A stretch of 64,000 nt of DNA from Polynucleobacter sp. AP-Ainpum-60-G11 (GTDB lineage: Bacteria; Pseudomonadota; Gammaproteobacteria; Burkholderiales; Burkholderiaceae), in the NCBI RefSeq assembly GCF_018688375.1, contig NZ_CP061318.1:186001-250000 (forward strand), in the 5' to 3' direction. Positions within the stretch are counted from its first letter, which is position 1; each line of letters starts with the position of its first letter. The notes below the pieces were generated by a model. It saw only the letters and a list, made by a program, of their open reading frames with translations, was not told the DNA's origin and searched no databases. Of the stretch, positions 1 to 64,000 are shown piece by piece. A program made the translations under genes and the position numbers.

Positions 1-1030
1 TATGCGCCGCGAAAAGTTTATCGAATTCGGTGGTCCCGATGGTGGCGATGGCGGTAAAGGCGGAAGTGTATGGGCAACTGCAGATCGCAATATCAACACC
101 TTGATCGACTATCGCTACGCTAAAACGCACACCGCAAAAAATGGTGAGCCTGGCCGTGGTGCTGATTGCTATGGTCGCGCAGGCGACGATATCGAGTTGC
201 GTATGCCAGTTGGCACCATCATTTCTGATTACGAAACTGGTGAGCCGATCGCTGACTTAACTACCCACGGTGAGCGTCTTTGTTTGGCGCAAGGCGGTGT
301 TGGTGGTTGGGGAAATATTCACTTCAAGAGTAGTACGAATCGTGCTCCTCGCCAAAAGACGAATGGTAAAGAGGGTGAGCGTCGAAAGCTCAAACTCGAA
401 TTAAAAGTACTCGCTGATGTAGGTTTGCTAGGCATGCCGAATGCCGGTAAATCCACTTTGATTACTGCAGTATCTAATGCGCGTCCAAAGATTGCAGATT
501 ATCCGTTTACAACTTTGCATCCAAATTTGGGTGTGGTGCGTGTAGGTGCTGAGCGTAGCTTTGTGATTGCCGATATCCCGGGATTGATTGAGGGTGCTGC
601 AGAAGGTGCGGGCTTAGGCCATCGCTTCTTAAGGCACTTGCAGCGCACTGGTGTGCTGTTGCATTTAGTCGATATCGCACCATTTGATGACAATATTGAT
701 CCAGTGGCAGATGCTGTTGCTATCGTGAATGAGTTGCGTAAGTACGATGAAGCTTTGGTTGAAAAACCACGCTGGTTAGTGCTAAACAAAGTCGACATGA
801 TTCCCGAAGAAGATCGCAAGAAGGTTGTTGCGGACTTTATTAAGCGTTTTAAGTGGAAGGGTCCTGTATTTGAGATATCCGCTTTAACTGGCTTAGGTTG
901 CGATAAGCTGTGCTACTCATTACAAGATTATTTAGACTCTATTCGCAAGGACAGGGATGATGAGGATGAGCGCGCTGCTGACCCACGTTATCAAGAGCAA
1001 ACTCAGCCAGAAGATAAAACTCCAGATTAA
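1..1030 (+). CDS. obgE: GTPase ObgE/CgtA, 5' end outside window
   Basis: Ribosome-associated GTPase acting in large-subunit assembly and stress control. The reading frame is open from the first base, and the first visible residues ([18 protein letters not shown]) match the glycine-rich Obg fold about 20 residues into the family, so the methionine at position 2 is internal and the true start lies upstream. The G domain is complete: P-loop GMPNAGKST at nt 431-457, [16 protein letters not shown] switch region, and NKVD specificity motif. The C-terminal tail is short, acidic and probably disordered. proB follows 29 nt downstream on the same strand, the usual betaproteobacterial order obgE-proB. 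Confidence 0.96.
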
Positions 1031-1059
1031 GTAGCAGTCATTCGAGATCCGTATTTGAT

Positions 1060-1842
1060 ATGAACACTCAGAAAGCGAAACGCATCGTAGTAAAGGTAGG
1101 TTCGAGCTTAGTTACCAATAATGGTGAGGGCTTGGATCGTGCTGCAATCGGCATGTGGGCAGAGCAAATGGCTGCCTTGTTATCTTCCGGTCATGAGGTG
1201 TTGATGGTCAGCTCTGGAGCGATTGCTGAGGGCATGCAACGTTTAGGATGGTCTAAGCGCCCAACAGAAATTCATCAGCTACAAGCTGCAGCTGCCGTTG
1301 GTCAAATGGGCTTAGTGCAGGTTTATGAAAGTTGTTTTGCACGTTTTAATTTGCGCAGCGCGCAAGTGTTGCTGACAAATGCAGACTTAGCCCACGTAGA
1401 ACGTAAGGCAAATGCCAATGCGACTTTAGATACATTGTTAAAGCTTGGCGTTGTTCCCATCATCAATGAAAACGATACCGTAGTTACTGATGAAATTAAG
1501 TTCGGCGATAACGATAGCTTAGCCGCTTTAGTGACGAATTTAATTCATGCGGATTTATTGGTAATTCTGACTGATCAGGGCGGCTTATTCACGGCTGATC
1601 CGCGTCAAGATACTTCCGCCACTCTTTTAGGTGATGCTATTGCTGGCGACCCCGCTTTGGAAAAAATGGCTGGTGGCGCTGCTAGTGAACTTAGTAAAGG
1701 TGGCATGCTAACCAAAGTATTGGCTGCGAAAGTTGCCGCACAAACGGGTGCCACAACTATCATTGCTTCTGGGCGCGAGCCTCAGGTTCTCACTCGCTTG
1801 ATGCGTGGTGAGAAAATTGGCACTTATTTGGCTGCTGAATAA
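1060..1842 (+). CDS. proB: Glutamate 5-kinase, short form without PUA domain
   Basis: First enzyme of proline synthesis, phosphorylating glutamate with ATP. The amino-acid-kinase fold is complete: KVGSSLVTN near the N terminus, the [10 protein letters not shown] nucleotide/substrate loop, INENDTV in the middle, and SKGGMLTKV near the end. At 260 aa it lacks the roughly 100-residue C-terminal PUA domain of the Escherichia coli enzyme (about 367 aa). The next gene on the opposite strand ends 33 nt downstream, so there is no room for a PUA domain and no sign of a frameshifted one. The partner gene proA is far away at 43.5 kb. The final codons form half of a perfect hairpin. Confidence 0.95.
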
Positions 1843-1852
1843 GTGCCAATTT
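1814..1852. terminator. Perfect 13-bp hairpin across the proB stop codon
   Basis: AAATTGGCACTTA (1814-1826) is the exact reverse complement of TAAGTGCCAATTT (1840-1852), with a 13-nt loop. The right arm begins with the proB stop codon. It sits between convergent proB and the CNP1-like gene and may terminate in both directions, but neither side has a proper U-tract, so the function is inferred. Confidence 0.55.
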
Positions 1853-1875
1853 ACGACATCTAGTTCGTTAGGATT

Positions 1876-2445
1876 TTATTCAAATAAGCCGTATGAATTA
1901 GTAGGTTTTGTGCCCCCAGTAAATCCATTTGGATTAAGGGAATGAATAATAGTTTTGATGTTCTTTTCCTGTGAATCGAAGTTGCAGAAAGCGCCTTGCG
2001 CCAATGCAGCTTGGTATCGATTAGGTACATTACTTTGGATGGCACGCCAACTCGAAAGAGGATTTTCTTTCCAGACATTATTCTCAAACGTGCCATAGAG
2101 ACGCCATTGAAATGAATCGCAACGAATGCCTTCGTACTGAACTTGACTGTTGCCATTTGGGCTGGTCAGAATAACGATGTATCTCGTAATGCCGTCGTTA
2201 CCGATGAGAATGGAGCCAGTGTCGACTGCAAACTTAAAAATAGTACGTTCCGAAACATAAAAGGACTGGATGGTTGATTTATTGGGAGGATTCAGCGGCA
2301 TTGCTGTTGCCCCCTCTTTGAAAACCATCGGTGCAAAAGGATCAACCCCACTCTCAAGGGGATCGCCGGCACATCCCGCTATAGCCAAAGTGACGCCTAA
2401 GCCAAGTATTGAAAGTCGAAGATTGCAAATAGAGAGTTTCATCAT
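1876..2445 (-). CDS. CNP1-like family lipoprotein
   Basis: A 189-aa predicted lipoprotein: a hydrophobic signal segment ends in a lipobox (LAIAGC, acylated Cys about residue 25). The mature part resembles the CNP1-like family of neisserial and burkholderial envelope proteins, with blocks such as [11 protein letters not shown] and two cysteines (one in [12 protein letters not shown], one in GAFCNF) that could form a disulfide. The function of the family is not established. The start overlaps the rppH stop by 4 bp (ATGA, 2442-2445), so translation is probably coupled; a second ATG follows immediately. Confidence 0.85.
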
Positions 2446-3038
2446 GGCTTATCAGTCGGTTTTGTTTCTTTAGGCTCATCTTCTTCGCCCCCATACAGGG
2501 ATTGAAATAGATCTAGCGGGGATCCCCAGGCAAGCTGTTGCATACGCATTCCACGGGATAGGTAACGTGCAAGCTCGGATAGGGCTAATTGATAGACGTC
2601 ACGCTTAAAGTCAATCACGGTGTCTAGTTGAATCCAAAAAGGAACCCAGCGCCAAGCATCAAATTCTGGATGTTCTGAAGCGCGCAGATGAATATCGCTA
2701 TCCAAGCCTACTAAACGCAGTAAAAACCAAATTTGTTTTTGGCCGCGATAGCTGGCTCGATGGGTTTTGGAGGTATGTTGACGACGCAAGAACTCCTCCG
2801 GGACGTCATAACGAAGCCAGTCCCTGGTTCGTCCAATAATTTGGACATGTTCCGGTAGCAAGCCAACTTCCTCATGCAATTCGCGGTACATGGCTTGCTC
2901 TGGGCTCTCACCATGCTGAATCCCGCCTTGCGGGAACTGCCACGAATGCTGCCCAACGCGTTTTCCCCAGAAAACCTCGTTATGGCTATTGAGGAGGACT
3001 ATGCCGACATTGGGTCGATACCCTTCACGGTCAAGCAT
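2442..3038 (-). CDS. rppH: RNA pyrophosphohydrolase (Nudix)
   Basis: Removes pyrophosphate from 5'-triphosphate mRNA ends and so starts 5'-end-dependent decay. The Nudix box [20 protein letters not shown] starts at about residue 38 and is intact; the N terminus [14 protein letters not shown] lines up with E. coli RppH ([14 protein letters not shown]). The frame stays open to 3107, but that longer start would overlap divergent proS, whereas the ATG at 3038 has GAGG 9 nt upstream and fits the family. The C-terminal 20 residues are charged and Lys/Pro-rich. It forms a two-gene unit with the CNP1-like lipoprotein. Confidence 0.94.
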
Positions 3039-3088
3039 GAGATCGTGCCTCAAATCCTTTAAAATCAATGATTTGATTATATCCATAC

Positions 3089-4831
3089 ATGAAAGCTTCA
3101 CAGTCATTTCTCGCCACGCTAAAAGAAGCCCCTTCCGACGCTGAGGTGGTTTCGCACAAACTCATGGTGCGTGCCGGTTTAATTCGCAAGCTCAGCGCGG
3201 GCATTTATAACTATTTGCCTTTGGGTTTGAAGTCCATTCGCAAAGTGGAAAACATCATCCGCGAAGAAATGAATCGCGCAGGTGCCATTGAGTTACTTAT
3301 GCCTATGATTCAGCCTGCAGAGTTATGGCAAGAGACCGGTCGTTGGGAGAAGATGGGGCCAGAGTTGCTCCGCATCAAAGACCGTCATGACCGTGACTTT
3401 TTAATTCAGCCGACCTCTGAAGAGGTGGTGACCGATTTAGCGCGCAATGAAATCAAGAGTTACAAACAGCTCCCTGTGAATTTCTATCAAATTCAAACGA
3501 AGTTCCGTGATGAACGTCGTCCACGTTTTGGAATTATGCGTGGGCGCGAGTTCAGCATGAAAGATGCTTATTCATTTGATCGCGATGCCGAGGGATTGAA
3601 AAAGTCTTACCAAATTATGTTCGATGCCTACACCCGAATTTTCAAACGTATGGGTTTGAGGTTTCGTGCAGTAACGGCGGATAACGGCGCTATTGGTGGA
3701 TCAGGTAGTCAAGAGTTCCATGTAATTGCTGATACTGGTGAAGATGCGATTGTGTATTGCCCGAGCTCTGATTACGCTGCCAATCTCGAAGCTGCTGAAT
3801 CAGTCTCATTGATTGGGACCCGCGCGGCCGCAACTCAAGCAATGACAAAGGTCGCAACCCCAGATCAAACAAATTGTGCTGACGTGGCCAAGTTTTTAAA
3901 GTTGCCGATCGAGCAAACTGTGAAGTCACTTCTGTTCGCTGCAGATCAAGAAGAGGGCCCAGCTAAATTATTTATGGTGCTGGTGCGCGGTGACCACGAA
4001 CTCAATGAAATTAAGGCTAGCAAGATTCCTGGTATGGCAGAGTCACGCTTTGCTAGCGAAGCTGAAATCAAACAAGCCTGTAATGCGCCAGCGGGCTATT
4101 TAGGGCCGGTTGGTATTGATGCTGCGGTAACCGTGGTTGCAGATCGTACTGTTGCCAATATGGCTGACTTTATATGCGGTGCTAATGATGCTGGTTATCA
4201 CTTAACTGGCGTGAACTGGGGCCGTGATTTGCCAGAGCCTTTGGTGATGGATTTGCGTAATGCTGTAATCGGCGATCCTTCCCCTGATGGAAAGGGTGTT
4301 GTCGATATCTGTCGTGGTATTGAAGTGGGCCATGTATTTCAACTGGGTACGCGTTATTCAGAGGCGATGGGTTGTACTTATCTTGATCAGCAGGGCAAGG
4401 CACAACCGATGGTGATGGGTTGCTATGGCATTGGCGTCACTCGTTTGTTAGGCGCTGCAATTGAGCAAGGTAATGACGAGCGCGGAATTATTTGGCCGAT
4501 TTCAATGGCGCCATTTGAAGTAGTGATCTGCCCAATGGGTTACGAAAAATCCGAAGCTGTCAAAGCTGCCGCAGATCAATTGCATGATGAGTTAATAGCT
4601 GCTGGAGTGGATGTAGTGCTCGATGATCGTGGAGAAAGACCGGGCGCGATGTTTGCTGACTGGGAATTAATTGGCGTTCCATTCCGTGTGGTGATCGGTG
4701 ATCGTGGTCTTGCAGACGCCCAAGTGGAATTTAAAGGCCGCACCGATGCTGAATCAGAAAATATTCCACTGCCAGAAATTAAAGCAAAAGTGATTTCTGC
4801 AATTGAGGCTGCCAAGAAACTCGTTTCTTAA
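3089..4831 (+). CDS. proS: Prolyl-tRNA synthetase, bacterial type with editing domain
   Basis: Charges tRNA-Pro; the inserted domain clears mischarged Ala-tRNA-Pro. At 580 aa it is the usual length for the bacterial form. Class II motifs are visible: [19 protein letters not shown] (motif 1 region), [21 protein letters not shown] (motif 2), and [17 protein letters not shown] (motif 3). The INS editing domain lies between motifs 2 and 3 (about residues 230-400). The anticodon-binding domain follows at the C terminus. The gene is divergent from rppH with only 50 nt between starts and converges on ffh. Confidence 0.97.
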
Positions 4832-4850
4832 GCCAAACAGTTTTTAACTA

Positions 4851-6233
4851 TTATTTTTTAAAGAGTCCGCCAATACCTTTGGCGGCTCCTTTAGCTGCCA
4901 TGGATGCCATGGTGCGCGCCATTTTGCCGCCCTTGAATTGTTTCATCATGGTTTGCATTTGTTCAAACTGCGCCAATAGACGATTCACTTCCTGAACTTC
5001 AACGCCTGCACCAGCAGCAATACGGCGCTTACGAGTGGCTTTCAGTAATTCCGGTTTCGCACGCTCTTTTGGCGTCATGCTGTCGATGATTCCGCGCATA
5101 CGCTTAGTTTGCTTATCGGCAGCACTTAAATTGGTTTTGGATGCTGCTTGGGCCATGTGACTTGGCAACTTATCCATCAAGCTAGCCATACCACCCATCT
5201 GTTGCATCTGCGCCAGTTGATCGCGGAAGTCGCCGAGATCAAACCCACCTTTAGAAATTTTGCTTGCTAACTTTTCTGCTTTGGCAACATCAACGTTTTG
5301 TTGGGCTTGCTCAACTAGGGCAAGGATGTCGCCCATACCCAAAATACGGTTTGCCATCCGGTCGGCATCGAATGCTTCGAGGCCATCCATCTTTTCGGCA
5401 ACACCAATGAACTTTAGTGGCACGCCAGTAACTTGTCGCACTGAAAGCGCAGCACCACCGCGTGAATCACCATCAAGCTTAGTCAGAATTACACCCGTCA
5501 GTGGGAGTGCTTCATGGAAGGCCTTGGCTGTATTAACGGCGTCTTGGCCCAACATCGCGTCAACTACAAATAGTGTTTCTACCGGATTGAGATTGGCATG
5601 CAATGTTTTGATTTCTTGCATAAGTGCTTCATCGATACCCAAACGACCGGCTGTATCAACCAAGAGAACATCAAAGTAATGGCGCCGAGCCCAATCTAAA
5701 GCTGCCGTAGCAATCTCACTGGGCTTTTGATTGATATCGCTTGGGAAAAACTCAGCCCCAACTTGTTTGGTAACGGTTTCTAGCTGCTCTATAGCCGCCG
5801 GGCGATAGACGTCACAAGAAACGGTCAATACCTTTTTTTTCTTTTTCTCTTGCAAAAACTTGGCCAACTTACCAACCGAAGTCGTTTTACCTGCACCCTG
5901 CAAGCCCGCCATCAAAATTACTGCTGGTGGTTGAGTGGCTAAGTTGAGTTCACCGCTTTGTGAAGTATCGCCACGCATGACTTGAGCAAGTTCACGCTGC
6001 ACAACGCCTACCAGTGCTTGGCCTGGACTGAGGCTACCAACCACTTCTTCGCCAAGGGCTTTAAATTTAATTTGTTCTAGTAAAGATTTAACGACGGGAA
6101 GCGCAACGTCCGCCTCCAATAAGGCCAGGCGGATCTCCCGCAGCATTTCTGCGGTATTTGCTTCAGTAAGGCGGGCTTGCCCCCGCATTGTTTTAACAAC
6201 ACGAGATAGGCGGTCGGTGAGATTCTCTAGCAT
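4851..6233 (-). CDS. ffh: Signal recognition particle protein Ffh
   Basis: GTPase subunit of the signal recognition particle, delivering nascent membrane proteins to FtsY and SecYEG. Residues 1-90 form the N domain. The G domain has P-loop GLQGAGKTT (110-118), DTAGR (193-197) and TKLDGDSRGG (251-260). A methionine-rich M domain from about residue 330 binds signal sequences and 4.5S RNA. Length (460 aa) is typical. It is divergent from the YpjD-like gene, with 20 nt between starts, so promoters must lie inside the neighbouring coding sequences. A hairpin lies within the last codons. Confidence 0.97.
   Translation of the reverse strand: MLENLTDRLSRVVKTMRGQARLTEANTAEMLREIRLALLEADVALPVVKSLLEQIKFKALGEEVVGSLSPGQALVGVVQRELAQVMRGDTSQSGELNLATQPPAVILMAGLQGAGKTTSVGKLAKFLQEKKKKKVLTVSCDVYRPAAIEQLETVTKQVGAEFFPSDINQKPSEIATAALDWARRHYFDVLLVDTAGRLGIDEALMQEIKTLHANLNPVETLFVVDAMLGQDAVNTAKAFHEALPLTGVILTKLDGDSRGGAALSVRQVTGVPLKFIGVAEKMDGLEAFDADRMANRILGMGDILALVEQAQQNVDVAKAEKLASKISKGGFDLGDFRDQLAQMQQMGGMASLMDKLPSHMAQAASKTNLSAADKQTKRMRGIIDSMTPKERAKPELLKATRKRRIAAGAGVEVQEVNRLLAQFEQMQTMMKQFKGGKMARTMASMAAKGAAKGIGGLFKK
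4867..4885. other. Hairpin in the last codons of ffh
   Basis: CCGCCAA (4867-4873) pairs perfectly with TTGGCGG (4879-4885) around a 5-nt loop, a few codons before the ffh stop and close to the convergent proS end. There is no clean U-tract, so a terminator role is only possible. Confidence 0.4.
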
Positions 6234-6253
6234 TTATCGATTAGACTTTCCAG

Positions 6254-7102
6254 ATGGATATTTTAGGTTACTCAGGCTCTGGATGGCTCCCATCTGCACT
6301 TTATTTACTGCTTTTGGTCTTTTTAAGTTCGCGGCCAAAGGGAAAAATGGAATCCTCAGCTTTTACAGGCTTGGTTCAGGCGTTTATTCTGTTGATTCTC
6401 TTGGTGCACGGTATACAGCTACATGACTCGGTCTTTACGCCAGAGGGGTTTGTATTTGGTTTTGCCCAAGACCTTTCTTTGATTGCTTGGGTCGGCCTCG
6501 CTTTTTATTGGTTTCAGTCCTGGTTTTTACCCATCTCCAGTTTGCGTTGGCTGGTTTTGTGTTTTGCGTTGATTTGCTCTGCCTTACCCACTATTTTTTC
6601 TGGCACCCTGATTTCTCCAAAGGCCGTTTCTGACCCTTGGTTTAAGGGGCACTTTATTGTTGCCACTATTTCGGTTGGCTTGTTGAGTTTGGCTGCGATG
6701 CATGCCATGTTGATGAGCATTCAGGATCGAGCATTACACCGCCAGTTGGCCATCATCCCTAATAGTCGTATAGCCCATTGGCTGGAAGATTTGCCACCTT
6801 TGATGACAATGGAAAGCTTACTGTTTAATTTGCTTTATGTAGGGGTTGCTTTACTGAGTTTGACAGTGTTTTCTGGTCTCCTATTTTCCCAAGCGCTATT
6901 TGGTAAGCCACTTGTTTTTGATCACAAGACTATCTTTGCCTTAATCTCCTGGCTGTTATTTTCTGGACTCCTGATAGCTCGTTGGCGCGTAGGTTTGCGT
7001 GGGCGCGTTGCTGTTCGTTGGGTCTTAAGTGCTTATACCGCTTTACTGCTGGCTTACGTGGGCAGCCGATTTGTTTTGGAAGTGATACTCCAGAGGGCAT
7101 GA
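6254..7102 (+). CDS. Cytochrome c assembly-family membrane protein, YpjD-like
   Basis: A 282-aa polytopic membrane protein with about eight hydrophobic segments, resembling the YpjD/CcsA/HemX branch of the cytochrome-c assembly family (haem-handling membrane proteins). Conserved-looking features include KGHFIVATISVGLLSLAAMHAM, TMESLLFNLLYVG, and the histidine of FDHKTIFALISWLLFSGLL. In many proteobacteria ypjD sits next to ffh, as here. The exact substrate is unknown; a part in haem or cytochrome maturation is inferred from the family. The AmpD fusion gene starts 4 nt after the stop, so the two are co-transcribed. Confidence 0.82.
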   Translation: MDILGYSGSGWLPSALYLLLLVFLSSRPKGKMESSAFTGLVQAFILLILLVHGIQLHDSVFTPEGFVFGFAQDLSLIAWVGLAFYWFQSWFLPISSLRWLVLCFALICSALPTIFSGTLISPKAVSDPWFKGHFIVATISVGLLSLAAMHAMLMSIQDRALHRQLAIIPNSRIAHWLEDLPPLMTMESLLFNLLYVGVALLSLTVFSGLLFSQALFGKPLVFDHKTIFALISWLLFSGLLIARWRVGLRGRVAVRWVLSAYTALLLAYVGSRFVLEVILQRA

Positions 7103-7106
7103 CGTT

Positions 7107-7922
7107 TTGATTAAATGGCTTCTACTATTTGCAGGTGCAGGCGTTTTATACCTTTGGATAAAAGGGAAAAAGCAGACAAAGCTCAATGCAAAAGAGGATG
7201 CCAAGGCTCATGCTGAACGAAGCAAGGTCACTGAACCAGAGGCGATTGTTCAGTGCCGTCATTGTTCAGTGCATCTTCCAAAATCTGAAGCAATTAAACA
7301 GGAGGAGCGCTTCTATTGCTCTAAAGAGCATCTTGACAGTCTAGATGCTCAGGGTTGGCTGGGCTCGGCTGCTTGGCGAACTTCACCAAATCAAGATATT
7401 CGGCCAGAAGGCGTCGCTCCTGATTTAGTGGTGATTCATCACATCAGTCTTCCGCCCGGTGGTTTTGCAGGTCGCAACTCAACACAATTCATTGTGGATT
7501 TTTTCCAAAACAAGCTAGATTCATCGCTGCATCCATATTTTGAAGAAATTGCTGGGCAAAAGGTATCTAGCCATTTCTTGATTTCACGTAGTGGTGAGGT
7601 TTTTCAATTCGTCTCAACCCATAACAAAGCATGGCATGCTGGTGTTTCATCCTTCTTAGGTCGTGAAAAGTGCAATGATTTCTCGATTGGGATTGAGTTG
7701 GAGGGCGATAGCGGACACCCTTTTGAAGATATTCAGTACTCGACCCTGGCTAAATTAAGCTCCCAACTCAGCGCTATTTACCCCAATCTTCAATTTGCTG
7801 GACATAGCGATATTGCCCCTGGCAGAAAAACAGACCCCGGGATTCAATTTAGTTGGCAAAAGTTCCAAGCCAACACCAATCTTCCAGTCAAAAAATTACC
7901 CTTTGGTTTAGACCCTCGCTAG
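7107..7922 (+). CDS. ampD: AmpD-type anhydro-N-acetylmuramyl-L-alanine amidase with N-terminal membrane/zinc-finger module
   Basis: The C-terminal part (about residues 88-255) is an N-acetylmuramyl-L-alanine amidase of the AmpD family, which recycles anhydro-muropeptides. Candidate zinc ligands are H111 (VIHHISLPPGGF), H233 and D243 (GHSDIAPGRKTDPG). Ahead of it lie a transmembrane helix (residues 1-18), a charged linker, and a cysteine module C50-x2-C53...C71 (CRHC...FYCSKEH) that looks like the PP0621-family proteins usually encoded by a separate neighbouring gene. The start is TTG at 7107, with GAGGG about 10 nt upstream; no in-frame ATG gives the membrane helix. The membrane anchor would place the amidase at the inner membrane, unlike cytosolic AmpD. 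Confidence 0.88.
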   Translation: MIKWLLLFAGAGVLYLWIKGKKQTKLNAKEDAKAHAERSKVTEPEAIVQCRHCSVHLPKSEAIKQEERFYCSKEHLDSLDAQGWLGSAAWRTSPNQDIRPEGVAPDLVVIHHISLPPGGFAGRNSTQFIVDFFQNKLDSSLHPYFEEIAGQKVSSHFLISRSGEVFQFVSTHNKAWHAGVSSFLGREKCNDFSIGIELEGDSGHPFEDIQYSTLAKLSSQLSAIYPNLQFAGHSDIAPGRKTDPGIQFSWQKFQANTNLPVKKLPFGLDPR

Positions 7923-8059
7923 ACCTCTAAATTAGTATGTGAGCACACGCTCACTTTCTTGCCCTTTAACTAAAAAGGGCTAGAAATTTCGCACCAAAAT
8001 AGCCCCTAAATTATTGGAAAACTTAGGAAAAATACTTATAAATATTCATCAGAAATGTC

Positions 8060-8088
8060 TTACCAAATTCCGAATATTTCCCTATACT
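8060..8088 (+). promoter_or_regulatory. Candidate sigma-70 promoter of nrdAB
   Basis: TTACCA (8060-8065) and TATACT (8083-8088) are separated by 17 bp in the 274-bp gap upstream of nrdA. The -10 lies inside the first NrdR-like box, which fits repression by promoter occlusion. Read by eye; no start-site data. Confidence 0.5.
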
Positions 8089-8125
8089 TAGTGTCAAATG
8101 CACTTCGAGACACTAGATGTAGTGT
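8079..8125 (+). promoter_or_regulatory. Two tandem NrdR-box-like operators
   Basis: Box 2, ACACTAGATGTAGTGT (8110-8125), matches 14 of 16 positions of the recalled NrdR consensus acaCwAtATaTwGtgt and is nearly a perfect palindrome. Box 1, TCCCTATACTTAGTGT (8079-8094), matches 12 of 16. The 15-bp spacer puts the centres 31 bp apart, three helical turns, which is the usual layout for NrdR targets. NrdR represses ribonucleotide reductase genes when dATP is abundant. The rest of the 7923-8196 gap is AT-rich and shows no gene. Confidence 0.78.
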
Positions 8126-8196
8126 TTGAATACAGCAATACCCTATTGTTTTTTAACGATTTTTTGCCCAAATAACTATATATAAGCAGGAGAAAT

Positions 8197-11163
8197 ATGA
8201 CATATGCCAACCCCCAGACAGCAGGACAGACTGCCGGCACAAATAATCCAGGAATGAATCCTTCTGAGTCGATGAATCAAGCGCCGTCTGCTGGCTTTGT
8301 AGCTGGTGGAGTTGGTGGTGGGCAAGCTACTCAATTGTCTGATTACAAAATCATTCGTCGCAATGGTTCAGTAGTGGCGTTCGAGCCATCCAAAATTGCA
8401 ATTGCAGTTACAAAGGCATTTTTGGCAGTTAATGGTGGTCAGGGCGCAGCATCTGCACGCGTTCGCGAGCAAGTGGAGCAATTAACCCATTCAGTAGTGC
8501 GCGCTTTGTTACGTAGTCGCCCTAACGGTGGCACTTTCCATATTGAAGATATTCAAGACCAAGTTGAATTGGCCTTGATGCGTAGTGGTGAACACAACGT
8601 TGCCCGCGCCTACGTTCTCTATCGTGAAAAGCGTAATCAGGAACGTGCTGCGCAGCAGGTATCAGCTCAAGAAACTCAGGCGTCCACACAAACCTTAGAG
8701 CCAGGTTTGAAGGTGACTGATAACGGTGTTGAGAAATTGCTCGATATGGCTGCTTTGCGCACCATTATTGAAGCGGCATGTGAAGGCCTCGGCAACAATA
8801 TTGATGCAAGCCCAATCATTACTGAGACCATCAAGAATCTATACGATGGCGTGCCAATGGCGCAGGTGTATGACTCTGCGATTTTGGCATCACGTACATT
8901 AATTGAAAAAGATCCTGCATACAGTCAAGTAACTGCACGTATTTTGATGCACGTAATTCGTAAAGAAATTTTAGGGAAAGAAGTATTGCAAGGTGATATG
9001 CAAGCTGAATACAGCGGCTACTTTGCAAAGTACATCAATGAAGGCATTTCTGCTGAGCTTTTAGATCCCCGTATGCGCGAGTTTGATCTTCCAAGATTGG
9101 CCGCTGCATTAAACGCAAGCCGTGACTTGCAGTTCAACTACCTCGGCTTACAAACTTTATATGACCGTTATTTCTTGCATATTGAAGAGCGTCGTATTGA
9201 GATGCCTCAAGCCTTCTTTATGCGCGTTGCCATGGGCTTATCTTTGAATGAGTTGGATCGTGAGCGTCGTGCAATCGAATTCTATGAAATCCTTTCTACA
9301 TTTGATTTCATGTCCAGCACGCCAACTCTGTTTAACTCAGCGACAACCCGCCCTCAATTATCTAGCTGCTACTTGACAACTGTAGATGATGATTTGGATG
9401 GCATCTATGAAGCCCTAAAAGAGAATGCACTCTTGTCTAAGTTTGCCGGTGGTTTGGGTAACGACTGGACTAATGTTCGCGCTTTGGGAAGCCACATCAA
9501 AGGCACTAACGGTAAGTCACAAGGTGTTGTGCCATTCTTAAAAGTGGTTAATGACACAGCGGTTGCAGTGAATCAAGGTGGTAAGCGTAAGGGTGCAGTT
9601 TGTGCTTACCTAGAGACATGGCATTTAGATATTGAAGAGTTCCTCGAGTTGCGTAAGAACACCGGAGATGATCGTCGCCGTACGCATGACATGAATACTT
9701 CTAACTGGATTCCAGACTTGTTCATGAAGCGTGTGATGGAGGGTGGTGAGTGGACATTATTCTCACCTTCAAATACACCTGACTTGCATGACAAATTCGG
9801 CAAGGCTTTTGAAGAGGCATATGTTGCCTATGAGAAAAAAGCAGATGCTGGTGAATTAAAACCATTCCGTCGTATTCCTGCGCAACAATTGTGGCGCAAG
9901 ATGTTGGGTATGTTGTTTGAAACTGGTCATCCATGGATCACATTTAAAGATCCTTGCAATATTCGTAGCCCACAACAACATATCGGCGTAGTTCACTCTT
10001 CCAACCTCTGTACTGAAATTACTCTGAACACAAACGAGAGTGAAATCGCAGTATGTAACTTGGGTTCCGTGAACTTGACGGCGCATATGACTACCGATGC
10101 GTCCGGCAAGATGATTTTGGATCATGAGAAGCTCCAGAAAACAATTCGCACTGCCATGCGCATGTTGGACAACGTGATTGATATCAACTACTACGCTGTT
10201 GCTAAAGCGCGCAACTCTAACTTGAAGCATCGTCCAGTCGGTATGGGCATCATGGGCTTCCAAGATTGCTTGCATATGCAACGCATTCCTTACGCTAGTG
10301 ATGAAGCAGTGAAGTTTGCGGATTCATCCATGGAAGCAGTGTGCTACTACGCTTACCAAGCATCTAATGAATTGGCTGAAGAGCGTGGCGTTTACAGCAC
10401 ATACAAAGGTTCATTATGGGATCGCGGCATTCTTCCACAAGACTCAGTGGCCTTGTTGGCAGCAGAGCGTGGCGGTTATCTTGAGGTAGATAGCTCATCC
10501 ACCATGAATTGGGATGGCTTACGTGCTCGCATTAAGCAGCACGGTATGCGTAATTCGAACTGTGTGGCGATTGCGCCAACAGCAACGATTTCCAATATCA
10601 TTGGCGTTTCAGCTTGTATCGAACCTACATTCCAGAACTTGTTTGTGAAATCCAACCTCTCAGGCGAATTCACTGTAGTAAATGAGTACTTGGTCCGTGA
10701 TTTGAAAGACCGTGGCCTCTGGGATGAAGTCATGATTGCGGACTTGAAGTACTTTGACGGTACTTTGTCCAAAATTGATCGTGTTCCACAAGATTTGCGC
10801 AATTTGTACGCTACTGCATTTGAAGTTGAGCCAAGCTGGTTGGTAGAGGCCGCTTCACGTCGTCAGAAGTGGATTGATCAAGCGCAGTCACTCAATATTT
10901 ACATGGGCGGTGCATCTGGCAAGAAATTGGATGACACTTACAAGTTAGCTTGGTTACGCGGATTGAAGACCACGTATTACCTCCGCACAATGGCTGCAAC
11001 GCATGTTGAGAAATCAACCGTGACTAGTGGTCAGTTGAATTCAGTATCTAGTGGTGGCGGTGTCAATGGAACGGATGCTGCAGCTGCACAAGAAGCGGAT
11101 GGTCCAGTTTGCACAATGCGCCCAGGTGATGCTGGCTTTGAAGAATGTGAAGCATGTCAGTAA
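8197..11163 (+). CDS. nrdA: Class Ia ribonucleotide reductase, alpha subunit
   Basis: Reduces ribonucleoside diphosphates to deoxyribonucleotides with NrdB. After a Gly/Gln-rich leader of about 45 residues comes an ATP-cone (about 49-143), then a second, more diverged cone-like segment (about 171-260), then the catalytic barrel. Catalytic residues are present: C391 (QLSSCYL), N603/C605/E607 (NLCTEI), C620 (AVCNLGS), and the C-terminal redox pair C984/C987 (CEAC). The length of 988 aa matches the long two-cone form known from Pseudomonas, not the 761-aa E. coli enzyme. GCAGGAGA lies directly upstream of the ATG. nrdB follows 45 nt downstream. Confidence 0.97.
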   Translation: MTYANPQTAGQTAGTNNPGMNPSESMNQAPSAGFVAGGVGGGQATQLSDYKIIRRNGSVVAFEPSKIAIAVTKAFLAVNGGQGAASARVREQVEQLTHSVVRALLRSRPNGGTFHIEDIQDQVELALMRSGEHNVARAYVLYREKRNQERAAQQVSAQETQASTQTLEPGLKVTDNGVEKLLDMAALRTIIEAACEGLGNNIDASPIITETIKNLYDGVPMAQVYDSAILASRTLIEKDPAYSQVTARILMHVIRKEILGKEVLQGDMQAEYSGYFAKYINEGISAELLDPRMREFDLPRLAAALNASRDLQFNYLGLQTLYDRYFLHIEERRIEMPQAFFMRVAMGLSLNELDRERRAIEFYEILSTFDFMSSTPTLFNSATTRPQLSSCYLTTVDDDLDGIYEALKENALLSKFAGGLGNDWTNVRALGSHIKGTNGKSQGVVPFLKVVNDTAVAVNQGGKRKGAVCAYLETWHLDIEEFLELRKNTGDDRRRTHDMNTSNWIPDLFMKRVMEGGEWTLFSPSNTPDLHDKFGKAFEEAYVAYEKKADAGELKPFRRIPAQQLWRKMLGMLFETGHPWITFKDPCNIRSPQQHIGVVHSSNLCTEITLNTNESEIAVCNLGSVNLTAHMTTDASGKMILDHEKLQKTIRTAMRMLDNVIDINYYAVAKARNSNLKHRPVGMGIMGFQDCLHMQRIPYASDEAVKFADSSMEAVCYYAYQASNELAEERGVYSTYKGSLWDRGILPQDSVALLAAERGGYLEVDSSSTMNWDGLRARIKQHGMRNSNCVAIAPTATISNIIGVSACIEPTFQNLFVKSNLSGEFTVVNEYLVRDLKDRGLWDEVMIADLKYFDGTLSKIDRVPQDLRNLYATAFEVEPSWLVEAASRRQKWIDQAQSLNIYMGGASGKKLDDTYKLAWLRGLKTTYYLRTMAATHVEKSTVTSGQLNSVSSGGGVNGTDAAAAQEADGPVCTMRPGDAGFEECEACQ

Positions 11164-11208
11164 GCCATTGGCTAACTGATCTAGAAAAATAAGAATTAGG
11201 AGAGAATC

Positions 11209-12390
11209 ATGTTGAATTGGGAAGAAGAAGTTGCCCCCGCATTAGCAAAAGCCGGTCTAGCGCCACAACCAGTGGTAGCCGAACCGCAGCGCCCGCAACC
11301 CGATCAAGTTGCGATTGCTGCGCCTCAAGATGTTGCACCAGTGCAAGCAGCCCCATTGTCTGGTGGTGCAGCTTTGCGTGTTAATGCTGCCGATAAGCGT
11401 GTGATTAACGCCAAGACTGACGTTAATCAATTAGTTCCATTTAAATATAAGTGGGCTTGGGAGAAGTATTTGGCCGGTTGCGCAAATCACTGGATGCCGC
11501 AAGAGATCAATATGAATCGTGATATCGCGCTTTGGAAAGATCCTAACGGCTTAACTGAAGATGAGCGTCGCATCATCAAGCGTAATCTTGGTTTCTTCAC
11601 GACAGCAGATTCATTGGCGGCAAATAACATTGTTTTGGGTACTTATCGCCACATTACTGCCCCAGAATGCCGTCAATATCTATTGCGCCAGGCATTTGAG
11701 GAGGCAATTCACACCCACGCTTATCAATATATTGTGGAATCACTAGGCTTAGATCAGAGTGAAATCTTTAATGCGTACAACGAGATTGAGTCTATTCGCG
11801 CTAAAGATGAGTTCTTAATTCCTTACATCGACGTATTAACCAACCCTAATTTCAAAACTGGAACATTAGAAACTGACCAAACTTTGCTGCGATCACTCAT
11901 TGTTTTTGCTTGCGTGATGGAAGGTTTGTTCTTTTATGTTGGTTTTACGCAAATACTTGCAATGGGTCGTCAAAACAAAATGACGGGTGCTGCTGAGCAG
12001 TATCAATACATCCTTCGCGATGAGTCTATGCACTGTAATTTTGGCATCGATTTAATTAATCAAATCAAGCTGGAGAACCCGCAGTTATGGACTTCTGCGT
12101 TCAAAGACGAGATCAAATCCATCTTCGAAAAAGCAGTGGAATTAGAGTACCGTTATGCAGAGGATACGATGCCTCGCGGAGTGCTCGGATTGAACGCGCC
12201 GATGTTCAAAGGTTACCTAAGATACATCTGTAATCGCAGATGTTTGCAAATAGGACTTGACGCGATGTTCCCAAATGAAGAGAATCCATTCCCATGGATG
12301 TCAGAAATGATTGATCTGAAAAAAGAGAGAAACTTTTTTGAGACACGCGTTATTGAGTATCAAACTGGCGGTGCGCTAAGTTGGGAATAG
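11209..12390 (+). CDS. nrdB: Class Ia ribonucleotide reductase, beta subunit
   Basis: Di-iron protein that stores the tyrosyl radical for NrdA. Metal ligands visible by pattern are D134 ([10 protein letters not shown]), E165 and H168 ([10 protein letters not shown]), E238 (CVMEGLFF), E272 and H275 (DESMH); the radical tyrosine is Y172. A Pro/Gln/Ala-rich N-terminal extension of about 55 residues precedes the ferritin-like fold. The C-terminal tail would dock into NrdA. AGGAGAG lies a few bases before the ATG. The reading frame ends 17 bp past the GGALSWE tail region with no further overlapping gene. Confidence 0.97.
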
Positions 12391-12724
12391 TAGTCAGGTA
12401 GAAAGCGCATAGCCGGCTAAATAGGAGATTAGACGGTTGGATAGTTTTAAAAGTCAGCAAAACCAGACTCAAGTCCGAAAACCCTTCCTCAAGGGTGTCT
12501 GGTCTACTCTCTCTATTTTTTCCAGCAAATTTAAGAAGCCGTTGCCCTTTGGGGCCACGGCTTTTTTTCCAGGATTCATTAGCGTGCAGCACTTAGCATC
12601 AAGCCGCGCGCCGATGAATGGCTCGCTCGTCGGCTCCAATCGGTTGCAAAACCAGGCGGAAATGAATTGGTCGGGTCTTCTTAATCGGTAGTTTGTACTA
12701 ATCCTCACGTGAAGGAGCATTACT
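12391..12724 (+). other. 334-bp gap: structured RNA candidate, terminator and leader
   Basis: No credible protein gene is seen. The first part (12462-12503) folds as a nested stem: ACCAGAC pairs with GTCTGGT, enclosing ACCCTT/AAGGGT. It is followed by a strong terminator (12536-12568). The last 150 bp is the leader of the histone-like gene: it holds a GCCGA...TCGGC stem and ends in AAGGAG seven to eight bases before the ATG. The structured piece may be an nrdAB 3'-UTR or a small RNA; this is not established. Confidence 0.4.
12536..12568 (+). terminator. Rho-independent terminator downstream of nrdB
   Basis: AAGCCGTTGCCC (12536-12547) pairs with GGGCCACGGCTT (12552-12563), with one mismatch and a 4-nt loop, followed by a run of seven T residues. 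Strong canonical form; it would end the nrdAB transcript or a small RNA just upstream. Confidence 0.88.
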
Positions 12725-13027
12725 ATGGCAATCGCCAAGAAAAAAGTTGCTGCAAAGAAACCTGCTGCTAAAAAAGCTGCTGCTAAAAAGCCAGCTGCTA
12801 AAAAAGTAGCTAAAAAGAAGCCTGCTGCTAAGAAAGTTGCTGCTAAAAAGCCAGCTGCTAAAAAAGTAGCTAAGAAGCGTCCTGCTGCTAAAAAAGCTGC
12901 TGCTAAAAAGCCAGCTGCTAAAAAAGTAGCTAAGAAGAAGCCTGCTGCTAAGAAAGTAGCTCGTAAAGCTGCTGCTAAAAAGCCTGCTGCTAAGAAAGTA
13001 GCTCGTAAAGTAGCAAAAAAAAAGTAA
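12725..13027 (+). CDS. Histone H1-like Lys/Ala/Pro-rich DNA-binding protein, frame ends early
   Basis: A 100-aa protein built almost only of K, A, P, V and R, in repeats like KKPAAKKVAKK, resembling the eukaryotic H1 C-terminal tail and the histone-like proteins of Burkholderiales (for example Bordetella BpH1). It should bind DNA without sequence preference and help compact the nucleoid. A strong AAGGAG precedes the ATG. The frame stops at TAA right after an A9 run (13015-13023), but the continuation of the protein is intact in the -1 frame to 13149. With the shift the product would be 141 aa. The short product may still be functional, since the repeats alone carry the charge. Confidence 0.85.
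   Translation: MAIAKKKVAAKKPAAKKAAAKKPAAKKVAKKKPAAKKVAAKKPAAKKVAKKRPAAKKAAAKKPAAKKVAKKKPAAKKVARKAAAKKPAAKKVARKVAKKK
12781..12960 (+). repeat. Three tandem copies of a 60-bp repeat
   Basis: Units 12781-12840, 12841-12900 and 12901-12960 align without gaps; the first 33 bases are identical in all three. By direct count units 1 and 3 differ at 2 positions, and units 1/2 and 2/3 at 6 each. Each encodes 20 residues of the histone-like protein. Part of a further unit (its last 20 bases) lies just before. Confidence 0.93.
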
Positions 13028-13149
13028 GTAAGCCTGCGGCGAAGAAAGCGGGCAAGGCTGTAAAAAAGCCCGCGGCTAAAAAAGCTGCTGCTTCAACTAC
13101 GTTGAATCCAGCTGCTGCTTGGCCCTTCCCAACTGGCACACGTCCATAA
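13024..13149 (+). other. C-terminal tail of the histone-like protein in the -1 frame
   Basis: Read from the base after a -1 slip on A AAA AAG (13018-13024), this stretch encodes 41 residues: more KPAAKK repeats, then STTLNPAAAWPFPTGTRP and a TAA at 13147-13149. Such an AWPFPTG ending is, as I recall, the usual C terminus of this family in Burkholderiales. The region between the two frames contains no stop in the tail frame. It needs a programmed shift, transcript slippage, or one extra A in the genome to be joined to the body. Confidence 0.8.
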
Positions 13150-13175
13150 GCTCTGCTTGTAGGCGGGTGAAGTTC

Positions 13176-13205
13176 AAAGGGATCTCTCACGAGATCCCTT
13201 TTTTA
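13176..13205 (+). terminator. Terminator of the histone-like gene
   Basis: AAAGGGATCTC (13176-13186) and GAGATCCCTTT (13191-13201) form a perfect 11-bp stem with a TCAC loop and a T-run after it. It lies 27 nt after the -1-frame stop at 13149, so the transcript is long enough to include the tail. Confidence 0.92.
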
Positions 13206-13230
13206 TTATTACTTCTGAGAATTATTGGCT

Positions 13231-14190
13231 TTAGAGGGCAAATCCAAAGGCAGATTTGAACTGAGTGGCGATTTCATCTTTGCTCATTTGGTGATTTTGT
13301 GGTCCCTGATGGGTGATTTTGATCGAACCCATCAAACTAGCTAGTCGACCAGTAGTTTCCCAATCCATGCCATTTTCCAATCCAAACAGCAAGCCACCGC
13401 GGAATGCGTCACCACAACCGGTTGGATCAACTACTTTTGCTGCTGGCACTGGTGGAATTGCGATGCATTTGCCTTCAAAGTAGATATCTGCGCCTTCAGC
13501 ACCCTTGGTAACGATTAATGCTTTCACCCTTTCGGCTACCTTAGCCAGGCTCAAGCCAGTTCTTTGAGAAAGCATTTCGCCTTCATAGTCATTTACGGCA
13601 AGATAGCTCGCAATATCAACCAGCTCTAGTAGTTCTGGACCATTAAACATAGGTAATCCCTGTCCTGGATCAAATACAAATGGAATATCTGCATCAGCTA
13701 GCTGATGGCAGTGCTCCCACATTCCTTGACGGCCGTCTGGGGCGACGATGCCAAACTTTGCAGCACCTTTGGCATTCTTGCTGCGCTCCGCAATGACTTC
13801 TGAAACTTGGTTGAGGTGGGATTCACCCATAGCACCCGGATGAAAGGCGGTAATTTGATTATTGGCTTGGTCAGTAGTGATCATGGCTTGAGCTGTGAAC
13901 GCTTGCTCAATCTGGCGGATATGCGTCGCATCAATCTTGAGTTGCTTGAGACGATCAAGATAGGGGGCTGCATCACCACCCACCGTTGCCATGATGATGG
14001 GGTCACCACCCAGAAGGCTCAGGTTGTATGCGATATTGCCTGCACAACCACCGAATTCACGGCGCATTGTAGGAACCAGGAATGCAACGTTAAGGATATG
14101 AATCTGCTCTGGAAGAATTTGATCGGCAAATTTGCCTTCAAAGTTCATGATGGTGTCGTAGGCGATAGAACCGCAGATCAAGCTGGCCAT
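13231..14190 (-). CDS. PfkB-family carbohydrate/nucleoside kinase
   Basis: A 319-aa ribokinase-superfamily kinase. Signatures: GGCAGNIAYNLSLLGG (substrate-binding N-terminal motif) and DPTGCGDAFRGGLLFGL (catalytic C-terminal motif with the base Asp and anion hole). The overall sequence looks like the adenosine-kinase-like proteins annotated in Burkholderiales, but the substrate cannot be read from sequence alone. The gene faces the histone-like gene and is separated by the terminator. It lies downstream of the prmA fusion on the same strand with a 57-nt gap. Confidence 0.85.
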   Translation of the reverse strand: MASLICGSIAYDTIMNFEGKFADQILPEQIHILNVAFLVPTMRREFGGCAGNIAYNLSLLGGDPIIMATVGGDAAPYLDRLKQLKIDATHIRQIEQAFTAQAMITTDQANNQITAFHPGAMGESHLNQVSEVIAERSKNAKGAAKFGIVAPDGRQGMWEHCHQLADADIPFVFDPGQGLPMFNGPELLELVDIASYLAVNDYEGEMLSQRTGLSLAKVAERVKALIVTKGAEGADIYFEGKCIAIPPVPAAKVVDPTGCGDAFRGGLLFGLENGMDWETTGRLASLMGSIKITHQGPQNHQMSKDEIATQFKSAFGFAL

Positions 14191-14247
14191 AAATAATTAC
14201 TTTCTAATAAAAATCGATTGGAATGAATGTATTTTCGAATTTGCAGT

Positions 14248-15795
14248 CTATTTTTCAGGGTAAAAAACTCTGACACGATAGCCTGCAGCGTTTTGCGGGA
14301 GAGAAATCGGGAATTCAGCGGAAATAATTTCGCCAGAGGGTGCGCCTTGACGTAAAAAATTTGGGTGCGACTCTTGCCAAAGTATTGGCAGCCACTCTTG
14401 CGGAGAAAATTGAATCGTTTTGATCGGCAATTCCTCTGCGTCAGTGAGAGAAATTTCCAAATTCGGAAATAAAACAGGTAGCGCAAGACGATTTTGTATT
14501 TCCACTTGCAACACAGATTGATTTGAAGGGTTTTTAAGGCCCTCTCGCGCGTTTTCAGGCAAAAGAGTGACTGAAGTTATTTTCCAAGCAGCAAAATCGC
14601 TCAGAGAGCGATCTACGCACCCTAGTGCACGACACAGTTGCGCATCAAATTTCATTAAAAGAGAGAATGCACTTGTTGCAAACGCAGAAGAGCTGCCATC
14701 AACACGCGTTGCTAATCTTGGGAGCAGGGAATTTCTAGAGAGGTGCTCGCCAACAATCAGGAGTAATAGGAAAGCAAGGCTGAGAAGAATTAATTTAAGA
14801 CTTTTTTTTTGAGCCGGCACTACAGTGTCTTTGCGATTACTAAGCAAACTCGCTGTATCAAGCTGCTTAGCTAGCGTGCCACGCAAACAGACCCAGCCCT
14901 CACTTTCTTTCCAAACGGAGAGACTTAACCATTGGCTATAGGTGGCAATAACTTCTTCTGCTTGGCGCGCAAGCACGCCCGAGAGCACAATTTTTCCACC
15001 GGGGCGCATCTTGTTTACCAGGGCAGGCGCTAAAACTTGTAGTGGGTTAGCCAAAATATTGGCCATCACGATGTCGTATTTGGTTTCTGCGGCGAGTTCT
15101 GGCGCATTTTCATTGGGCAGAACAAAACGAATGATTGTCTTGTTGATTTCTGCATTACTGCGTGCTGCAACCATGGCTTGCGGATCAATATCAGTGCCCA
15201 CAACGGGTTTGCAACCCAGTTTCGCGGCGGCAATAGCCAGAATTCCGGATCCACAACCGTAATCGAGCAAACTTTGATTCGCTAGCTGCGTATTTTGTTC
15301 AAGCCAAAGCAAACAAAGATGTGTAGTAGGGTGGCTGCCAGTACCAAAGGCGAGGCCCGGATCTACTGCTAAGCAAATTGCATTAGGGTCGGTGGGCGCT
15401 TCATGCCAAGAGGGTACTACCCAAATCCGCTCACCAATTTGAATTGGGGCAAATTGACTTTGCGTTAAGCGAACCCAGTCTTGTTCCTCAACAATCTTTT
15501 CTTGCGGAGCTGGAAGATGAAATCCAGCTTCTTGAAGCGATGCAAGTAACTCTGGAATGAAATTCACTGCATCAGAATCATCAATTTCTGGATTAAATAG
15601 GGCAGTTACAGAAGATCGGTCCCAGGCTTGAACCTCTGGTGAGAGCCCTGGTTCGCCATAAAGTGGGTTTTCATCATAGCCACCCGCAGCATCGTCTTCA
15701 ACAGTGACTGAGAGTGCACCCACTTCCAGCAATGCATCACCTAAAGGCTCGGCAATTTCTGCTGGTACCGTGAAAACGAGTTCACGATAGGACAT
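14248..15795 (-). CDS. prmA: Ribosomal protein L11 methyltransferase (PrmA) fused to a membrane-anchored DUF3426 domain
   Basis: Residues 1-310 are a full PrmA, which trimethylates L11: FGTGSHPTT (150-158) and the SAM-binding DYGCGSGIL (178-186), then MANILANPL. After a 20-residue linker there is a transmembrane helix (about 332-350) and a C-terminal region (about 375-515) that looks like DUF3426. In other Burkholderiales DUF3426 proteins are a separate gene after prmA, with an N-terminal zinc ribbon followed by a helix. Here the zinc ribbon is missing and the helix is joined in frame. The total of 515 aa compares with about 295 for PrmA alone. accC lies 27 nt upstream. Confidence 0.86.
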   Translation of the reverse strand: MSYRELVFTVPAEIAEPLGDALLEVGALSVTVEDDAAGGYDENPLYGEPGLSPEVQAWDRSSVTALFNPEIDDSDAVNFIPELLASLQEAGFHLPAPQEKIVEEQDWVRLTQSQFAPIQIGERIWVVPSWHEAPTDPNAICLAVDPGLAFGTGSHPTTHLCLLWLEQNTQLANQSLLDYGCGSGILAIAAAKLGCKPVVGTDIDPQAMVAARSNAEINKTIIRFVLPNENAPELAAETKYDIVMANILANPLQVLAPALVNKMRPGGKIVLSGVLARQAEEVIATYSQWLSLSVWKESEGWVCLRGTLAKQLDTASLLSNRKDTVVPAQKKSLKLILLSLAFLLLLIVGEHLSRNSLLPRLATRVDGSSSAFATSAFSLLMKFDAQLCRALGCVDRSLSDFAAWKITSVTLLPENAREGLKNPSNQSVLQVEIQNRLALPVLFPNLEISLTDAEELPIKTIQFSPQEWLPILWQESHPNFLRQGAPSGEIISAEFPISLPQNAAGYRVRVFYPEK

Positions 15796-15822
15796 GCTGA
15801 CTCCAAACGGGCATTAATTAAC

Positions 15823-17193
15823 CTAAGACTTTGGGTTGCCGCGACTAGCAGCTTGCTCTTCGAGGCGATGCTCTAGATAGTGAATGCTGGTTCCGCCTTC
15901 CATGAAGTTCGGATCGAGCATGAGTTCACGATGCAGAGGTACGTTGGTTGTAATGCCATCAATCACCATCTCAGAAAGCGCAATCTGCATACGACGAATC
16001 GCTTGTTCGCGAGTATTGCCATAAGAAATCAGCTTGCCGATCATCGAATCGTAATTGGATGGCACCACATAACCGCTATAGGCATGTGAGTCAACACGAA
16101 TTCCAGGGCCGCCTGGCATATGGAATGAACCAATCTTTCCTGGGCTTGGTGTGAACTTGAATGGATCTTCCGCATTCAGACGACATTCAATGGCATGACC
16201 ACGGAAAACGATGTCTTTCTGGCGATAACTGAGTTTTAAGCCAGCAGCAATGCGAATTTGTTCCTGAACAATATCCACGCCAGTAATCATTTCGGTAACT
16301 GGGTGCTCTACTTGAACGCGGGTGTTCATTTCAATGAAGAAGAATTCCCCGTCTTCGTATAAGAATTCAAAAGTACCAGCACCACGGTAACCAATTTTTC
16401 TACAAGCTTCTGCACAGCGTTCACCGATCTTTGCGATTAAGCGGCGATCAATGCCGGGAGCCGGAGCCTCTTCGATCACTTTTTGGTGGCGACGTTGCAT
16501 TGAGCAATCACGCTCACCCAACCAAATGGCATTGCCATGGGTGTCGGCCAAAATCTGGATCTCTACGTGGCGAGGTTTCTCAAGAAACTTCTCCATATAG
16601 ACTTCTGGATTACCAAAAGCGCGACCAGCTTCTTCTTTGGTCATATTGACTGCATTCAGAAGGGCGGCTTCAGTGTGTACCACGCGCATACCACGACCAC
16701 CACCACCACCTGCGGCTTTAATGATGACTGGATAGCCAACGCGTTTTGCCGTAGTAATAATTTCCTTTGGATTGTCTGGCAATGCACCTTCAGATCCTGG
16801 AACGCAAGGTACACCTGCTTTAATCATGGCGCGTTTAGCTGAAACCTTATCGCCCATGAGGCGAATCGAAGCTGCAGTAGGTCCAATAAATGCAAAGCCT
16901 GATTTTTCTACACGCTCTGCAAAGTCAGCATTCTCGGAGAGAAAGCCATAGCCTGGATGGATCGCTTCAGCATCAGTTACTTCCGCTGCTGAAATAATGG
17001 CAGGCATATTGAGGTAGCTGAGTGGTGATGGGGCAGGCCCAATGCAGACAGCTTCGTCTGCAAGCTTCACATATTTAGCTTCTTTGTCTGCGGTCGAATA
17101 GACCACCACAGTTTTAATTCCCAACTCGCGACATGCGCGTTGGATACGGAGAGCAATTTCTCCGCGATTGGCAATCAGAATCTTATCGAACAT
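15823..17193 (-). CDS. accC: Biotin carboxylase subunit of acetyl-CoA carboxylase
   Basis: Carboxylates biotin on AccB using ATP and bicarbonate, the first step of fatty acid synthesis. The N terminus [16 protein letters not shown], the glycine-rich ATP-grasp loop [32 protein letters not shown] and the final RMQIALSEM block are intact at 456 aa. It is the middle gene of the aroQ-accB-accC-prmA unit, 53 nt after accB. Confidence 0.97.
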
Positions 17194-17246
17194 GTCGGCT
17201 CTGAGTTAAGTAACGGTGGATTGGAATAGATCTAAAGGGGGATCTA

Positions 17247-17708
17247 TTAAGCGATGATGAACAGCGGCTGATCAAACTCAACACCTTGACCGTTTTCACA
17301 CAGAATTTGCTTGATGACACCGGCTTGCTCAGATTCGATCTCATTGAGAAGCTTCATCGCTTCAATAATGCACAGTGTTTGACCCACTTTGACTGTATCG
17401 CCAACTTTGACAAAGTCTGGCGACTCAGGATTTGGTGCGCGATAGAAAGTGCCGACCATTGGTGAGCGAGCTACAAAACCAGTTTCAGCAGGCGTTTCTT
17501 CGGCGGCTGGAGCGGCAGCAGGCGCGGCTACGGGAGCAGCTTGCATTGCTTGAACCGGTGCTGGATTGGCGTAAACCACTTGACCAGCTGGAGCTGGAGA
17601 TCCGGCATTCACAATGCGAACACGATCTTCACCTTCATTTACTTCTAATTCAGAAATTCCTGATTCAGAAACAAGGTCGATTAGGGTTTTTAGTTTTCTC
17701 AAGTCCAT
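17247..17708 (-). CDS. accB: Biotin carboxyl carrier protein of acetyl-CoA carboxylase
   Basis: Carries biotin between AccC and the carboxyltransferase. A short N-terminal domain (1-35) is followed by an Ala/Pro/Val-rich flexible linker (about 36-75) and the biotinyl domain. The biotinylated lysine is K119 in [10 protein letters not shown]. Length 153 aa is typical. AGGAAGCC lies close upstream of the ATG. It lies 42 nt downstream of aroQ. Confidence 0.97.
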
Positions 17709-17750
17709 GGAAAGGCTTCCTCTCTTGTAATTCTTAATTAATCTTTATTT

Positions 17751-18194
17751 TTATAAACGTGCGATTGCTGCTTGTAAGGCCAGTTCATATCCAATCGCCC
17801 CTAGTCCGCAAATCACGCCAGTGGCGATGTCTGATAAATAGGAGTGTTTGCGGAATTCTTCACGCTGATGAATATTGGACAGATGTATTTCGGTAAACGG
17901 TATGGCAACTCCAGCCAAGGCATCGCGTAAGGCAACGCTGGTATGGGTAAAAGCACCAGGATTAATGATGATGAAATCCACGCCATCTTGTTTAGCTTTT
18001 TGAACTCGGTCAATGAGCTCGCCTTCATGATTGCTTTGGAAGGTGGATAGATCGACTGAGTGAGTCTTGGCAATTGCGCCAAGCTTTGTATGAATATCTT
18101 CTAGGGTAGTTTTACCGTAAACCTCTGGCTCACGAGTGCCCAGCAGATTGAGGTTAGGACCCTGAATTACAAGAATTGAAGTATTTTTCGACAT
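17751..18194 (-). CDS. aroQ: Type II 3-dehydroquinate dehydratase
   Basis: Third step of the shikimate pathway, trans-dehydration of 3-dehydroquinate. The dodecameric type II signature is clear: [16 protein letters not shown] (catalytic Arg and Tyr), NPGAFTHTS (Asn and His), and [17 protein letters not shown]. Length 147 aa is typical. It is the first gene of the aroQ-accB-accC-prmA unit; aroE, the next pathway gene, is at 24 kb. Confidence 0.97.
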
Positions 18195-18295
18195 AGATCG
18201 ATATTTTTAGAGGCAGTTAGGTTTAATTACGCAAATACAGCTTTTCTCTAAAACTGCTTACCTCATGAAGAATTAACCTCACTAAGTACAGGCAA

Positions 18296-18301
18296 AGTAT
18301 A
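18296..18301 (-). promoter_or_regulatory. Possible -10 box of the aroQ-accBC promoter
   Basis: On the minus strand TATACT lies about 100 nt upstream of aroQ. No convincing -35 is found at 16-18 bp, so this is weak. The 250-bp gap 18195-18444 has no gene; its other feature is the nested inverted repeat at 18360-18440. Confidence 0.28.
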
Positions 18302-18359
18302 CCCCCAGAATCTAGCGGTAAGCCCAAAAAACGGGGGATAAATTAGCTATTTTTTATGA

Positions 18360-18440
18360 TTTTAAGAGCAGATATTGCAAGATTCAGGTGCGAAATACCC
18401 AATACTTGGCCACATAATCATTGGTGAATAGCTCTTAAAA
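18360..18440. repeat. Nested inverted repeat between the TlpA-like gene and aroQ
   Basis: Outer arms TTTTAAGAGC (18360-18369) and GCTCTTAAAA (18431-18440) pair perfectly. Inside, ATTCA/TGAAT (18382-18386, 18425-18429) and CCAAT/ATTGG (18399-18403, 18420-18424) nest in register, with a small GGT/ACC hairpin (18387-18399) adjoining. It could be an RNA structure at the 3' end of the TlpA-like mRNA or an untranslated leader of aroQ. Function unknown. Confidence 0.5.
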
Positions 18441-18444
18441 ATCC

Positions 18445-18972
18445 TTATAAAGCTGATTTAATAGCTTTTCTGAGCTCTTCTTCGCTTATCTTCCCTAATT
18501 TGCTGCTAGTAGACTTGCCTTGAGCATTAATGATGATGGTGTACGGAAGAGCGCCTTGGCTGTTCCCCATTTGTTTAGATAGATTGCTACCCTCTAGCCC
18601 ACCAATCACGATAGGGTAGGAAACTGGGGTTTTTTCAAGGAATTCACGAATATTAGAGGGTGAATCGATACCAATGCCGACAAATAAGACATTTTGAGTC
18701 TTAAATTCTGCTTGTAATTTGTCCAAAGCCGGCATTTCTTCGACGCAAGGGGGGCACCAAGAGGCCCAAAAGTTCACAACAAGGACTTTTCCTCGCCATT
18801 TCTCGGTATCGGCTGATTTTCCATCGGGCGTTTGCCATGGGTTGGCAAAAAAGGCCTTGATAGCGGGGTCGCTTGCGAGCCCTGTTTTGTAAATCCATTG
18901 CGAAGTCAGGACTCCCGCAACGAGTGCTGCAAGACTAATTGCGATGATGCTAATCCACTGTCTTCGGTTCAT
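18445..18972 (-). CDS. TlpA/ResA-like thiol-disulfide oxidoreductase
   Basis: A 175-aa membrane-anchored thioredoxin-fold protein: a transmembrane helix at about residues 7-29, then a periplasmic domain with active site C73-P-P-C76 in NFWASWCPPCVEE and a cis-Pro region near GALPYTII. Such proteins reduce disulfides outside the cytoplasm, often for cytochrome c maturation. It is divergent from mpl with a 26-nt gap between starts. The order mpl-divergent-tlpA-aroQ-accBC is common in Burkholderiales. Confidence 0.9.
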   Translation of the reverse strand: MNRRQWISIIAISLAALVAGVLTSQWIYKTGLASDPAIKAFFANPWQTPDGKSADTEKWRGKVLVVNFWASWCPPCVEEMPALDKLQAEFKTQNVLFVGIGIDSPSNIREFLEKTPVSYPIVIGGLEGSNLSKQMGNSQGALPYTIIINAQGKSTSSKLGKISEEELRKAIKSAL

Positions 18973-18998
18973 TACAACTCCTTAGCTAAAATTCCCCA

Positions 18999-20408
18999 AT
19001 GCATATTCATATCTTGGGCATTTGCGGTACTTTCATGGGCGGCATTGCCGCAATCGCTCGGCAGGCCGGACATCGCGTAACTGGCTGTGATGCCAACGTG
19101 TATCCACCAATGAGTACTCAGCTTGAAGCGCAGGGCATTGAGCTCATCGAGGGATTCTCGCCCGAGCAATTATTACAGTTTGAGACAATGCCGGATTTAT
19201 TTGTAATCGGCAACGTCGTTTCTCGTGGCAATCCGCTGATGGAGGCCATCCTTAATGAAGGCCTTCCTTATACGTCTGGACCACAGTGGCTTGGTGAGCA
19301 AGTATTGTTTGATAGGCATGTATTGGCGGTTGCTGGTACGCACGGCAAAACGACCACCTCTGCCATGTTGGCTTGGATTTTGGAATTTAATGATTGCAAG
19401 CCAGGTTACTTAATTGGTGGAGTGCCATTGAATTTCACGGTATCGGCTCGTATGGGTGAGAGTAAATACTTTGTTATCGAGGCAGATGAATATGACACGG
19501 CGTTTTTTGATAAGCGCAGTAAGTTTGTTCACTATCGTCCGCGTACAGCTCTATTAAATAATCTGGAGTTTGATCACGCCGATATTTTTGCTGATCTTGC
19601 TGCAATCGAAACACAGTTTCATCATTTGGTTCGCACAGTACCAGGCAATGGTCTTGTTGTGGTTAATGGCGAAGAGCCTGCCTTAGAGAGAGTCATCGTA
19701 CGAGGTGCTTGGGCGCCTATTGAAAAGTTTGGTCAAGATAAAAATAATGCCTGGTCTTTAATTTCTCAAGCAGCAGATGGCTTTATTGTTTTGCATGATG
19801 GCAAAGAAGTTGCAATGGTGAACTGGGCTCCGGACTCTGGCGTCATGGGCCGACATAATCAGCTCAATGCATTAGCGGCGATTGCCTCAGCTAATCACAT
19901 TGGCATTTCACCGGTTGACGCAGCGCGTGCACTTGCGGAGTTTAAGAATGTAAAGCGTCGCTTAGAAACCATTGGTGTAGCAAATGAAATAACGGTCTAC
20001 GATGATTTTGCGCATCACCCTACAGCAATTATTACTACGGTAGATGGCTTACGTCGTCGTGTAGGGCAGTCTCGAATTTTGGCAGTCTTGGAGCCTCGGT
20101 CTAATACGATGAAGCTCGGCGTGATGAAGGCGCAACTACCGAATAGCCTAGAGGCAGCCGATAAGATTTTTGCTTATGGCGCTAGTGCTGGTAAAGATTC
20201 TTTAGGTTGGGATTTAAACGAAGTTTTAGCCCCATCAAATGCCAAAGAAAAAGATCGTGCCTTAGCCTTTGATGATTTAAGTGCTTTGGTAGATGCCGTG
20301 GCAAAAGAAGCAAAGCCTGGCGACCATATTTTGGTAATGAGTAATGGCGGCTTTGGTGGAGTACACCAAAAAATATTGACTGCAATACAAGAGAAAGCAA
20401 AGCAATGA
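18999..20408 (+). CDS. mpl: UDP-N-acetylmuramate:L-alanyl-gamma-D-glutamyl-meso-DAP ligase
   Basis: Reattaches recycled murein tripeptide to UDP-MurNAc, in the same recycling route as the AmpD enzyme at 7.1 kb. The Mur-ligase ATP loop GTHGKTT is at 113-119, followed by the [16 protein letters not shown] block and the FAHHPTA motif of the central domain. Length 469 aa fits Mpl and not MurC. The stop overlaps the next gene by 4 bp (ATGA at 20405-20408). Confidence 0.96.
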
Positions 20409-21139
20409 CTATGAGATTGAAAGATAAAGTCGCCATCATCACTGGCGCTGCGAAAGGCATTGGCTTTGCAACTGCAAAACGTTTTGCGCAAGAAGGTGCA
20501 AAAGTCATGATTGCCGATGTTAACCCTGACGCTGTTAAGGCTGCTGTTGACCTCATTCCTGGTTCGGAAGCCTTTGTCGTGAACGTGACTGATCGTGCAA
20601 GCGTTGAAGCGGCTATTGATCAAATTATGCGGCGTCACGGACGTATTGATATCTTGATTAACAATGCTGGCATCACACAAGATGCCCGCTTAGTCAAAAT
20701 GACGGAAGCGCAATTTGATACGGTGATTGATGTTAATTTGAAGGGTGTATTCAACTGCACACAGTTGGTAGTGCCACACATGTTAGAGGCAGGCAAAGGT
20801 GCTGTCGTCAATGCTTCAAGCGTTGTCGGTATTTATGGAAACTTTGGTCAGACAAATTACTCTGCCACGAAATTTGGTGTCATTGGTTTTACTAAAACTT
20901 GGGCACGTGAATTAGGTGCAAAAGGTATTCGAGTAAATGCAGTATGCCCAGGCTTTATTGCTACTGAGATGGTCAAAGCTATGCCAGAAAATATTCTGAA
21001 GGATATTGAAAGCCGTAGCTGGCTTGGACGCTTAGGTACTCCAGAAGAAATGGCGAGCGTGTATTTATTCTTGGCGAGCGATGAAGCCAGTTATGTCAAT
21101 GGCGTTGCACTTGAGGCCAGCGGCGGGATCTCTCTCTAA
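20405..21139 (+). CDS. fabG: 3-oxoacyl-ACP reductase-like short-chain dehydrogenase
   Basis: NAD(P)H-dependent reductase of the SDR family. The nucleotide motif TGAAKGIG is at 13-20, NNAG follows, and the catalytic triad is S139-Y152-K156; [10 protein letters not shown] is the usual FabG substrate loop. At 244 aa it is FabG-like, but a second copy in the fatty acid cluster is usual in these genomes, so it could be an acetoacetyl-CoA reductase or a specialised paralogue. It starts within the mpl stop, so translation is probably coupled, and the RNB gene starts 2 nt after its stop. Confidence 0.85.
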
Positions 21140-21141
21140 GC

Positions 21142-23130
21142 ATGCATCTTTTATATGAAGAGGGTGGTGACATCAAGGTCGCCACAGTCCAGTCTGCCTC
21201 GGGCGCTGGAGATGCTGAATCTTGGCAGGCGACGAGCCTGTCCGGGAAGAAGATCAAACTCAAGACCAAAGAAGTTTGGCTACGTTTTGAAAAGCCAGAA
21301 CCCCAAGCCTTAATGGATGAGGCAAATACTTTATCTAAAGAGATTGATCTGCAGTTCTTATGGGACTGTGCGCCTGATGAAGAATTTGGTTTGGTGGATG
21401 TTGCTCAAGAATACTTTGGCGCACAAGCCAGCATCCCGCAAAAGACAGCATTAGCCATTGCCTTACAAGGTGCGCCGGTATTTTTCCGTCGCAAAGGGCG
21501 CGGACGTTTTCAAAGAGCGCCGCTGGAGCAGTTACAGGCTGGTCTGGCTGCACTCGAGCGCAAGCAAAAAGAATTAGAGCAGCAAGCTTCATGGCAACAG
21601 GAGTTGGTGGCTGGTGTGTTCCCGCAAACACTCAAATCTCAAGCAAATCAACTTCTCTTTTCTCCGGATAAAAATACCTCAGCCTACAAAGCACTGATTG
21701 CAGCTTGTACTGAATCAGGAGAATCGCCTGCCCAATTGATGATCCGCTGCGGTGCCATTGATTCACCTTTGCAATATCACCAAGGCATGTTCTTAAAAGC
21801 CCATTTCCCTCGGGGTGCTGAACATGACCATAGTTTGGTGGTTGAGCAAGCTGCATTAAATGCCGCTATTTCAGAGTTACCTTTAGCTGAAGTGACTGCC
21901 TTCTCAATTGATGATTCTGGTACTACTGAAATTGACGATGCTTTATCGGTCACTGTGCTTGAAGGCGGTGGGCATCGTATTGGTATTCATATCGCGGCGC
22001 CTGGTTTGGTGATCGCTAAGGATGATGCCTTAGATAAGGTCGCACGCACGCGTATGTCTACGGTATATTTTCCTGGCGACAAGATTACGATGTTGCCCGA
22101 TACAGTGATTTCGCAGTTCTCATTAGATGAGGGTGCTGCTCGACCAGCTTTATCGATTTATGTAGATATCAATGCAGCTGGAGTCGTAGATAAAGAGACG
22201 CTGCAGTTGCGTGCGGAGATGGTTCCCATGGGATCTAATCTTCGGCTCGAGAATTTGGAGCATCTAGTAACGGAAGAAAGTTTGGCTGATGAATTGTCTA
22301 ACTATCCCTATCGTCAAGAGCTCAGTGTGTTGTGGACCGCAGCAAAGTTATTGCATGCAGGCCGCCAGGAGCAGCGTGTAGCCAACGGATTGCGCGCCGA
22401 ACAATTAGGGGTCTTGGATCCCAATGCCTTAGCGAGAGACTTTCATTTTCAAATCAAAGAAGTGGATGGTTCACAGCGGGTAGACATTACTCCGCGCCAG
22501 CGCGGTTCAATCCTGGATACCATCGTTGCTGAGTGGATGATTTATTGCAACAGTGCTTCAGGACGCTTGCTGGCAGAACATGGGATACCTGGTTTGTTCC
22601 GAACTCAAAAGGGCTGGGGCCCTTTGCGAACACGTATGCAGACGACGCCTGGCCCTCATGAAGGATTAGGTTTGGAGTATTACGCATGGTGTACATCGCC
22701 ATTGCGTCGCTATTCAGATTTAGTGAATCAGTGGCAGTTAATCGCCATAGCCAAGCATGGCATCACCGCCAAAATGGTAGCGCCATTTCCACCTCGAGAT
22801 GCTGCCCTGATGGGTATTGCCGCTGACTTTGAAGCCTGCTATTCAGCCTATGGTGAATACCAGGATCGTCTTGAGAAATATTGGTGCTTGCGCTGGGTTG
22901 CTCAGGATGAAGTTCCTAAGCAAGTCTTTGTGAGGCATCTCAAAGAAGGTATGTCTCGAGTGGAGCCTGTTCCATTGCATTTGCCAGTCCCAGAGTTGGC
23001 TACTCACCCGCGTATGACCAGAGCTGAAGTGAGTATTGCGGATGTAGATCTTCTGCAACTCACTGCGGGAGTTCGAGTTCTTCATATAGAAGCTCCAGAA
23101 GTTCCCGAGAGTGATGCAAGCCTCAGCTAA
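21142..23130 (+). CDS. RNB-domain exoribonuclease, RNase II/R-like
   Basis: A 662-aa protein with the RNB catalytic domain of 3'-5' exoribonucleases: the acidic metal-binding cluster SIDDSGTTEIDDALSV is near residue 255, followed by IHIAAPG, RMSTVYFPGDKITMLPD and the CTSPLRRYSDLVNQ signature. The N-terminal portion is diverged and lacks an obvious full cold-shock pair; the C-terminal region after the RNB block is short, without the basic S1/Lys tail of RNase R. It is therefore a shortened RNase II/R relative found in betaproteobacteria. It sits in the mpl-fabG-RNB-TonB-like run and overlaps the next gene by 17 nt. Confidence 0.88.
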   Translation: MHLLYEEGGDIKVATVQSASGAGDAESWQATSLSGKKIKLKTKEVWLRFEKPEPQALMDEANTLSKEIDLQFLWDCAPDEEFGLVDVAQEYFGAQASIPQKTALAIALQGAPVFFRRKGRGRFQRAPLEQLQAGLAALERKQKELEQQASWQQELVAGVFPQTLKSQANQLLFSPDKNTSAYKALIAACTESGESPAQLMIRCGAIDSPLQYHQGMFLKAHFPRGAEHDHSLVVEQAALNAAISELPLAEVTAFSIDDSGTTEIDDALSVTVLEGGGHRIGIHIAAPGLVIAKDDALDKVARTRMSTVYFPGDKITMLPDTVISQFSLDEGAARPALSIYVDINAAGVVDKETLQLRAEMVPMGSNLRLENLEHLVTEESLADELSNYPYRQELSVLWTAAKLLHAGRQEQRVANGLRAEQLGVLDPNALARDFHFQIKEVDGSQRVDITPRQRGSILDTIVAEWMIYCNSASGRLLAEHGIPGLFRTQKGWGPLRTRMQTTPGPHEGLGLEYYAWCTSPLRRYSDLVNQWQLIAIAKHGITAKMVAPFPPRDAALMGIAADFEACYSAYGEYQDRLEKYWCLRWVAQDEVPKQVFVRHLKEGMSRVEPVPLHLPVPELATHPRMTRAEVSIADVDLLQLTAGVRVLHIEAPEVPESDASLS

Positions 23131-23974
23131 GTTGACTTTGTTAGTTGCTCGTTTAGATGGTAGTTGGCGCCGCTACCCATTTGGCTATGCCTTGGGCCTC
23201 TCGATTTTGGCCCACCTGATATTTCTATCCTTTCGCTGGGGCATTGGAGAAATAGAAAATCGCCGTTTAAACACACCGCTGAGCGTTGTTTTGGTGAATG
23301 CTAGTAATCAAGTGGCGCCTAAGCAGGCAAATAAATTGGCTCAGGCAGATTTGCAAGGGGGTGGCAATACATCCAATCAAGATGCAAGTGCATTGCACCG
23401 GGCAAGGCTTGGTGCAGATGCCCGCCTAGAAGTTTTAGAGAAGCAGCAAAAACAAATGCTAGCTAAGCTCGAAGCAGAACGCGCTCTAGCAGGTGGTCGT
23501 AAAAGTGGTGATGAGAAAAAAGCCACGTCGCAGCTGAACTCTTTAGAGGCTGAGTTAGCGAAACGTTTGCAGGTCCATGGGCGCGAGCCTCGTCGTAAGG
23601 TTTTGACTGGAGCGAGCACTAAGGCAGTTGTATTTGCGCAGTATTACGATGCCATGCGTCAAAAGATTGAGGCTTATGGAAGCACTTTTTTTCCGCGAGC
23701 TAATGGTCGGCCTTTGTATGGCAGCTTGGTGATTGTTGTGAGTGTCGATGCCCAAGGGCGTATTGCCAATAATGCACAAGGTAAAGATGGTTTGAGCATT
23801 GGGCGAAGTTCTGGCAATCCCGAGTTAGATCGCCAGGCCCTAGCGATTGTTCGTGCTTCCGCTCCCTTTGGAGTTTTCCCTGTAGAAATGCGCAATCAAA
23901 TTGATATCTTGGATTGGGTCTCCACTTTTGATTTCGCACGAGATGGATCTGATCGCTTAGATCTGCGTCCTTAA
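23114..23974 (+). CDS. TonB-like C-terminal domain protein
   Basis: A 286-aa envelope protein: short cytoplasmic N terminus, one transmembrane helix (about residues 22-41, GYALGLSILAHLIFLSF), a periplasmic linker with a long charged helical segment (about 95-150, rich in K, E, L and A, probably coiled coil), and a C-terminal TonB-like fold (YGSLVIVVSVDAQGRI..NPELDRQALAIVRASAPFG). The partners ExbB/ExbD are not in the window, so its role as an energy transducer is inferred. The ATG at 23114 is chosen; a GTG three bases earlier is possible. Confidence 0.8.
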   Translation: MQASAKLTLLVARLDGSWRRYPFGYALGLSILAHLIFLSFRWGIGEIENRRLNTPLSVVLVNASNQVAPKQANKLAQADLQGGGNTSNQDASALHRARLGADARLEVLEKQQKQMLAKLEAERALAGGRKSGDEKKATSQLNSLEAELAKRLQVHGREPRRKVLTGASTKAVVFAQYYDAMRQKIEAYGSTFFPRANGRPLYGSLVIVVSVDAQGRIANNAQGKDGLSIGRSSGNPELDRQALAIVRASAPFGVFPVEMRNQIDILDWVSTFDFARDGSDRLDLRP

Positions 23975-24015
23975 TCTAGCAGACAGCACTCAATTTCGCT
24001 TATCCTGTAGTCACT

Positions 24016-24924
24016 ATGAGTCAAGCCACATCCGCCGAGTTGCATATCGATCCCACCCAATTTCCTGGGGTTGATATTTATGCGGTCGCAGGTAATCCAA
24101 TCTCACACAGTAAATCACCTGCCATCCATAAGCGGTTTGCTGAGCAGTCAAATCAAAAAATGCACTACGGTCGCTTGCAGCCTGCACTTGATCAATTCAA
24201 AACTGCTGCACAAGCCTTCTTTGCTGCTGGCGGCAAAGGGATGAATGTAACTGTTCCATTTAAGTTGGACGCCCAGGCGCTTGCAGATGTATTAACGCCG
24301 CGTGCACAGCTGGCTGGCGCTGTAAATACTCTACTTATTGAAGATGGAAAAATCTTTGGTGACAACACCGATGGTGCTGGTTTAGTCAGGGACCTATTAG
24401 CGCAGGGCATTCAGATTCAAGGTTCCCGAATTTTATTGCTGGGAGCGGGTGGCGCTTCTCGTGGAGTACTTGGCCCCCTACTGGAGCAATTACCCAAAGA
24501 ATTAATTATTGCCAATCGATCGAATGCTAAAGCCGATGAATTGGCCCACTTGTTTGCTAGCTTGGCTAGCTCACTGGATGTTGCACTACAAGCGGTTTCT
24601 CTAAGTGATCTTGAGGATGCTAGTAAGACCTTAGCTCCTTTTGATCTCGTCATTAATGCCACTGCTGCTGGCCTATCCGATGCATCACCAATTAGCGATG
24701 CGGCAGCCAGCAATATTTTTATTCCAAAATCTTTCGCCTACGATATGGTGTACGGTAAAGCAACCGCCTTTATGCAGCAGGCATTGCATCGCGGCGCACG
24801 GGTCAGTGATGGCTTGGGCATGCTAGTAGAGCAAGCTGCGGATGCTTTCTTAATTTGGCGTGGTTCTGAGCTTGCCAATGCGATTGATCCTCGCGCTGTA
24901 TTGGCAGAACTTCGCACTTCCTAG
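24016..24924 (+). CDS. aroE: Shikimate dehydrogenase
   Basis: NADPH-dependent reduction of 3-dehydroshikimate. The N-terminal substrate domain shows [15 protein letters not shown] and NVTVPFK (catalytic Lys), [11 protein letters not shown] follows, and the nucleotide motif GAGGASRG begins the NADP domain. [15 protein letters not shown] closes the fold. Length 302 aa is slightly long because of an N-terminal extension of about 10-15 residues. mtgA begins 17 nt after the stop. Confidence 0.95.
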
Positions 24925-24941
24925 TTTCTAGCTGAGCTTCG

Positions 24942-25682
24942 ATGCGCTGGCTTTCTTACCTTCTGAAATGTTTGCTGGGTGGTTTTATCGCTATGCAAAT
25001 CTACTTTGTTATTCAGGTTGGCTTGTGGGCGGCGCTGGATCCAAGCAGTACTGCTTTTCAGAGGGCGGAACGCTGGCGTCTTTGCGGTCTGTCATGGTCT
25101 TGCCCGGTGCATTCATCTTGGGTTCCTTACGAAAAAATCTCCGGCAATCTTAAGCGTGCAGTCTTGGTGAGTGAAGATGACATCTTTTTTCAGCATATGG
25201 GTGTGCGGGTCGAAGATATGAAAAAAGCTTGGACTAAAAACTCACAACTTAATCAACAGAGCAGTAAATCTAAAACCGCTTTACGGGGTGGCTCCACAAT
25301 TACGCAACAACTAGCGAAGAATCTTTTTCTCTCTTCCGAGCAGAATTATTTTCGCAAAGCGCAGGAGTTAATTATTACGGGCCTACTTGAGGCAATGCTA
25401 TCTAAGCAGCGTTTGTTTGAGATTTATCTGAACTCAGTAGAGTGGGGCGAGGGCATCTTCGGAATTGGTGCTGCCTCTCAACATTACTATGGCATTAAGC
25501 CCTCACTGCTTGATCGAGAGCAGTCTGCAGCTTTAGCTTCTGCATTGCCAGCACCAAAGTGTTTTGATAAAGCGCAATACTGTCGCAAGGCCAATATTCA
25601 CTTCCCTACCCGGCAAGACTTTATTTTAGAAAATATGGATAGAGTGGCCTTGACACCCACTCCAAAACTAAAGGCTCGTTAA
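24942..25682 (+). CDS. mtgA: Monofunctional biosynthetic peptidoglycan transglycosylase
   Basis: Glycosyltransferase family 51 enzyme that polymerises lipid II. An N-terminal transmembrane helix (about residues 5-28) anchors the enzyme. The catalytic Glu is in VSEDDIFFQHMG, followed by RGGSTITQQLAKNLFLS, the RKAQELIITGLLEAMLSKQRLFEIYLNSVEWGEG block split over several motifs, and the AAALA-type helix. There is no penicillin-binding domain, so it is monofunctional (246 aa). It converges on pyrF; a strong hairpin lies between. Confidence 0.96.
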   Translation: MRWLSYLLKCLLGGFIAMQIYFVIQVGLWAALDPSSTAFQRAERWRLCGLSWSCPVHSSWVPYEKISGNLKRAVLVSEDDIFFQHMGVRVEDMKKAWTKNSQLNQQSSKSKTALRGGSTITQQLAKNLFLSSEQNYFRKAQELIITGLLEAMLSKQRLFEIYLNSVEWGEGIFGIGAASQHYYGIKPSLLDREQSAALASALPAPKCFDKAQYCRKANIHFPTRQDFILENMDRVALTPTPKLKAR

Positions 25683-25686
25683 ATCT

Positions 25687-25728
25687 GCTGTAGCTCGACC
25701 CTACTTGTTTTTATTGGTTGGCTACAGC
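25687..25728. terminator. Hairpin between convergent mtgA and pyrF
   Basis: GCTGTAGC (25687-25694) pairs with GCTACAGC (25721-25728), continued after one bulged base by CGACC/GGTTG, giving a 13-bp stem and 15-nt loop. The right arm is inside the last pyrF codons, and the pyrF stop is in the loop. Probably serves both genes. Confidence 0.55.
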
Positions 25729-26556
25729 TCTTAATGCATCTCTAGTAGTGATTGCTACTTTTCTAGCTGCCTCAGCAAAATCATTGCCTGAGCTCGCGTA
25801 CAAGATTGCTCTCGAAGAGTTAATCATCATGCCGGTACCTGGTTTATTCGGGATGCCGCCAGCCTTCACAGTGGCATCGATATCGCCACCTTGAGCACCA
25901 ATACCTGGGATGAGCAAAGGCATCTCGCCCACAATCGCACGTACTTTGGCAATTTCTTCGGGGAAGGTTGCGCCAACTACGAGGCTAATTTGACCGGAGC
26001 TATTCCATTTCTGCGCGGCCAGCTTGGCAACATGCAAGTAGAGTGGTTCACTATTGGGGGCCACATTCAAGAACTGAAGGTCAGAGCCTCCTGGATTTGA
26101 GGTGCGACATAAAACAATCACGCCCTTGCCAGCATGCTTTAGGTAAGGCTCGATCGTGTCAAAGCCCATGTAAGGGTTCACGGTAACGGCATCCGCACCA
26201 TAACGTTCAAAAGCCTCTAGGGCATAGTGGTCGGCAGTGCTGCCGATATCACCACGCTTGGAATCAAGAATGACAGGGATGAGGGGGTATTTATCTTTAA
26301 GGTAGTGAGTCAGTTTTTCTAGTTGGGCTTCGGCTCTTTGGGAGGCAAAGTAGGCGAACTGGGGCTTAAAGGAGCAGACGGTATCCGCAGTAGCGTCAGC
26401 GATCTCGCGGCAGAACTCAAAAATCCCCTCAGGCTTACCCTGAAATACGGCGGGTAAGCGCTTTGGATCTGGATCAAAGCCCACACACAACATGCTGCCT
26501 TGGGAAGCCCATGCAGACTGGAGTTGTTGGGTAAAGGTATTTGGGCTGGAGTTCAT
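25711..26556 (-). CDS. pyrF: Orotidine 5'-phosphate decarboxylase, type 2
   Basis: Last step of UMP synthesis. The active-site motif [16 protein letters not shown] with the Lys/Asp pair marks the longer type 2 family (281 aa here, about 230 in the E. coli type). Other conserved blocks are [27 protein letters not shown] and PGIGAQGGD. pyrR and pyrB lie 26 kb away. The start is 74 nt from the divergent corA start. Confidence 0.95.
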
Positions 26557-26630
26557 TGGAATTAAGCTTATTTTAGTGAAACTGTCATGTTCTATAGGAT
26601 AAACTAGCGACCATTCCTTAGGAGTTCACC

Positions 26631-27602
26631 ATGATCAACTTGTTCGTCCTGCAAAATGGCCGCCTCTCTCAAGAGCAAGTGGAAGATCGCAATGAATTGT
26701 TGCAATACTCCAACCCTATCTGGATCGACGTAGTTGACCCTGAAGAGGAAGAGCTCCTGTGGATTAAAGAGGCTTTTGGCGTTCTTTTGCCTGAATTAGA
26801 TGATTTGGGTGACTTAGAAGCTTCTGCGCGTTATTTCGAGGCTGATGACGGCCATCTCCATATTCGCACCGATTTCCTGCTGGATGAAGAAGAAACTTCT
26901 CGTAACGTGCGAGTCGCTTTCGTGATGACCAAGCAAGTCTTGTTTTCGATTCATGATGAAGATTTGCCGGTATTCCGTTTGGTTCGATTGCGTGCCCGTT
27001 TGCGTCCAGGCTCAGTAAGTAATGCAAAAGATGTTTTGCTCGACTTGTACTCCACCGATGCTGAATATTCCGCTGATGCTTTGGAAGAGGTTTATGAAAA
27101 TCTCGAGCAAGCAGGTAAGCGTGTGCTGCAAGACGACATCACTGATCACGATGCAGAAGAAGTGCTTGAAACAATTGCTAAGGAAGAGGATACGAACGGA
27201 CGTATTCGTCGCAATGTGATGGATACCCGCCGTGCATTATCTTTTTTAATGCGCAGCAAATTATTGTCTGATGAGCAGCAAGAAGAAGCGCGTCAGATTT
27301 TGCGAGATATTGATTCACTAGAAAACCATACCGCGTTCTTGTTCGATAAGATTAACTTCTTGATGGATGCGACAGTCGGTTTTATTAATTTGAACCAAAG
27401 TAAGATCATCAAGATCTTCTCGGTGGTATCTGTTGCCTTAATGCCGCCTACTTTATTGGCGAGTGTCTGGGGTATGAACTTCCGCTACATGCCAGAGTTA
27501 GAACAGACTTGGGGTTATCCAGTTGCGATTATCTCTATGGTGATTTCCGCGATGATCCCTCTGGGCTACTTCCGCCACAAGGGCTGGCTAAGCTCACGCT
27601 AA
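26631..27602 (+). CDS. corA: CorA-family magnesium/cobalt transporter
   Basis: Pentameric divalent cation channel in the inner membrane. A large cytoplasmic N-terminal funnel domain (about 1-260) with a long acidic helix is followed by two C-terminal transmembrane helices. The selectivity motif GMN is at 281-283 (WGMNFRYMPEL), with a short acidic periplasmic loop after it. Length 323 aa is typical. AGGAG lies 10 nt before the ATG. Confidence 0.95.
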   Translation: MINLFVLQNGRLSQEQVEDRNELLQYSNPIWIDVVDPEEEELLWIKEAFGVLLPELDDLGDLEASARYFEADDGHLHIRTDFLLDEEETSRNVRVAFVMTKQVLFSIHDEDLPVFRLVRLRARLRPGSVSNAKDVLLDLYSTDAEYSADALEEVYENLEQAGKRVLQDDITDHDAEEVLETIAKEEDTNGRIRRNVMDTRRALSFLMRSKLLSDEQQEEARQILRDIDSLENHTAFLFDKINFLMDATVGFINLNQSKIIKIFSVVSVALMPPTLLASVWGMNFRYMPELEQTWGYPVAIISMVISAMIPLGYFRHKGWLSSR

Positions 27603-27620
27603 TTCTGTAGTACTGGCTTA

Positions 27621-28145
27621 TTAGGCGTTTTTAGGTTTAAGCAATTCCAGAAATTGAGAGATCGCAAAATCACGCGCTTGTTCCCGTACGATTTGACGAT
27701 CACCATTGAAATGTTTAGTCAACGTGACGGTATTGATGACATCAATTCCAATGCTCTCTTTAATTGCCCAGCCAAAGCAGACCGTGCCAACTGGTTTTTC
27801 AGGTGAACCACCTGTTGGTCCAGCGATGCCGGTAATAGAGATTGCGGCGTTGACATTTGAGTTGCGGAGCGCCCCCTCAGCCATGGCTTTAGCAACTTGC
27901 TCGCTGACTGCTCCAAAAGATTCAAGTGCTTCTACTGGAACATCTAAGCATTCAGATTTTGCGGCATTGCTATAGGTGATGTAGCCTCGATCAAGCCAAT
28001 CACTGGAACCTGCCAAATCCGTCAGGGTTGCGCAGACAAGACCGCCAGTACAGGATTCAGCCAGAGCAATTTTCCAGCCTCGGTTTATTAAAGTCAGCGC
28101 AACAGCTCTCGATATTTCATGCTGAGGATCATTATTATTTTTCAT
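27621..28145 (-). CDS. pncC: Nicotinamide-nucleotide amidase (CinA C-terminal family)
   Basis: Deamidates NMN to NaMN in pyridine nucleotide recycling. The family motif AESCTGGLVCATLTD and the SITGIAGPTGGSPEKPVGTVCFG block are intact in a single-domain, 174-aa form. The frame is open to 28241, but that region is antisense-like overlap with pgpA and carries no family sequence; ATG at 28145 gives a 4-bp ATGA overlap with the pgpA stop. It is the last gene of the thiL-pgpA-pncC unit, a common betaproteobacterial order. Confidence 0.93.
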   Translation of the reverse strand: MKNNNDPQHEISRAVALTLINRGWKIALAESCTGGLVCATLTDLAGSSDWLDRGYITYSNAAKSECLDVPVEALESFGAVSEQVAKAMAEGALRNSNVNAAISITGIAGPTGGSPEKPVGTVCFGWAIKESIGIDVINTVTLTKHFNGDRQIVREQARDFAISQFLELLKPKNA

Positions 28146-28723
28146 GAGATGTAGCTCAATCCAATATGTAAAAGCGCAATAGTAAATAGCGTGAAAAATG
28201 CTGCAGCCAAATCGTCGGCAATGATTCCGAAGCCGCGCCACAGTATTAAGCCAACACTTGATGGAGAGGAGCTATCGCCACCTTCTAAATGTTTAAAGTG
28301 TCGATCAATCATTCCAATCGGACCCGGTTTCACGGCATCAAAAAATCGGAATAGTGCAAACGCCAAAATTTGTACCCATAAGTTTGCAGGCATGATGAAA
28401 ATCAATACGAGCCAGAAGGCAACAATCTCATCCCACACGATTCCGCCAAAATCTTTTTTGCCCAACTCTTCGCTGACTTGTCCGCAGATCCAGCAGCCCA
28501 GCAGTATTCCAATTCCGATGACCCATAACCATGCTTCGGTAGATAGAAAATACTCGCCCACCAGGAATGCGGCCCAAGCCCACAGTGTTCCTGCGGTGCC
28601 GGGGGCGAATGGCGCCAAACCACTACCCATACCGAATGCCAGGGCGCGACTAGGTTTACTAAATACCCACTTGAAACTAGGTGTAAGGATGGAGGAGTTT
28701 GTCGTATTAGCTTGGGTATTCAT
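28142..28723 (-). CDS. pgpA: Phosphatidylglycerophosphatase A
   Basis: Dephosphorylates phosphatidylglycerophosphate to phosphatidylglycerol in the inner membrane. A 193-aa protein with several hydrophobic helices and the PgpA blocks GSGLAPFAPGTAGTLWA, DFGGIVWDEIVAFW and FRFFDAVKPGPIGMID. It overlaps thiL upstream and pncC downstream by 4 bp each, so the three are translated from one message. Confidence 0.95.
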   Translation of the reverse strand: MNTQANTTNSSILTPSFKWVFSKPSRALAFGMGSGLAPFAPGTAGTLWAWAAFLVGEYFLSTEAWLWVIGIGILLGCWICGQVSEELGKKDFGGIVWDEIVAFWLVLIFIMPANLWVQILAFALFRFFDAVKPGPIGMIDRHFKHLEGGDSSSPSSVGLILWRGFGIIADDLAAAFFTLFTIALLHIGLSYIS

Positions 28724-29742
28724 GCGAAGTGATCAAAAGATTTCAGCAGTGAAGCTGCTTGCTGAGAATTTAATTCTTTTCCATCGTTATCAATGATGTG
28801 TATCTCAGGTGCTGAGTCTTGCATGGATTTGATGCTACCAATTTGAGTGAGTGGAAGATTGAGGTCTGCACTTATTTTGGTAATGACATCCCGTTTACCA
28901 CTTGGGGCGGTAAAGCACAGCTCGTAATCGTCTCCACCATTCGCAGCATATTGATTTTGAATTGCCAGAGTTTGTTTGCGCAATGTGGCAGATTTTGGAA
29001 TCTTATCTAAGAAGACTTCCGCATCTTTGTTTGACTGTTTGAGGATGTGCCTCAGATCGCCTAAAAGACCATCGGAGATATCTAGAGCGGAATTAGCAAC
29101 CTCTCTCAAGGCAAGACCTAAATTCAGCCTGGGGGTAGGTTGATGCATGTGTGCCTCAATGCTTGCTAAATCTTCTTTCGACAATTCAATTTCATGACGC
29201 AGTGCAGCAAGATTAAGTCTTGCGTCCCCAACGGTTCCTGAAACCCAAATGTCATCACCTTCCGATGCCCCCGATCTGCGAATGGCTTTGTCTTTCGGAA
29301 TACTGCCAAAGGCGGTGATGCAAATATTGAGTGGGCCAGCAGTGGTGTCACCACCGATCAGTGGGCAGTCATATTCATTTGCTATGGCAAATAAGCCTCT
29401 ACTAAAGGCCTCTAGCCAGCTTGGATTAGGATCTGGCAATGCGAGTGCCAGGGTAAAGCCCAAAGGCTTGGCGCCCATGGCTGCTAGGTCTGAGAGGTTG
29501 ACTGCTAGGGCTTTCCAGCCGAGCCACTCTGGATTGGCGTCTGGAAAAAAGTGCCTGCCAGAGACCAGCATGTCGCTGGTGATTGCAATTTCTTCAGTGG
29601 GGTCAATTTTGAGTAGGGCGCAGTCATCACCAATTCCTAGCTTCACCGAGCTTGTGTTCTTGGCAAGCATGAGTTCTGACTGCGTTTTGAAGAAACGCTG
29701 AATCAGGTCAAATTCACCAAGTGGGGATGTTTGAGATTGCAT
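28720..29742 (-). CDS. thiL: Thiamine-monophosphate kinase
   Basis: Final step of thiamine diphosphate synthesis. GEFDLIQRFF opens the protein; GIGDDCALL, ITSDMLVSGRHF (Mg/ATP-binding Asp), LSDLAAMGAKP, IGGDTT and DISDGL follow in the family order. The ATG at 29742 gives 340 aa; the frame continues upstream to 29862, but the added 40 residues do not fit and would overlap maeB. No TPP riboswitch was seen upstream. Confidence 0.95.
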   Translation of the reverse strand: MQSQTSPLGEFDLIQRFFKTQSELMLAKNTSSVKLGIGDDCALLKIDPTEEIAITSDMLVSGRHFFPDANPEWLGWKALAVNLSDLAAMGAKPLGFTLALALPDPNPSWLEAFSRGLFAIANEYDCPLIGGDTTAGPLNICITAFGSIPKDKAIRRSGASEGDDIWVSGTVGDARLNLAALRHEIELSKEDLASIEAHMHQPTPRLNLGLALREVANSALDISDGLLGDLRHILKQSNKDAEVFLDKIPKSATLRKQTLAIQNQYAANGGDDYELCFTAPSGKRDVITKISADLNLPLTQIGSIKSMQDSAPEIHIIDNDGKELNSQQAASLLKSFDHFA

Positions 29743-29814
29743 GCCCCATTTTATGGCCCTTGGGACTCTTTCATCCGAGAGGAATAGAATTAGAAACTTG
29801 AATACGTCCGATTG

Positions 29815-32154
29815 ATGAGTGAACTGATGAGTAAACCAAGCAATAGCAGCAAAGAACAGCAAATAGCGGATTTAAGAGCAGCCGCTCTCCACTATCACGA
29901 GTTTCCGACCCCAGGAAAAATAGAGATTGCCCCTACAAAGCAACTCACAAATCAGCGAGACTTAGCGCTTGCATATACACCTGGTGTAGCTGCCCCTTGC
30001 GAAGAGATTGTTAAGGATCCTGCAAATGCATTCAAGTACACAGCGCGTGGCAATTTAGTTGGCGTAATTACCAACGGCACCGCTGTTTTAGGCTTGGGAA
30101 ATATTGGGCCATTGGCAAGTAAGCCGGTGATGGAGGGTAAAGCGGTTCTCTTTAAGAAATTTGCTGGCATCGATGTATTCGATATTGAGGTCAATGAAAA
30201 CGACCCAGATAAATTGGTTGAGATCATTGCCGCGCTTGAGCCCACTTTTGGCGGTATCAATCTAGAAGATATTAAGGCGCCCGATTGTTTTGTAGTCGAG
30301 CGTAAGTTACAAGCGCGCATGAAGATTCCGGTCTTTCACGATGATCAACATGGAACTGCGATTGTGGTTGCTGCCGCAATTCTGAATGGCTTGAAAGTCG
30401 TTGGTAAAGATGTTGCTGACGTGAAGTTGGTCACATCTGGTGCTGGCGCTGCTGCATTGGCTTGTTTAGATCTATTAGTTGACCTTGGGATCCCGCGTAA
30501 AAATATTTGGGTTACCGACTTAGCTGGTGTGGCTTATAAAGGTCGTAAAGAGTTAATGGATCCTGAGAAGGAGCCGTTCTGTCAGGAGACAGAGTTACGC
30601 ACGTTGGATCAAGCAATTGAAGGTGCTGATATTTTCTTGGGTCTTTCTGCTGGCGGTGTGTTGAAGCAGGACATGGTTAAGAAGATGGCGCCCAAGCCAT
30701 TGGTCTTTGCTTTGGCAAATCCAACACCAGAAATTCTTCCTGAAGAAGTAAAGGAAGTTCGCCCTGATGCGGTAATGGCAACTGGCCGTACTGATTACCC
30801 AAATCAAGTGAACAACGTATTGTGCTTTCCATTCATCTTCCGCGGTGCATTAGATGTTGGTGCAACTACTATTACGCGTGGCATGGAAGTCGCGGCAGTC
30901 AAGGCTGTAGCGGAGTTGGCGCAAGCTGAACAGAGCGAAGTGGTGACCTCTGTGTACGGGATTGAGAACTTGTCTTTTGGTCCAGAATATTTGATTCCGA
31001 AGCCATTTGACCCACGTCTCATTACGGTCATTGCACCTGCGGTTGCTAAGGCTGCAATGGATGATGGTGTTGCTCAACGTCCGATTAAAGACTTTGACGC
31101 TTACCGTAATCAGTTGCAGCAATTTGTGTATCACTCTGGCACTTTGATGAAGCCACTATTTAGCATTGCTAAACGTGTGCCTGCTGCACAAAAACGTATT
31201 GTGTTTGCTGAAGGTGAAGATGAGCGTGTATTGCGTGCAGTACAAATCATTATCGATGAGCATTTAGCCACCCCGATTCTGATTGGTCGCCCCGCAGTAA
31301 TTGAGCACCGAATTGGCAAATTTGGATTGCGCATTAAGGCTGGTGATGATTTTGAAATCGTCAATCCAGAGAATGATCCTCGCTATCGGGATTTCTGGCA
31401 AACCTATTTAGGCTTGACTGAACGTAAGGGTGTCACCGAATCATTTGCAAAATTAGAAATGCGTCGTCGCAACAGCTTAATTGGTTCAGTGATGATTACT
31501 AAGGGCATGGCAGATGGCATGATTTGTGGAACTGTTGGCAACTTAGCAACCCATTTGAAATACATCGATGAGGTGGTGGGTCAAGAGCCGGGTGCCAATG
31601 TCTATGGCGCCATGTCTGGTTTGATATTGCCAGGTCGGCAAGTGTTCTTGGTAGATACCCATGTCAACATTGATCCAACTGCGGAGCAATTGGCTGAATT
31701 GACTTTGATGGCTGCAAGTGAAATGCGGAAATTAGGTTTAGCACCTAAGGTTGCGCTCTTGTCGCATTCTAATTTTGGTTCAAGCAGTGCACCATCCGCA
31801 ATCAAGATGCGTGACGTGTTGGCTTTGATTCAAAAAGCAGATCCTACCCTTGAGGTGGATGGTGAAATGCATGGCGATAGCGCTTTGGATGAAACTATTC
31901 GTGCAAGCGCCGTTACTTCATCACCTTTAAAAGGCGATGCCAATTTGTTGGTGCTGCCAAATATTGATGCCGCAAACATTTCTTACAACTTGCTAAAGAC
32001 AGCAGCTGGTAACGGTATTGCAATCGGACCATTACTCCTGGGCGCCGCTAAGCCAATTCATATTCTGACGCCATCAGCTACTGTGCGCCGCATCGTGAAT
32101 GTCACCACTTTGGCGGTAGTTGAGGCAGCAAGTAATGCTAGGGGTGTAGCTTAA
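29815..32154 (+). CDS. maeB: NADP-dependent malic enzyme with phosphotransacetylase-like domain
   Basis: Oxidative decarboxylation of malate to pyruvate. Residues 1-430 form the malic enzyme part ([42 protein letters not shown](P)-binding [14 protein letters not shown]). Residues from about 440 to the end form a phosphate acetyltransferase-like domain thought to be regulatory ([27 protein letters not shown]). Length 779 aa is typical for MaeB. The ATG at 29815 is chosen; a TTG lies three bases before and a second in-frame ATG at 29827. Neither has a clear ribosome site. Confidence 0.96.
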
Positions 32155-32173
32155 GGCTTCATAGCAGACTTTT

Positions 32174-32235
32174 ATTTATGTTAGTTAGTAATAACTAACA
32201 TAAATAATTATTATATAAATCAATGGTTTATATAA
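32174..32235. promoter_or_regulatory. Two adjacent AT-rich palindromes upstream of the barstar gene
   Basis: ATTTATGTTAGTTA (32174-32187) pairs perfectly over 14 bp with 32192-32205 (loop GTAA). Directly after, TTATATAAA (32211-32219) pairs over 9 bp with TTTATATAA (32227-32235). The first is 20 nt past the maeB stop and could end that transcript, but has no U-tract; the pair could also be operators for the next gene. The whole 138-bp gap is very AT-rich. Confidence 0.55.
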
Positions 32236-32292
32236 AATGCACTGTAATTGGGCTTGATTTGATGGCGTGTTAGGGGTAACCTAGCACCCATC

Positions 32293-32913
32293 ATGAATAA
32301 TCGCTCTGAAAACGGCACTACAGTAGGGTTCGACGAACACAGTCGAGCTGAAAGTTGGGATAGCAACGATCGACTTGAAACCGAGTCATCCGCTGCCAAC
32401 ATCTACGCCGAGGGTGGTTTATCTCGTTTACAAACCTATGCAGCAAATCAAGTTTCGGGGAAAAAAGTGACAGCTTCTTGGCGTGCCGCTTTGGCCGTTC
32501 GCGATGCCGGACCGCCGGCAATGTTGCGCAGTGTGCGCCCTAATATCGTGCAATCCATTCGTGCTTTCCGCACTCCTGACCTCCAGGAAGCAGCTACAGA
32601 GCTTGGTCAACATTTCATTTACGCTAATTGTGCAAATGCCATGACTAAAGGCGAAGTATTGGAAGCGATTGCGATTGCATACACATTTACTAAGCAACAA
32701 GCGAAGAATTTTGATCCTTTGCTCGATGCCTTGACGACTACTGTTGATAAGTCTGGCCCGCAACCCGGTTTCGTAGTGGTGCTCGAAGGTTTGCCTTGTA
32801 CTCAGAAGTTTGACAAAGAAGCTCGCGAGACCCTGTTAGATGTGTTCCGTGATGCTGTGGACTTCTGGTCTGAGCGTCGCACACCATATCGCGTGTTCTA
32901 TTCTTTTGCTTAA
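32293..32913 (+). CDS. Barstar-family protein, orphan
   Basis: A 206-aa protein. The C-terminal half (about residues 95-200) looks like the barstar (barnase inhibitor) fold, with FIYANCANAMTKGEVLEAI, a QAKNFDPLLDAL acidic helix, FVVVLEGLP and a VFRDAVDFW helix. The N-terminal 90 residues are charged then Arg/Ala-rich and unassigned. No secreted ribonuclease gene is nearby, so an antitoxin role is not supported here; in Burkholderiales this gene recurs between maeB and rsmE, suggesting another role. Start is the ATG at 32293; the upstream palindromes may regulate it. Confidence 0.75.
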   Translation: MNNRSENGTTVGFDEHSRAESWDSNDRLETESSAANIYAEGGLSRLQTYAANQVSGKKVTASWRAALAVRDAGPPAMLRSVRPNIVQSIRAFRTPDLQEAATELGQHFIYANCANAMTKGEVLEAIAIAYTFTKQQAKNFDPLLDALTTTVDKSGPQPGFVVVLEGLPCTQKFDKEARETLLDVFRDAVDFWSERRTPYRVFYSFA

Positions 32914-32957
32914 TTTCTGCCCATTTACTAGCTAAGTAGTAAATAAGAGCCCAGCAT

Positions 32958-32983
32958 AAATCGCCTCTATTTGAGGCGATTTT
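32958..32983. terminator. Terminator between barstar gene and rsmE
   Basis: AAATCGCCTC (32958-32967) and GAGGCGATTT (32973-32982) form a perfect 10-bp stem with a 5-nt loop. It overlaps the rsmE stop (CTA complement at 32967-32969), so it serves convergent genes. T-run after is TTTT. Confidence 0.75.
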
Positions 32984-33728
32984 GCATTTCTGAATCCCAA
33001 ATGCTATGAACGGCTGTGATTGCCACAATTCCAGCAGTCTCAGTTCGCAATACCCGGTCACCTAGAGAAACAATCTGATATCCAGAGGCTTGAGCTTGAG
33101 CCTCTTCTTCTGGAGAATGCCCACCTTCAGGCCCAATCATCAAAATCACATCCTGCGGCGGACTTTCAATGAGTACCGAATACAAGCTTTTGTCAGTATC
33201 TGGGCTTAAAAGTAGCTTAAGTTTGGCTTTTTGTGGCTTTTGTAGATAACTTTCAAAACTTTGAATGGGCTCTACTGAAGCTAAAACTGTGCGATCACAT
33301 TGTTCGCATGCCGCCTGAACAATGCCCTCCCAGTGGAGGAGGCGTTTTTGCGCCCGCTCGGCATCGCTAGAGCGCGTCAATTTAATCACTGAGCGCTCGC
33401 ACTGGAGGGGTGCAATCACTTGAGCGCCGGTCTCTATGGCCTTCTCAACAACCCAATCCATCTTGTCGCCACCAGCCAGACCTTGTACCAAAGTAATGGC
33501 GTAGGGGCTCTCTCGATGGGTATCTTGGCGAATATCACTCAACTCTGCTTCCCCAGATTTATTGCTCAAGGAAAGTAGCTTAGCCTTGGCAATCTGGCCT
33601 TTTCCATCAAAGATGGGGAAGAATTCACCGACTTGGATACGGCGGACGCGCAGGTGATGTGCGAGCTCAGGGGTGAGGGTATTTGGCTTTTGGGTTTCCC
33701 ATGGGCCGGGAAGATAAAATTGAGGCAT
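32967..33728 (-). CDS. rsmE: 16S rRNA (uracil-1498-N3)-methyltransferase
   Basis: SPOUT-fold methyltransferase modifying U1498 of 16S rRNA. The knot signature MIGPEGGHSPEEEAQA and SLGDRVLRTETAGIVA is complete; HHLRVRRIQVGEFFPIFDGKG is the N-terminal PUA-like domain. Length 253 aa is typical. The gene is divergent from tkt, with a 43-nt gap between starts. Confidence 0.94.
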   Translation of the reverse strand: MPQFYLPGPWETQKPNTLTPELAHHLRVRRIQVGEFFPIFDGKGQIAKAKLLSLSNKSGEAELSDIRQDTHRESPYAITLVQGLAGGDKMDWVVEKAIETGAQVIAPLQCERSVIKLTRSSDAERAQKRLLHWEGIVQAACEQCDRTVLASVEPIQSFESYLQKPQKAKLKLLLSPDTDKSLYSVLIESPPQDVILMIGPEGGHSPEEEAQAQASGYQIVSLGDRVLRTETAGIVAITAVHSIWDSEMQNRLK

Positions 33729-33771
33729 TACTGAAATATAGCTAATTAATTTCCTAGAGACCCAATTTACG

Positions 33772-35766
33772 ATGTCAAACCTTCAAATTCGTATGGCTAA
33801 TGCCATTCGTGCTTTATCCATGGATGCAGTCCAACAAGCCAATTCCGGTCACCCTGGAATGCCAATGGGTATGGCTGATATTGCAGTTGGTCTTTGGAAT
33901 GAGCATTTGCAACATAACCCAACAGATCCACATTGGATGAATCGTGATCGTTTTGTTTTATCAAATGGTCACGGCTCGATGTTGTTGTATTCCTTATTGC
34001 ATCTGACTGGCTACGACTTACCAATGAGCGAGTTGAAAAACTTCCGTCAGTTACATAGCAAAACCGCGGGACATCCTGAATATGGAATTACTCCTGGAGT
34101 AGAAACAACAACCGGCCCATTGGGTCAGGGAATTTCAAACGCAGTGGGTATGGCGGTTGCTGAAAAATTATTAGCGCAAGAATTTAATCGCCCAGGTCAC
34201 GATATTGTTGATCACTACACCTATGTATTTTTAGGTGATGGTTGTTTGATGGAAGGTATTAGTCATGAAGTGTGTTCATTGGCTGGCACACTCAAACTCA
34301 ATAAATTGATTGCACTATGGGATGACAACGGCATCTCCATTGATGGCAAAGTAGTTTCTTGGTTTAACGAAGATACGCCAAAGCGTTTTGAGGCATATGG
34401 TTGGAATGTGATTCGTGATGTTGATGGCCATGATGCAGAGGCCGTGTCTGGCGCAATCGCTAAAGCGAAGAAGAGTGACAAGCCAACATTGATTTGTTGC
34501 AAGACGGCGATTGGTCAAGGCTCGCCTAATATGGCTGGTAGCGACAAGGTGCATGGTTCCCCGTTGGGCGCAACTGAAATTGCTGCAACTCGTGTTGCAC
34601 TGAACTGGCCATATGCCCCGTTCGAAATTCCAAATGATATTTATGAAGCCTGGGATTTTAAGAAACGTGGTCAAGCTGCTGAGCATGAATGGAATAAAGA
34701 ATTCCAAGCGTACAAAAATAAATACCCAGAACTGGCTTCTGAATTACAGCGTCGCATGCAAGGCGACTTATCTAAAGATTTCTCTAAAACTTTAGATGCT
34801 TATTTAAAAACTTGCGAAACCAAAGCAGAAACTATTGCTACTCGCAAGGCAAGTCAAAATGCCATCGAAGCGTTGGCACCAGCCTTACCAGAATTTATGG
34901 GCGGCTCTGCTGACTTAACAGGCTCCAACTTAACGAACTGGTCTTCATGTAAGGCTGTACGTGGTGACCAGTGGGGCAATCACATTAATTACGGTGTGCG
35001 CGAATTTGGTATGAGCGCCATCATGAACGGTATCGCTTTGCATGGTGGCTATATTCCATTTGGCGGAACATTCTTAACTTTCTCTGATTACAGCCGCAAC
35101 GCATTGCGCATGGCTGCATTGATGAAGTTACGTAGCATCTTTGTCTTTACGCATGACTCGATTGGCTTGGGTGAAGATGGTCCAACTCACCAGTCTGTTG
35201 AGCATGTAGCGAGCTTGCGCCTCATTCCGAATTTGATGGTTTGGCGTCCATGCGACACCACTGAGAGTGCGATTGCATGGGGTTCCGCGATTGAGCGCAA
35301 GCATGGACCAAGCGCGCTCATCTTTAGTCGTCAAAACTGTCCATTTGTATCGCGCAATAACCAGCAAGTAAAAGATATTGCCCGTGGTGGATATGTTTTG
35401 CGTGATCCTAAGAAATCCAAAATCGATGCAGTGATTATTGCCACGGGATCTGAGATTGCTTTGGCGCTCCAAACTGCAGAGCGATTAGAGGGTGAGGGTT
35501 TTGGAATTCGCGTGGTTTCAATTCCATCAACTACCGTGTTCGATCAACAAGATGCTGCTTACAAATCAAAAGTATTGCCGGCTGACGTTCCGCGCATTGC
35601 TGTTGAAGCAGGTGTGACTGATTTCTGGTGGAAGTATGGTTGTGCAGCTGTGCATGGCGTTGATACCTTTGGTGAGTCAGCTCCAGCACCTGTACTCTAT
35701 GAATACTTTGGCTTAACGGTCGATCAGATTGCTAAAACAGTGAAGCAATGTATTGCAAAGAAATAG
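33772..35766 (+). CDS. tkt: Transketolase
   Basis: Thiamine-diphosphate enzyme moving two-carbon units in the pentose phosphate pathway. The TPP motif [12 protein letters not shown]...[14 protein letters not shown] is complete, with N-terminal [13 protein letters not shown], middle [19 protein letters not shown] and [16 protein letters not shown], and a C-terminal domain. Length 664 aa is standard. gap follows after 55 nt. Confidence 0.97.
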
Positions 35767-35821
35767 ACACATAAGAAACAAAGTATTTATCTAAGAATTC
35801 AAAATTAGTAAGGGGAATGGA

Positions 35822-36850
35822 ATGACAATTCGTGTCGCAATTAACGGTTATGGTCGTATTGGTCGCATGGTCTTACGTGCTTTGTATGAAGATCAAGACA
35901 ATGGTAAGCCAAGACGTGATATCAAAATCGTTGCAATTAATGCCATGGGCGATATCGACATCAATGCACACCTGACCCAATATGATTCTGCGCATGGCCG
36001 TTTTCCTGCTGAAGTAAAAGTGGATGGCGATTGCATGGTAGTCAATGGTGATCGCATCAAAATGTTCTCTACCCGCAATCCTTTAGAAACTCCATGGGGT
36101 GAGTTGGGTGTGGACTTAGTACTTGAATGCTCTGGCAAATTCACCTCAAAAGAAAAAGCCATGGTGCATATTGCTCAGGGCGCGAAAAAGGTATTGATCT
36201 CCGCTCCCGGTGAAAAAGATGTGGATGCCACAATCGTTTACGGTGTAAATCAGCAAGTTCTTAAACCAGGCGACGTCGTGGTTTCTAACGCAAGCTGCAC
36301 AACCAACTGCTTAGCTCCGCTAGTTAAACCATTGCTAGAAAAGATCGGTATCGAGTCTGGCTTAATGACTACGATCCATGCCTTTACTAATGATCAGGTT
36401 CTGACTGACGTGTATCACAAGGATATGCGCCGTGCACGTTCTGCTGTAACCAGCATGATTCCAACAAAGACAGGCGCTGCAAAAGCGGTTGGCTTGGTAT
36501 TGCCAGCCTTAGCAGGGCGCTTCGATGGTTTTGCAATGCGCGTACCCGTCATTAACGTTTCTGTTGTGGATTTGACCTTTGCTGCCAGCCGCACTACTAG
36601 CGTAGACGAAGTCAATTCCATCCTCAAAACAGCAAGTGAGGGCGAATTGAAGGGTATTTTGGGTTTCAATACCTTGCCTTTGGTTTCCATCGACTTTAAT
36701 CATGATCCACGCCCAAGTATTTATGACGCCTCTCAGACTCGCGTATCAGCAGATGGCAAGCTGGTCAAAGTCTTGGCTTGGTATGACAACGAGTGGGGCT
36801 ATTCAGTCCAAATGCTCAATGCTGCGGAAGCATTGATGGCTGTAAAGTAA
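35822..36850 (+). CDS. gap: Glyceraldehyde-3-phosphate dehydrogenase, type I
   Basis: Glycolysis/gluconeogenesis enzyme. N-terminal [15 protein letters not shown] binds NAD(P); the active-site Cys is C159 in [21 protein letters not shown] ends the fold. Length 342 aa is slightly long because of an insertion near residues 20-30 ([10 protein letters not shown]), as in Burkholderiales. AGGGGAAT is just before the ATG. It shares a bidirectional terminator with fur. Confidence 0.97.
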
Positions 36851-36906
36851 GTAATTAATCAGGCTTTACGGCTAAAAGAGCTTAAAATCTTATTTTTTAT
36901 GTAAAA

Positions 36907-36926
36907 AAGACCTCAATTGAGGTCTT
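36907..36926. terminator. Bidirectional terminator between gap and fur
   Basis: AAGACCTCAATTGAGGTCTT is a perfect 20-bp palindrome with A-runs on the left and a T-run on the right, so it can end both the gap and fur transcripts. Confidence 0.82.
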
Positions 36927-36954
36927 ATTCATTATCTTTACTTATCTTCCTTAA

Positions 36955-37413
36955 TTAGGATTTTGGCTTATTGCGACAATTCTTCTTTTGGCAGTGGCCA
37001 TACATCGCTAAAGAGTGCTCCTGAAGCTTAAAACCCAGGTTTTTGGCAATATCGCGCTGTCTTTTCTCAATTGCTTCGTCAACAAACTCTTCAACATGAC
37101 CGCAATCTAGGCAAACCAAATGATCATGGTGTTGACCCTCATTGAGCTCATAAATAGCTCTTCCATCACCTTTACTTGACTCAAAATGACTGCGGAGCAA
37201 GAGCCCTGCTTGTTCAAACTGGGTGAGTACCCGATATACCGTGGCTAAACCAATTTCTTTGTCATCCTTAGCTAAGGCCATAAAGATGTCTTCGGCGCTA
37301 AAGTGGGTACCACTATTTTGATGAAAAAAGTCCAAGATTTTCATGCGTGGACCAGTCGCCTTGAGGCCAATGTCGCGTAAATCTGCTGGAGTCGGATTTT
37401 GGTTCATATTCAT
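36955..37413 (-). CDS. fur: Ferric uptake regulator Fur
   Basis: Iron-dependent repressor. The 152-aa protein has the winged helix (GLKATGPRMKIL..ATVYRVLTQFEQAGLL), the metal/dimer region HHDHLVCLDCGHVEEF and a C-terminal CQKKNC site. The frame is open to 37458, but this would include residues overlapping the divergent bamE start; ATG at 37413 (or 37407) fits the family better. No convincing Fur box was found in the 43-bp gap to bamE. The divergent fur-bamE order is classical in betaproteobacteria. Confidence 0.94.
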   Translation of the reverse strand: MNMNQNPTPADLRDIGLKATGPRMKILDFFHQNSGTHFSAEDIFMALAKDDKEIGLATVYRVLTQFEQAGLLLRSHFESSKGDGRAIYELNEGQHHDHLVCLDCGHVEEFVDEAIEKRQRDIAKNLGFKLQEHSLAMYGHCQKKNCRNKPKS

Positions 37414-37456
37414 GGGTTTGGGAGCTAAAATCAATGTCTTAATGATACGGCCTGCC

Positions 37457-38176
37457 ATGCAAAATTGCCCTCAACTGTTTACCCGTCTACTGAACTCCAT
37501 TTTTGGGGCTCTTGACCTTGCTCGATCAGGGCTGGTTATTGTTGCTGTGAGTTCAGTAATGATCGCTACAGGCTGCACCAGCGCCGTTGATGACACGCAA
37601 CGCGCCTGGATGAATAAAGTCTTTAGACCTTATGTTCCCGATGTGGTGCAAGGCAACTTTATTTCTAGCGAGCAATACGCCAAGCTCTCAGTGGGCCAAA
37701 GTCGCGAACAAGTCCGTCAAATTTTGGGAACACCTTTACTGGCTAGTTATTTCCATGCCAATCGCTGGGACTACGTTTTTGAATTCAAACGCGCTGGCCA
37801 GCAAATGAGTAAAGAGCGTCGTGTCACCGTATTTTTCGAAGGCGATAAATTAGTGAAGTTCCAGGGTGACGCCTTACCAACGGAAGTGGAGTTAGTTGCC
37901 GAGATTGATGGCTATGCAAAAACTAAGCGTTCATTCTGGGACGTCATGACTGGCTCGAATAAGCCCCCAGTAACTCCGCCTTTGCAACAGCCAGAGATAC
38001 TGGTGCCTAGCCCAACCAATAATTTGCCGGCTGGAACGCCTGTGCCTGCGGCCCCTGCTAGCAGTTCTTTTTGGGACTTTTTTAGCTTTTCAAAAAAATC
38101 ACCAGATGCCCAGCCTGATCCTCAACCCTTAGGTCCAGGCGCCCTCAATATTCCGCAGGCTACTGAAGCGAAGTAA
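37457..38176 (+). CDS. bamE: Outer membrane assembly lipoprotein BamE
   Basis: Part of the BAM complex that inserts outer-membrane proteins. A lipobox (VMIATGC, C40) ends a long signal region. The BamE fold follows with VQGNFISSEQYAKLSVGQSREQVRQILGTPL split in motifs, NRWDYVFEFKRAG, and VFFEGDKLVKFQGDALP. A Pro-rich, low-complexity tail of about 60 residues extends it beyond the usual size (239 aa against about 115). ATG at 37457 is chosen (another at 37442); further upstream the frame lies inside the fur coding region. dapB follows after 64 nt. Confidence 0.9.
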   Translation: MQNCPQLFTRLLNSIFGALDLARSGLVIVAVSSVMIATGCTSAVDDTQRAWMNKVFRPYVPDVVQGNFISSEQYAKLSVGQSREQVRQILGTPLLASYFHANRWDYVFEFKRAGQQMSKERRVTVFFEGDKLVKFQGDALPTEVELVAEIDGYAKTKRSFWDVMTGSNKPPVTPPLQQPEILVPSPTNNLPAGTPVPAAPASSSFWDFFSFSKKSPDAQPDPQPLGPGALNIPQATEAK

Positions 38177-38240
38177 AGATAAAGTTGTGTTGATGTCGAG
38201 TGGTTTTTTCGACAACCTTGAATAAGAAACGAAGATATAA

Positions 38241-39044
38241 ATGATGAAAATTGCAATTGCTGGTGCAACCGGCCGCATGGGAAAAATGTTAATCGAGGCT
38301 GTACTCAATTGCTCAGATGCTGAGTTGGTTGGCGCCTTAGAGCATGAGTCTTGCCTGTTACTAGGTGAAGATGCTGGTGCGTTCTTGGGTAAAAAAACTG
38401 GCGTAGCTATTACATCCGATATTGCCAGGGCTTTGAGTGGCGCTGAATTCTTAATTGACTTCACTCGACCAGAAGGCACGATAGCCCATTTAGCTGTTGC
38501 GCAAAAGACTGGCAGCAAAATGATTATTGGTACTACTGGTCTTAGCCCAGAGCAAATCGATAGCCTGAAGAAAGCGTCTACAAGTTTAGCCATCGTATTT
38601 GCGCCAAACATGAGTGTGGGTGTGAATGCCACATTCAAATTATTAGAAATTGCTGCCAAGATGTTGAACGAAGGTTACGACATTGAAATTGTTGAAGCCC
38701 ACCATCGCCATAAAGTAGATGCCCCATCCGGCACTGCACTAAGAATGGGTGAGGTGATTGCAGATGCACTTGGTGAGAAGTTAGATGATGTTGCTGTGTA
38801 TGCCCGCGAAGGTCATACCGGTGAGCGTAAAGCAGGATCGATTGGTTTTGCCACTATTCGTGGTGGAGATATTGTGGGTGATCACACTGTCTTATTTGCA
38901 GGCGAGGGCGAGCGCATTGAGATTAGCCATAAGTCTTCTAGCCGCCAGTCTTATGCGCAAGGTTCATTGCGCGCTGCACGCTTCTTACAAGGTCAAAACT
39001 CTGGTTTGTATGACATGCAAGATGTTCTTGGCCTACGTAAGTAA
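38241..39044 (+). CDS. dapB: 4-hydroxy-tetrahydrodipicolinate reductase
   Basis: Lysine and meso-diaminopimelate synthesis. Nucleotide motif [10 protein letters not shown] at the N terminus, IDFTRPEG, and the active site [15 protein letters not shown] (catalytic His and Lys) are complete; length 267 aa is typical. Two adjacent ATG codons (38241, 38244) begin the gene. leuS follows after 37 nt. Confidence 0.96.
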
Positions 39045-39081
39045 TTAAGTAAAACAGAATAGAAGAAAAGAGTTGTACTGA

Positions 39082-41754
<2,673 letters not shown>

Positions 41755-41789
41755 GTCGTTGCAAATTACTTTGGATAGAAACTAAACAC

Positions 41790-42317
41790 ATGCGCGTAAA
41801 TCACCTTCGACGTACCATGCTTGGGTTTCTGGCCTTGGCTCCAGTCAGTGGTTTGATTGCCTGTGGCTATCGTTTGCGTGGCATGGTCGATTTGCCATTC
41901 AAGGTAATCGCAATTACAGGCAGTCCATCACCACCTCTGAGAGCGGATCTGCAGACAGCTATTTTGACTGGTACCAATGCTAAGGTGGCTATCAACCCTA
42001 AAGATGCCGATCTCATTTTAGAAATTACCAGCGATCTCGATGGTCGTGAGATCTTGGCCTATAACTCGAATGGTCAAGTCTCTGCTTACCGTTTAAGTAT
42101 TCGCGTTGGTTTTAGGGCTTATGACAATGCTGGAGCTGACGTCGTACCTGAAGCTGAAATCTACATGACTCGAGACATGGACTTCTCGGTATCTACCGTT
42201 TTGGCGACCGATGTCCAAATGCAGCAATTTTTATCTTTGATGCGTCGAGATCTTGCGGTGCAGATTTTGCGTCGTATTTCTGCTTCTGCTCGAGCACCGC
42301 GGGCTAAAAGTTTTTAA
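41790..42317 (+). CDS. lptE: LPS-assembly lipoprotein LptE
   Basis: Outer-membrane plug of the LptDE lipopolysaccharide translocon. A 175-aa lipoprotein: lipobox LIACGYRLRG with acylated C25, then the LptE fold with FKVIAITGSP, ILAYNSNGQVSAYRL and a C-terminal amphipathic segment ending in a basic tail. It lies between leuS and holA, the conserved position. Confidence 0.93.
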   Translation: MRVNHLRRTMLGFLALAPVSGLIACGYRLRGMVDLPFKVIAITGSPSPPLRADLQTAILTGTNAKVAINPKDADLILEITSDLDGREILAYNSNGQVSAYRLSIRVGFRAYDNAGADVVPEAEIYMTRDMDFSVSTVLATDVQMQQFLSLMRRDLAVQILRRISASARAPRAKSF

Positions 42318-42336
42318 AGAATGACGATCGAATCGC

Positions 42337-43398
42337 ATGGTTAAGAGCGATGCCCTACAGACTCACTTGAAGTCGCTTAATTCAGCCGCTTCATTAAAGC
42401 CCCTGTACATATTTAGTGGTGATGAGCCTCTCCTCATGATGGAGGCGATGGATCAATTACGTGCCACTGCGAAAAAAATGGGTTACACCGATCGTGAAGT
42501 CTTATTGCAAGAGCGTGGGTTTGATTGGAGCGCTTTGTTAAGTGCCGGTCAAACCATGTCTTTGTTTGGAGATAAGCGCTGGGTAGAGTTACGTATACCA
42601 ACAGGTAAGCCTGGTCGTGATGGTGCTGATGCGCTCAAACAGTTCGCTGCCCAAATTGATTCTCAGATGGTGGGGCCAGGCGGACCGGACACCATTTTTT
42701 GCATCATCCTGCCCAAATTGGATGGAAAGACCAAAACCTCTGCCTGGTTTAGCGCTTTAGATGAAGCGGGCATGGCGATTCAATTAGATTCCTTGGATCG
42801 CACGCAATTGCCGCAATGGATTGCGGGACGACTTAAGAAGCAGGGGCAAGAGGTGCAGTCAGGTCCAGATGGGCAGCGCGCCTTAGCTTTTATTGCTGAG
42901 CAAGTGGAGGGTAACCTTATCGCTGCTCATCAAGAGATTCAGAAGTTGGGTTTGTTGCATCCTGCTGGCGTACTGACGGAAGAGCAAATTCGGTCAGCTA
43001 TTTTGAAGGTGGCTCGCTATAACGTCTTTGAATTAACGGAAGCAATGTTGGCTGGTGATCTGCCTCGCCTCAATCGCATGCTAGATGGCCTCAAAGGTGA
43101 GGGCGAGCCTTTGGTCTTGATTCTATGGAGCGTAACGGAAGAGCTTCGGATACTATCGAAACTGAAGGCAGCGAGTGATGCAGGAGAGTCGGTTCAGAAT
43201 TTAATGCGTGCCAATCGCATCTGGGGCAATAAAGAGCGTTTATATCCTATGGCCCTAAAACGGGTGCAACCTTTGAAGTTGCGCAGAGCGATGCAGGTGG
43301 CTGCAGGCTTAGATCGGCAGGCCAAGGGTTTGCATGCGGCTGAATTGCCAGCAGATCCTTGGGATGGCTTGCGTTTGGTGGGTAATTTATTGCGCTAG
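42337..43398 (+). CDS. holA: DNA polymerase III delta subunit
   Basis: Clamp-loader wrench that opens the sliding clamp. A 353-aa protein with N-terminal LKPLYIFSGDEPLLMMEAMD, IILPKLDGKTKTSAWF and EQVEGNLIAAHQEIQKL typical of the AAA-like delta subunit. Start is ATG at 42337, 19 nt after lptE. A 62-nt gap precedes proA. Confidence 0.95.
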   Translation: MVKSDALQTHLKSLNSAASLKPLYIFSGDEPLLMMEAMDQLRATAKKMGYTDREVLLQERGFDWSALLSAGQTMSLFGDKRWVELRIPTGKPGRDGADALKQFAAQIDSQMVGPGGPDTIFCIILPKLDGKTKTSAWFSALDEAGMAIQLDSLDRTQLPQWIAGRLKKQGQEVQSGPDGQRALAFIAEQVEGNLIAAHQEIQKLGLLHPAGVLTEEQIRSAILKVARYNVFELTEAMLAGDLPRLNRMLDGLKGEGEPLVLILWSVTEELRILSKLKAASDAGESVQNLMRANRIWGNKERLYPMALKRVQPLKLRRAMQVAAGLDRQAKGLHAAELPADPWDGLRLVGNLLR

Positions 43399-43460
43399 AT
43401 GAATCTAGGGTGAAGATTGAAACTTAGATAAAACAATATTAATTTAGACACAATATAGAT

Positions 43461-44747
43461 ATGAGTAATTCAACAAATACTATTCGGCACATGATGCAAG
43501 ATATTGGCCGACGTGCTCGTCAGACTTCACGCGCAATGGCGCGGGCATCTAGCGAACAGAAAAATCAGGCCTTATTGCATATCGCGAAGTTGGTTCGAGC
43601 GCGCTCTGAAGAAATTCAGCGTGTGAATGCGCTTGATGTTGCTCGTGCAAAAACTAATGGTCAAGATGCGGCGTTTATTGATCGTCTCACCATGACACCA
43701 AAGACGATTGAATCTATGGCCTTGGGTTTGGAGCAAATTGTTTCCCTGGAAGATCCGATTGGGAAAATTACAGCCTTGCAAAAACAGGCATCTGGTATTG
43801 AACTCGGTCAAATGCGTGTCCCACTCGGTGTGATTGGCATTATCTATGAGTCTCGTCCTAATGTGACCATTGATGCAGCCGCGCTTTGCTTGAAGTCAGG
43901 TAATGCGGTAATTTTGCGTGGTGGCTCAGAGGCAATTGATTCGAATGCCTTATTGGCACAGTTGATTCAAGAAGGTTTGGACGCTGCTAGTTTGCCAATG
44001 GATGCGGTGCAGGTTGTGACAACAACAGATCGTGCCGCTGTTGGTGAGATGATCACCATGACTGAATATATTGATGTGATCGTACCTCGTGGCGGCAAGA
44101 GTTTGATTGCCCGCTTGATGGCAGAAGCACGCGTGCCGATGATTAAGCATTTGGACGGCATCTGCCATACCTATATTGATGCTGACGCAGATATCGCAAT
44201 GGCGATTAAGGTTTGCGACAACGCCAAGACCCAACGCTATGCCCCTTGCAATGCGATGGAAACACTCTTAGTTAATAAAACCATCGCCCCGCAAGTGTTG
44301 CCAGCTCTATGCAAAATCTACCAAGACAAGGGTGTGGAGTTGCGTGTTGATGCTCTTACACGTAATACTTTAGAGGCTGCAGGATTCAAAAATCTAGTCA
44401 ATGCAGTTGAAGAAGACTGGCAAACAGAATATTTGGCACCAATCTTATCGATTAAGACTGTTGCCGATATGGATGAGGCAATGGGTCATATCGAGCAATA
44501 CGGCAGCAAACATACCGATGCCATCATTACTGGTAATCAAGCGCAAGCTAATCGCTTCTTGCGTGAGGTCGATAGTGCCAGCGTGATGGTCAATGCCAGC
44601 ACCCGTTTTGCAGATGGCTTTGAATACGGTCTAGGCGCAGAGATTGGTATTTCCAATGACAAATTACATGCCCGTGGCCCTGTAGGCTTAGATGGCCTGA
44701 CTTCTCTCAAATACATCGTCATGGGTCATGGCGAGATACGTACTTAA
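43461..44747 (+). CDS. proA: Glutamate-5-semialdehyde dehydrogenase
   Basis: Second step of proline synthesis. The catalytic Cys is C263 in [32 protein letters not shown] and [18 protein letters not shown] are family blocks. Length 428 aa is typical. The ProB partner is 41 kb away, so the two are not an operon in this genome. A HemJ/CopD-like gene follows after 33 nt. Confidence 0.96.
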
Positions 44748-44780
44748 TCTAGCCTCAAAACAGAACGGAAATTATTCATC

Positions 44781-45206
44781 ATGGGCAATGCATATTTATG
44801 GACCAAGACCTTTCATATTATCTTGATTGCCTCTTGGTTCGCAGGCCTGTTTTATCTGCCACGTATTTTTGTCAATTTGGCGGATGAGAAAAATCCTGAT
44901 GTGTATGCGCGGCTTCTCGGTATGGCTGATCGACTCTTTCGTTTTATGACAATTTTGGCGGTACCGGCAGTATTGTTGGGGCTGACACTTTGGTTGTATT
45001 TCAAGATTGGCGCTGGCGAGGTTTGGATGCATGCCAAGATGTTCTTTGTCATCCTAGTCATTGGGTATCACCATGCATGCTGGAGTTTGCTGAAGAAGTT
45101 TCGCAATGGCCTTAATCCCCGTTCGGGAGTTTGGTTCCGTTGGTTTAACGAGGTGCCAGTGATTCTTTTATTGGTTGTGACAGCCTTGGTGGTCATTAAG
45201 CCTTAA
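44781..45206 (+). CDS. HemJ/CopD-like membrane protein
   Basis: A 141-aa protein with four predicted transmembrane helices. FHIILIASWFAGLFYLPRIF at the N terminus, with H12, and WMHAKMFFVILVIGYHH with K86 resemble HemJ, the protoporphyrinogen oxidase of many proteobacteria, and the related UPF0093/CopD family. hemL lies 1.8 kb downstream, consistent with a haem link but not decisive. CopD-like copper transport is the alternative. Confidence 0.78.
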   Translation: MGNAYLWTKTFHIILIASWFAGLFYLPRIFVNLADEKNPDVYARLLGMADRLFRFMTILAVPAVLLGLTLWLYFKIGAGEVWMHAKMFFVILVIGYHHACWSLLKKFRNGLNPRSGVWFRWFNEVPVILLLVVTALVVIKP

Positions 45207-45279
45207 GGCTGATCCTCGACCAATTGTTTAATTCTTCTTACTATTTTTTTACCTCCCCCTTTTTTAGATTGCTAGCCTC

Positions 45280-46746
45280 ATGAGATTTTTTGTTGTTTGT
45301 CCAGGTGGATTGGAAGTGCCTCTTGCACAAGAGCTAGCAAGTATTGCGCAACGCCCCGACTGTAAGGCCTTGGGCGCTTGGGTGATTGATCCGACGCCTA
45401 CTAGTCCAACTGGTGGAGTAGGACTAGCGGCACCAATTTCTGCTGCGATGGCTTTGAACTTGCATTCACGCATTGCAAGTCGAGTCTTGCTGCAGATGGC
45501 GGAATCGCCATATCGCCAGGAAGAAGATTTATATAAGCTGGGTAGTGGCTTGGCTTGGGAAGAGTGGTTTTCTTCTAAGCAAACTTTGCGGGTGGACGTG
45601 ACGGCACATCGCTCTCCACTCAAGAGCTTGAATTTCGCGACCCTGAAGATTAAGGATGCGATTGTGGATCGCTTGCGTGATGTAACCGGTGACCGCCCTA
45701 GTATTGATACTGCGTTTCCGGATGTACGAGTGCAAGCGCATCTGACTGCAACGCATGCCACGATTTATTTGGATACTTCTGGTGAGGCCTTATTTAAACG
45801 CGGCTGGCGTGATGAAAAAGGTGATGCACCCTTAAAAGAAAATCTCGCAGCTGGAATTCTGTCAATTACTGGCTGGAAACCTTCGCAAACCTTATTTGAT
45901 CCGATGTGCGGTAGTGGAACCTTTTTGATTGAAGCTGCACAGATGGCTTTGGCCATTCCTCCAGGAGCCATTCGGGCGGGAATGTATGGCGACGATGCAA
46001 AGCCAAGTCGCTTGGCTTACCGTCCATTGGTCACTTCAGCTCATGGATTTGGATTTCAGCGACTCAAGCCGTTTAACGAGGCTGCAGAGCAAAAGCGCTG
46101 GGGCTCTCTGAAAGACGCTGCACACGCTGAAATGATGGAAAAGCGCAAACAGTTCCCAGATTCAGAGTCTTTGGGAATTAGTGGCGGTGATATTAATGAG
46201 CGCCTAGTGGCGATGTTTAAAGGTAATTGGCAGCGTGCTCAATTGCCTGGCCTGCCGGTGACGCGCCAGATTGATGCTTTGGCTAGTAAGCCCCCTGCAA
46301 ATGCTCAAGATGGCGTGATGCTCTTGAACCCCCCATATGGTGAGCGCTTAGTAATTAAGGGTGGCCGAGGTCAGGATCGCACTGCAGGCGGCGATATGGA
46401 GCAAGACTCCTACGAGCAGGCTGAAGAGCCAGAGGACCGCTATGCGTTTAATTTGGAAACGGGCCGTCAGAGCGCTAAACGCTCTAGCCGTGAATCTCTC
46501 AAAAAGTTGCAAGCTCAAGAAGATCAGGATCCAAAATTTGTCGAGTTCTTAAGGCAATTTGGTCAGCACCTCAAGGATGCTTTTGGTGGTTGGAATGTCT
46601 TTGTGCTCACGTCAGATATGGCCTTACCAGGGCAGTTGCGCATCAAGGAGTCTAAGCGCACCCCTTTATTTAATGGTCCGCTGGAATGTAGGTTATTTAA
46701 GTTTGAGATGCATCAAAAACGCGATGCTGTAGCAGATTTAAAATAA
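45280..46746 (+). CDS. RlmL-like THUMP-domain RNA methyltransferase
   Basis: A 488-aa class I SAM-dependent methyltransferase with an N-terminal THUMP region (FFVVCPGGLEVPLAQEL at the start) and catalytic domain: DPMCGSGTFLIEAAQMA (SAM) and MLLNPPYGERL (NPPY). It resembles RlmL, which makes m2G2445 in 23S rRNA. Between NPPYGERL and the closing strands lies a charged insertion of about 60 residues, rich in E, D, R and Q. Start is ATG at 45280. Confidence 0.85.
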   Translation: MRFFVVCPGGLEVPLAQELASIAQRPDCKALGAWVIDPTPTSPTGGVGLAAPISAAMALNLHSRIASRVLLQMAESPYRQEEDLYKLGSGLAWEEWFSSKQTLRVDVTAHRSPLKSLNFATLKIKDAIVDRLRDVTGDRPSIDTAFPDVRVQAHLTATHATIYLDTSGEALFKRGWRDEKGDAPLKENLAAGILSITGWKPSQTLFDPMCGSGTFLIEAAQMALAIPPGAIRAGMYGDDAKPSRLAYRPLVTSAHGFGFQRLKPFNEAAEQKRWGSLKDAAHAEMMEKRKQFPDSESLGISGGDINERLVAMFKGNWQRAQLPGLPVTRQIDALASKPPANAQDGVMLLNPPYGERLVIKGGRGQDRTAGGDMEQDSYEQAEEPEDRYAFNLETGRQSAKRSSRESLKKLQAQEDQDPKFVEFLRQFGQHLKDAFGGWNVFVLTSDMALPGQLRIKESKRTPLFNGPLECRLFKFEMHQKRDAVADLK

Positions 46747-46769
46747 AAATATAGATAAGGAAGACGGCA

Positions 46770-46940
46770 ATGGAATTTAAAACATATATGTGTTTAATTT
46801 GCGGTTGGGTTTATGACGAGGCTGCTGGTCTACCCGAAGAGGGTATTGCGCCAGGAACGCTTTGGAAAGACGTGCCCATGAACTGGACTTGTCCTGAGTG
46901 CGGTGCACGCAAAGAAGATTTTGAAATGATGGCGATCTAA
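46770..46940 (+). CDS. Rubredoxin
   Basis: A 56-aa one-iron electron-transfer protein. Both iron-binding pairs are visible: MCLICGW (Cys-x2-Cys) and TCPECGARKEDFEM (Cys-x2-Cys), with VYDEAAG and GIAPGTLW between them, as in rubredoxins of aerobic betaproteobacteria. AAGGAAG lies about 10 nt before the ATG. It follows the RNA methyltransferase by 23 nt and precedes hemL by 54 nt; a rubredoxin beside hemL is common in this group, but its partner is not known. Confidence 0.94.
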   Translation: MEFKTYMCLICGWVYDEAAGLPEEGIAPGTLWKDVPMNWTCPECGARKEDFEMMAI

Positions 46941-46994
46941 TCGCTCTAAATCAACTAATTACTAAAAATACTTTAGCGAAAGCAGGGCAGCATC

Positions 46995-48287
46995 TTGGGA
47001 CAAAACGACATTTTATTTGAGCGTGCGCAAAAGACTATTCCGGGTGGGGTGAACTCGCCAGTACGCGCTTTTCGTCAGGTGGGTGGTACACCTCGTTTTG
47101 TTGCTAAGGCTAAAGGCCCTTATTTTTGGGATGTTGAAGGCACGCGCTATATTGATTTGATTATGTCTTGGGGCCCGATGATTGCGGGCCATGCGAATCC
47201 AGAAGTGGTTGATGCAGTAAAGCGGGCAGCAGAAACTAGCTTTAGCTACGGAGCTCCTACCGAAGGCGAAATTGAGTTAGCGGAACGTATTTGTCAGTTG
47301 GTTCCTAGTATTGAGCAAGTTCGTATGGTCTCGAGTGGAACCGAAGCTACCATGAGCGCTTTACGTCTTGCACGTGGCTACACGGGACGTGATCTCATTA
47401 TTAAATTTGAGGGTTGTTACCACGGCCATGCTGATAGTCTTTTAGTGAAGGCCGGATCTGGTCTTTTGACTTTCGCAGATTCAACTCAAAATGCACCTTC
47501 ATCTGGTGGTGTGCCACATGATCTAGTAAAGCATACTTTGGTATTGCCATACAACGATGTGGCAGCGCTGAAAGAAGTGTTTGATAAGCAGGGAGATCAG
47601 ATTGCGGCAGTCATTATTGAGCCGATTGCCGGCAACATGAATCTGATTAAGCCCTCAAAAGAATTTTTATCGACACTACGTCAGCTAACTAGCCAACATG
47701 GCAGCGTATTAATTTACGATGAAGTGATGACGGGCTTTAGGGTTGCTTTAGGTGGTGCTCAATCATTGCAGGGCATCGTTCCTGACCTTACCTGTCTTGG
47801 CAAGGTCATGGGCGGCGGTATGCCGATGGCTGCCTTTGGCGGTAAAAAAGAAATTATGTCTAAGTTAGCTCCGCTGGGTAACGTTTATCAGGCGGGTACC
47901 TTATCAGGCAATCCGGTAGCCGTAGCTGCAGGCTTAAAGACTTTGGAGATTATTTCTAGAGAAGGTTTCTATGAGTGTCTGACAGGTCAAACTGAAAAAT
48001 TGATGGCTGGCTTAAAGTTAGCTGCGGATGAAGCAGGTGTGCCATTTGCTGTTGATAGTGTTGGTGGCATGTTCGGCTTTTACTTTGCCAATGAAGTCCC
48101 AACTTCTTTTGAAGCAGTGACGAAAACCGATATCGAAGCGTTTAAGAAATTCTTCCACTTGATGCTCGATCAAGGGGTGTACTTAGCACCTTCTGCTTAT
48201 GAAGCTGGATTTACTTCTATTGAGCACGACAACGCCGTGGTTGATGAGATTATTGCTGCAGCGAAAATTGCATTTAAAAAGCTATAA
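46995..48287 (+). CDS. hemL: Glutamate-1-semialdehyde 2,1-aminomutase
   Basis: Forms 5-aminolevulinate in the C5 haem pathway. PLP Lys is K270 in [16 protein letters not shown]; the N terminus [19 protein letters not shown] and [10 protein letters not shown] are diagnostic. The start is TTG at 46995 (GGGCAG about 8 nt upstream); no ATG or GTG in frame gives the conserved N terminus. Length 430 aa is typical. Confidence 0.95.
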
Positions 48288-48303
48288 GAGGAACTAGTAA
48301 GGC

Positions 48304-49143
48304 TTACATTCTGAGTGGATGGTCGTAACCATCTACTTGGATAATTTCTAGCCCTTTACTGGGTTTGCCTGATTCTGGAATTTCCATAGCAGTCAGCTTG
48401 CCACCCCACACACAACCCGTATCTAGCCCAATGACATTCTCATGTCGGAGTAGACCTAGGGTTGACCAGTGCCCAAAATAAATTAGAGACTCCTGCGTTT
48501 TTCTCTTAGGAGCTTTGAACCAAGGGGTGTAGCCCTTTGGCCCATCTTCAAAACCTTCTTTGCTTTCAAACTCCATGGTGCCCGCTGGAGTGCAAAAACG
48601 AATACGAGTTAGCGCATTGGTAATGACGCGTAAACGCTCATAGCCCTTAAGGGAGCCGCTCCATTTATTGGGAGTGTTGCCATACATATTTGCTAAAAAA
48701 TCTTTATAGGATTTTTTGCGAAGCGCTTTTTCTACCTCTTGCGCGCACTCAATCGTTTGTTGCAGATCCCATTGAGGCACGACGCCTGCATGAACGGTCA
48801 ATACCTTGCCATCACTTAATGCCATGGGTCGCTGGCGCAACCAATGAATTAATTCGGCTCTATCGGGCGCATCTAGGATGGGTTGCACAGTATCGAGCCC
48901 CTTGGTTTTGCGAATGCCTGCATCTACTGCGAGTAAATGGAGGTCATGATTTCCAAGAATGCACTCGATGCGCTTCTCTTCTTCTAATTGCTTTAAGTAG
49001 CGTAGGGTGCCGAGGGAGTCAGGGCCTCGATTAACTAGGTCACCCAAAAAAATCATCTTAGACTGAGTCGGGAGTTTTTTGACGAGTGCCTTTAGTGAAG
49101 GCGCACATCCTTGAATATCACCGACGGCGTAGATTTTGCTCAT
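48304..49143 (-). CDS. apaH: Symmetrical bis(5'-nucleosyl)-tetraphosphatase
   Basis: Hydrolyses Ap4A to two ADP. Metallophosphoesterase motifs in order: VGDIQGC, FLGDLVNRGPDSL and GNHDLHLL, plus a C-terminal DTGCVWGGKLTAME. Length 279 aa is typical. Converges on hemL with a 16-nt gap and lies 36 nt downstream of phrB on the same strand. Confidence 0.95.
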   Translation of the reverse strand: MSKIYAVGDIQGCAPSLKALVKKLPTQSKMIFLGDLVNRGPDSLGTLRYLKQLEEEKRIECILGNHDLHLLAVDAGIRKTKGLDTVQPILDAPDRAELIHWLRQRPMALSDGKVLTVHAGVVPQWDLQQTIECAQEVEKALRKKSYKDFLANMYGNTPNKWSGSLKGYERLRVITNALTRIRFCTPAGTMEFESKEGFEDGPKGYTPWFKAPKRKTQESLIYFGHWSTLGLLRHENVIGLDTGCVWGGKLTAMEIPESGKPSKGLEIIQVDGYDHPLRM

Positions 49144-49179
49144 ACCCTATCTTAAAGCGGAACGAACTAAGGCCCGCAA

Positions 49180-50679
49180 TTAAGTTGCGGAATCCTCAGA
49201 AGTCACTTTTTTAACTACGCTGTAGCGCACTAAGGTTTTTTTGCGCGCTTCGTCGTGATTAACAACTGGTAGCGGATAGTCACGCCCCAAAAGAATGCCA
49301 GCCGCTTCCAACTCAATATGACCAGCTTCCCAAGGCGCATGAATCGATTTCTTGGAGAGCTTGTCTAATTGAGGCAAGTAGCGGCGGATAAATTTTCCCT
49401 CAGGATCAAACTTTTGCGACTGGGTGATAGGGTTAAAGATGCGGAAGTAGGGTTGCGCATCGCATCCTGAAGATGATGCCCATTGCCAGCCGCCATTATT
49501 GGATGAAAGTTCGAAGTCGTTAAGATGCTTTGCAAAATACATTTCACCCCAGCGCCAATCGATTCCTAGGTCTTTGGTGAGGAAGCTGGCAACTACCATA
49601 CGTAGGCGATTATGCATATAGCCACTTTGGTTGAGCTGACACATAGCCGCATCGACTAAGGGGTAACCTGTTTTTCCATCACACCAGGCTTTAAATAATT
49701 TCTTAGCAGTGGCACCACTTTCCCATTCGATATTGTCATAGTCTGGTTTGAAGGCTGCACCCTCAGCGAGGCGTGGATGATTAGCCAGGATCATGAAATA
49801 AAAATCACGCCAGATCAGTTCGCTTAACCAGATCGTTGCGCCCATGCTGCCTGCCAGCATCCGGCGGTGTGCTTCACGAACTAAGCCCCGAATGGATAGC
49901 ATGCCAAAACGTAAGTGGGTGGAGAGATAGCTCACACCTTTGATCGCGGGGAAGTCTCTGCCAATTTGGTATTGATCAATGCGGTGGAGGAAGTCTTCCA
50001 AGAAACTCTGCCCGCCCTCAGATCCTGGTGGGAGATAAGTTTCAATACCAGTCGAGCTAAAGCCCATAGACTCTAGGGATGGAAAGGGCGCCTCTAATGA
50101 TTTTGGGATGGCGGCTAACTGACCTTTTTTTGCATCGCAATCATAAGCAGCAATATCCTTTTCCTGCAGCGTCTTAAGCCAATTATTTTTATAGGGCGTG
50201 AAGATGGAGAACACCGTATTGGAGTTGGTGAGAATTTCTTTTTTCTCAAAAATCACTTGATCCTTGAAGGTCTCCAATTCAATACCAAGTTTCTCTAGTG
50301 ATCTCGCTACAGATGCATCGCGGGCGATAGCCGATGGTTCATAGTCATGATTGGTGTAAACGGTATTGACGCCCAAAACCTCCGCAATTTTGGGAATGCA
50401 AGTAGTGGGCTTACCAAACTGAACAATTAGTCCGCCACCTTGTTTTTGTAGTTGCTCATCGATTTGCTTGAGACCTTGCCAAATAAAGTCCACGCGCCGA
50501 TCATGTTTAAGGCCGCTTGCATCTAGATCTTCCGCTTTCAGCGGATCCAGAATATCGGTATCGAAGATAAACGCTAGCCAAACTTGGCCATTATTTTTCA
50601 GGGCGTGATGAAGGGCGGCATTGTCATAGAGACGCAGGTCACGACGGAGCCAAACGAGAGCTTTTTGCATAGGCAACAT
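49180..50679 (-). CDS. phrB: Deoxyribodipyrimidine photolyase
   Basis: Light-driven repair of pyrimidine dimers. An N-terminal antenna domain (KALVWLRRDLRLYDNAALHHAL) is followed by the FAD-binding domain with LSELIWRDFYFMIL, KAWCDGKTGYPLVDAAMCQLNQSG in pieces and MHNRLRMVVASFLTKDL; NNGGWQWASSSGCDAQPYFRIFNP marks class I CPD photolyases. Length 499 aa. Two start choices, ATG at 50679 or 50670, cannot be separated. Expected in a sunlit freshwater organism. Confidence 0.93.
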   Translation of the reverse strand: MLPMQKALVWLRRDLRLYDNAALHHALKNNGQVWLAFIFDTDILDPLKAEDLDASGLKHDRRVDFIWQGLKQIDEQLQKQGGGLIVQFGKPTTCIPKIAEVLGVNTVYTNHDYEPSAIARDASVARSLEKLGIELETFKDQVIFEKKEILTNSNTVFSIFTPYKNNWLKTLQEKDIAAYDCDAKKGQLAAIPKSLEAPFPSLESMGFSSTGIETYLPPGSEGGQSFLEDFLHRIDQYQIGRDFPAIKGVSYLSTHLRFGMLSIRGLVREAHRRMLAGSMGATIWLSELIWRDFYFMILANHPRLAEGAAFKPDYDNIEWESGATAKKLFKAWCDGKTGYPLVDAAMCQLNQSGYMHNRLRMVVASFLTKDLGIDWRWGEMYFAKHLNDFELSSNNGGWQWASSSGCDAQPYFRIFNPITQSQKFDPEGKFIRRYLPQLDKLSKKSIHAPWEAGHIELEAAGILLGRDYPLPVVNHDEARKKTLVRYSVVKKVTSEDSAT

Positions 50680-50741
50680 CTTATGGCTTATTGACTAAAA
50701 GTGCTTGAATACGTAGGAATTTCTGTAAAATAAAACCTTAT

Positions 50742-51407
50742 ATGAACATGGCTAAAAAAGCCCCTGTGGGTCAAGCTACAACACCCGACCAGACTTCCCA
50801 AGCTTTTGCTGCTGGGTCCTCAATTGCTTATTCTGCTGATCATTTAGCAAATCAATTCCTTATTGCCATGCCTGGGATGGTCGATCCCAATTTCTCAGGT
50901 TCAGTAATCTATCTTTTTGAGCATACCGAGCGAGGTGCGATGGGTTTGGTGATTAATCGCCCGACCGAACTCGATATGGGTGCCTTATTTGAAAAAATTG
51001 AGGTCAAGCTGGAAGCTGAGCCAGTATCTGAGCAACCGGTCTATTTTGGTGGTCCAGTACAAATCGAGCGTGGTTTTGTTCTGCATGAGGCCACCACAGA
51101 GGTAGCTTACAGTTCTTCCTTGGCCGTTCCAGGTGGATTGACCATGACGACATCCAAGGACGTGCTTGAGGCGGTGGCAGCCGGCTCTGGCCCCAGTAAA
51201 TTCTTAATGACCTTGGGTTATGCGGGCTGGAGTGCAGGCCAGCTTGAGGAGGAGATTACCCTCAATGGCTGGATCAATGTCCCCTTATCCCAGAAGCAAA
51301 TGGTTGAGATTATTTTTAATACGCCCTCCAGCCAGCGCTATGAGCGGACTATGGGACTTTTGGGATTTGACCCCTCTCATTTATCGGGTGAGGCAGGGCA
51401 TGCCTGA
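50742..51407 (+). CDS. YqgE/AlgH-family protein
   Basis: A 221-aa protein of the UPF0301 family, with NQFLIAMPGMVDPNFSGSVIYL, HTERGAMGLVINRP and YFGGPVQIERGFVLHE intact. The molecular function is unknown, but it is almost always next to ruvX, as here, where the stop overlaps the ruvX start by 8 nt. The N terminus carries about 30 extra residues before the family start. Weak promoter-like TAAAAT lies at 50726-50731. Confidence 0.88.
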   Translation: MNMAKKAPVGQATTPDQTSQAFAAGSSIAYSADHLANQFLIAMPGMVDPNFSGSVIYLFEHTERGAMGLVINRPTELDMGALFEKIEVKLEAEPVSEQPVYFGGPVQIERGFVLHEATTEVAYSSSLAVPGGLTMTTSKDVLEAVAAGSGPSKFLMTLGYAGWSAGQLEEEITLNGWINVPLSQKQMVEIIFNTPSSQRYERTMGLLGFDPSHLSGEAGHA

Positions 51408-51825
51408 GGGCGCTAAGAAGAGCGTAGAGCTGACGGTCATGGCTTTTGACTTCGGGACGCGGCGCATTGGTGTTGCCGTTGGCAATACTCTGACTAAGGC
51501 TGGCCAGCCCTTGAGGGTTATTGAGGAGCCATCTGAGGATGTGCGATTTAAGGCTATTCAGGCCCTCATCAAAGAGTGGCAACCAAATCGGTTGGTGGTG
51601 GGACTGCCGTGCCATCCTGATGGTACCGAGCATGAAATGAGTGCCAAGGCTCGCCGCTTTGGTAATCAGTTGCATGGACGCTTTCAGTTGCCGGTGGAGT
51701 GGGTCGATGAGCGCTATACCTCTGTCGTTTTAGAGGGTGATCCCGATATGCGAGACAATTTGGATGCCGAGTCTGCGGCCTTGATTTTGGAGCAGTATTT
51801 CCTTGAAAAGAATTGGATTAGTTGA
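51400..51825 (+). CDS. ruvX: Pre-16S rRNA nuclease / Holliday junction resolvase-like RuvX (YqgF)
   Basis: RNase H-fold nuclease implicated in 16S rRNA 5'-end maturation. MAFDFGTRRIGVAVGN, VVGLPCHPDG and WVDERYTSVVLEG are the family motifs at 141 aa. The start is ATG at 51400 with GTGAGG just upstream; the frame extends 180 nt further up inside yqgE but without family sequence. pyrR begins 1 nt after the stop. Confidence 0.94.
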   Translation: MPEGAKKSVELTVMAFDFGTRRIGVAVGNTLTKAGQPLRVIEEPSEDVRFKAIQALIKEWQPNRLVVGLPCHPDGTEHEMSAKARRFGNQLHGRFQLPVEWVDERYTSVVLEGDPDMRDNLDAESAALILEQYFLEKNWIS

Positions 51826-51826
51826 G

Positions 51827-52333
51827 ATGAATGCAGAGCAGTCCTATCTAAAATTACTGGAGACTTTGAGTCAGCGCCAAAAGGCTGGCGATTCATTTGA
51901 GTTGGCTGGCCTTGCAATGGGCGGGGCCTGGATTGCGGAACGTTTAGCTGCAGATTTAAAGCTTCCCCACTTTGGTGTCATTAATGTTGCGTTTCATCGA
52001 GATGATTATGCTGAGAAGGGTATGACAGCGCTTCGCACTGCCAGCACGATGTCTACCCATCTTCCTTTTGAGGTCAATGGCGTAAACGTCATTTTGATCG
52101 ATGATGTTTTACTGACTGGCCGGACGGTTCGTGCAGCACTCAATGAGTTGTTTGATTTCGGTAGACCTGCACAAGTGGAGTTGATGGTTTTAGCGGATCG
52201 TGAGAATCGTGAGTTGCCAATCTCAGCCGATTTTGTGGGCGAACAAGTAAGTGTTCCCGACAATCAAATATTAGTTTTAGAAAAAGATGATGCTGGCAAG
52301 TTCAGCTTCCAATTAGAGGAGCGCGCAGAATGA
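51827..52333 (+). CDS. pyrR: PyrR-family phosphoribosyltransferase
   Basis: A 168-aa type I phosphoribosyltransferase with the PRPP motif [18 protein letters not shown]. PyrR in Firmicutes is an RNA-binding attenuator with uracil phosphoribosyltransferase activity; in betaproteobacteria the regulatory role is not established. No attenuator hairpin was found in the 5' leader, because the gene begins 1 nt after ruvX. It overlaps pyrB by 4 bp (ATGA, 52330-52333). Confidence 0.9.
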
Positions 52334-53298
52334 GTCAAGCGAATAGCCCAGTCAACCAATTCAATGCAGCTGGTGAGTTAACCCATTTACTGACTTTGGA
52401 GGGTTTACCAAAAGAACAGATTCTGCATATTTTGGATACCGCACAACAGTTTGTCAGCGTGACAGATCCTGCTCGAGAAGTAAAAAAAGTTCCACTCCTT
52501 CGCGGCAAGAGTGTCTTCAACCTGTTCTTTGAAAACTCTACTCGTACTCGTACTACTTTTGAGATTGCTGCTAAACGGTTATCAGCGGATGTCATTAATT
52601 TAGATATCTCCACATCTTCTACTGCAAAAGGCGAAAGTCTTTTAGACACGATTGATAACTTAGTAGCTATGCAGGCAGATATTTTTGTAGTGCGTCATAG
52701 CGTCTCCAGAGCGCCTATCGAGATCGCTCAACATATTCCTGCGCATGTCCACGTAGTCAATGCCGGCGATGGTAGCCACCAACATCCGACTCAAGGCTTG
52801 CTGGATATGTATACGATGCGCCACTTCAAGAAAGACTTTAGTGGTCTGAAGGTCGCCATTGTTGGTGACATCGTTCACAGCCGTGTCGCAAAATCAAATA
52901 TCTGTGCATTGAGAACTTTGGGTTGTACAGATATTCGTGCGATTGGGCCTGAAAGTCTTTTGCCAGGTGATTTAGATATGCTGGGGGTGAAAGTTTTCCA
53001 CAGCATGGAAGAGGGCCTAAAGGGTGTTGATGTAGTTATGACATTGCGCATTCAGAAGGAACGCATGGAAGCAGGACAAGTTCCAGAGGGCGATGCTTTC
53101 TTCAAGCAATATGGCCTAACGCCTAGCCGTTTGGCATTAGCTAAATCAGACGCCATAGTCATGCATCCAGGCCCAATGAATCGCGGCGTAGAAATTGATT
53201 CCGCTGTAGCAGATGGCCCTCAGTCTGTCATTCTGAATCAGGTCACCTTTGGAATTGCGGTGCGCATGGCAGTGATGTCAATTGTGGCGGGAAATTAG
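52330..53298 (+). CDS. pyrB: Aspartate carbamoyltransferase catalytic subunit
   Basis: Second step of pyrimidine synthesis. [12 protein letters not shown] (carbamoyl-phosphate site), [11 protein letters not shown] and [10 protein letters not shown] are present; length 322 aa. It is translationally coupled to pyrR. pyrC, which normally comes next in related genomes, is absent; the glycan locus starts instead 28 nt after the stop on the other strand. Confidence 0.96.
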
Positions 53299-53318
53299 GG
53301 GTGGCCCATTGCCTCATT

Positions 53319-53340
53319 AGCGATCTCATTGAGATCCGCT
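53319..53340. other. Hairpin across the stop of the CgeB-like gene
   Basis: AGCGATCTC (53319-53327) pairs with GAGATCCGCT (53331-53340) with one bulged C. It contains the glycosyltransferase stop codon (53326-53328) and lies 21 nt after pyrB. Possible shared terminator for the convergent pair. Confidence 0.4.
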
Positions 53341-54390
53341 ATTTTGAATTTCCCTAAATTTCGCCAGAATAGTTTTTGCCATTTCATCGTAAGAGAAGCG
53401 GCCTTTAATGAACTTTCTTCCCGCGACTGCAATCCTCTCTATTTTTTGACTGTCATTCAGTAGCTCAGAGAGGGATTGCTTAAATTCATCGACGTTGTTA
53501 AAAAGAATTAAGTTCTGATTATTAATGAGCTCTGGATGAAGTTCATCATAATTGTCGGAAAAAAGAATCGAGCCGGATGCTAAGATTTCATAAGGCCTCA
53601 TATTTATCCCGCTTTGAGTCTCCAGCACGTTCTCTGGTTTTGCAATGATGCTTAGGACAACTTTAGATGAGTTGTAGAGTTGATTTAATTTTTCACCATA
53701 ACACTCAATCCCCTTAATTGCTTTAAGTAAATGGGGTTTTGATAGGGCTGGTGCCACCCACCTTGAGCCATAGAGACTAACTTTGTTTGTTACCTCCAGC
53801 GCGGCCAATATAAATTTTTCTCGGTGTACGCTATGTTTTCCAACAAAGGAAATGTCAATTGATTTTCTGGCTTCAGGAAGATGGCGGAATTCATTCTGGT
53901 CAACTGCATGTGGCAAATAGCTTGTATTTTTAAAGCCCAGCTCCTGCAGGATTCTTATCGCAATCTTGCTGTAAGAAAAATACCAATCAAGATTCGTAGA
54001 AAATAAAGCCAGTCGCTTGGGGTCTTGAACTGGGTCAACAAGCCAGGCAATCTTAGGGGCATTAATTTGGGTGAGTGTTGATTCTGAGTAATGAATTCCA
54101 TGAATAAAAAATACATAATCAGGATTATTTTTTTTGTAGAACTTGACGAGCTCTGTATTAAGATAATTCCAATGAGTTAATGGGTGTTTAGAAAAAAGAA
54201 ACTTTCCTTTTTTAAGTATTCTGAGGTTGTGCGCCCACTTATTAATAGCATGGAAAATATATTTATCTACCCAATGGTGATATTCATTTGCTAGAAAGCT
54301 AATTGTTTCAAGGCCAGCATTTTGAAACCCCTTTTCTAGCCCGGGGACAATGGCTGGCTTAGATTGATAAACAATAAGTATGCGGGTCAT
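53326..54390 (-). CDS. CgeB-like glycosyltransferase
   Basis: A 354-aa GT-B fold protein that resembles the CgeB/spore-maturation-like family (glycosyltransferase group 1 related). N-terminal MTRILIVYQSKP and the IAWLVDPVQDPKR block are followed by a C-terminal half with DISFVGKHSVHREK, LYGSRW, and the sugar-nucleotide region NMRPYEILASGSILFSDNYDE. Acceptor and donor sugars cannot be read. It begins the polysaccharide locus on the minus strand and is divergent from the methyltransferase with a 100-bp gap. Codon use looks AT-rich against the flanking pyr genes. Confidence 0.8.
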   Translation of the reverse strand: MTRILIVYQSKPAIVPGLEKGFQNAGLETISFLANEYHHWVDKYIFHAINKWAHNLRILKKGKFLFSKHPLTHWNYLNTELVKFYKKNNPDYVFFIHGIHYSESTLTQINAPKIAWLVDPVQDPKRLALFSTNLDWYFSYSKIAIRILQELGFKNTSYLPHAVDQNEFRHLPEARKSIDISFVGKHSVHREKFILAALEVTNKVSLYGSRWVAPALSKPHLLKAIKGIECYGEKLNQLYNSSKVVLSIIAKPENVLETQSGINMRPYEILASGSILFSDNYDELHPELINNQNLILFNNVDEFKQSLSELLNDSQKIERIAVAGRKFIKGRFSYDEMAKTILAKFREIQNSGSQ

Positions 54391-54490
54391 GAGGGACGAG
54401 GACTTGGTGGCGATGATTATGTAAGTTTACAATGCTATTAAATACTTCTTTTGCTGCTAAGAGAACCTTTTAATCACTACCAGAGGCTAT

Positions 54491-55105
54491 ATGAGGCTTG
54501 TAAAGTATTTTAAAACCCTGAAAATGATGTTTCGGTCTCTTAGTCATATTGTTGATATGGAGGAGGTTGAGGACCTGGAACTTTTTTATTCTAAATTCCG
54601 AGCCGCCTCGCCGAATAATACAAATTCCAGGACTTTAGATTTGGGCTGCGGAGGTATTCCTAGGAATCCATTTAAGGCAGGCCTTCTTTATGGGATTGAT
54701 ATCCGAGATAGCGCTAATCCCAACATTGCTAGATCTGATCTTGCGCAAGAGGGAATTCCCCATGGCGACGCCTCCATGGACTACATTACTGCATTTGATT
54801 TTATTGAACACGTCCCCCGGGTTGTTTATTTACCTCAAATTCGCTATTCCTTTATAGAGTTAATGAATGAGGTTTATCGCGTCCTTACTCCTGGCGGACT
54901 CTTTCTGGCTCAAACACCTGTATATCCGTTTTCTGCAAGCTTCACAGATCCAACTCATATCAATCCAATAACGAGCGAAACGTTCTCTCAATATTTTGAT
55001 GATCAGCGTCAGTGGGGGAGGATGTATGGATTCAATGGCGCCTTCAAGATAGAGGACCAAGTTCGCCATTCGACTCATTTAATCAGCGTTCTGAGAAAAG
55101 TTTGA
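54491..55105 (+). CDS. SAM-dependent methyltransferase of the Methyltransf_11 type
   Basis: A 204-aa class I methyltransferase: LDLGCGGIPRNPF (SAM motif I), YGIDIRDS (acidic loop), GDASMDYITAFDFIEHVPR (motif II), and LTPGGLFLAQTP. The family methylates small molecules or sugars; within a glycan locus a sugar or nucleotide-sugar O-methyl transfer is plausible but not shown. The start is ATG at 54491. The last part overlaps the frame of the next gene. Confidence 0.78.
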   Translation: MRLVKYFKTLKMMFRSLSHIVDMEEVEDLELFYSKFRAASPNNTNSRTLDLGCGGIPRNPFKAGLLYGIDIRDSANPNIARSDLAQEGIPHGDASMDYITAFDFIEHVPRVVYLPQIRYSFIELMNEVYRVLTPGGLFLAQTPVYPFSASFTDPTHINPITSETFSQYFDDQRQWGRMYGFNGAFKIEDQVRHSTHLISVLRKV

Positions 55106-55110
55106 GCTTG

Positions 55111-56103
55111 GTGAGGGACATTGCAATCAAGCCTAGGGTGGGCTCCAATAATGTATTGGTGCTTTACCATTACTTTGAAAAAGACCAGTCATACATTGAT
55201 AACTTTGCCCATTTTTTGAGATTTGGCTATGACTCAAGCCTAAATTATTTAATTATTGTTGCTGGCGAATATTCAATTGAACTACCTGCTTTAGATAATA
55301 TTGAGTATCTATTTACTGAAAATAGAAATTTTGACTACGGTGGTTATTGTGCGGCGATAAAAAATTTAGACCTATGGTGGCGGTACGATTTTTATTTCTT
55401 TATTAACTCATCTGTACGCGGCCCATTTCTTTTGGGGCACTGTAATCAAAAATGGACCGAGTTAATTATTGAGAAGTTTTCGGATGATGTTGGAATTGTC
55501 GGATCTGTTATCAGCATCACTCCCCGTGAGCATTCGATTGCAAAGATGTACTGTAAAAAGTATGGGGTGCTTGATCGAAATGAGCAGTTCTTGGGTCATG
55601 TGCAAACTACCTGTTATGTATTGAGCCGCGCTGTTCTCAGTCAGCTTATTGAAGGCGGTTTTTATGAGGGGGTTGATGATCTTAATAAGGATGAAACGGT
55701 GCGGGATTATGAAATTCGCCTCTCTCAACTCATTTTGGATATGGGCTTGAATTTGCAATGTATGCTTCCAGAATATAACCAGATTGACTATCGAGAAGCC
55801 TTGGCGGATATAAATCCTAGATCAAGGGAGGGCGATAGTGGTTTTGAGGGATCTTATTTTGGAAGGAGTGCCCACCCTTATGAGACCATCTTTATCAAGA
55901 CAAGTAGAAATACTTTTTCCGATGAGGATCTGCAGCGTTTTGCATTCTCAATGTCAGCTCAAAGCGCAGCCAATATCGGCTTAGTACGGCAAGGTCTGCT
56001 CAGTGCTTACATTAAAAAAATTCAATCTTGTGCATTGAATGTCGATGCAAAAACTAAGCCTTATCGGAAAAATTCACTTAAAGCCTTTTTTAAGGGGTTT
56101 TAA
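55111..56103 (+). CDS. RgpF-like glycan biosynthesis protein
   Basis: A 330-aa protein resembling the C-terminal domain of rhamnan synthesis protein F (RgpF-like). Blocks NVLVLYHYFEKDQSYIDNF, ENRNFDYGGYCAAIKNLD, FFINSSVRGPF and VGSVIS are visible. The start is uncertain: the frame runs upstream to 55012 inside the methyltransferase; GTG at 55111 or TTG at 55102/55108 are used as candidates, GTG preferred with GAGAAAAG about 10 nt upstream. Over 55201-55380 I hand-counted 58 G/C of 180 bases (32%), much lower than the pyrB line 52501-52560 (26 of 60, 43%). Confidence 0.72.
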   Translation: MRDIAIKPRVGSNNVLVLYHYFEKDQSYIDNFAHFLRFGYDSSLNYLIIVAGEYSIELPALDNIEYLFTENRNFDYGGYCAAIKNLDLWWRYDFYFFINSSVRGPFLLGHCNQKWTELIIEKFSDDVGIVGSVISITPREHSIAKMYCKKYGVLDRNEQFLGHVQTTCYVLSRAVLSQLIEGGFYEGVDDLNKDETVRDYEIRLSQLILDMGLNLQCMLPEYNQIDYREALADINPRSREGDSGFEGSYFGRSAHPYETIFIKTSRNTFSDEDLQRFAFSMSAQSAANIGLVRQGLLSAYIKKIQSCALNVDAKTKPYRKNSLKAFFKGF

Positions 56104-56110
56104 GTGAATT
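56071..56110. terminator. Perfect 12-bp hairpin across the RgpF-like gene stop
   Basis: AATTCACTTAAA (56071-56082) is the exact reverse complement of TTTAAGTGAATT (56099-56110). A smaller CCTT/AAGG stem sits inside. The stop codon (56101-56103) is in the right arm, and the convergent gene ends at 56116. No clear U-tract. Confidence 0.55.
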
Positions 56111-56115
56111 AGGGT

Positions 56116-57090
56116 TTACTTGCAAAAGTAATCGGCGATTTGTTGTTTGAATATTCTTGGCTCATCTTGCAGCCACTTCCTGTAAGTGCCAAAATCCGCA
56201 TAGTGTTTTGGGAAGTTTTCCATCACATCCTTAGCAAGTTCATCAAAGGCTTCTACAAAGTTTGGGGTGCTACTATCAAATTTGTATTGCGATGGTATGG
56301 GCAGGTCAATTGCATTTCCAGCTGAACCTAGCTTCCCGGTAATTAGGCAACATCCATGCATTGCTGCCTCACGTGGCATGCGATCCCTACCAGGGTGGTG
56401 TCCAAAATCAATGTATAGCTTTGCGCTGTAAAGTTTTTCAGAAAGCTGGTCTCGGTTTAGGCCCTTAAGCGGAAGAAATTTCCATTGAGGATAGCGCGCA
56501 ATCAGTTGTTGTGTAACTTTCCAACCCTTGGTTGGGTTATACAAAATAATATTTTGCTTATGATCAATCTTGTCTAGATATTTATCCGTGAGGAAATCTT
56601 CATTGATTGAGTCAATCAGTGGAATGGGATCAATGCCACAGGATTTTAAGTATTGAGTTGAATGTTCAGTCTGCGAAAAGTGTAGGAGACTCTTGAGGTT
56701 TTTTGCGCCGCCCCAAGGTCTGCGTCTTTGAAGAACTCTTTTGAAATAACGCACGCGGTCATGAAGTGGCCAGATATGTCGGCGCTCTAAGAAGTTTTCC
56801 AGAGATAGCCACCAAAGAGCTGCTTTTGCATGCTTCACTTTGAGTGCAAGCATTGGATCTACTTCAGGGAAGATGATCAGGTTGCCTGGTACATCCTCAT
56901 AGGGGGCTGACTGAGTTTGGTAGCGCTCGTAAGGAGCTGGGGGCTTTGCAGCTTCTGAGAATGGGAGATAGCACATGTAGGCTGGTAAACCTAGGCTATT
57001 CATATGCGCCGTTAGTTGGTGCAGCGCTTCGGGGCCACCGGTAACTGCGCCAGCTGGGCAAACCACTAATATCTTTTTATAGTTATGCAT
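56116..57090 (-). CDS. Glycosyltransferase-like protein, family uncertain
   Basis: A 324-aa protein I do not assign firmly. N-terminal KKILVVCPAGAVTGGPEALHQL looks like the donor-site loop of GT-B enzymes; IILYNPTKGWKVTQQLI and IDFGHHPGRDRMPREAAMHGCCLI resemble the second Rossmann half and a conserved sugar-nucleotide block. No transmembrane segment. Context (galE immediately upstream on the same strand, 31 nt) suggests a sugar-transfer role. Confidence in gene reality is high; function is inferred. Confidence 0.65.
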   Translation of the reverse strand: MHNYKKILVVCPAGAVTGGPEALHQLTAHMNSLGLPAYMCYLPFSEAAKPPAPYERYQTQSAPYEDVPGNLIIFPEVDPMLALKVKHAKAALWWLSLENFLERRHIWPLHDRVRYFKRVLQRRRPWGGAKNLKSLLHFSQTEHSTQYLKSCGIDPIPLIDSINEDFLTDKYLDKIDHKQNIILYNPTKGWKVTQQLIARYPQWKFLPLKGLNRDQLSEKLYSAKLYIDFGHHPGRDRMPREAAMHGCCLITGKLGSAGNAIDLPIPSQYKFDSSTPNFVEAFDELAKDVMENFPKHYADFGTYRKWLQDEPRIFKQQIADYFCK

Positions 57091-57121
57091 CTGAAAGTAT
57101 TTGAATCTCAGTAAGTGATAT

Positions 57122-58135
57122 TTAAGACTGTGCCGAATCTATTTGCCTGTAAAAGCGCCAAGTATCCTCGCACATTCGCTCAATTCCATGTTTTGCTTCC
57201 CAGCCTAAGACTGTTTTAGCTAAGTCTGAATTTGCATAATACTCCGCCAAATCTCCAGATCTTCGCTCTACCAAATCGTATGGAATGTTCTTGCCGCTGA
57301 CTTTCTCAAAGGCTGCAATCATTTCAAGAACGCTGTAGGGTTTTCCGGTACCCAGGTTTACTGTAAGGGCGCCAGGGTGATCCTCTAGATACTGCAAGGC
57401 AAGTAAATGACCTTGAGCCAGATCATCTACGTGGATATAGTCTCTGAGGCCGGTGCCATCTGGTGTTGGGTAATCACTTCCAAAGACCTTCAATTTTGGG
57501 AGGATGCCTAAGGCAATCTGGCCAATGTAGGGCATTAAGTTATTGGGGGTGCCAACTGGATTCTCCCCAATTAAGCCTGATAGATGAGCTCCCACAGGGT
57601 TGAAGTAGCGTAAGCAGGCGACTCTAAGGCTGGGGTTGGCTTTTGCACCATCCCTGAGGATTTCCTCAACCATAAGTTTTGTGCGGCCATATACATTAAT
57701 GGGGGAGGTAGGCATACCCTCTTGGTATTGATTAGCCCCTGGCTCTCCATATACGGTTGCAGAAGAAGAAAATACAAAGGTGTTTACTTTGGCCTTAATC
57801 ATTTCTTCTAGAAGGGTGATGCTACCAGACACATTATTGTCGTAATACTTGAGCGGCTCGCTTTGGGACTCGCCAACAGCTTTTAATCCCGCAAAATGAA
57901 TGACCCCGTCAATAGGGTGACTTGCAAAGATATCGCGTAACAGGGCGCAGTCTCGAATATCGCCTTGGTAAAAAACAGGGGCCTGAGAGCTAATTTTTTG
58001 AATGTTACTAAGAGTGATTGCTTTGCTATTGCAAAGGTTATCTAGTATCACAACTTTATAGCCACCCTCTTGCAGAGCCACTACAGTATGTGAGCCTATG
58101 TATCCCGCCCCGCCAGTGACCAAAATTGTCTTCAT
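57122..58135 (-). CDS. galE: UDP-glucose 4-epimerase
   Basis: Interconverts UDP-glucose and UDP-galactose. The Rossmann motif GGAGYIGSHTV, catalytic SSSATVYG and the YGRTKLMVEE (Tyr/Lys) pair are intact; SDYPTPDGTGLRDYIHVDDLAQGH is typical. Length 337 aa. It likely supplies UDP-galactose to the glycan locus. The 155-bp gap to the divergent membrane protein gene holds a small CTGCAA/TTGCAG stem (58254-58272). Confidence 0.95.
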   Translation of the reverse strand: MKTILVTGGAGYIGSHTVVALQEGGYKVVILDNLCNSKAITLSNIQKISSQAPVFYQGDIRDCALLRDIFASHPIDGVIHFAGLKAVGESQSEPLKYYDNNVSGSITLLEEMIKAKVNTFVFSSSATVYGEPGANQYQEGMPTSPINVYGRTKLMVEEILRDGAKANPSLRVACLRYFNPVGAHLSGLIGENPVGTPNNLMPYIGQIALGILPKLKVFGSDYPTPDGTGLRDYIHVDDLAQGHLLALQYLEDHPGALTVNLGTGKPYSVLEMIAAFEKVSGKNIPYDLVERRSGDLAEYYANSDLAKTVLGWEAKHGIERMCEDTWRFYRQIDSAQS

Positions 58136-58290
58136 ATTTCTCTTGATATTAAAAGTAAATGGACGCTATGTTCCTAATGGTATTCTCATGAGGTGCGGCC
58201 TTGCAGAGCTGAAAATATATTAATTAGGCATTCTTTACATAAATAATAATCCCCTGCAACTGATGATTGCAGTAAATTTATAAAATACCT

Positions 58291-59592
58291 ATGAATCACA
58301 ACTTAAATCACACCTATACAAAGCTAGACTGGTTTGTCATATTGTGTTTTTTCATGTTCCCGGTGACGTTTTTAACAGTCCGACACGGCGTCCATGTTTC
58401 TTTATTTGCGCTTGTACTTTTAGCCGCATACCACTGCTGGAGCGGTAAAGCGCCTAAGATCGAGTTGCATTATCCGCTCGACACCCTGATGCTTCTGACA
58501 TTTGCAGGATTATTTTTATCGGTTTTGATATCCCAGGTGTTCCGTGGCGCTATGCACTTTGCTGCATTTGATGGCCCATCCCGAATCTTGCTTGCGGGAG
58601 TAGTCTTTTTATTGCTTAAGAGTCTGAATATTTCGTACATCAAAATTTTGAGTATTGCTGTCCCAGTTGGATTGATATGTGTGTTTCTTAGTGTGCAATT
58701 AAATCCGGGGGCTTATTGGGGAGAGCGCTATGCCACCTATTTTGTTGATCCCAATACTTTAGGAGCGCAGGCTTTTATTCTTGGCCTCCTATCACTCCTG
58801 ATGATTGGCTGGGATGGTAGACAGTCCAAAGCATTAATGGTTTTACAGGTGCTAGGTGGAATACTTGGCTTATATGTTTCGGTTGGCTCAGGCTCGCGCG
58901 GTGGTTGGCTCACTGCACCTTTTATTCTTTTACTTATTTTATTGTTGAGGCTTGGCGATATTTCCCACGCTAGCAAGCTCCAAAAACAAAAAATGTGGTT
59001 ACAGACGCTTGCGATTTGCATTGGCATCTGTTTTGTATCTTTAATAGGATTTTATTTTTCAGAGAAGTTGTCAGCTCGAATTATCAGTGGATATTTTGAA
59101 ATCCTAAATTGGTTTACTGGGGCCAATTTAGATACATCTGCGGGTGCTCGGCTGAGTATGTGGAAGTTTGGTTTTCAGTTTGCTAACGAAAGTTTGCTCT
59201 TCGGTTATGGTGAAGAAAAAAATATGATGCAGGTTTTGCAAAATAGTCCGCTCAATATTGCCGCTAATGAGACTGCCATCAACACTATGGCATTAACTGG
59301 CCCACACAGCGATATTCTGAGTAAGCTCTTATCTGTAGGCCTATTTGGATTGGGTGCCTACTTGAGTCTTTTGCTTGTGCCATTTTCTATCTTTTGGAAG
59401 CGTCGCAACGCACTTGATTTCAACGTAAAGCAAGCTGCCAGAATTGGCCTTTTTTATATCACCGGCATATTTATTGCTGGGCTATCTAATGAGCAGTTAT
59501 CCCTTAAGTACTTATGTACTTTTTATGGGCTAATGATTGCTGTGCTTTTAGCCCAGGTACTCCATAAGCCTTCAGCAGGCCGCATAAATTAA
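58291..59592 (+). CDS. O-antigen ligase/polymerase-family membrane protein (Wzy/WaaL-like)
   Basis: A 433-aa protein with about ten to twelve hydrophobic helices. It carries a GSGSRGGWLTAPFILLLILL segment, a periplasmic loop (DTSAGARLSMWKFGFQFA) and PHSDILSKLL that fit the Wzy_C/O-antigen ligase family. Ligase and polymerase cannot be told apart from sequence. No Shine-Dalgarno is seen before the ATG; a TATAAA sits only 6 nt upstream, which might mean a leaderless message. Confidence 0.78.
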   Translation: MNHNLNHTYTKLDWFVILCFFMFPVTFLTVRHGVHVSLFALVLLAAYHCWSGKAPKIELHYPLDTLMLLTFAGLFLSVLISQVFRGAMHFAAFDGPSRILLAGVVFLLLKSLNISYIKILSIAVPVGLICVFLSVQLNPGAYWGERYATYFVDPNTLGAQAFILGLLSLLMIGWDGRQSKALMVLQVLGGILGLYVSVGSGSRGGWLTAPFILLLILLLRLGDISHASKLQKQKMWLQTLAICIGICFVSLIGFYFSEKLSARIISGYFEILNWFTGANLDTSAGARLSMWKFGFQFANESLLFGYGEEKNMMQVLQNSPLNIAANETAINTMALTGPHSDILSKLLSVGLFGLGAYLSLLLVPFSIFWKRRNALDFNVKQAARIGLFYITGIFIAGLSNEQLSLKYLCTFYGLMIAVLLAQVLHKPSAGRIN

Positions 59593-59606
59593 TGTGGCTT
59601 TGAACT

Positions 59607-60710
59607 ATGGCTGATGCAAAAGTAATTCTTTTTTCTGACTCGTCTATCAATATTGGCGGTCAAGAGTTGCAAGCGTTGCAGCAAATGCGCTCACTCAATG
59701 CTTTGGGCTATGAAACAATTTTGCTGTGCAAGCCTAACAGCGCAATTTCTAGCCGCGCAAAGAATGACGGTTTAGCGGTTCAGGAAATTCGTTTTCGGAA
59801 TGCTTTTCATATACCAAGTCTGATGCAGCTACTTAGACTGGTTAAGGAAAAAACTCCTGTAGCCATGTTTTGTCATGGCAGTCATGATGCTTTGATTTGT
59901 GCGCTAGTAGGTATGGTGCAAGTACTGCTTGGCCGTAAGCGTATTCCTGTTTTCCGAGTAAAAACTTTTCAGCACGGTTATCCGCTATCTTTTGCTTATA
60001 ACTATTTGTTTTCAGGAACGATCATCCCTAGCAGCTATTTACGTTCAAAGTTTTTAGATAACTCTGCCATCAAATCTCAGAAGCTTCAGGTCGTTTATCC
60101 GGGGATTGATTTTTCAGCGCTGGATTGCTCAACTGATCCACTACCAGAGCATGTCCTGAATTGGCTAGATGCTCATCCAGGTCCGGCGATATCGCACGGT
60201 GCAATTCTGAGGGGCGAAAAAGGGCACAGCACTATTTTGAAGGCTCTTGTTGAAGTGAAGGGGCGCATTCCAAATGTGCGCTATTTAATTGCTGGAGAGG
60301 GGCAAGATAAGTCGCTACTGGAGGCCGAGATTGCAGCGCTTGGACTGACTGAGAATGTGCTGCTAACCGGAATTTTAAAAAAGATTGCACCATTACTTAG
60401 AAAGAGCGATCTCGCAGTACTACCCTCTTTGGTTGAGCCTTTGGGGATGTTTCAGATTGAAGCGCAATACTTGGAGGTGCCCACGATTGCAAGCAGGGTT
60501 GGCGGTATTCCTGAGACTATCCTGCATCAAGAGACTGGCCTCATGATTGAGCCTGGTAATGTTGAGCAGTGGGCCAATGCTATCGTTTGGATGCTATCTA
60601 ATCCAGAACCCGCAAAGCAAATGGCAAAAGCGGGAAAGCGAATGGTTGTTGATAAATTTTCTCTTGATGCTAATACTCAAAGCCTAATTAGCTTATTTGA
60701 AAAAGTCTAA
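59607..60710 (+). CDS. Glycosyltransferase family 4-like
   Basis: A 367-aa GT-B enzyme. N-terminal NIGGQELQALQQMRSL, IIPSSYLRSKF, VYPGIDF, GEGQDKSLLEAEI, VLPSLVEPLGMFQIEAQYLEVPTIASRVGGIPETI (split motifs) and a final EPGNVEQWANAI block are the GT4 pattern, including the EPLG-type acidic residue. It lies 14 nt after the Wzy/WaaL-like gene, so the two are co-transcribed. Its stop abuts the stop of the next, convergent gene. Confidence 0.88.
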   Translation: MADAKVILFSDSSINIGGQELQALQQMRSLNALGYETILLCKPNSAISSRAKNDGLAVQEIRFRNAFHIPSLMQLLRLVKEKTPVAMFCHGSHDALICALVGMVQVLLGRKRIPVFRVKTFQHGYPLSFAYNYLFSGTIIPSSYLRSKFLDNSAIKSQKLQVVYPGIDFSALDCSTDPLPEHVLNWLDAHPGPAISHGAILRGEKGHSTILKALVEVKGRIPNVRYLIAGEGQDKSLLEAEIAALGLTENVLLTGILKKIAPLLRKSDLAVLPSLVEPLGMFQIEAQYLEVPTIASRVGGIPETILHQETGLMIEPGNVEQWANAIVWMLSNPEPAKQMAKAGKRMVVDKFSLDANTQSLISLFEKV

Positions 60711-61535
60711 TTAAATCCACTCAAAGGCATTATTTTTTCTGAGTCCATGTATAGACATCCCATGCCCTTTCACCTCATTTCGGCTAGCTTCTGCTTGGTG
60801 TTTTTTTGCTTGAATCTTGGCTAGCTTTCTCTGCATCAAGCTTTGATTTAGTAGTTTGTAGTTGTAGCGATTGGCCAGACCATCTTTTTCTGCGAGCCCT
60901 CTTTCTTGCTTCATTGCAGTTTGGGTAATCGAGCCGAAGTGGTGTAACCACGACGCACCAGTAATCGCAGTTTGAATATTAGACTTCTTGAGTTCATTGA
61001 AGAACAGGGTATCTTCATAACCGAGGAGTTTGGGAATTGGTTGAAAATAACCTACATCCATCCAGACCGAGTTATGAATAGCGAGGCATACCGCATGCTT
61101 GCTGCCAAAGCGGTGCACATTCTTCATTTCTGAGCTAGCTTTTAAATTAAATGCTTCAAAGTCATAATCAAGTGGCCCCTCAATTAATGCTGGACTAATG
61201 ACCTTGAGATTTTTAGACTCTGCAGCATGGATGAGATTCTCAATCCACAATGGTGATACCAGAACATCATTGTTCATGATGATGCTCCATTCGCTTTGTA
61301 GTGCTAGCGCACCTTGATTCCAAGCAGTTCCACACCCTAAATTGCTGGAATTAAAGATTCTTCCGCCTAAAGGTAGGGTAGAGAGATAGTCACGTGTACC
61401 ATCGGTCGAGTGGTTATCTACCACTATGAGCCTGTCTAGCGGGGTGCCATGCTTCACCATGCTGTCAATACACATTTTTGTGTACGCAACTGAGTTGTAG
61501 CAAGCAAACGTAAGACTATATTTATTCGGATTCAC
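60711..61535 (-). CDS. Glycosyltransferase family 2-like
   Basis: A 274-aa GT-A enzyme: YSLTFACYNSVAYTKMC, VVDNHSTDGTRDYL, CGTAWNQGALAL and IMNNDVLV (acidic/metal region), then FFNELKKSN and WLHHFGS. Donor and acceptor unknown. Its stop codon is directly next to the stop of the convergent GT4-like gene. A Lys/Arg-rich C-terminal tail (residues 235-270) is atypical. Confidence 0.85.
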   Translation of the reverse strand: MNPNKYSLTFACYNSVAYTKMCIDSMVKHGTPLDRLIVVDNHSTDGTRDYLSTLPLGGRIFNSSNLGCGTAWNQGALALQSEWSIIMNNDVLVSPLWIENLIHAAESKNLKVISPALIEGPLDYDFEAFNLKASSEMKNVHRFGSKHAVCLAIHNSVWMDVGYFQPIPKLLGYEDTLFFNELKKSNIQTAITGASWLHHFGSITQTAMKQERGLAEKDGLANRYNYKLLNQSLMQRKLAKIQAKKHQAEASRNEVKGHGMSIHGLRKNNAFEWI

Positions 61536-61587
61536 GATATTTAACTTTTTAGTATTTAGGTCTTATTTTATGCAGTTTTTAATCTAA

Positions 61588-61613
61588 AATTGATAAACTT
61601 TTTGGTATCAATT
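61588..61613. promoter_or_regulatory. Operator-like inverted repeat upstream of rfbB
   Basis: AATTGATA (61588-61595) and TATCAATT (61606-61613) are perfect 8-bp arms 10 bp apart. A -10-like TATAAC (61629-61634) is only 8 nt before the ATG, so a leaderless start is possible. It lies in the 107-bp divergent gap between the GT2-like gene and rfbB. Confidence 0.45.
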
Positions 61614-61642
61614 GCGGATTAACTCTAATATAACGGCGCACA

Positions 61643-62701
61643 ATGATCTTAGTAACCGGTGGTGCAGGCTTTATTGGTGGAAACTTTGTGCTCGATTGGT
61701 TAAAAGTCCCTGGTAACGAGGGCGTCATCAATCTCGATAAGCTGACCTATGCTGGTAATTTAGCCACGCTAGAGTCCTTAAATGATGATCCGCGCCATGT
61801 CTTTGTGCATGGCGATATTGGCGATAAAGATTTGGTTGCTAGATTGCTTAAAGATCATCAACCTCGCGCGATAGTGAATTTTGCTGCTGAGAGCCATGTG
61901 GATCGATCGATCCATGGACCCGCTGAATTTGTTGCTACCAATATCGTAGGCACATTCAACCTACTTGAGTGTGCCCGTGAATATTGGAATGGTTTAGATG
62001 AGTCCGCCAAGAAAGCCTTCCGCTTTCATCATGTATCAACTGATGAGGTTTATGGCTCGCTGTCTGCCACTGACCCCGCTTTTACGGAAACCAATTCCTA
62101 TGAACCGAATAGCCCTTACTCCGCATCCAAGGCAGCCTCTGATCACTTAGTGCGCGCCTGGTTTCATACCTATGGTTTCCCGGTTGTCACAACCAATTGC
62201 TCCAATAACTATGGTCCATATCATTTCCCAGAGAAGTTGATTCCTTTAGTGATTCTCAATGCACTGAATAGCAAGCCATTGCCTATTTATGGCGATGGTC
62301 AGCAAATTCGTGATTGGCTTTATGTGGGCGATCATTGCTCCGCGATTCGTGAAGTATTGGCTAAAGGTGCATTGGGCGAGACCTACAACATTGGTGGCTG
62401 GAATGAAAAAGCCAATATTGATGTTGTTAAAACTATCTGCGCAATTCTGGATGAGCTGAAGCCGCGTGCCGATGGTAAATCATATGTTGATCAAATTACC
62501 TACGTTAAAGATCGCCCTGGGCATGATCGTCGCTATGCTATTGATGCAAGTAAAATTGAGCGTGAGCTCGGCTGGCGACCTGCTGAGACTTTCGATACCG
62601 GTATTCGTAAAACAGTGCAATGGTATTTAGATAATCCAGCTTGGGTAGAGGGCGTCGTCAGTGGCTCTTATCGCGACTGGTTACAAAAGCAGTACAACTA
62701 A
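61643..62701 (+). CDS. rfbB: dTDP-glucose 4,6-dehydratase
   Basis: Second step of dTDP-L-rhamnose synthesis. [15 protein letters not shown] (NAD motif), [21 protein letters not shown] and [15 protein letters not shown] (Tyr/Lys) are complete; length 352 aa. First gene of the rfbBDA run. No ribosome binding site is visible. Confidence 0.97.
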
Positions 62702-62717
62702 GACTGCTTTCATCTCT

Positions 62718-63680
62718 ATGAATATTCTGGTGTTCGGTAAGGATGGTCAACTAGGTAAAGCGTTTCATGTTTTGCTCGATTCACTCTTGCCTGCTTTGGC
62801 AGATAAGCCAAATATCCAATACTTAGGCCGCCCTGACTGCGAGCTTGCTGATGCGACTGCATTAAGCGCTCTCTTAAATCAATTGCAGCCCAAGCTGATT
62901 ATTAATGCTTCAGCATATACGGCGGTTGATAAGGCTGAGAGCGATATGGATCAAGCCTTTGCCATTAATGCAAAAGCCCCTGAAATCATGGCGCAATATG
63001 CCTCAAGCCATGGTGCCACCTTGTTGCACTACTCGACAGATTATGTCTTTGATGGTGAGAAATACGGCTATTACCTGGAAGACGATATACGTAACCCTTT
63101 AGGGGTTTATGGAAAAAGTAAGGCCGCCGGTGAAGAGGCAATTGCCAGAATCTTTGCTAGTAATGACGGTAGCGGCCAATATGCCATCTTCAGAACCAGT
63201 TGGGTATATGGAGATGGTGGCAATTTTATTCGGACTATCTTGCGACTGGCCAAGGATCGTGAAGAACTCAAGATCATTGACGATCAGTATGGCGTTCCCA
63301 CTAGTGCCACCTGGTTAGCGCAAGTGAGTTTGGATTTTGTCGCAGATGGCAAGCTGAAGATCAAAGAATTTCCTTCTGGCATTTACCATGCCGTTCCTGC
63401 GGGTGAAACTACCTGGCATGGTTTGGCAACTTTGGCAGTACAAGCGGCTTTAGAGACGGGGACGTCCTTGAAAGCGGTGCCGAGTGTAATTAAGCCAATT
63501 CCTGCGGTGGAATACCCATTGCCGGCTCCTAGGCCTATGAATTCAAGGATGTCGACGGACAAACTCGGTCAAGTCTTGAGGGGCTGCGGCGATATGTCAA
63601 AATTACAGCTACTCAATCAGCCTTGGGATATTGCCGTTAAGGCGTATGTCTCCAATTTGGCTAAAGATGGTCTTATCTAG
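62718..63680 (+). CDS. rfbD: dTDP-4-dehydrorhamnose reductase
   Basis: Last step of dTDP-L-rhamnose synthesis. [15 protein letters not shown] (nucleotide motif), [24 protein letters not shown] and [12 protein letters not shown] (Tyr/Lys) are visible; 320 aa. The ATG at 62718 fits the family; the frame is open further to 62661 inside rfbB without family sequence. rfbA follows after 10 nt. Confidence 0.95.
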
Positions 63681-63690
63681 AAAGCATCCT

Positions 63691-64000
63691 ATGGCAGTAA
63701 ATCAGATGAATCGCAAAGGTATTATTTTGGCTGGTGGATCTGGTACTCGTTTGTACCCAGTTACCCAGGCTGTTTCTAAGCAGCTGATGCCCGTCTATGA
63801 CAAGCCGATGGTGTACTACCCTTTAACAACCTTGATGCTTGCAGGCATTCGGGATATCTTATTAATTTCTACGCCTCATGACACGCCACGTTTTTCAGAG
63901 TTATTGGGCGATGGTTCGCAATGGGGTTTAAATATTGAGTATTGCGTGCAGCCATCCCCCGATGGTTTGGCGCAGGCATTTACTTTAGGAAAAAACTTTA
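63691..64000 (+). CDS. rfbA: Glucose-1-phosphate thymidylyltransferase, 3' end outside window
   Basis: First step of dTDP-L-rhamnose synthesis. The nucleotidyltransferase signature [16 protein letters not shown] and [17 protein letters not shown] is present, then [14 protein letters not shown], in an open frame to the window end (103 codons seen of about 290). Start is ATG at 63691; a second in-frame ATG at 63706 is closer to the family start. Confidence 0.95.

Follow-up and report, generated by a model that had tools for sequence, protein, structure and literature searches.

The window, a stretch of 64,000 nucleotides from the single-contig, 1.9 Mb genome of Polynucleobacter sp. AP-Ainpum-60-G11 (NZ_CP061318.1, positions 186,001 to 250,000), contains a short gene for a lysine-rich protein resembling histone H1, located downstream of an open reading frame (11209-12390) that we take to be nrdB, coding for the small subunit of ribonucleotide reductase (Table 1). 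The zero frame of the H1-like gene closes with the codons GCA AAA AAA AAG TAA, and the conserved end of the protein follows in the -1 frame, where 41 codons encode the sequence VSKPAAKKAGKAVKKPAAKKAAASTTLNPAAAWPFPTGTRP. The initial annotation had described a stop codon placed right behind A9-G, an in-frame heptamer A AAA AAG at a slippery A run, a tail without stop in the -1 frame and a terminator near 13176; all of these features are found in the window sequence and its translation, and their coordinates hold throughout. Strings of the type A9G are by themselves not rare, since the window contains two where chance alone would predict 0.91, and it is the conservation of the arrangement across the genus which exceeds chance. 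A search of Rfam with E-values up to 1 identified no known RNA element at the site, the four sub-threshold matches being all confined to 12443-12639. Readthrough of the stop codon was considered and rejected, as the zero frame beyond TAA would add VSLRRRKRARL before the next stop, which is unlike the tail.

Table 1. Features of the H1-like locus, with positions counted from the first nucleotide of the window.
Feature	Position	Strand	Properties
Zero-frame ORF, H1-like protein	12725..13027	+	100 aa; ends VAKKK, then TAA; match to Pfam PF07382 (HC2)
A9 run	13015..13023	+	followed by G at 13024; read from the sequence
Slippery heptamer A AAA AAG, zero frame	13018..13024	+	abuts TAA in 141/141 two-frame genomes
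Zero-frame stop TAA, abutting the heptamer	13025..13027	+	window sequence and 141/141 two-frame genomes
C-terminal tail, -1 frame	13024..13149	+	41 codons and stop (13147-13149); matches C-terminal part of NF038053
Conserved C-terminal motif LNPAAAWPFPTGTRP	13102..13146	+	common to in-frame H1-like proteins of other Burkholderiales
Predicted hairpin, 13032-13037 / 13048-13053	13032..13053	+	7 nt past the heptamer; candidate stimulator
Alternative stem of the initial annotation, 13048-13053 / 13068-13073	13048..13073	+	RNAalifold consensus over 60-75 nt (114 relatives, identical sequences counted once)
Intrinsic-terminator-like hairpin with T run	13176..13201	+	found in the window sequence

The relationship of both parts of the gene to known histone-like proteins is reflected in profile comparisons. 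The zero-frame ORF matches the Pfam family PF07382 (HC2) with 50.3 bits at a cut-off of 40, and a natural relative with the tail in frame (G034) scores 36.7 bits. In the NCBIfam model NF038053, which covers 195 positions, the zero-frame ORF aligns with positions 34-137 and the tail with positions 151-195; the respective scores of the two pieces (37.6 and 27.8 bits) and of G034 (46.4 bits) are all under the cut-off of 80, and the window protein, as judged from these alignments, is a homologue of NF038053 not filed as a member. It shares repeats of lysine, alanine and proline with the H1-like proteins of Burkholderiales (NF038053) and with Chlamydia Hc2 (PF07382), and the C-terminal motif of the former is the same as in the tail of the window. 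The core of this motif, AAWPFPTG, is also present in loci of Ralstonia, Burkholderia, Paraburkholderia, Collimonas, Pandoraea and others. However, unlike in the window gene, the tail of these Burkholderiales loci resides in one frame: among the best 80 loci, this is the case in all 48 that do not contain A6GTAA (48/48, with frames of 74-293 codons), two of which look like in-frame members of Polynucleobacter. In a search for the family, 236 of 398 genomes were matched, and among the matches listed outside the genus long open frames prevail, with short exceptions of 17, 30, 80 and 99 codons, two of these four located at contig ends. The best 120 of 305 proteins matching the in-frame relative are mainly other lysine-rich proteins with matches to Pfam PF07382 and SWIB, and were set aside.

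The tail evolves as a protein in the -1 frame. In 69 disjoint nearest pairs selected from 139 tails, pN/pS amounts to 0.22 in this frame compared to 1.26 and 1.13 in the remaining frames, for which only the 66 equally long pairs were evaluated and stop codons were disregarded, and it decreases to 0.03 in the C-terminal motif, where 5 nonsynonymous are opposed to 73 synonymous differences. Such constraint implies that the tail is made and matters and excludes a decayed remnant, albeit not an unregulated rescue. Since none of the open -1 frames contains a methionine codon (0 of 139), initiation at ATG is excluded and synthesis of the whole tail requires a change of frame, and independent initiation of the whole tail was rejected on these grounds. 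A GTG or TTG codon within the first 25 positions, present in 57 of the 139 tails, is a possible start site there, though one that would yield only part of it.

The DNA surrounding the site (12690-13200) is matched in 184 of 186 genomes of the genus, and a profile of the tail matches 172 of the 186 (E 0.01), with 14 genomes containing no tail match. The comparison of the A run in relatives, which had been proposed as a check in the initial annotation, has revealed the interruption, the stop and the -1 tail in 141 of the 172 classified genomes, each with the sequence A AAA AAG TAA; the outcome envisaged as evidence against its interpretation, relatives that share the stop but lack a conserved tail, is the opposite of what was found, the tail being conserved. 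In 26 of the 172 genomes the tail is in frame, and half of these (13/26) contain A10 where the clade of the window has A9, whereas in two the tail is placed in the +1 frame owing to a run of A8 (G018 and G051). The remaining three are odd cases, one with another site (G057), one short and in frame (G119) and one with a broken frame on a contig of uncertain quality (G054). Since several lineages carry the tail only in frame, the short form is not essential.

A start codon was located in 149 genomes, comprising 128 two-frame genomes, 19 with the tail in frame and the two with the A8-dependent +1 tail. The 128 have the tail in the -1 frame although the distance from the stop to the end of the tail differs, and their zero frame is continuous from the start to the TAA. 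The other 13 of the 141, with G148 among them, are mostly truncated at contig ends and were judged by their local sequence, an exception being G033, whose zero frame of 117 aa begins at another start. The heptamer together with the adjoining TAA is present in 141 of 141 two-frame genomes. In contrast, the length of the run is less strict, with A9 in 130, A8 in nine, where it results from a GCT codon, and single cases of A10 and A6. The sole A10 (G029) is accompanied by a GAA codon and does not bring the tail into frame, and the genome with only A6 (G033) has nevertheless retained the full heptamer, the stop and the -1 tail, both variants with shorter runs thus defining the heptamer as the constant part of the site. 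One of the 141 genomes (G002) contains an extra indel in its tail; this genome and G148 were left out of the tail statistics, which are based on 139 sequences.

The number and order of the KPAAKK repeats differ greatly between species next to a nearly constant 3' end, and the zero-frame ORFs of the 128 two-frame genomes range from 49 to 122 aa. Except for the A8 run, G018 (P. hirudinilacicola) and G051 have intact tails, in an arrangement that is not accounted for by ribosomes slipping back one base at the heptamer and needs another shift. In G057, the sequence GCA AAA AAG TAG precedes a tail in the -1 frame, an in-frame A10 is found just upstream, and the tail resembles that of the in-frame group of G001. 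This genome possibly represents an independent second origin or an error, and we did not count it as a second origin because it is a single genome in about 90 contigs with the A10 located just upstream.

The probable origin of the two-frame state is reflected in the in-frame relatives. A run of A10 followed by GTAGT occupies the corresponding place in 8 of 20 genomes of one in-frame set and in 5 of 6 of the other, so that the loss of one A from an in-frame A10 offers the simplest explanation for how the two-frame state probably arose. In a tree of nrdB encompassing 94 genomes and 4 outgroups, which was rooted on Burkholderia since the outgroups do not form one clade, two-frame genomes are divided between a main clade and a second, deep-branching group that is weakly supported (71-90). 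The tree includes 19 in-frame genomes, of which 15 fall into two clades of their own and four are nested, three in the main clade (G031, G034 and G182) and one in the second group (G053); G034 has a run of A7 and is in frame, and G182 (P. sphagniphilus) contains one extra base before the run. A single clade of two-frame genomes is rejected (p-AU 0.0015), a value to be read in light of a group that was named after seeing the tree, of outgroups that are not one clade and of a single gene that may recombine. One gain followed by losses and two gains are both compatible with the tree. From the presence of a main clade and a second group, both with nested in-frame genomes, the two-frame state would seem to be ancient and stable, yet open to reversal.

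The genome of the window contains 38 tRNA genes with a single tRNA-Lys, whose anticodon is UUU, and no counterpart with CUU. The high shiftiness of A AAA AAG has been ascribed to tRNA-Lys-UUU and should be lowered by a tRNA with the anticodon CUU, although insertion sequences bearing these motifs are still found in many species that possess both tRNAs (PMC4066793). As described in the same work, A_AAA_AAG ranks with the most efficient motifs of E. coli when stimulators are present, which typically begin 5-8 nt downstream, whereas in their absence the top three heptamers of this type reach about 0.3% in E. coli (PMC4066793). A candidate for such a stimulator is the hairpin at 13032-13053, which starts 7 nt past the heptamer and constitutes the predicted minimum-energy fold of 13025-13075 as well as of 13025-13110, with a different structure being predicted for 12985-13060. 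In 114 indel-free relatives out of the 139, its stem could form six of six pairs in 96, five in 15 and two in three cases. The initial annotation had instead pointed to the stem at 13048-13073, which is present and is favored over the nearer one by RNAalifold in alignments of 60-75 nt, but it is the hairpin with the 7-nt spacing that corresponds to the minimum-energy fold; both stems share the GCGGGC arm. The first stem begins only 10-12 nt downstream in 13 of the 139 sequences. Compared to synonymous permutations, the excess of structure is modest, with z-scores between -3.0 and +0.4 for 14 representatives and of -0.6 for the genome of the window. An upstream stimulator resembling a Shine-Dalgarno (SD) sequence was found in none of the 139 sequences; this element is optional and present in just 8 of 56 non-mobile clusters (PMC4066793).

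The codon usage of the gene was inspected in the same context. A-rich stretches away from the site seem to be kept in check, as no run there is longer than seven A's (128/128) and an A precedes lysine pairs starting with AAA in 41 of 1182 cases compared to 327 of 1251 for pairs starting with AAG. On the other hand, a further A AAA AAG is found in the gene body of 17 of 128 genomes, and the counts are drawn from repeats that are not independent. Codons that are rare in the body (GCG in 21 of 4287 alanines, CCC in 0 of 1085 prolines) are common at tail columns 7, 11, 18 and 19. They were rejected as evidence for a stem because columns 29 and 32 are likewise rich in GCG and the in-frame G001 contains CCC GCG.

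The described features have to be reconciled with several interpretations, which overlap and whose likelihoods do not add up to one. That the frame change is brought about by recoding of either kind, on the ribosome or by the polymerase, is in our judgement highly probable. As the -1-frame tail is conserved together with an invariant site, a deliberate shift offers the most likely explanation, and the programmed -1 shift by ribosomal or transcript slippage put forward in the initial annotation has gained support from the same arrangement in 141 of 172 genomes. We consider it likely that the ribosome acts as main agent of this shift, perhaps helped by transcript slippage, giving rise to isoforms of about 100 and 141 aa. 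An exclusive role of the RNA polymerase, which would insert an A to extend A9 to A10 in some transcripts that are then translated without slippage of the ribosome, is the mode of Thermus thermophilus dnaX and appears distinctly less plausible here. It would account for the prevalence of A9 in 130 of the 141 genomes and for the retention of the ninth A far above codon usage, with GCA found in 103 of 111 alanine cases at this position, whereas in the rest of the gene it encodes 523 of 4287 alanines and no A run exceeds seven (128/128). The maintenance of an A beyond the heptamer suits polymerase slippage, as it suits a double heptamer. In a large proportion of genomes, selection against slippage becomes visible at runs of nine, and in Thermus dnaX nine A's lead to 50% (PMC1088944); moreover, both mechanisms were suggested to be interchangeable at least at some locations (PMC3711429). 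However, the persistence of the arrangement with A6 in G033 and with A8 in nine genomes, the invariance of the exact heptamer and TAA in all 141 and the sole tRNA-Lys of the UUU type speak against this mode.

A tolerated frameshift, where the loss of an A would be offset by incidental slippage and where the two products would be of no regulatory use, is unlikely, if the least so among the alternatives. Such a scenario is compatible with the A10 run that half of the in-frame relatives (13 of 26) have at the equivalent position and with the recurrence of in-frame states (G031, G034, G182 and G053), and the constraint on the tail, which indicates that it is made and matters, would still permit its unregulated rescue. 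It would not readily explain why the two-frame state was retained across nearly the whole main clade with heptamer and stop unchanged. The long homopolymer in a coding region would also be suited for phase variation, where changes in run length between cells would switch the tail on and off, and rare changes are indeed found as A7 in G034, which is in frame, and as A8 in G018 and G051. Yet, in a sample consisting of one genome per species, none of the 141 two-frame genomes contains a frame-restoring A10, and we thus regard this reading as very improbable. That the A run was miscalled during sequencing or assembly is scarcely credible: homopolymers are error-prone and G018, G051 and G057 could be such cases, but the same state is found in 141 genomes, which include isolates with more than 100-fold coverage and metagenome-assembled genomes, and the tail is not decayed, thus refuting an error for the genus. 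The possibility of a miscalled or freely varying run, which the initial annotation had raised, is not supported by the comparison, with no frame-restoring A10 among the 141 and a tail under constraint at the level of the protein.

In the favored reading of a programmed -1 shift, we envisage a working two-frame gene as the most likely description of the locus, with a product that would be a lysine-rich, H1-like DNA-binding protein. Ribosomes reading straight through the site would terminate at the TAA and release a product of about 100 aa that lacks the tail. Other ribosomes, a fraction of the total, would slip back by one base at A AAA AAG with tRNA-Lys-UUU occupying both P and A sites, an event that may in many species be helped by the hairpin about 7 nt downstream. 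The shifted product of about 141 aa would carry the old conserved C-terminus ending in LNPAAAWPFPTG[TS]RP. The same long product could result from slippage of the RNA polymerase at the nine A's, which may contribute.

The dnaX gene of E. coli has a downstream hairpin and an upstream SD-like stimulator. The H1-like gene shares with it the in-frame heptamer A AAA AAG (PMC3711429), two products with a common N-terminus and the decoding by tRNA-Lys-UUU. In contrast to dnaX, where the shift leads to the short product, it would here lead to the long one, in a histone-like gene that contains no upstream SD-like stimulator and whose zero-frame stop abuts the heptamer. The run of nine A's is also found in dnaX of Thermus thermophilus, and in two-ORF dnaX genes with 7 to 10 A's the long product similarly requires recoding (PMC3711429, PMC1088944). 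Unlike in these cases, the run of the H1-like gene can comprise six or eight A's around a constant heptamer. In the window and in its relatives on the tree, the gene is chromosomal, resides 3' of nrdB and shows no sign of a mobile element. This location distinguishes it from the transposase sites of the IS3 family, which otherwise resemble it in the heptamer A AAA AAG, the -1 direction and a downstream structure at a distance of 4-10 nt (PMC4066793). A programmed frameshift in a chromosomal gene is also known for chlD, in a study that discusses Polynucleobacter duraquae and whose main text does not contain the term 'histone' (PMC9227772); chlD is a different gene from the H1-like one.

The mechanism is thus of a known kind, whereas the H1-like gene appears to be new as a recoded gene, with an earlier unnamed listing being possible. 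A search of titles and beginnings of abstracts returned no report of this site, the main text of the GeneTack paper (PMC3711429) does not mention 'histone', the unnamed clusters of its figure 3b and supplement aside, and a mention of the term in the review PMC5009743 is unrelated. Conserved recoding in ordinary chromosomal genes of bacteria is known for few families, such as chlD (PMC9227772) and prfB and dnaX, the latter two being the best-known recoded chromosomal genes outside insertion sequences (PMC3711429), and a two-frame histone-like gene across a freshwater genus would add one to them. The in-frame relatives, apparent revertants and A6 and A8 variants provide natural comparisons which could separate ribosomal from polymerase slippage, and which equally allow to address the role of the H1-like tail. 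For annotation, a gene model ending at the TAA drops the most conserved part of the protein. As a speculative proposal which we consider rather unlikely, the programmed -1 shift might set the isoform ratio of a bacterial chromatin protein, where the short form would only pack DNA and the long form would add a docking tail (LNPAAAWPFPTG[TS]RP). If true, the balance of the two forms could serve as a readout of how much charged lysyl-tRNA is available or of the state of growth, since the slippage site is made up of lysine codons and lysine accounts for nearly half of the gene.

Two other loci deserve mention. On the minus strand of the window, an ORF of 515 aa (14251-15795) combines PrmA (residues 3-306) with a DUF3426 domain (347-510). 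The linker preceding the second domain contains an A9G in frame, at 14801-14810. This may be a second slippery place or merely a fusion. Elsewhere in the genome, a second lysine-rich protein of 96 aa, of the KKAPAKK type, is encoded at a locus on the minus strand (G000:C1:836108-836234), next to an ORF that we presume to be a polyphosphate kinase 2. This neighborhood recalls AlgP of Pseudomonas, an H1-like protein that spaces polyphosphate granules (PMC9239181).
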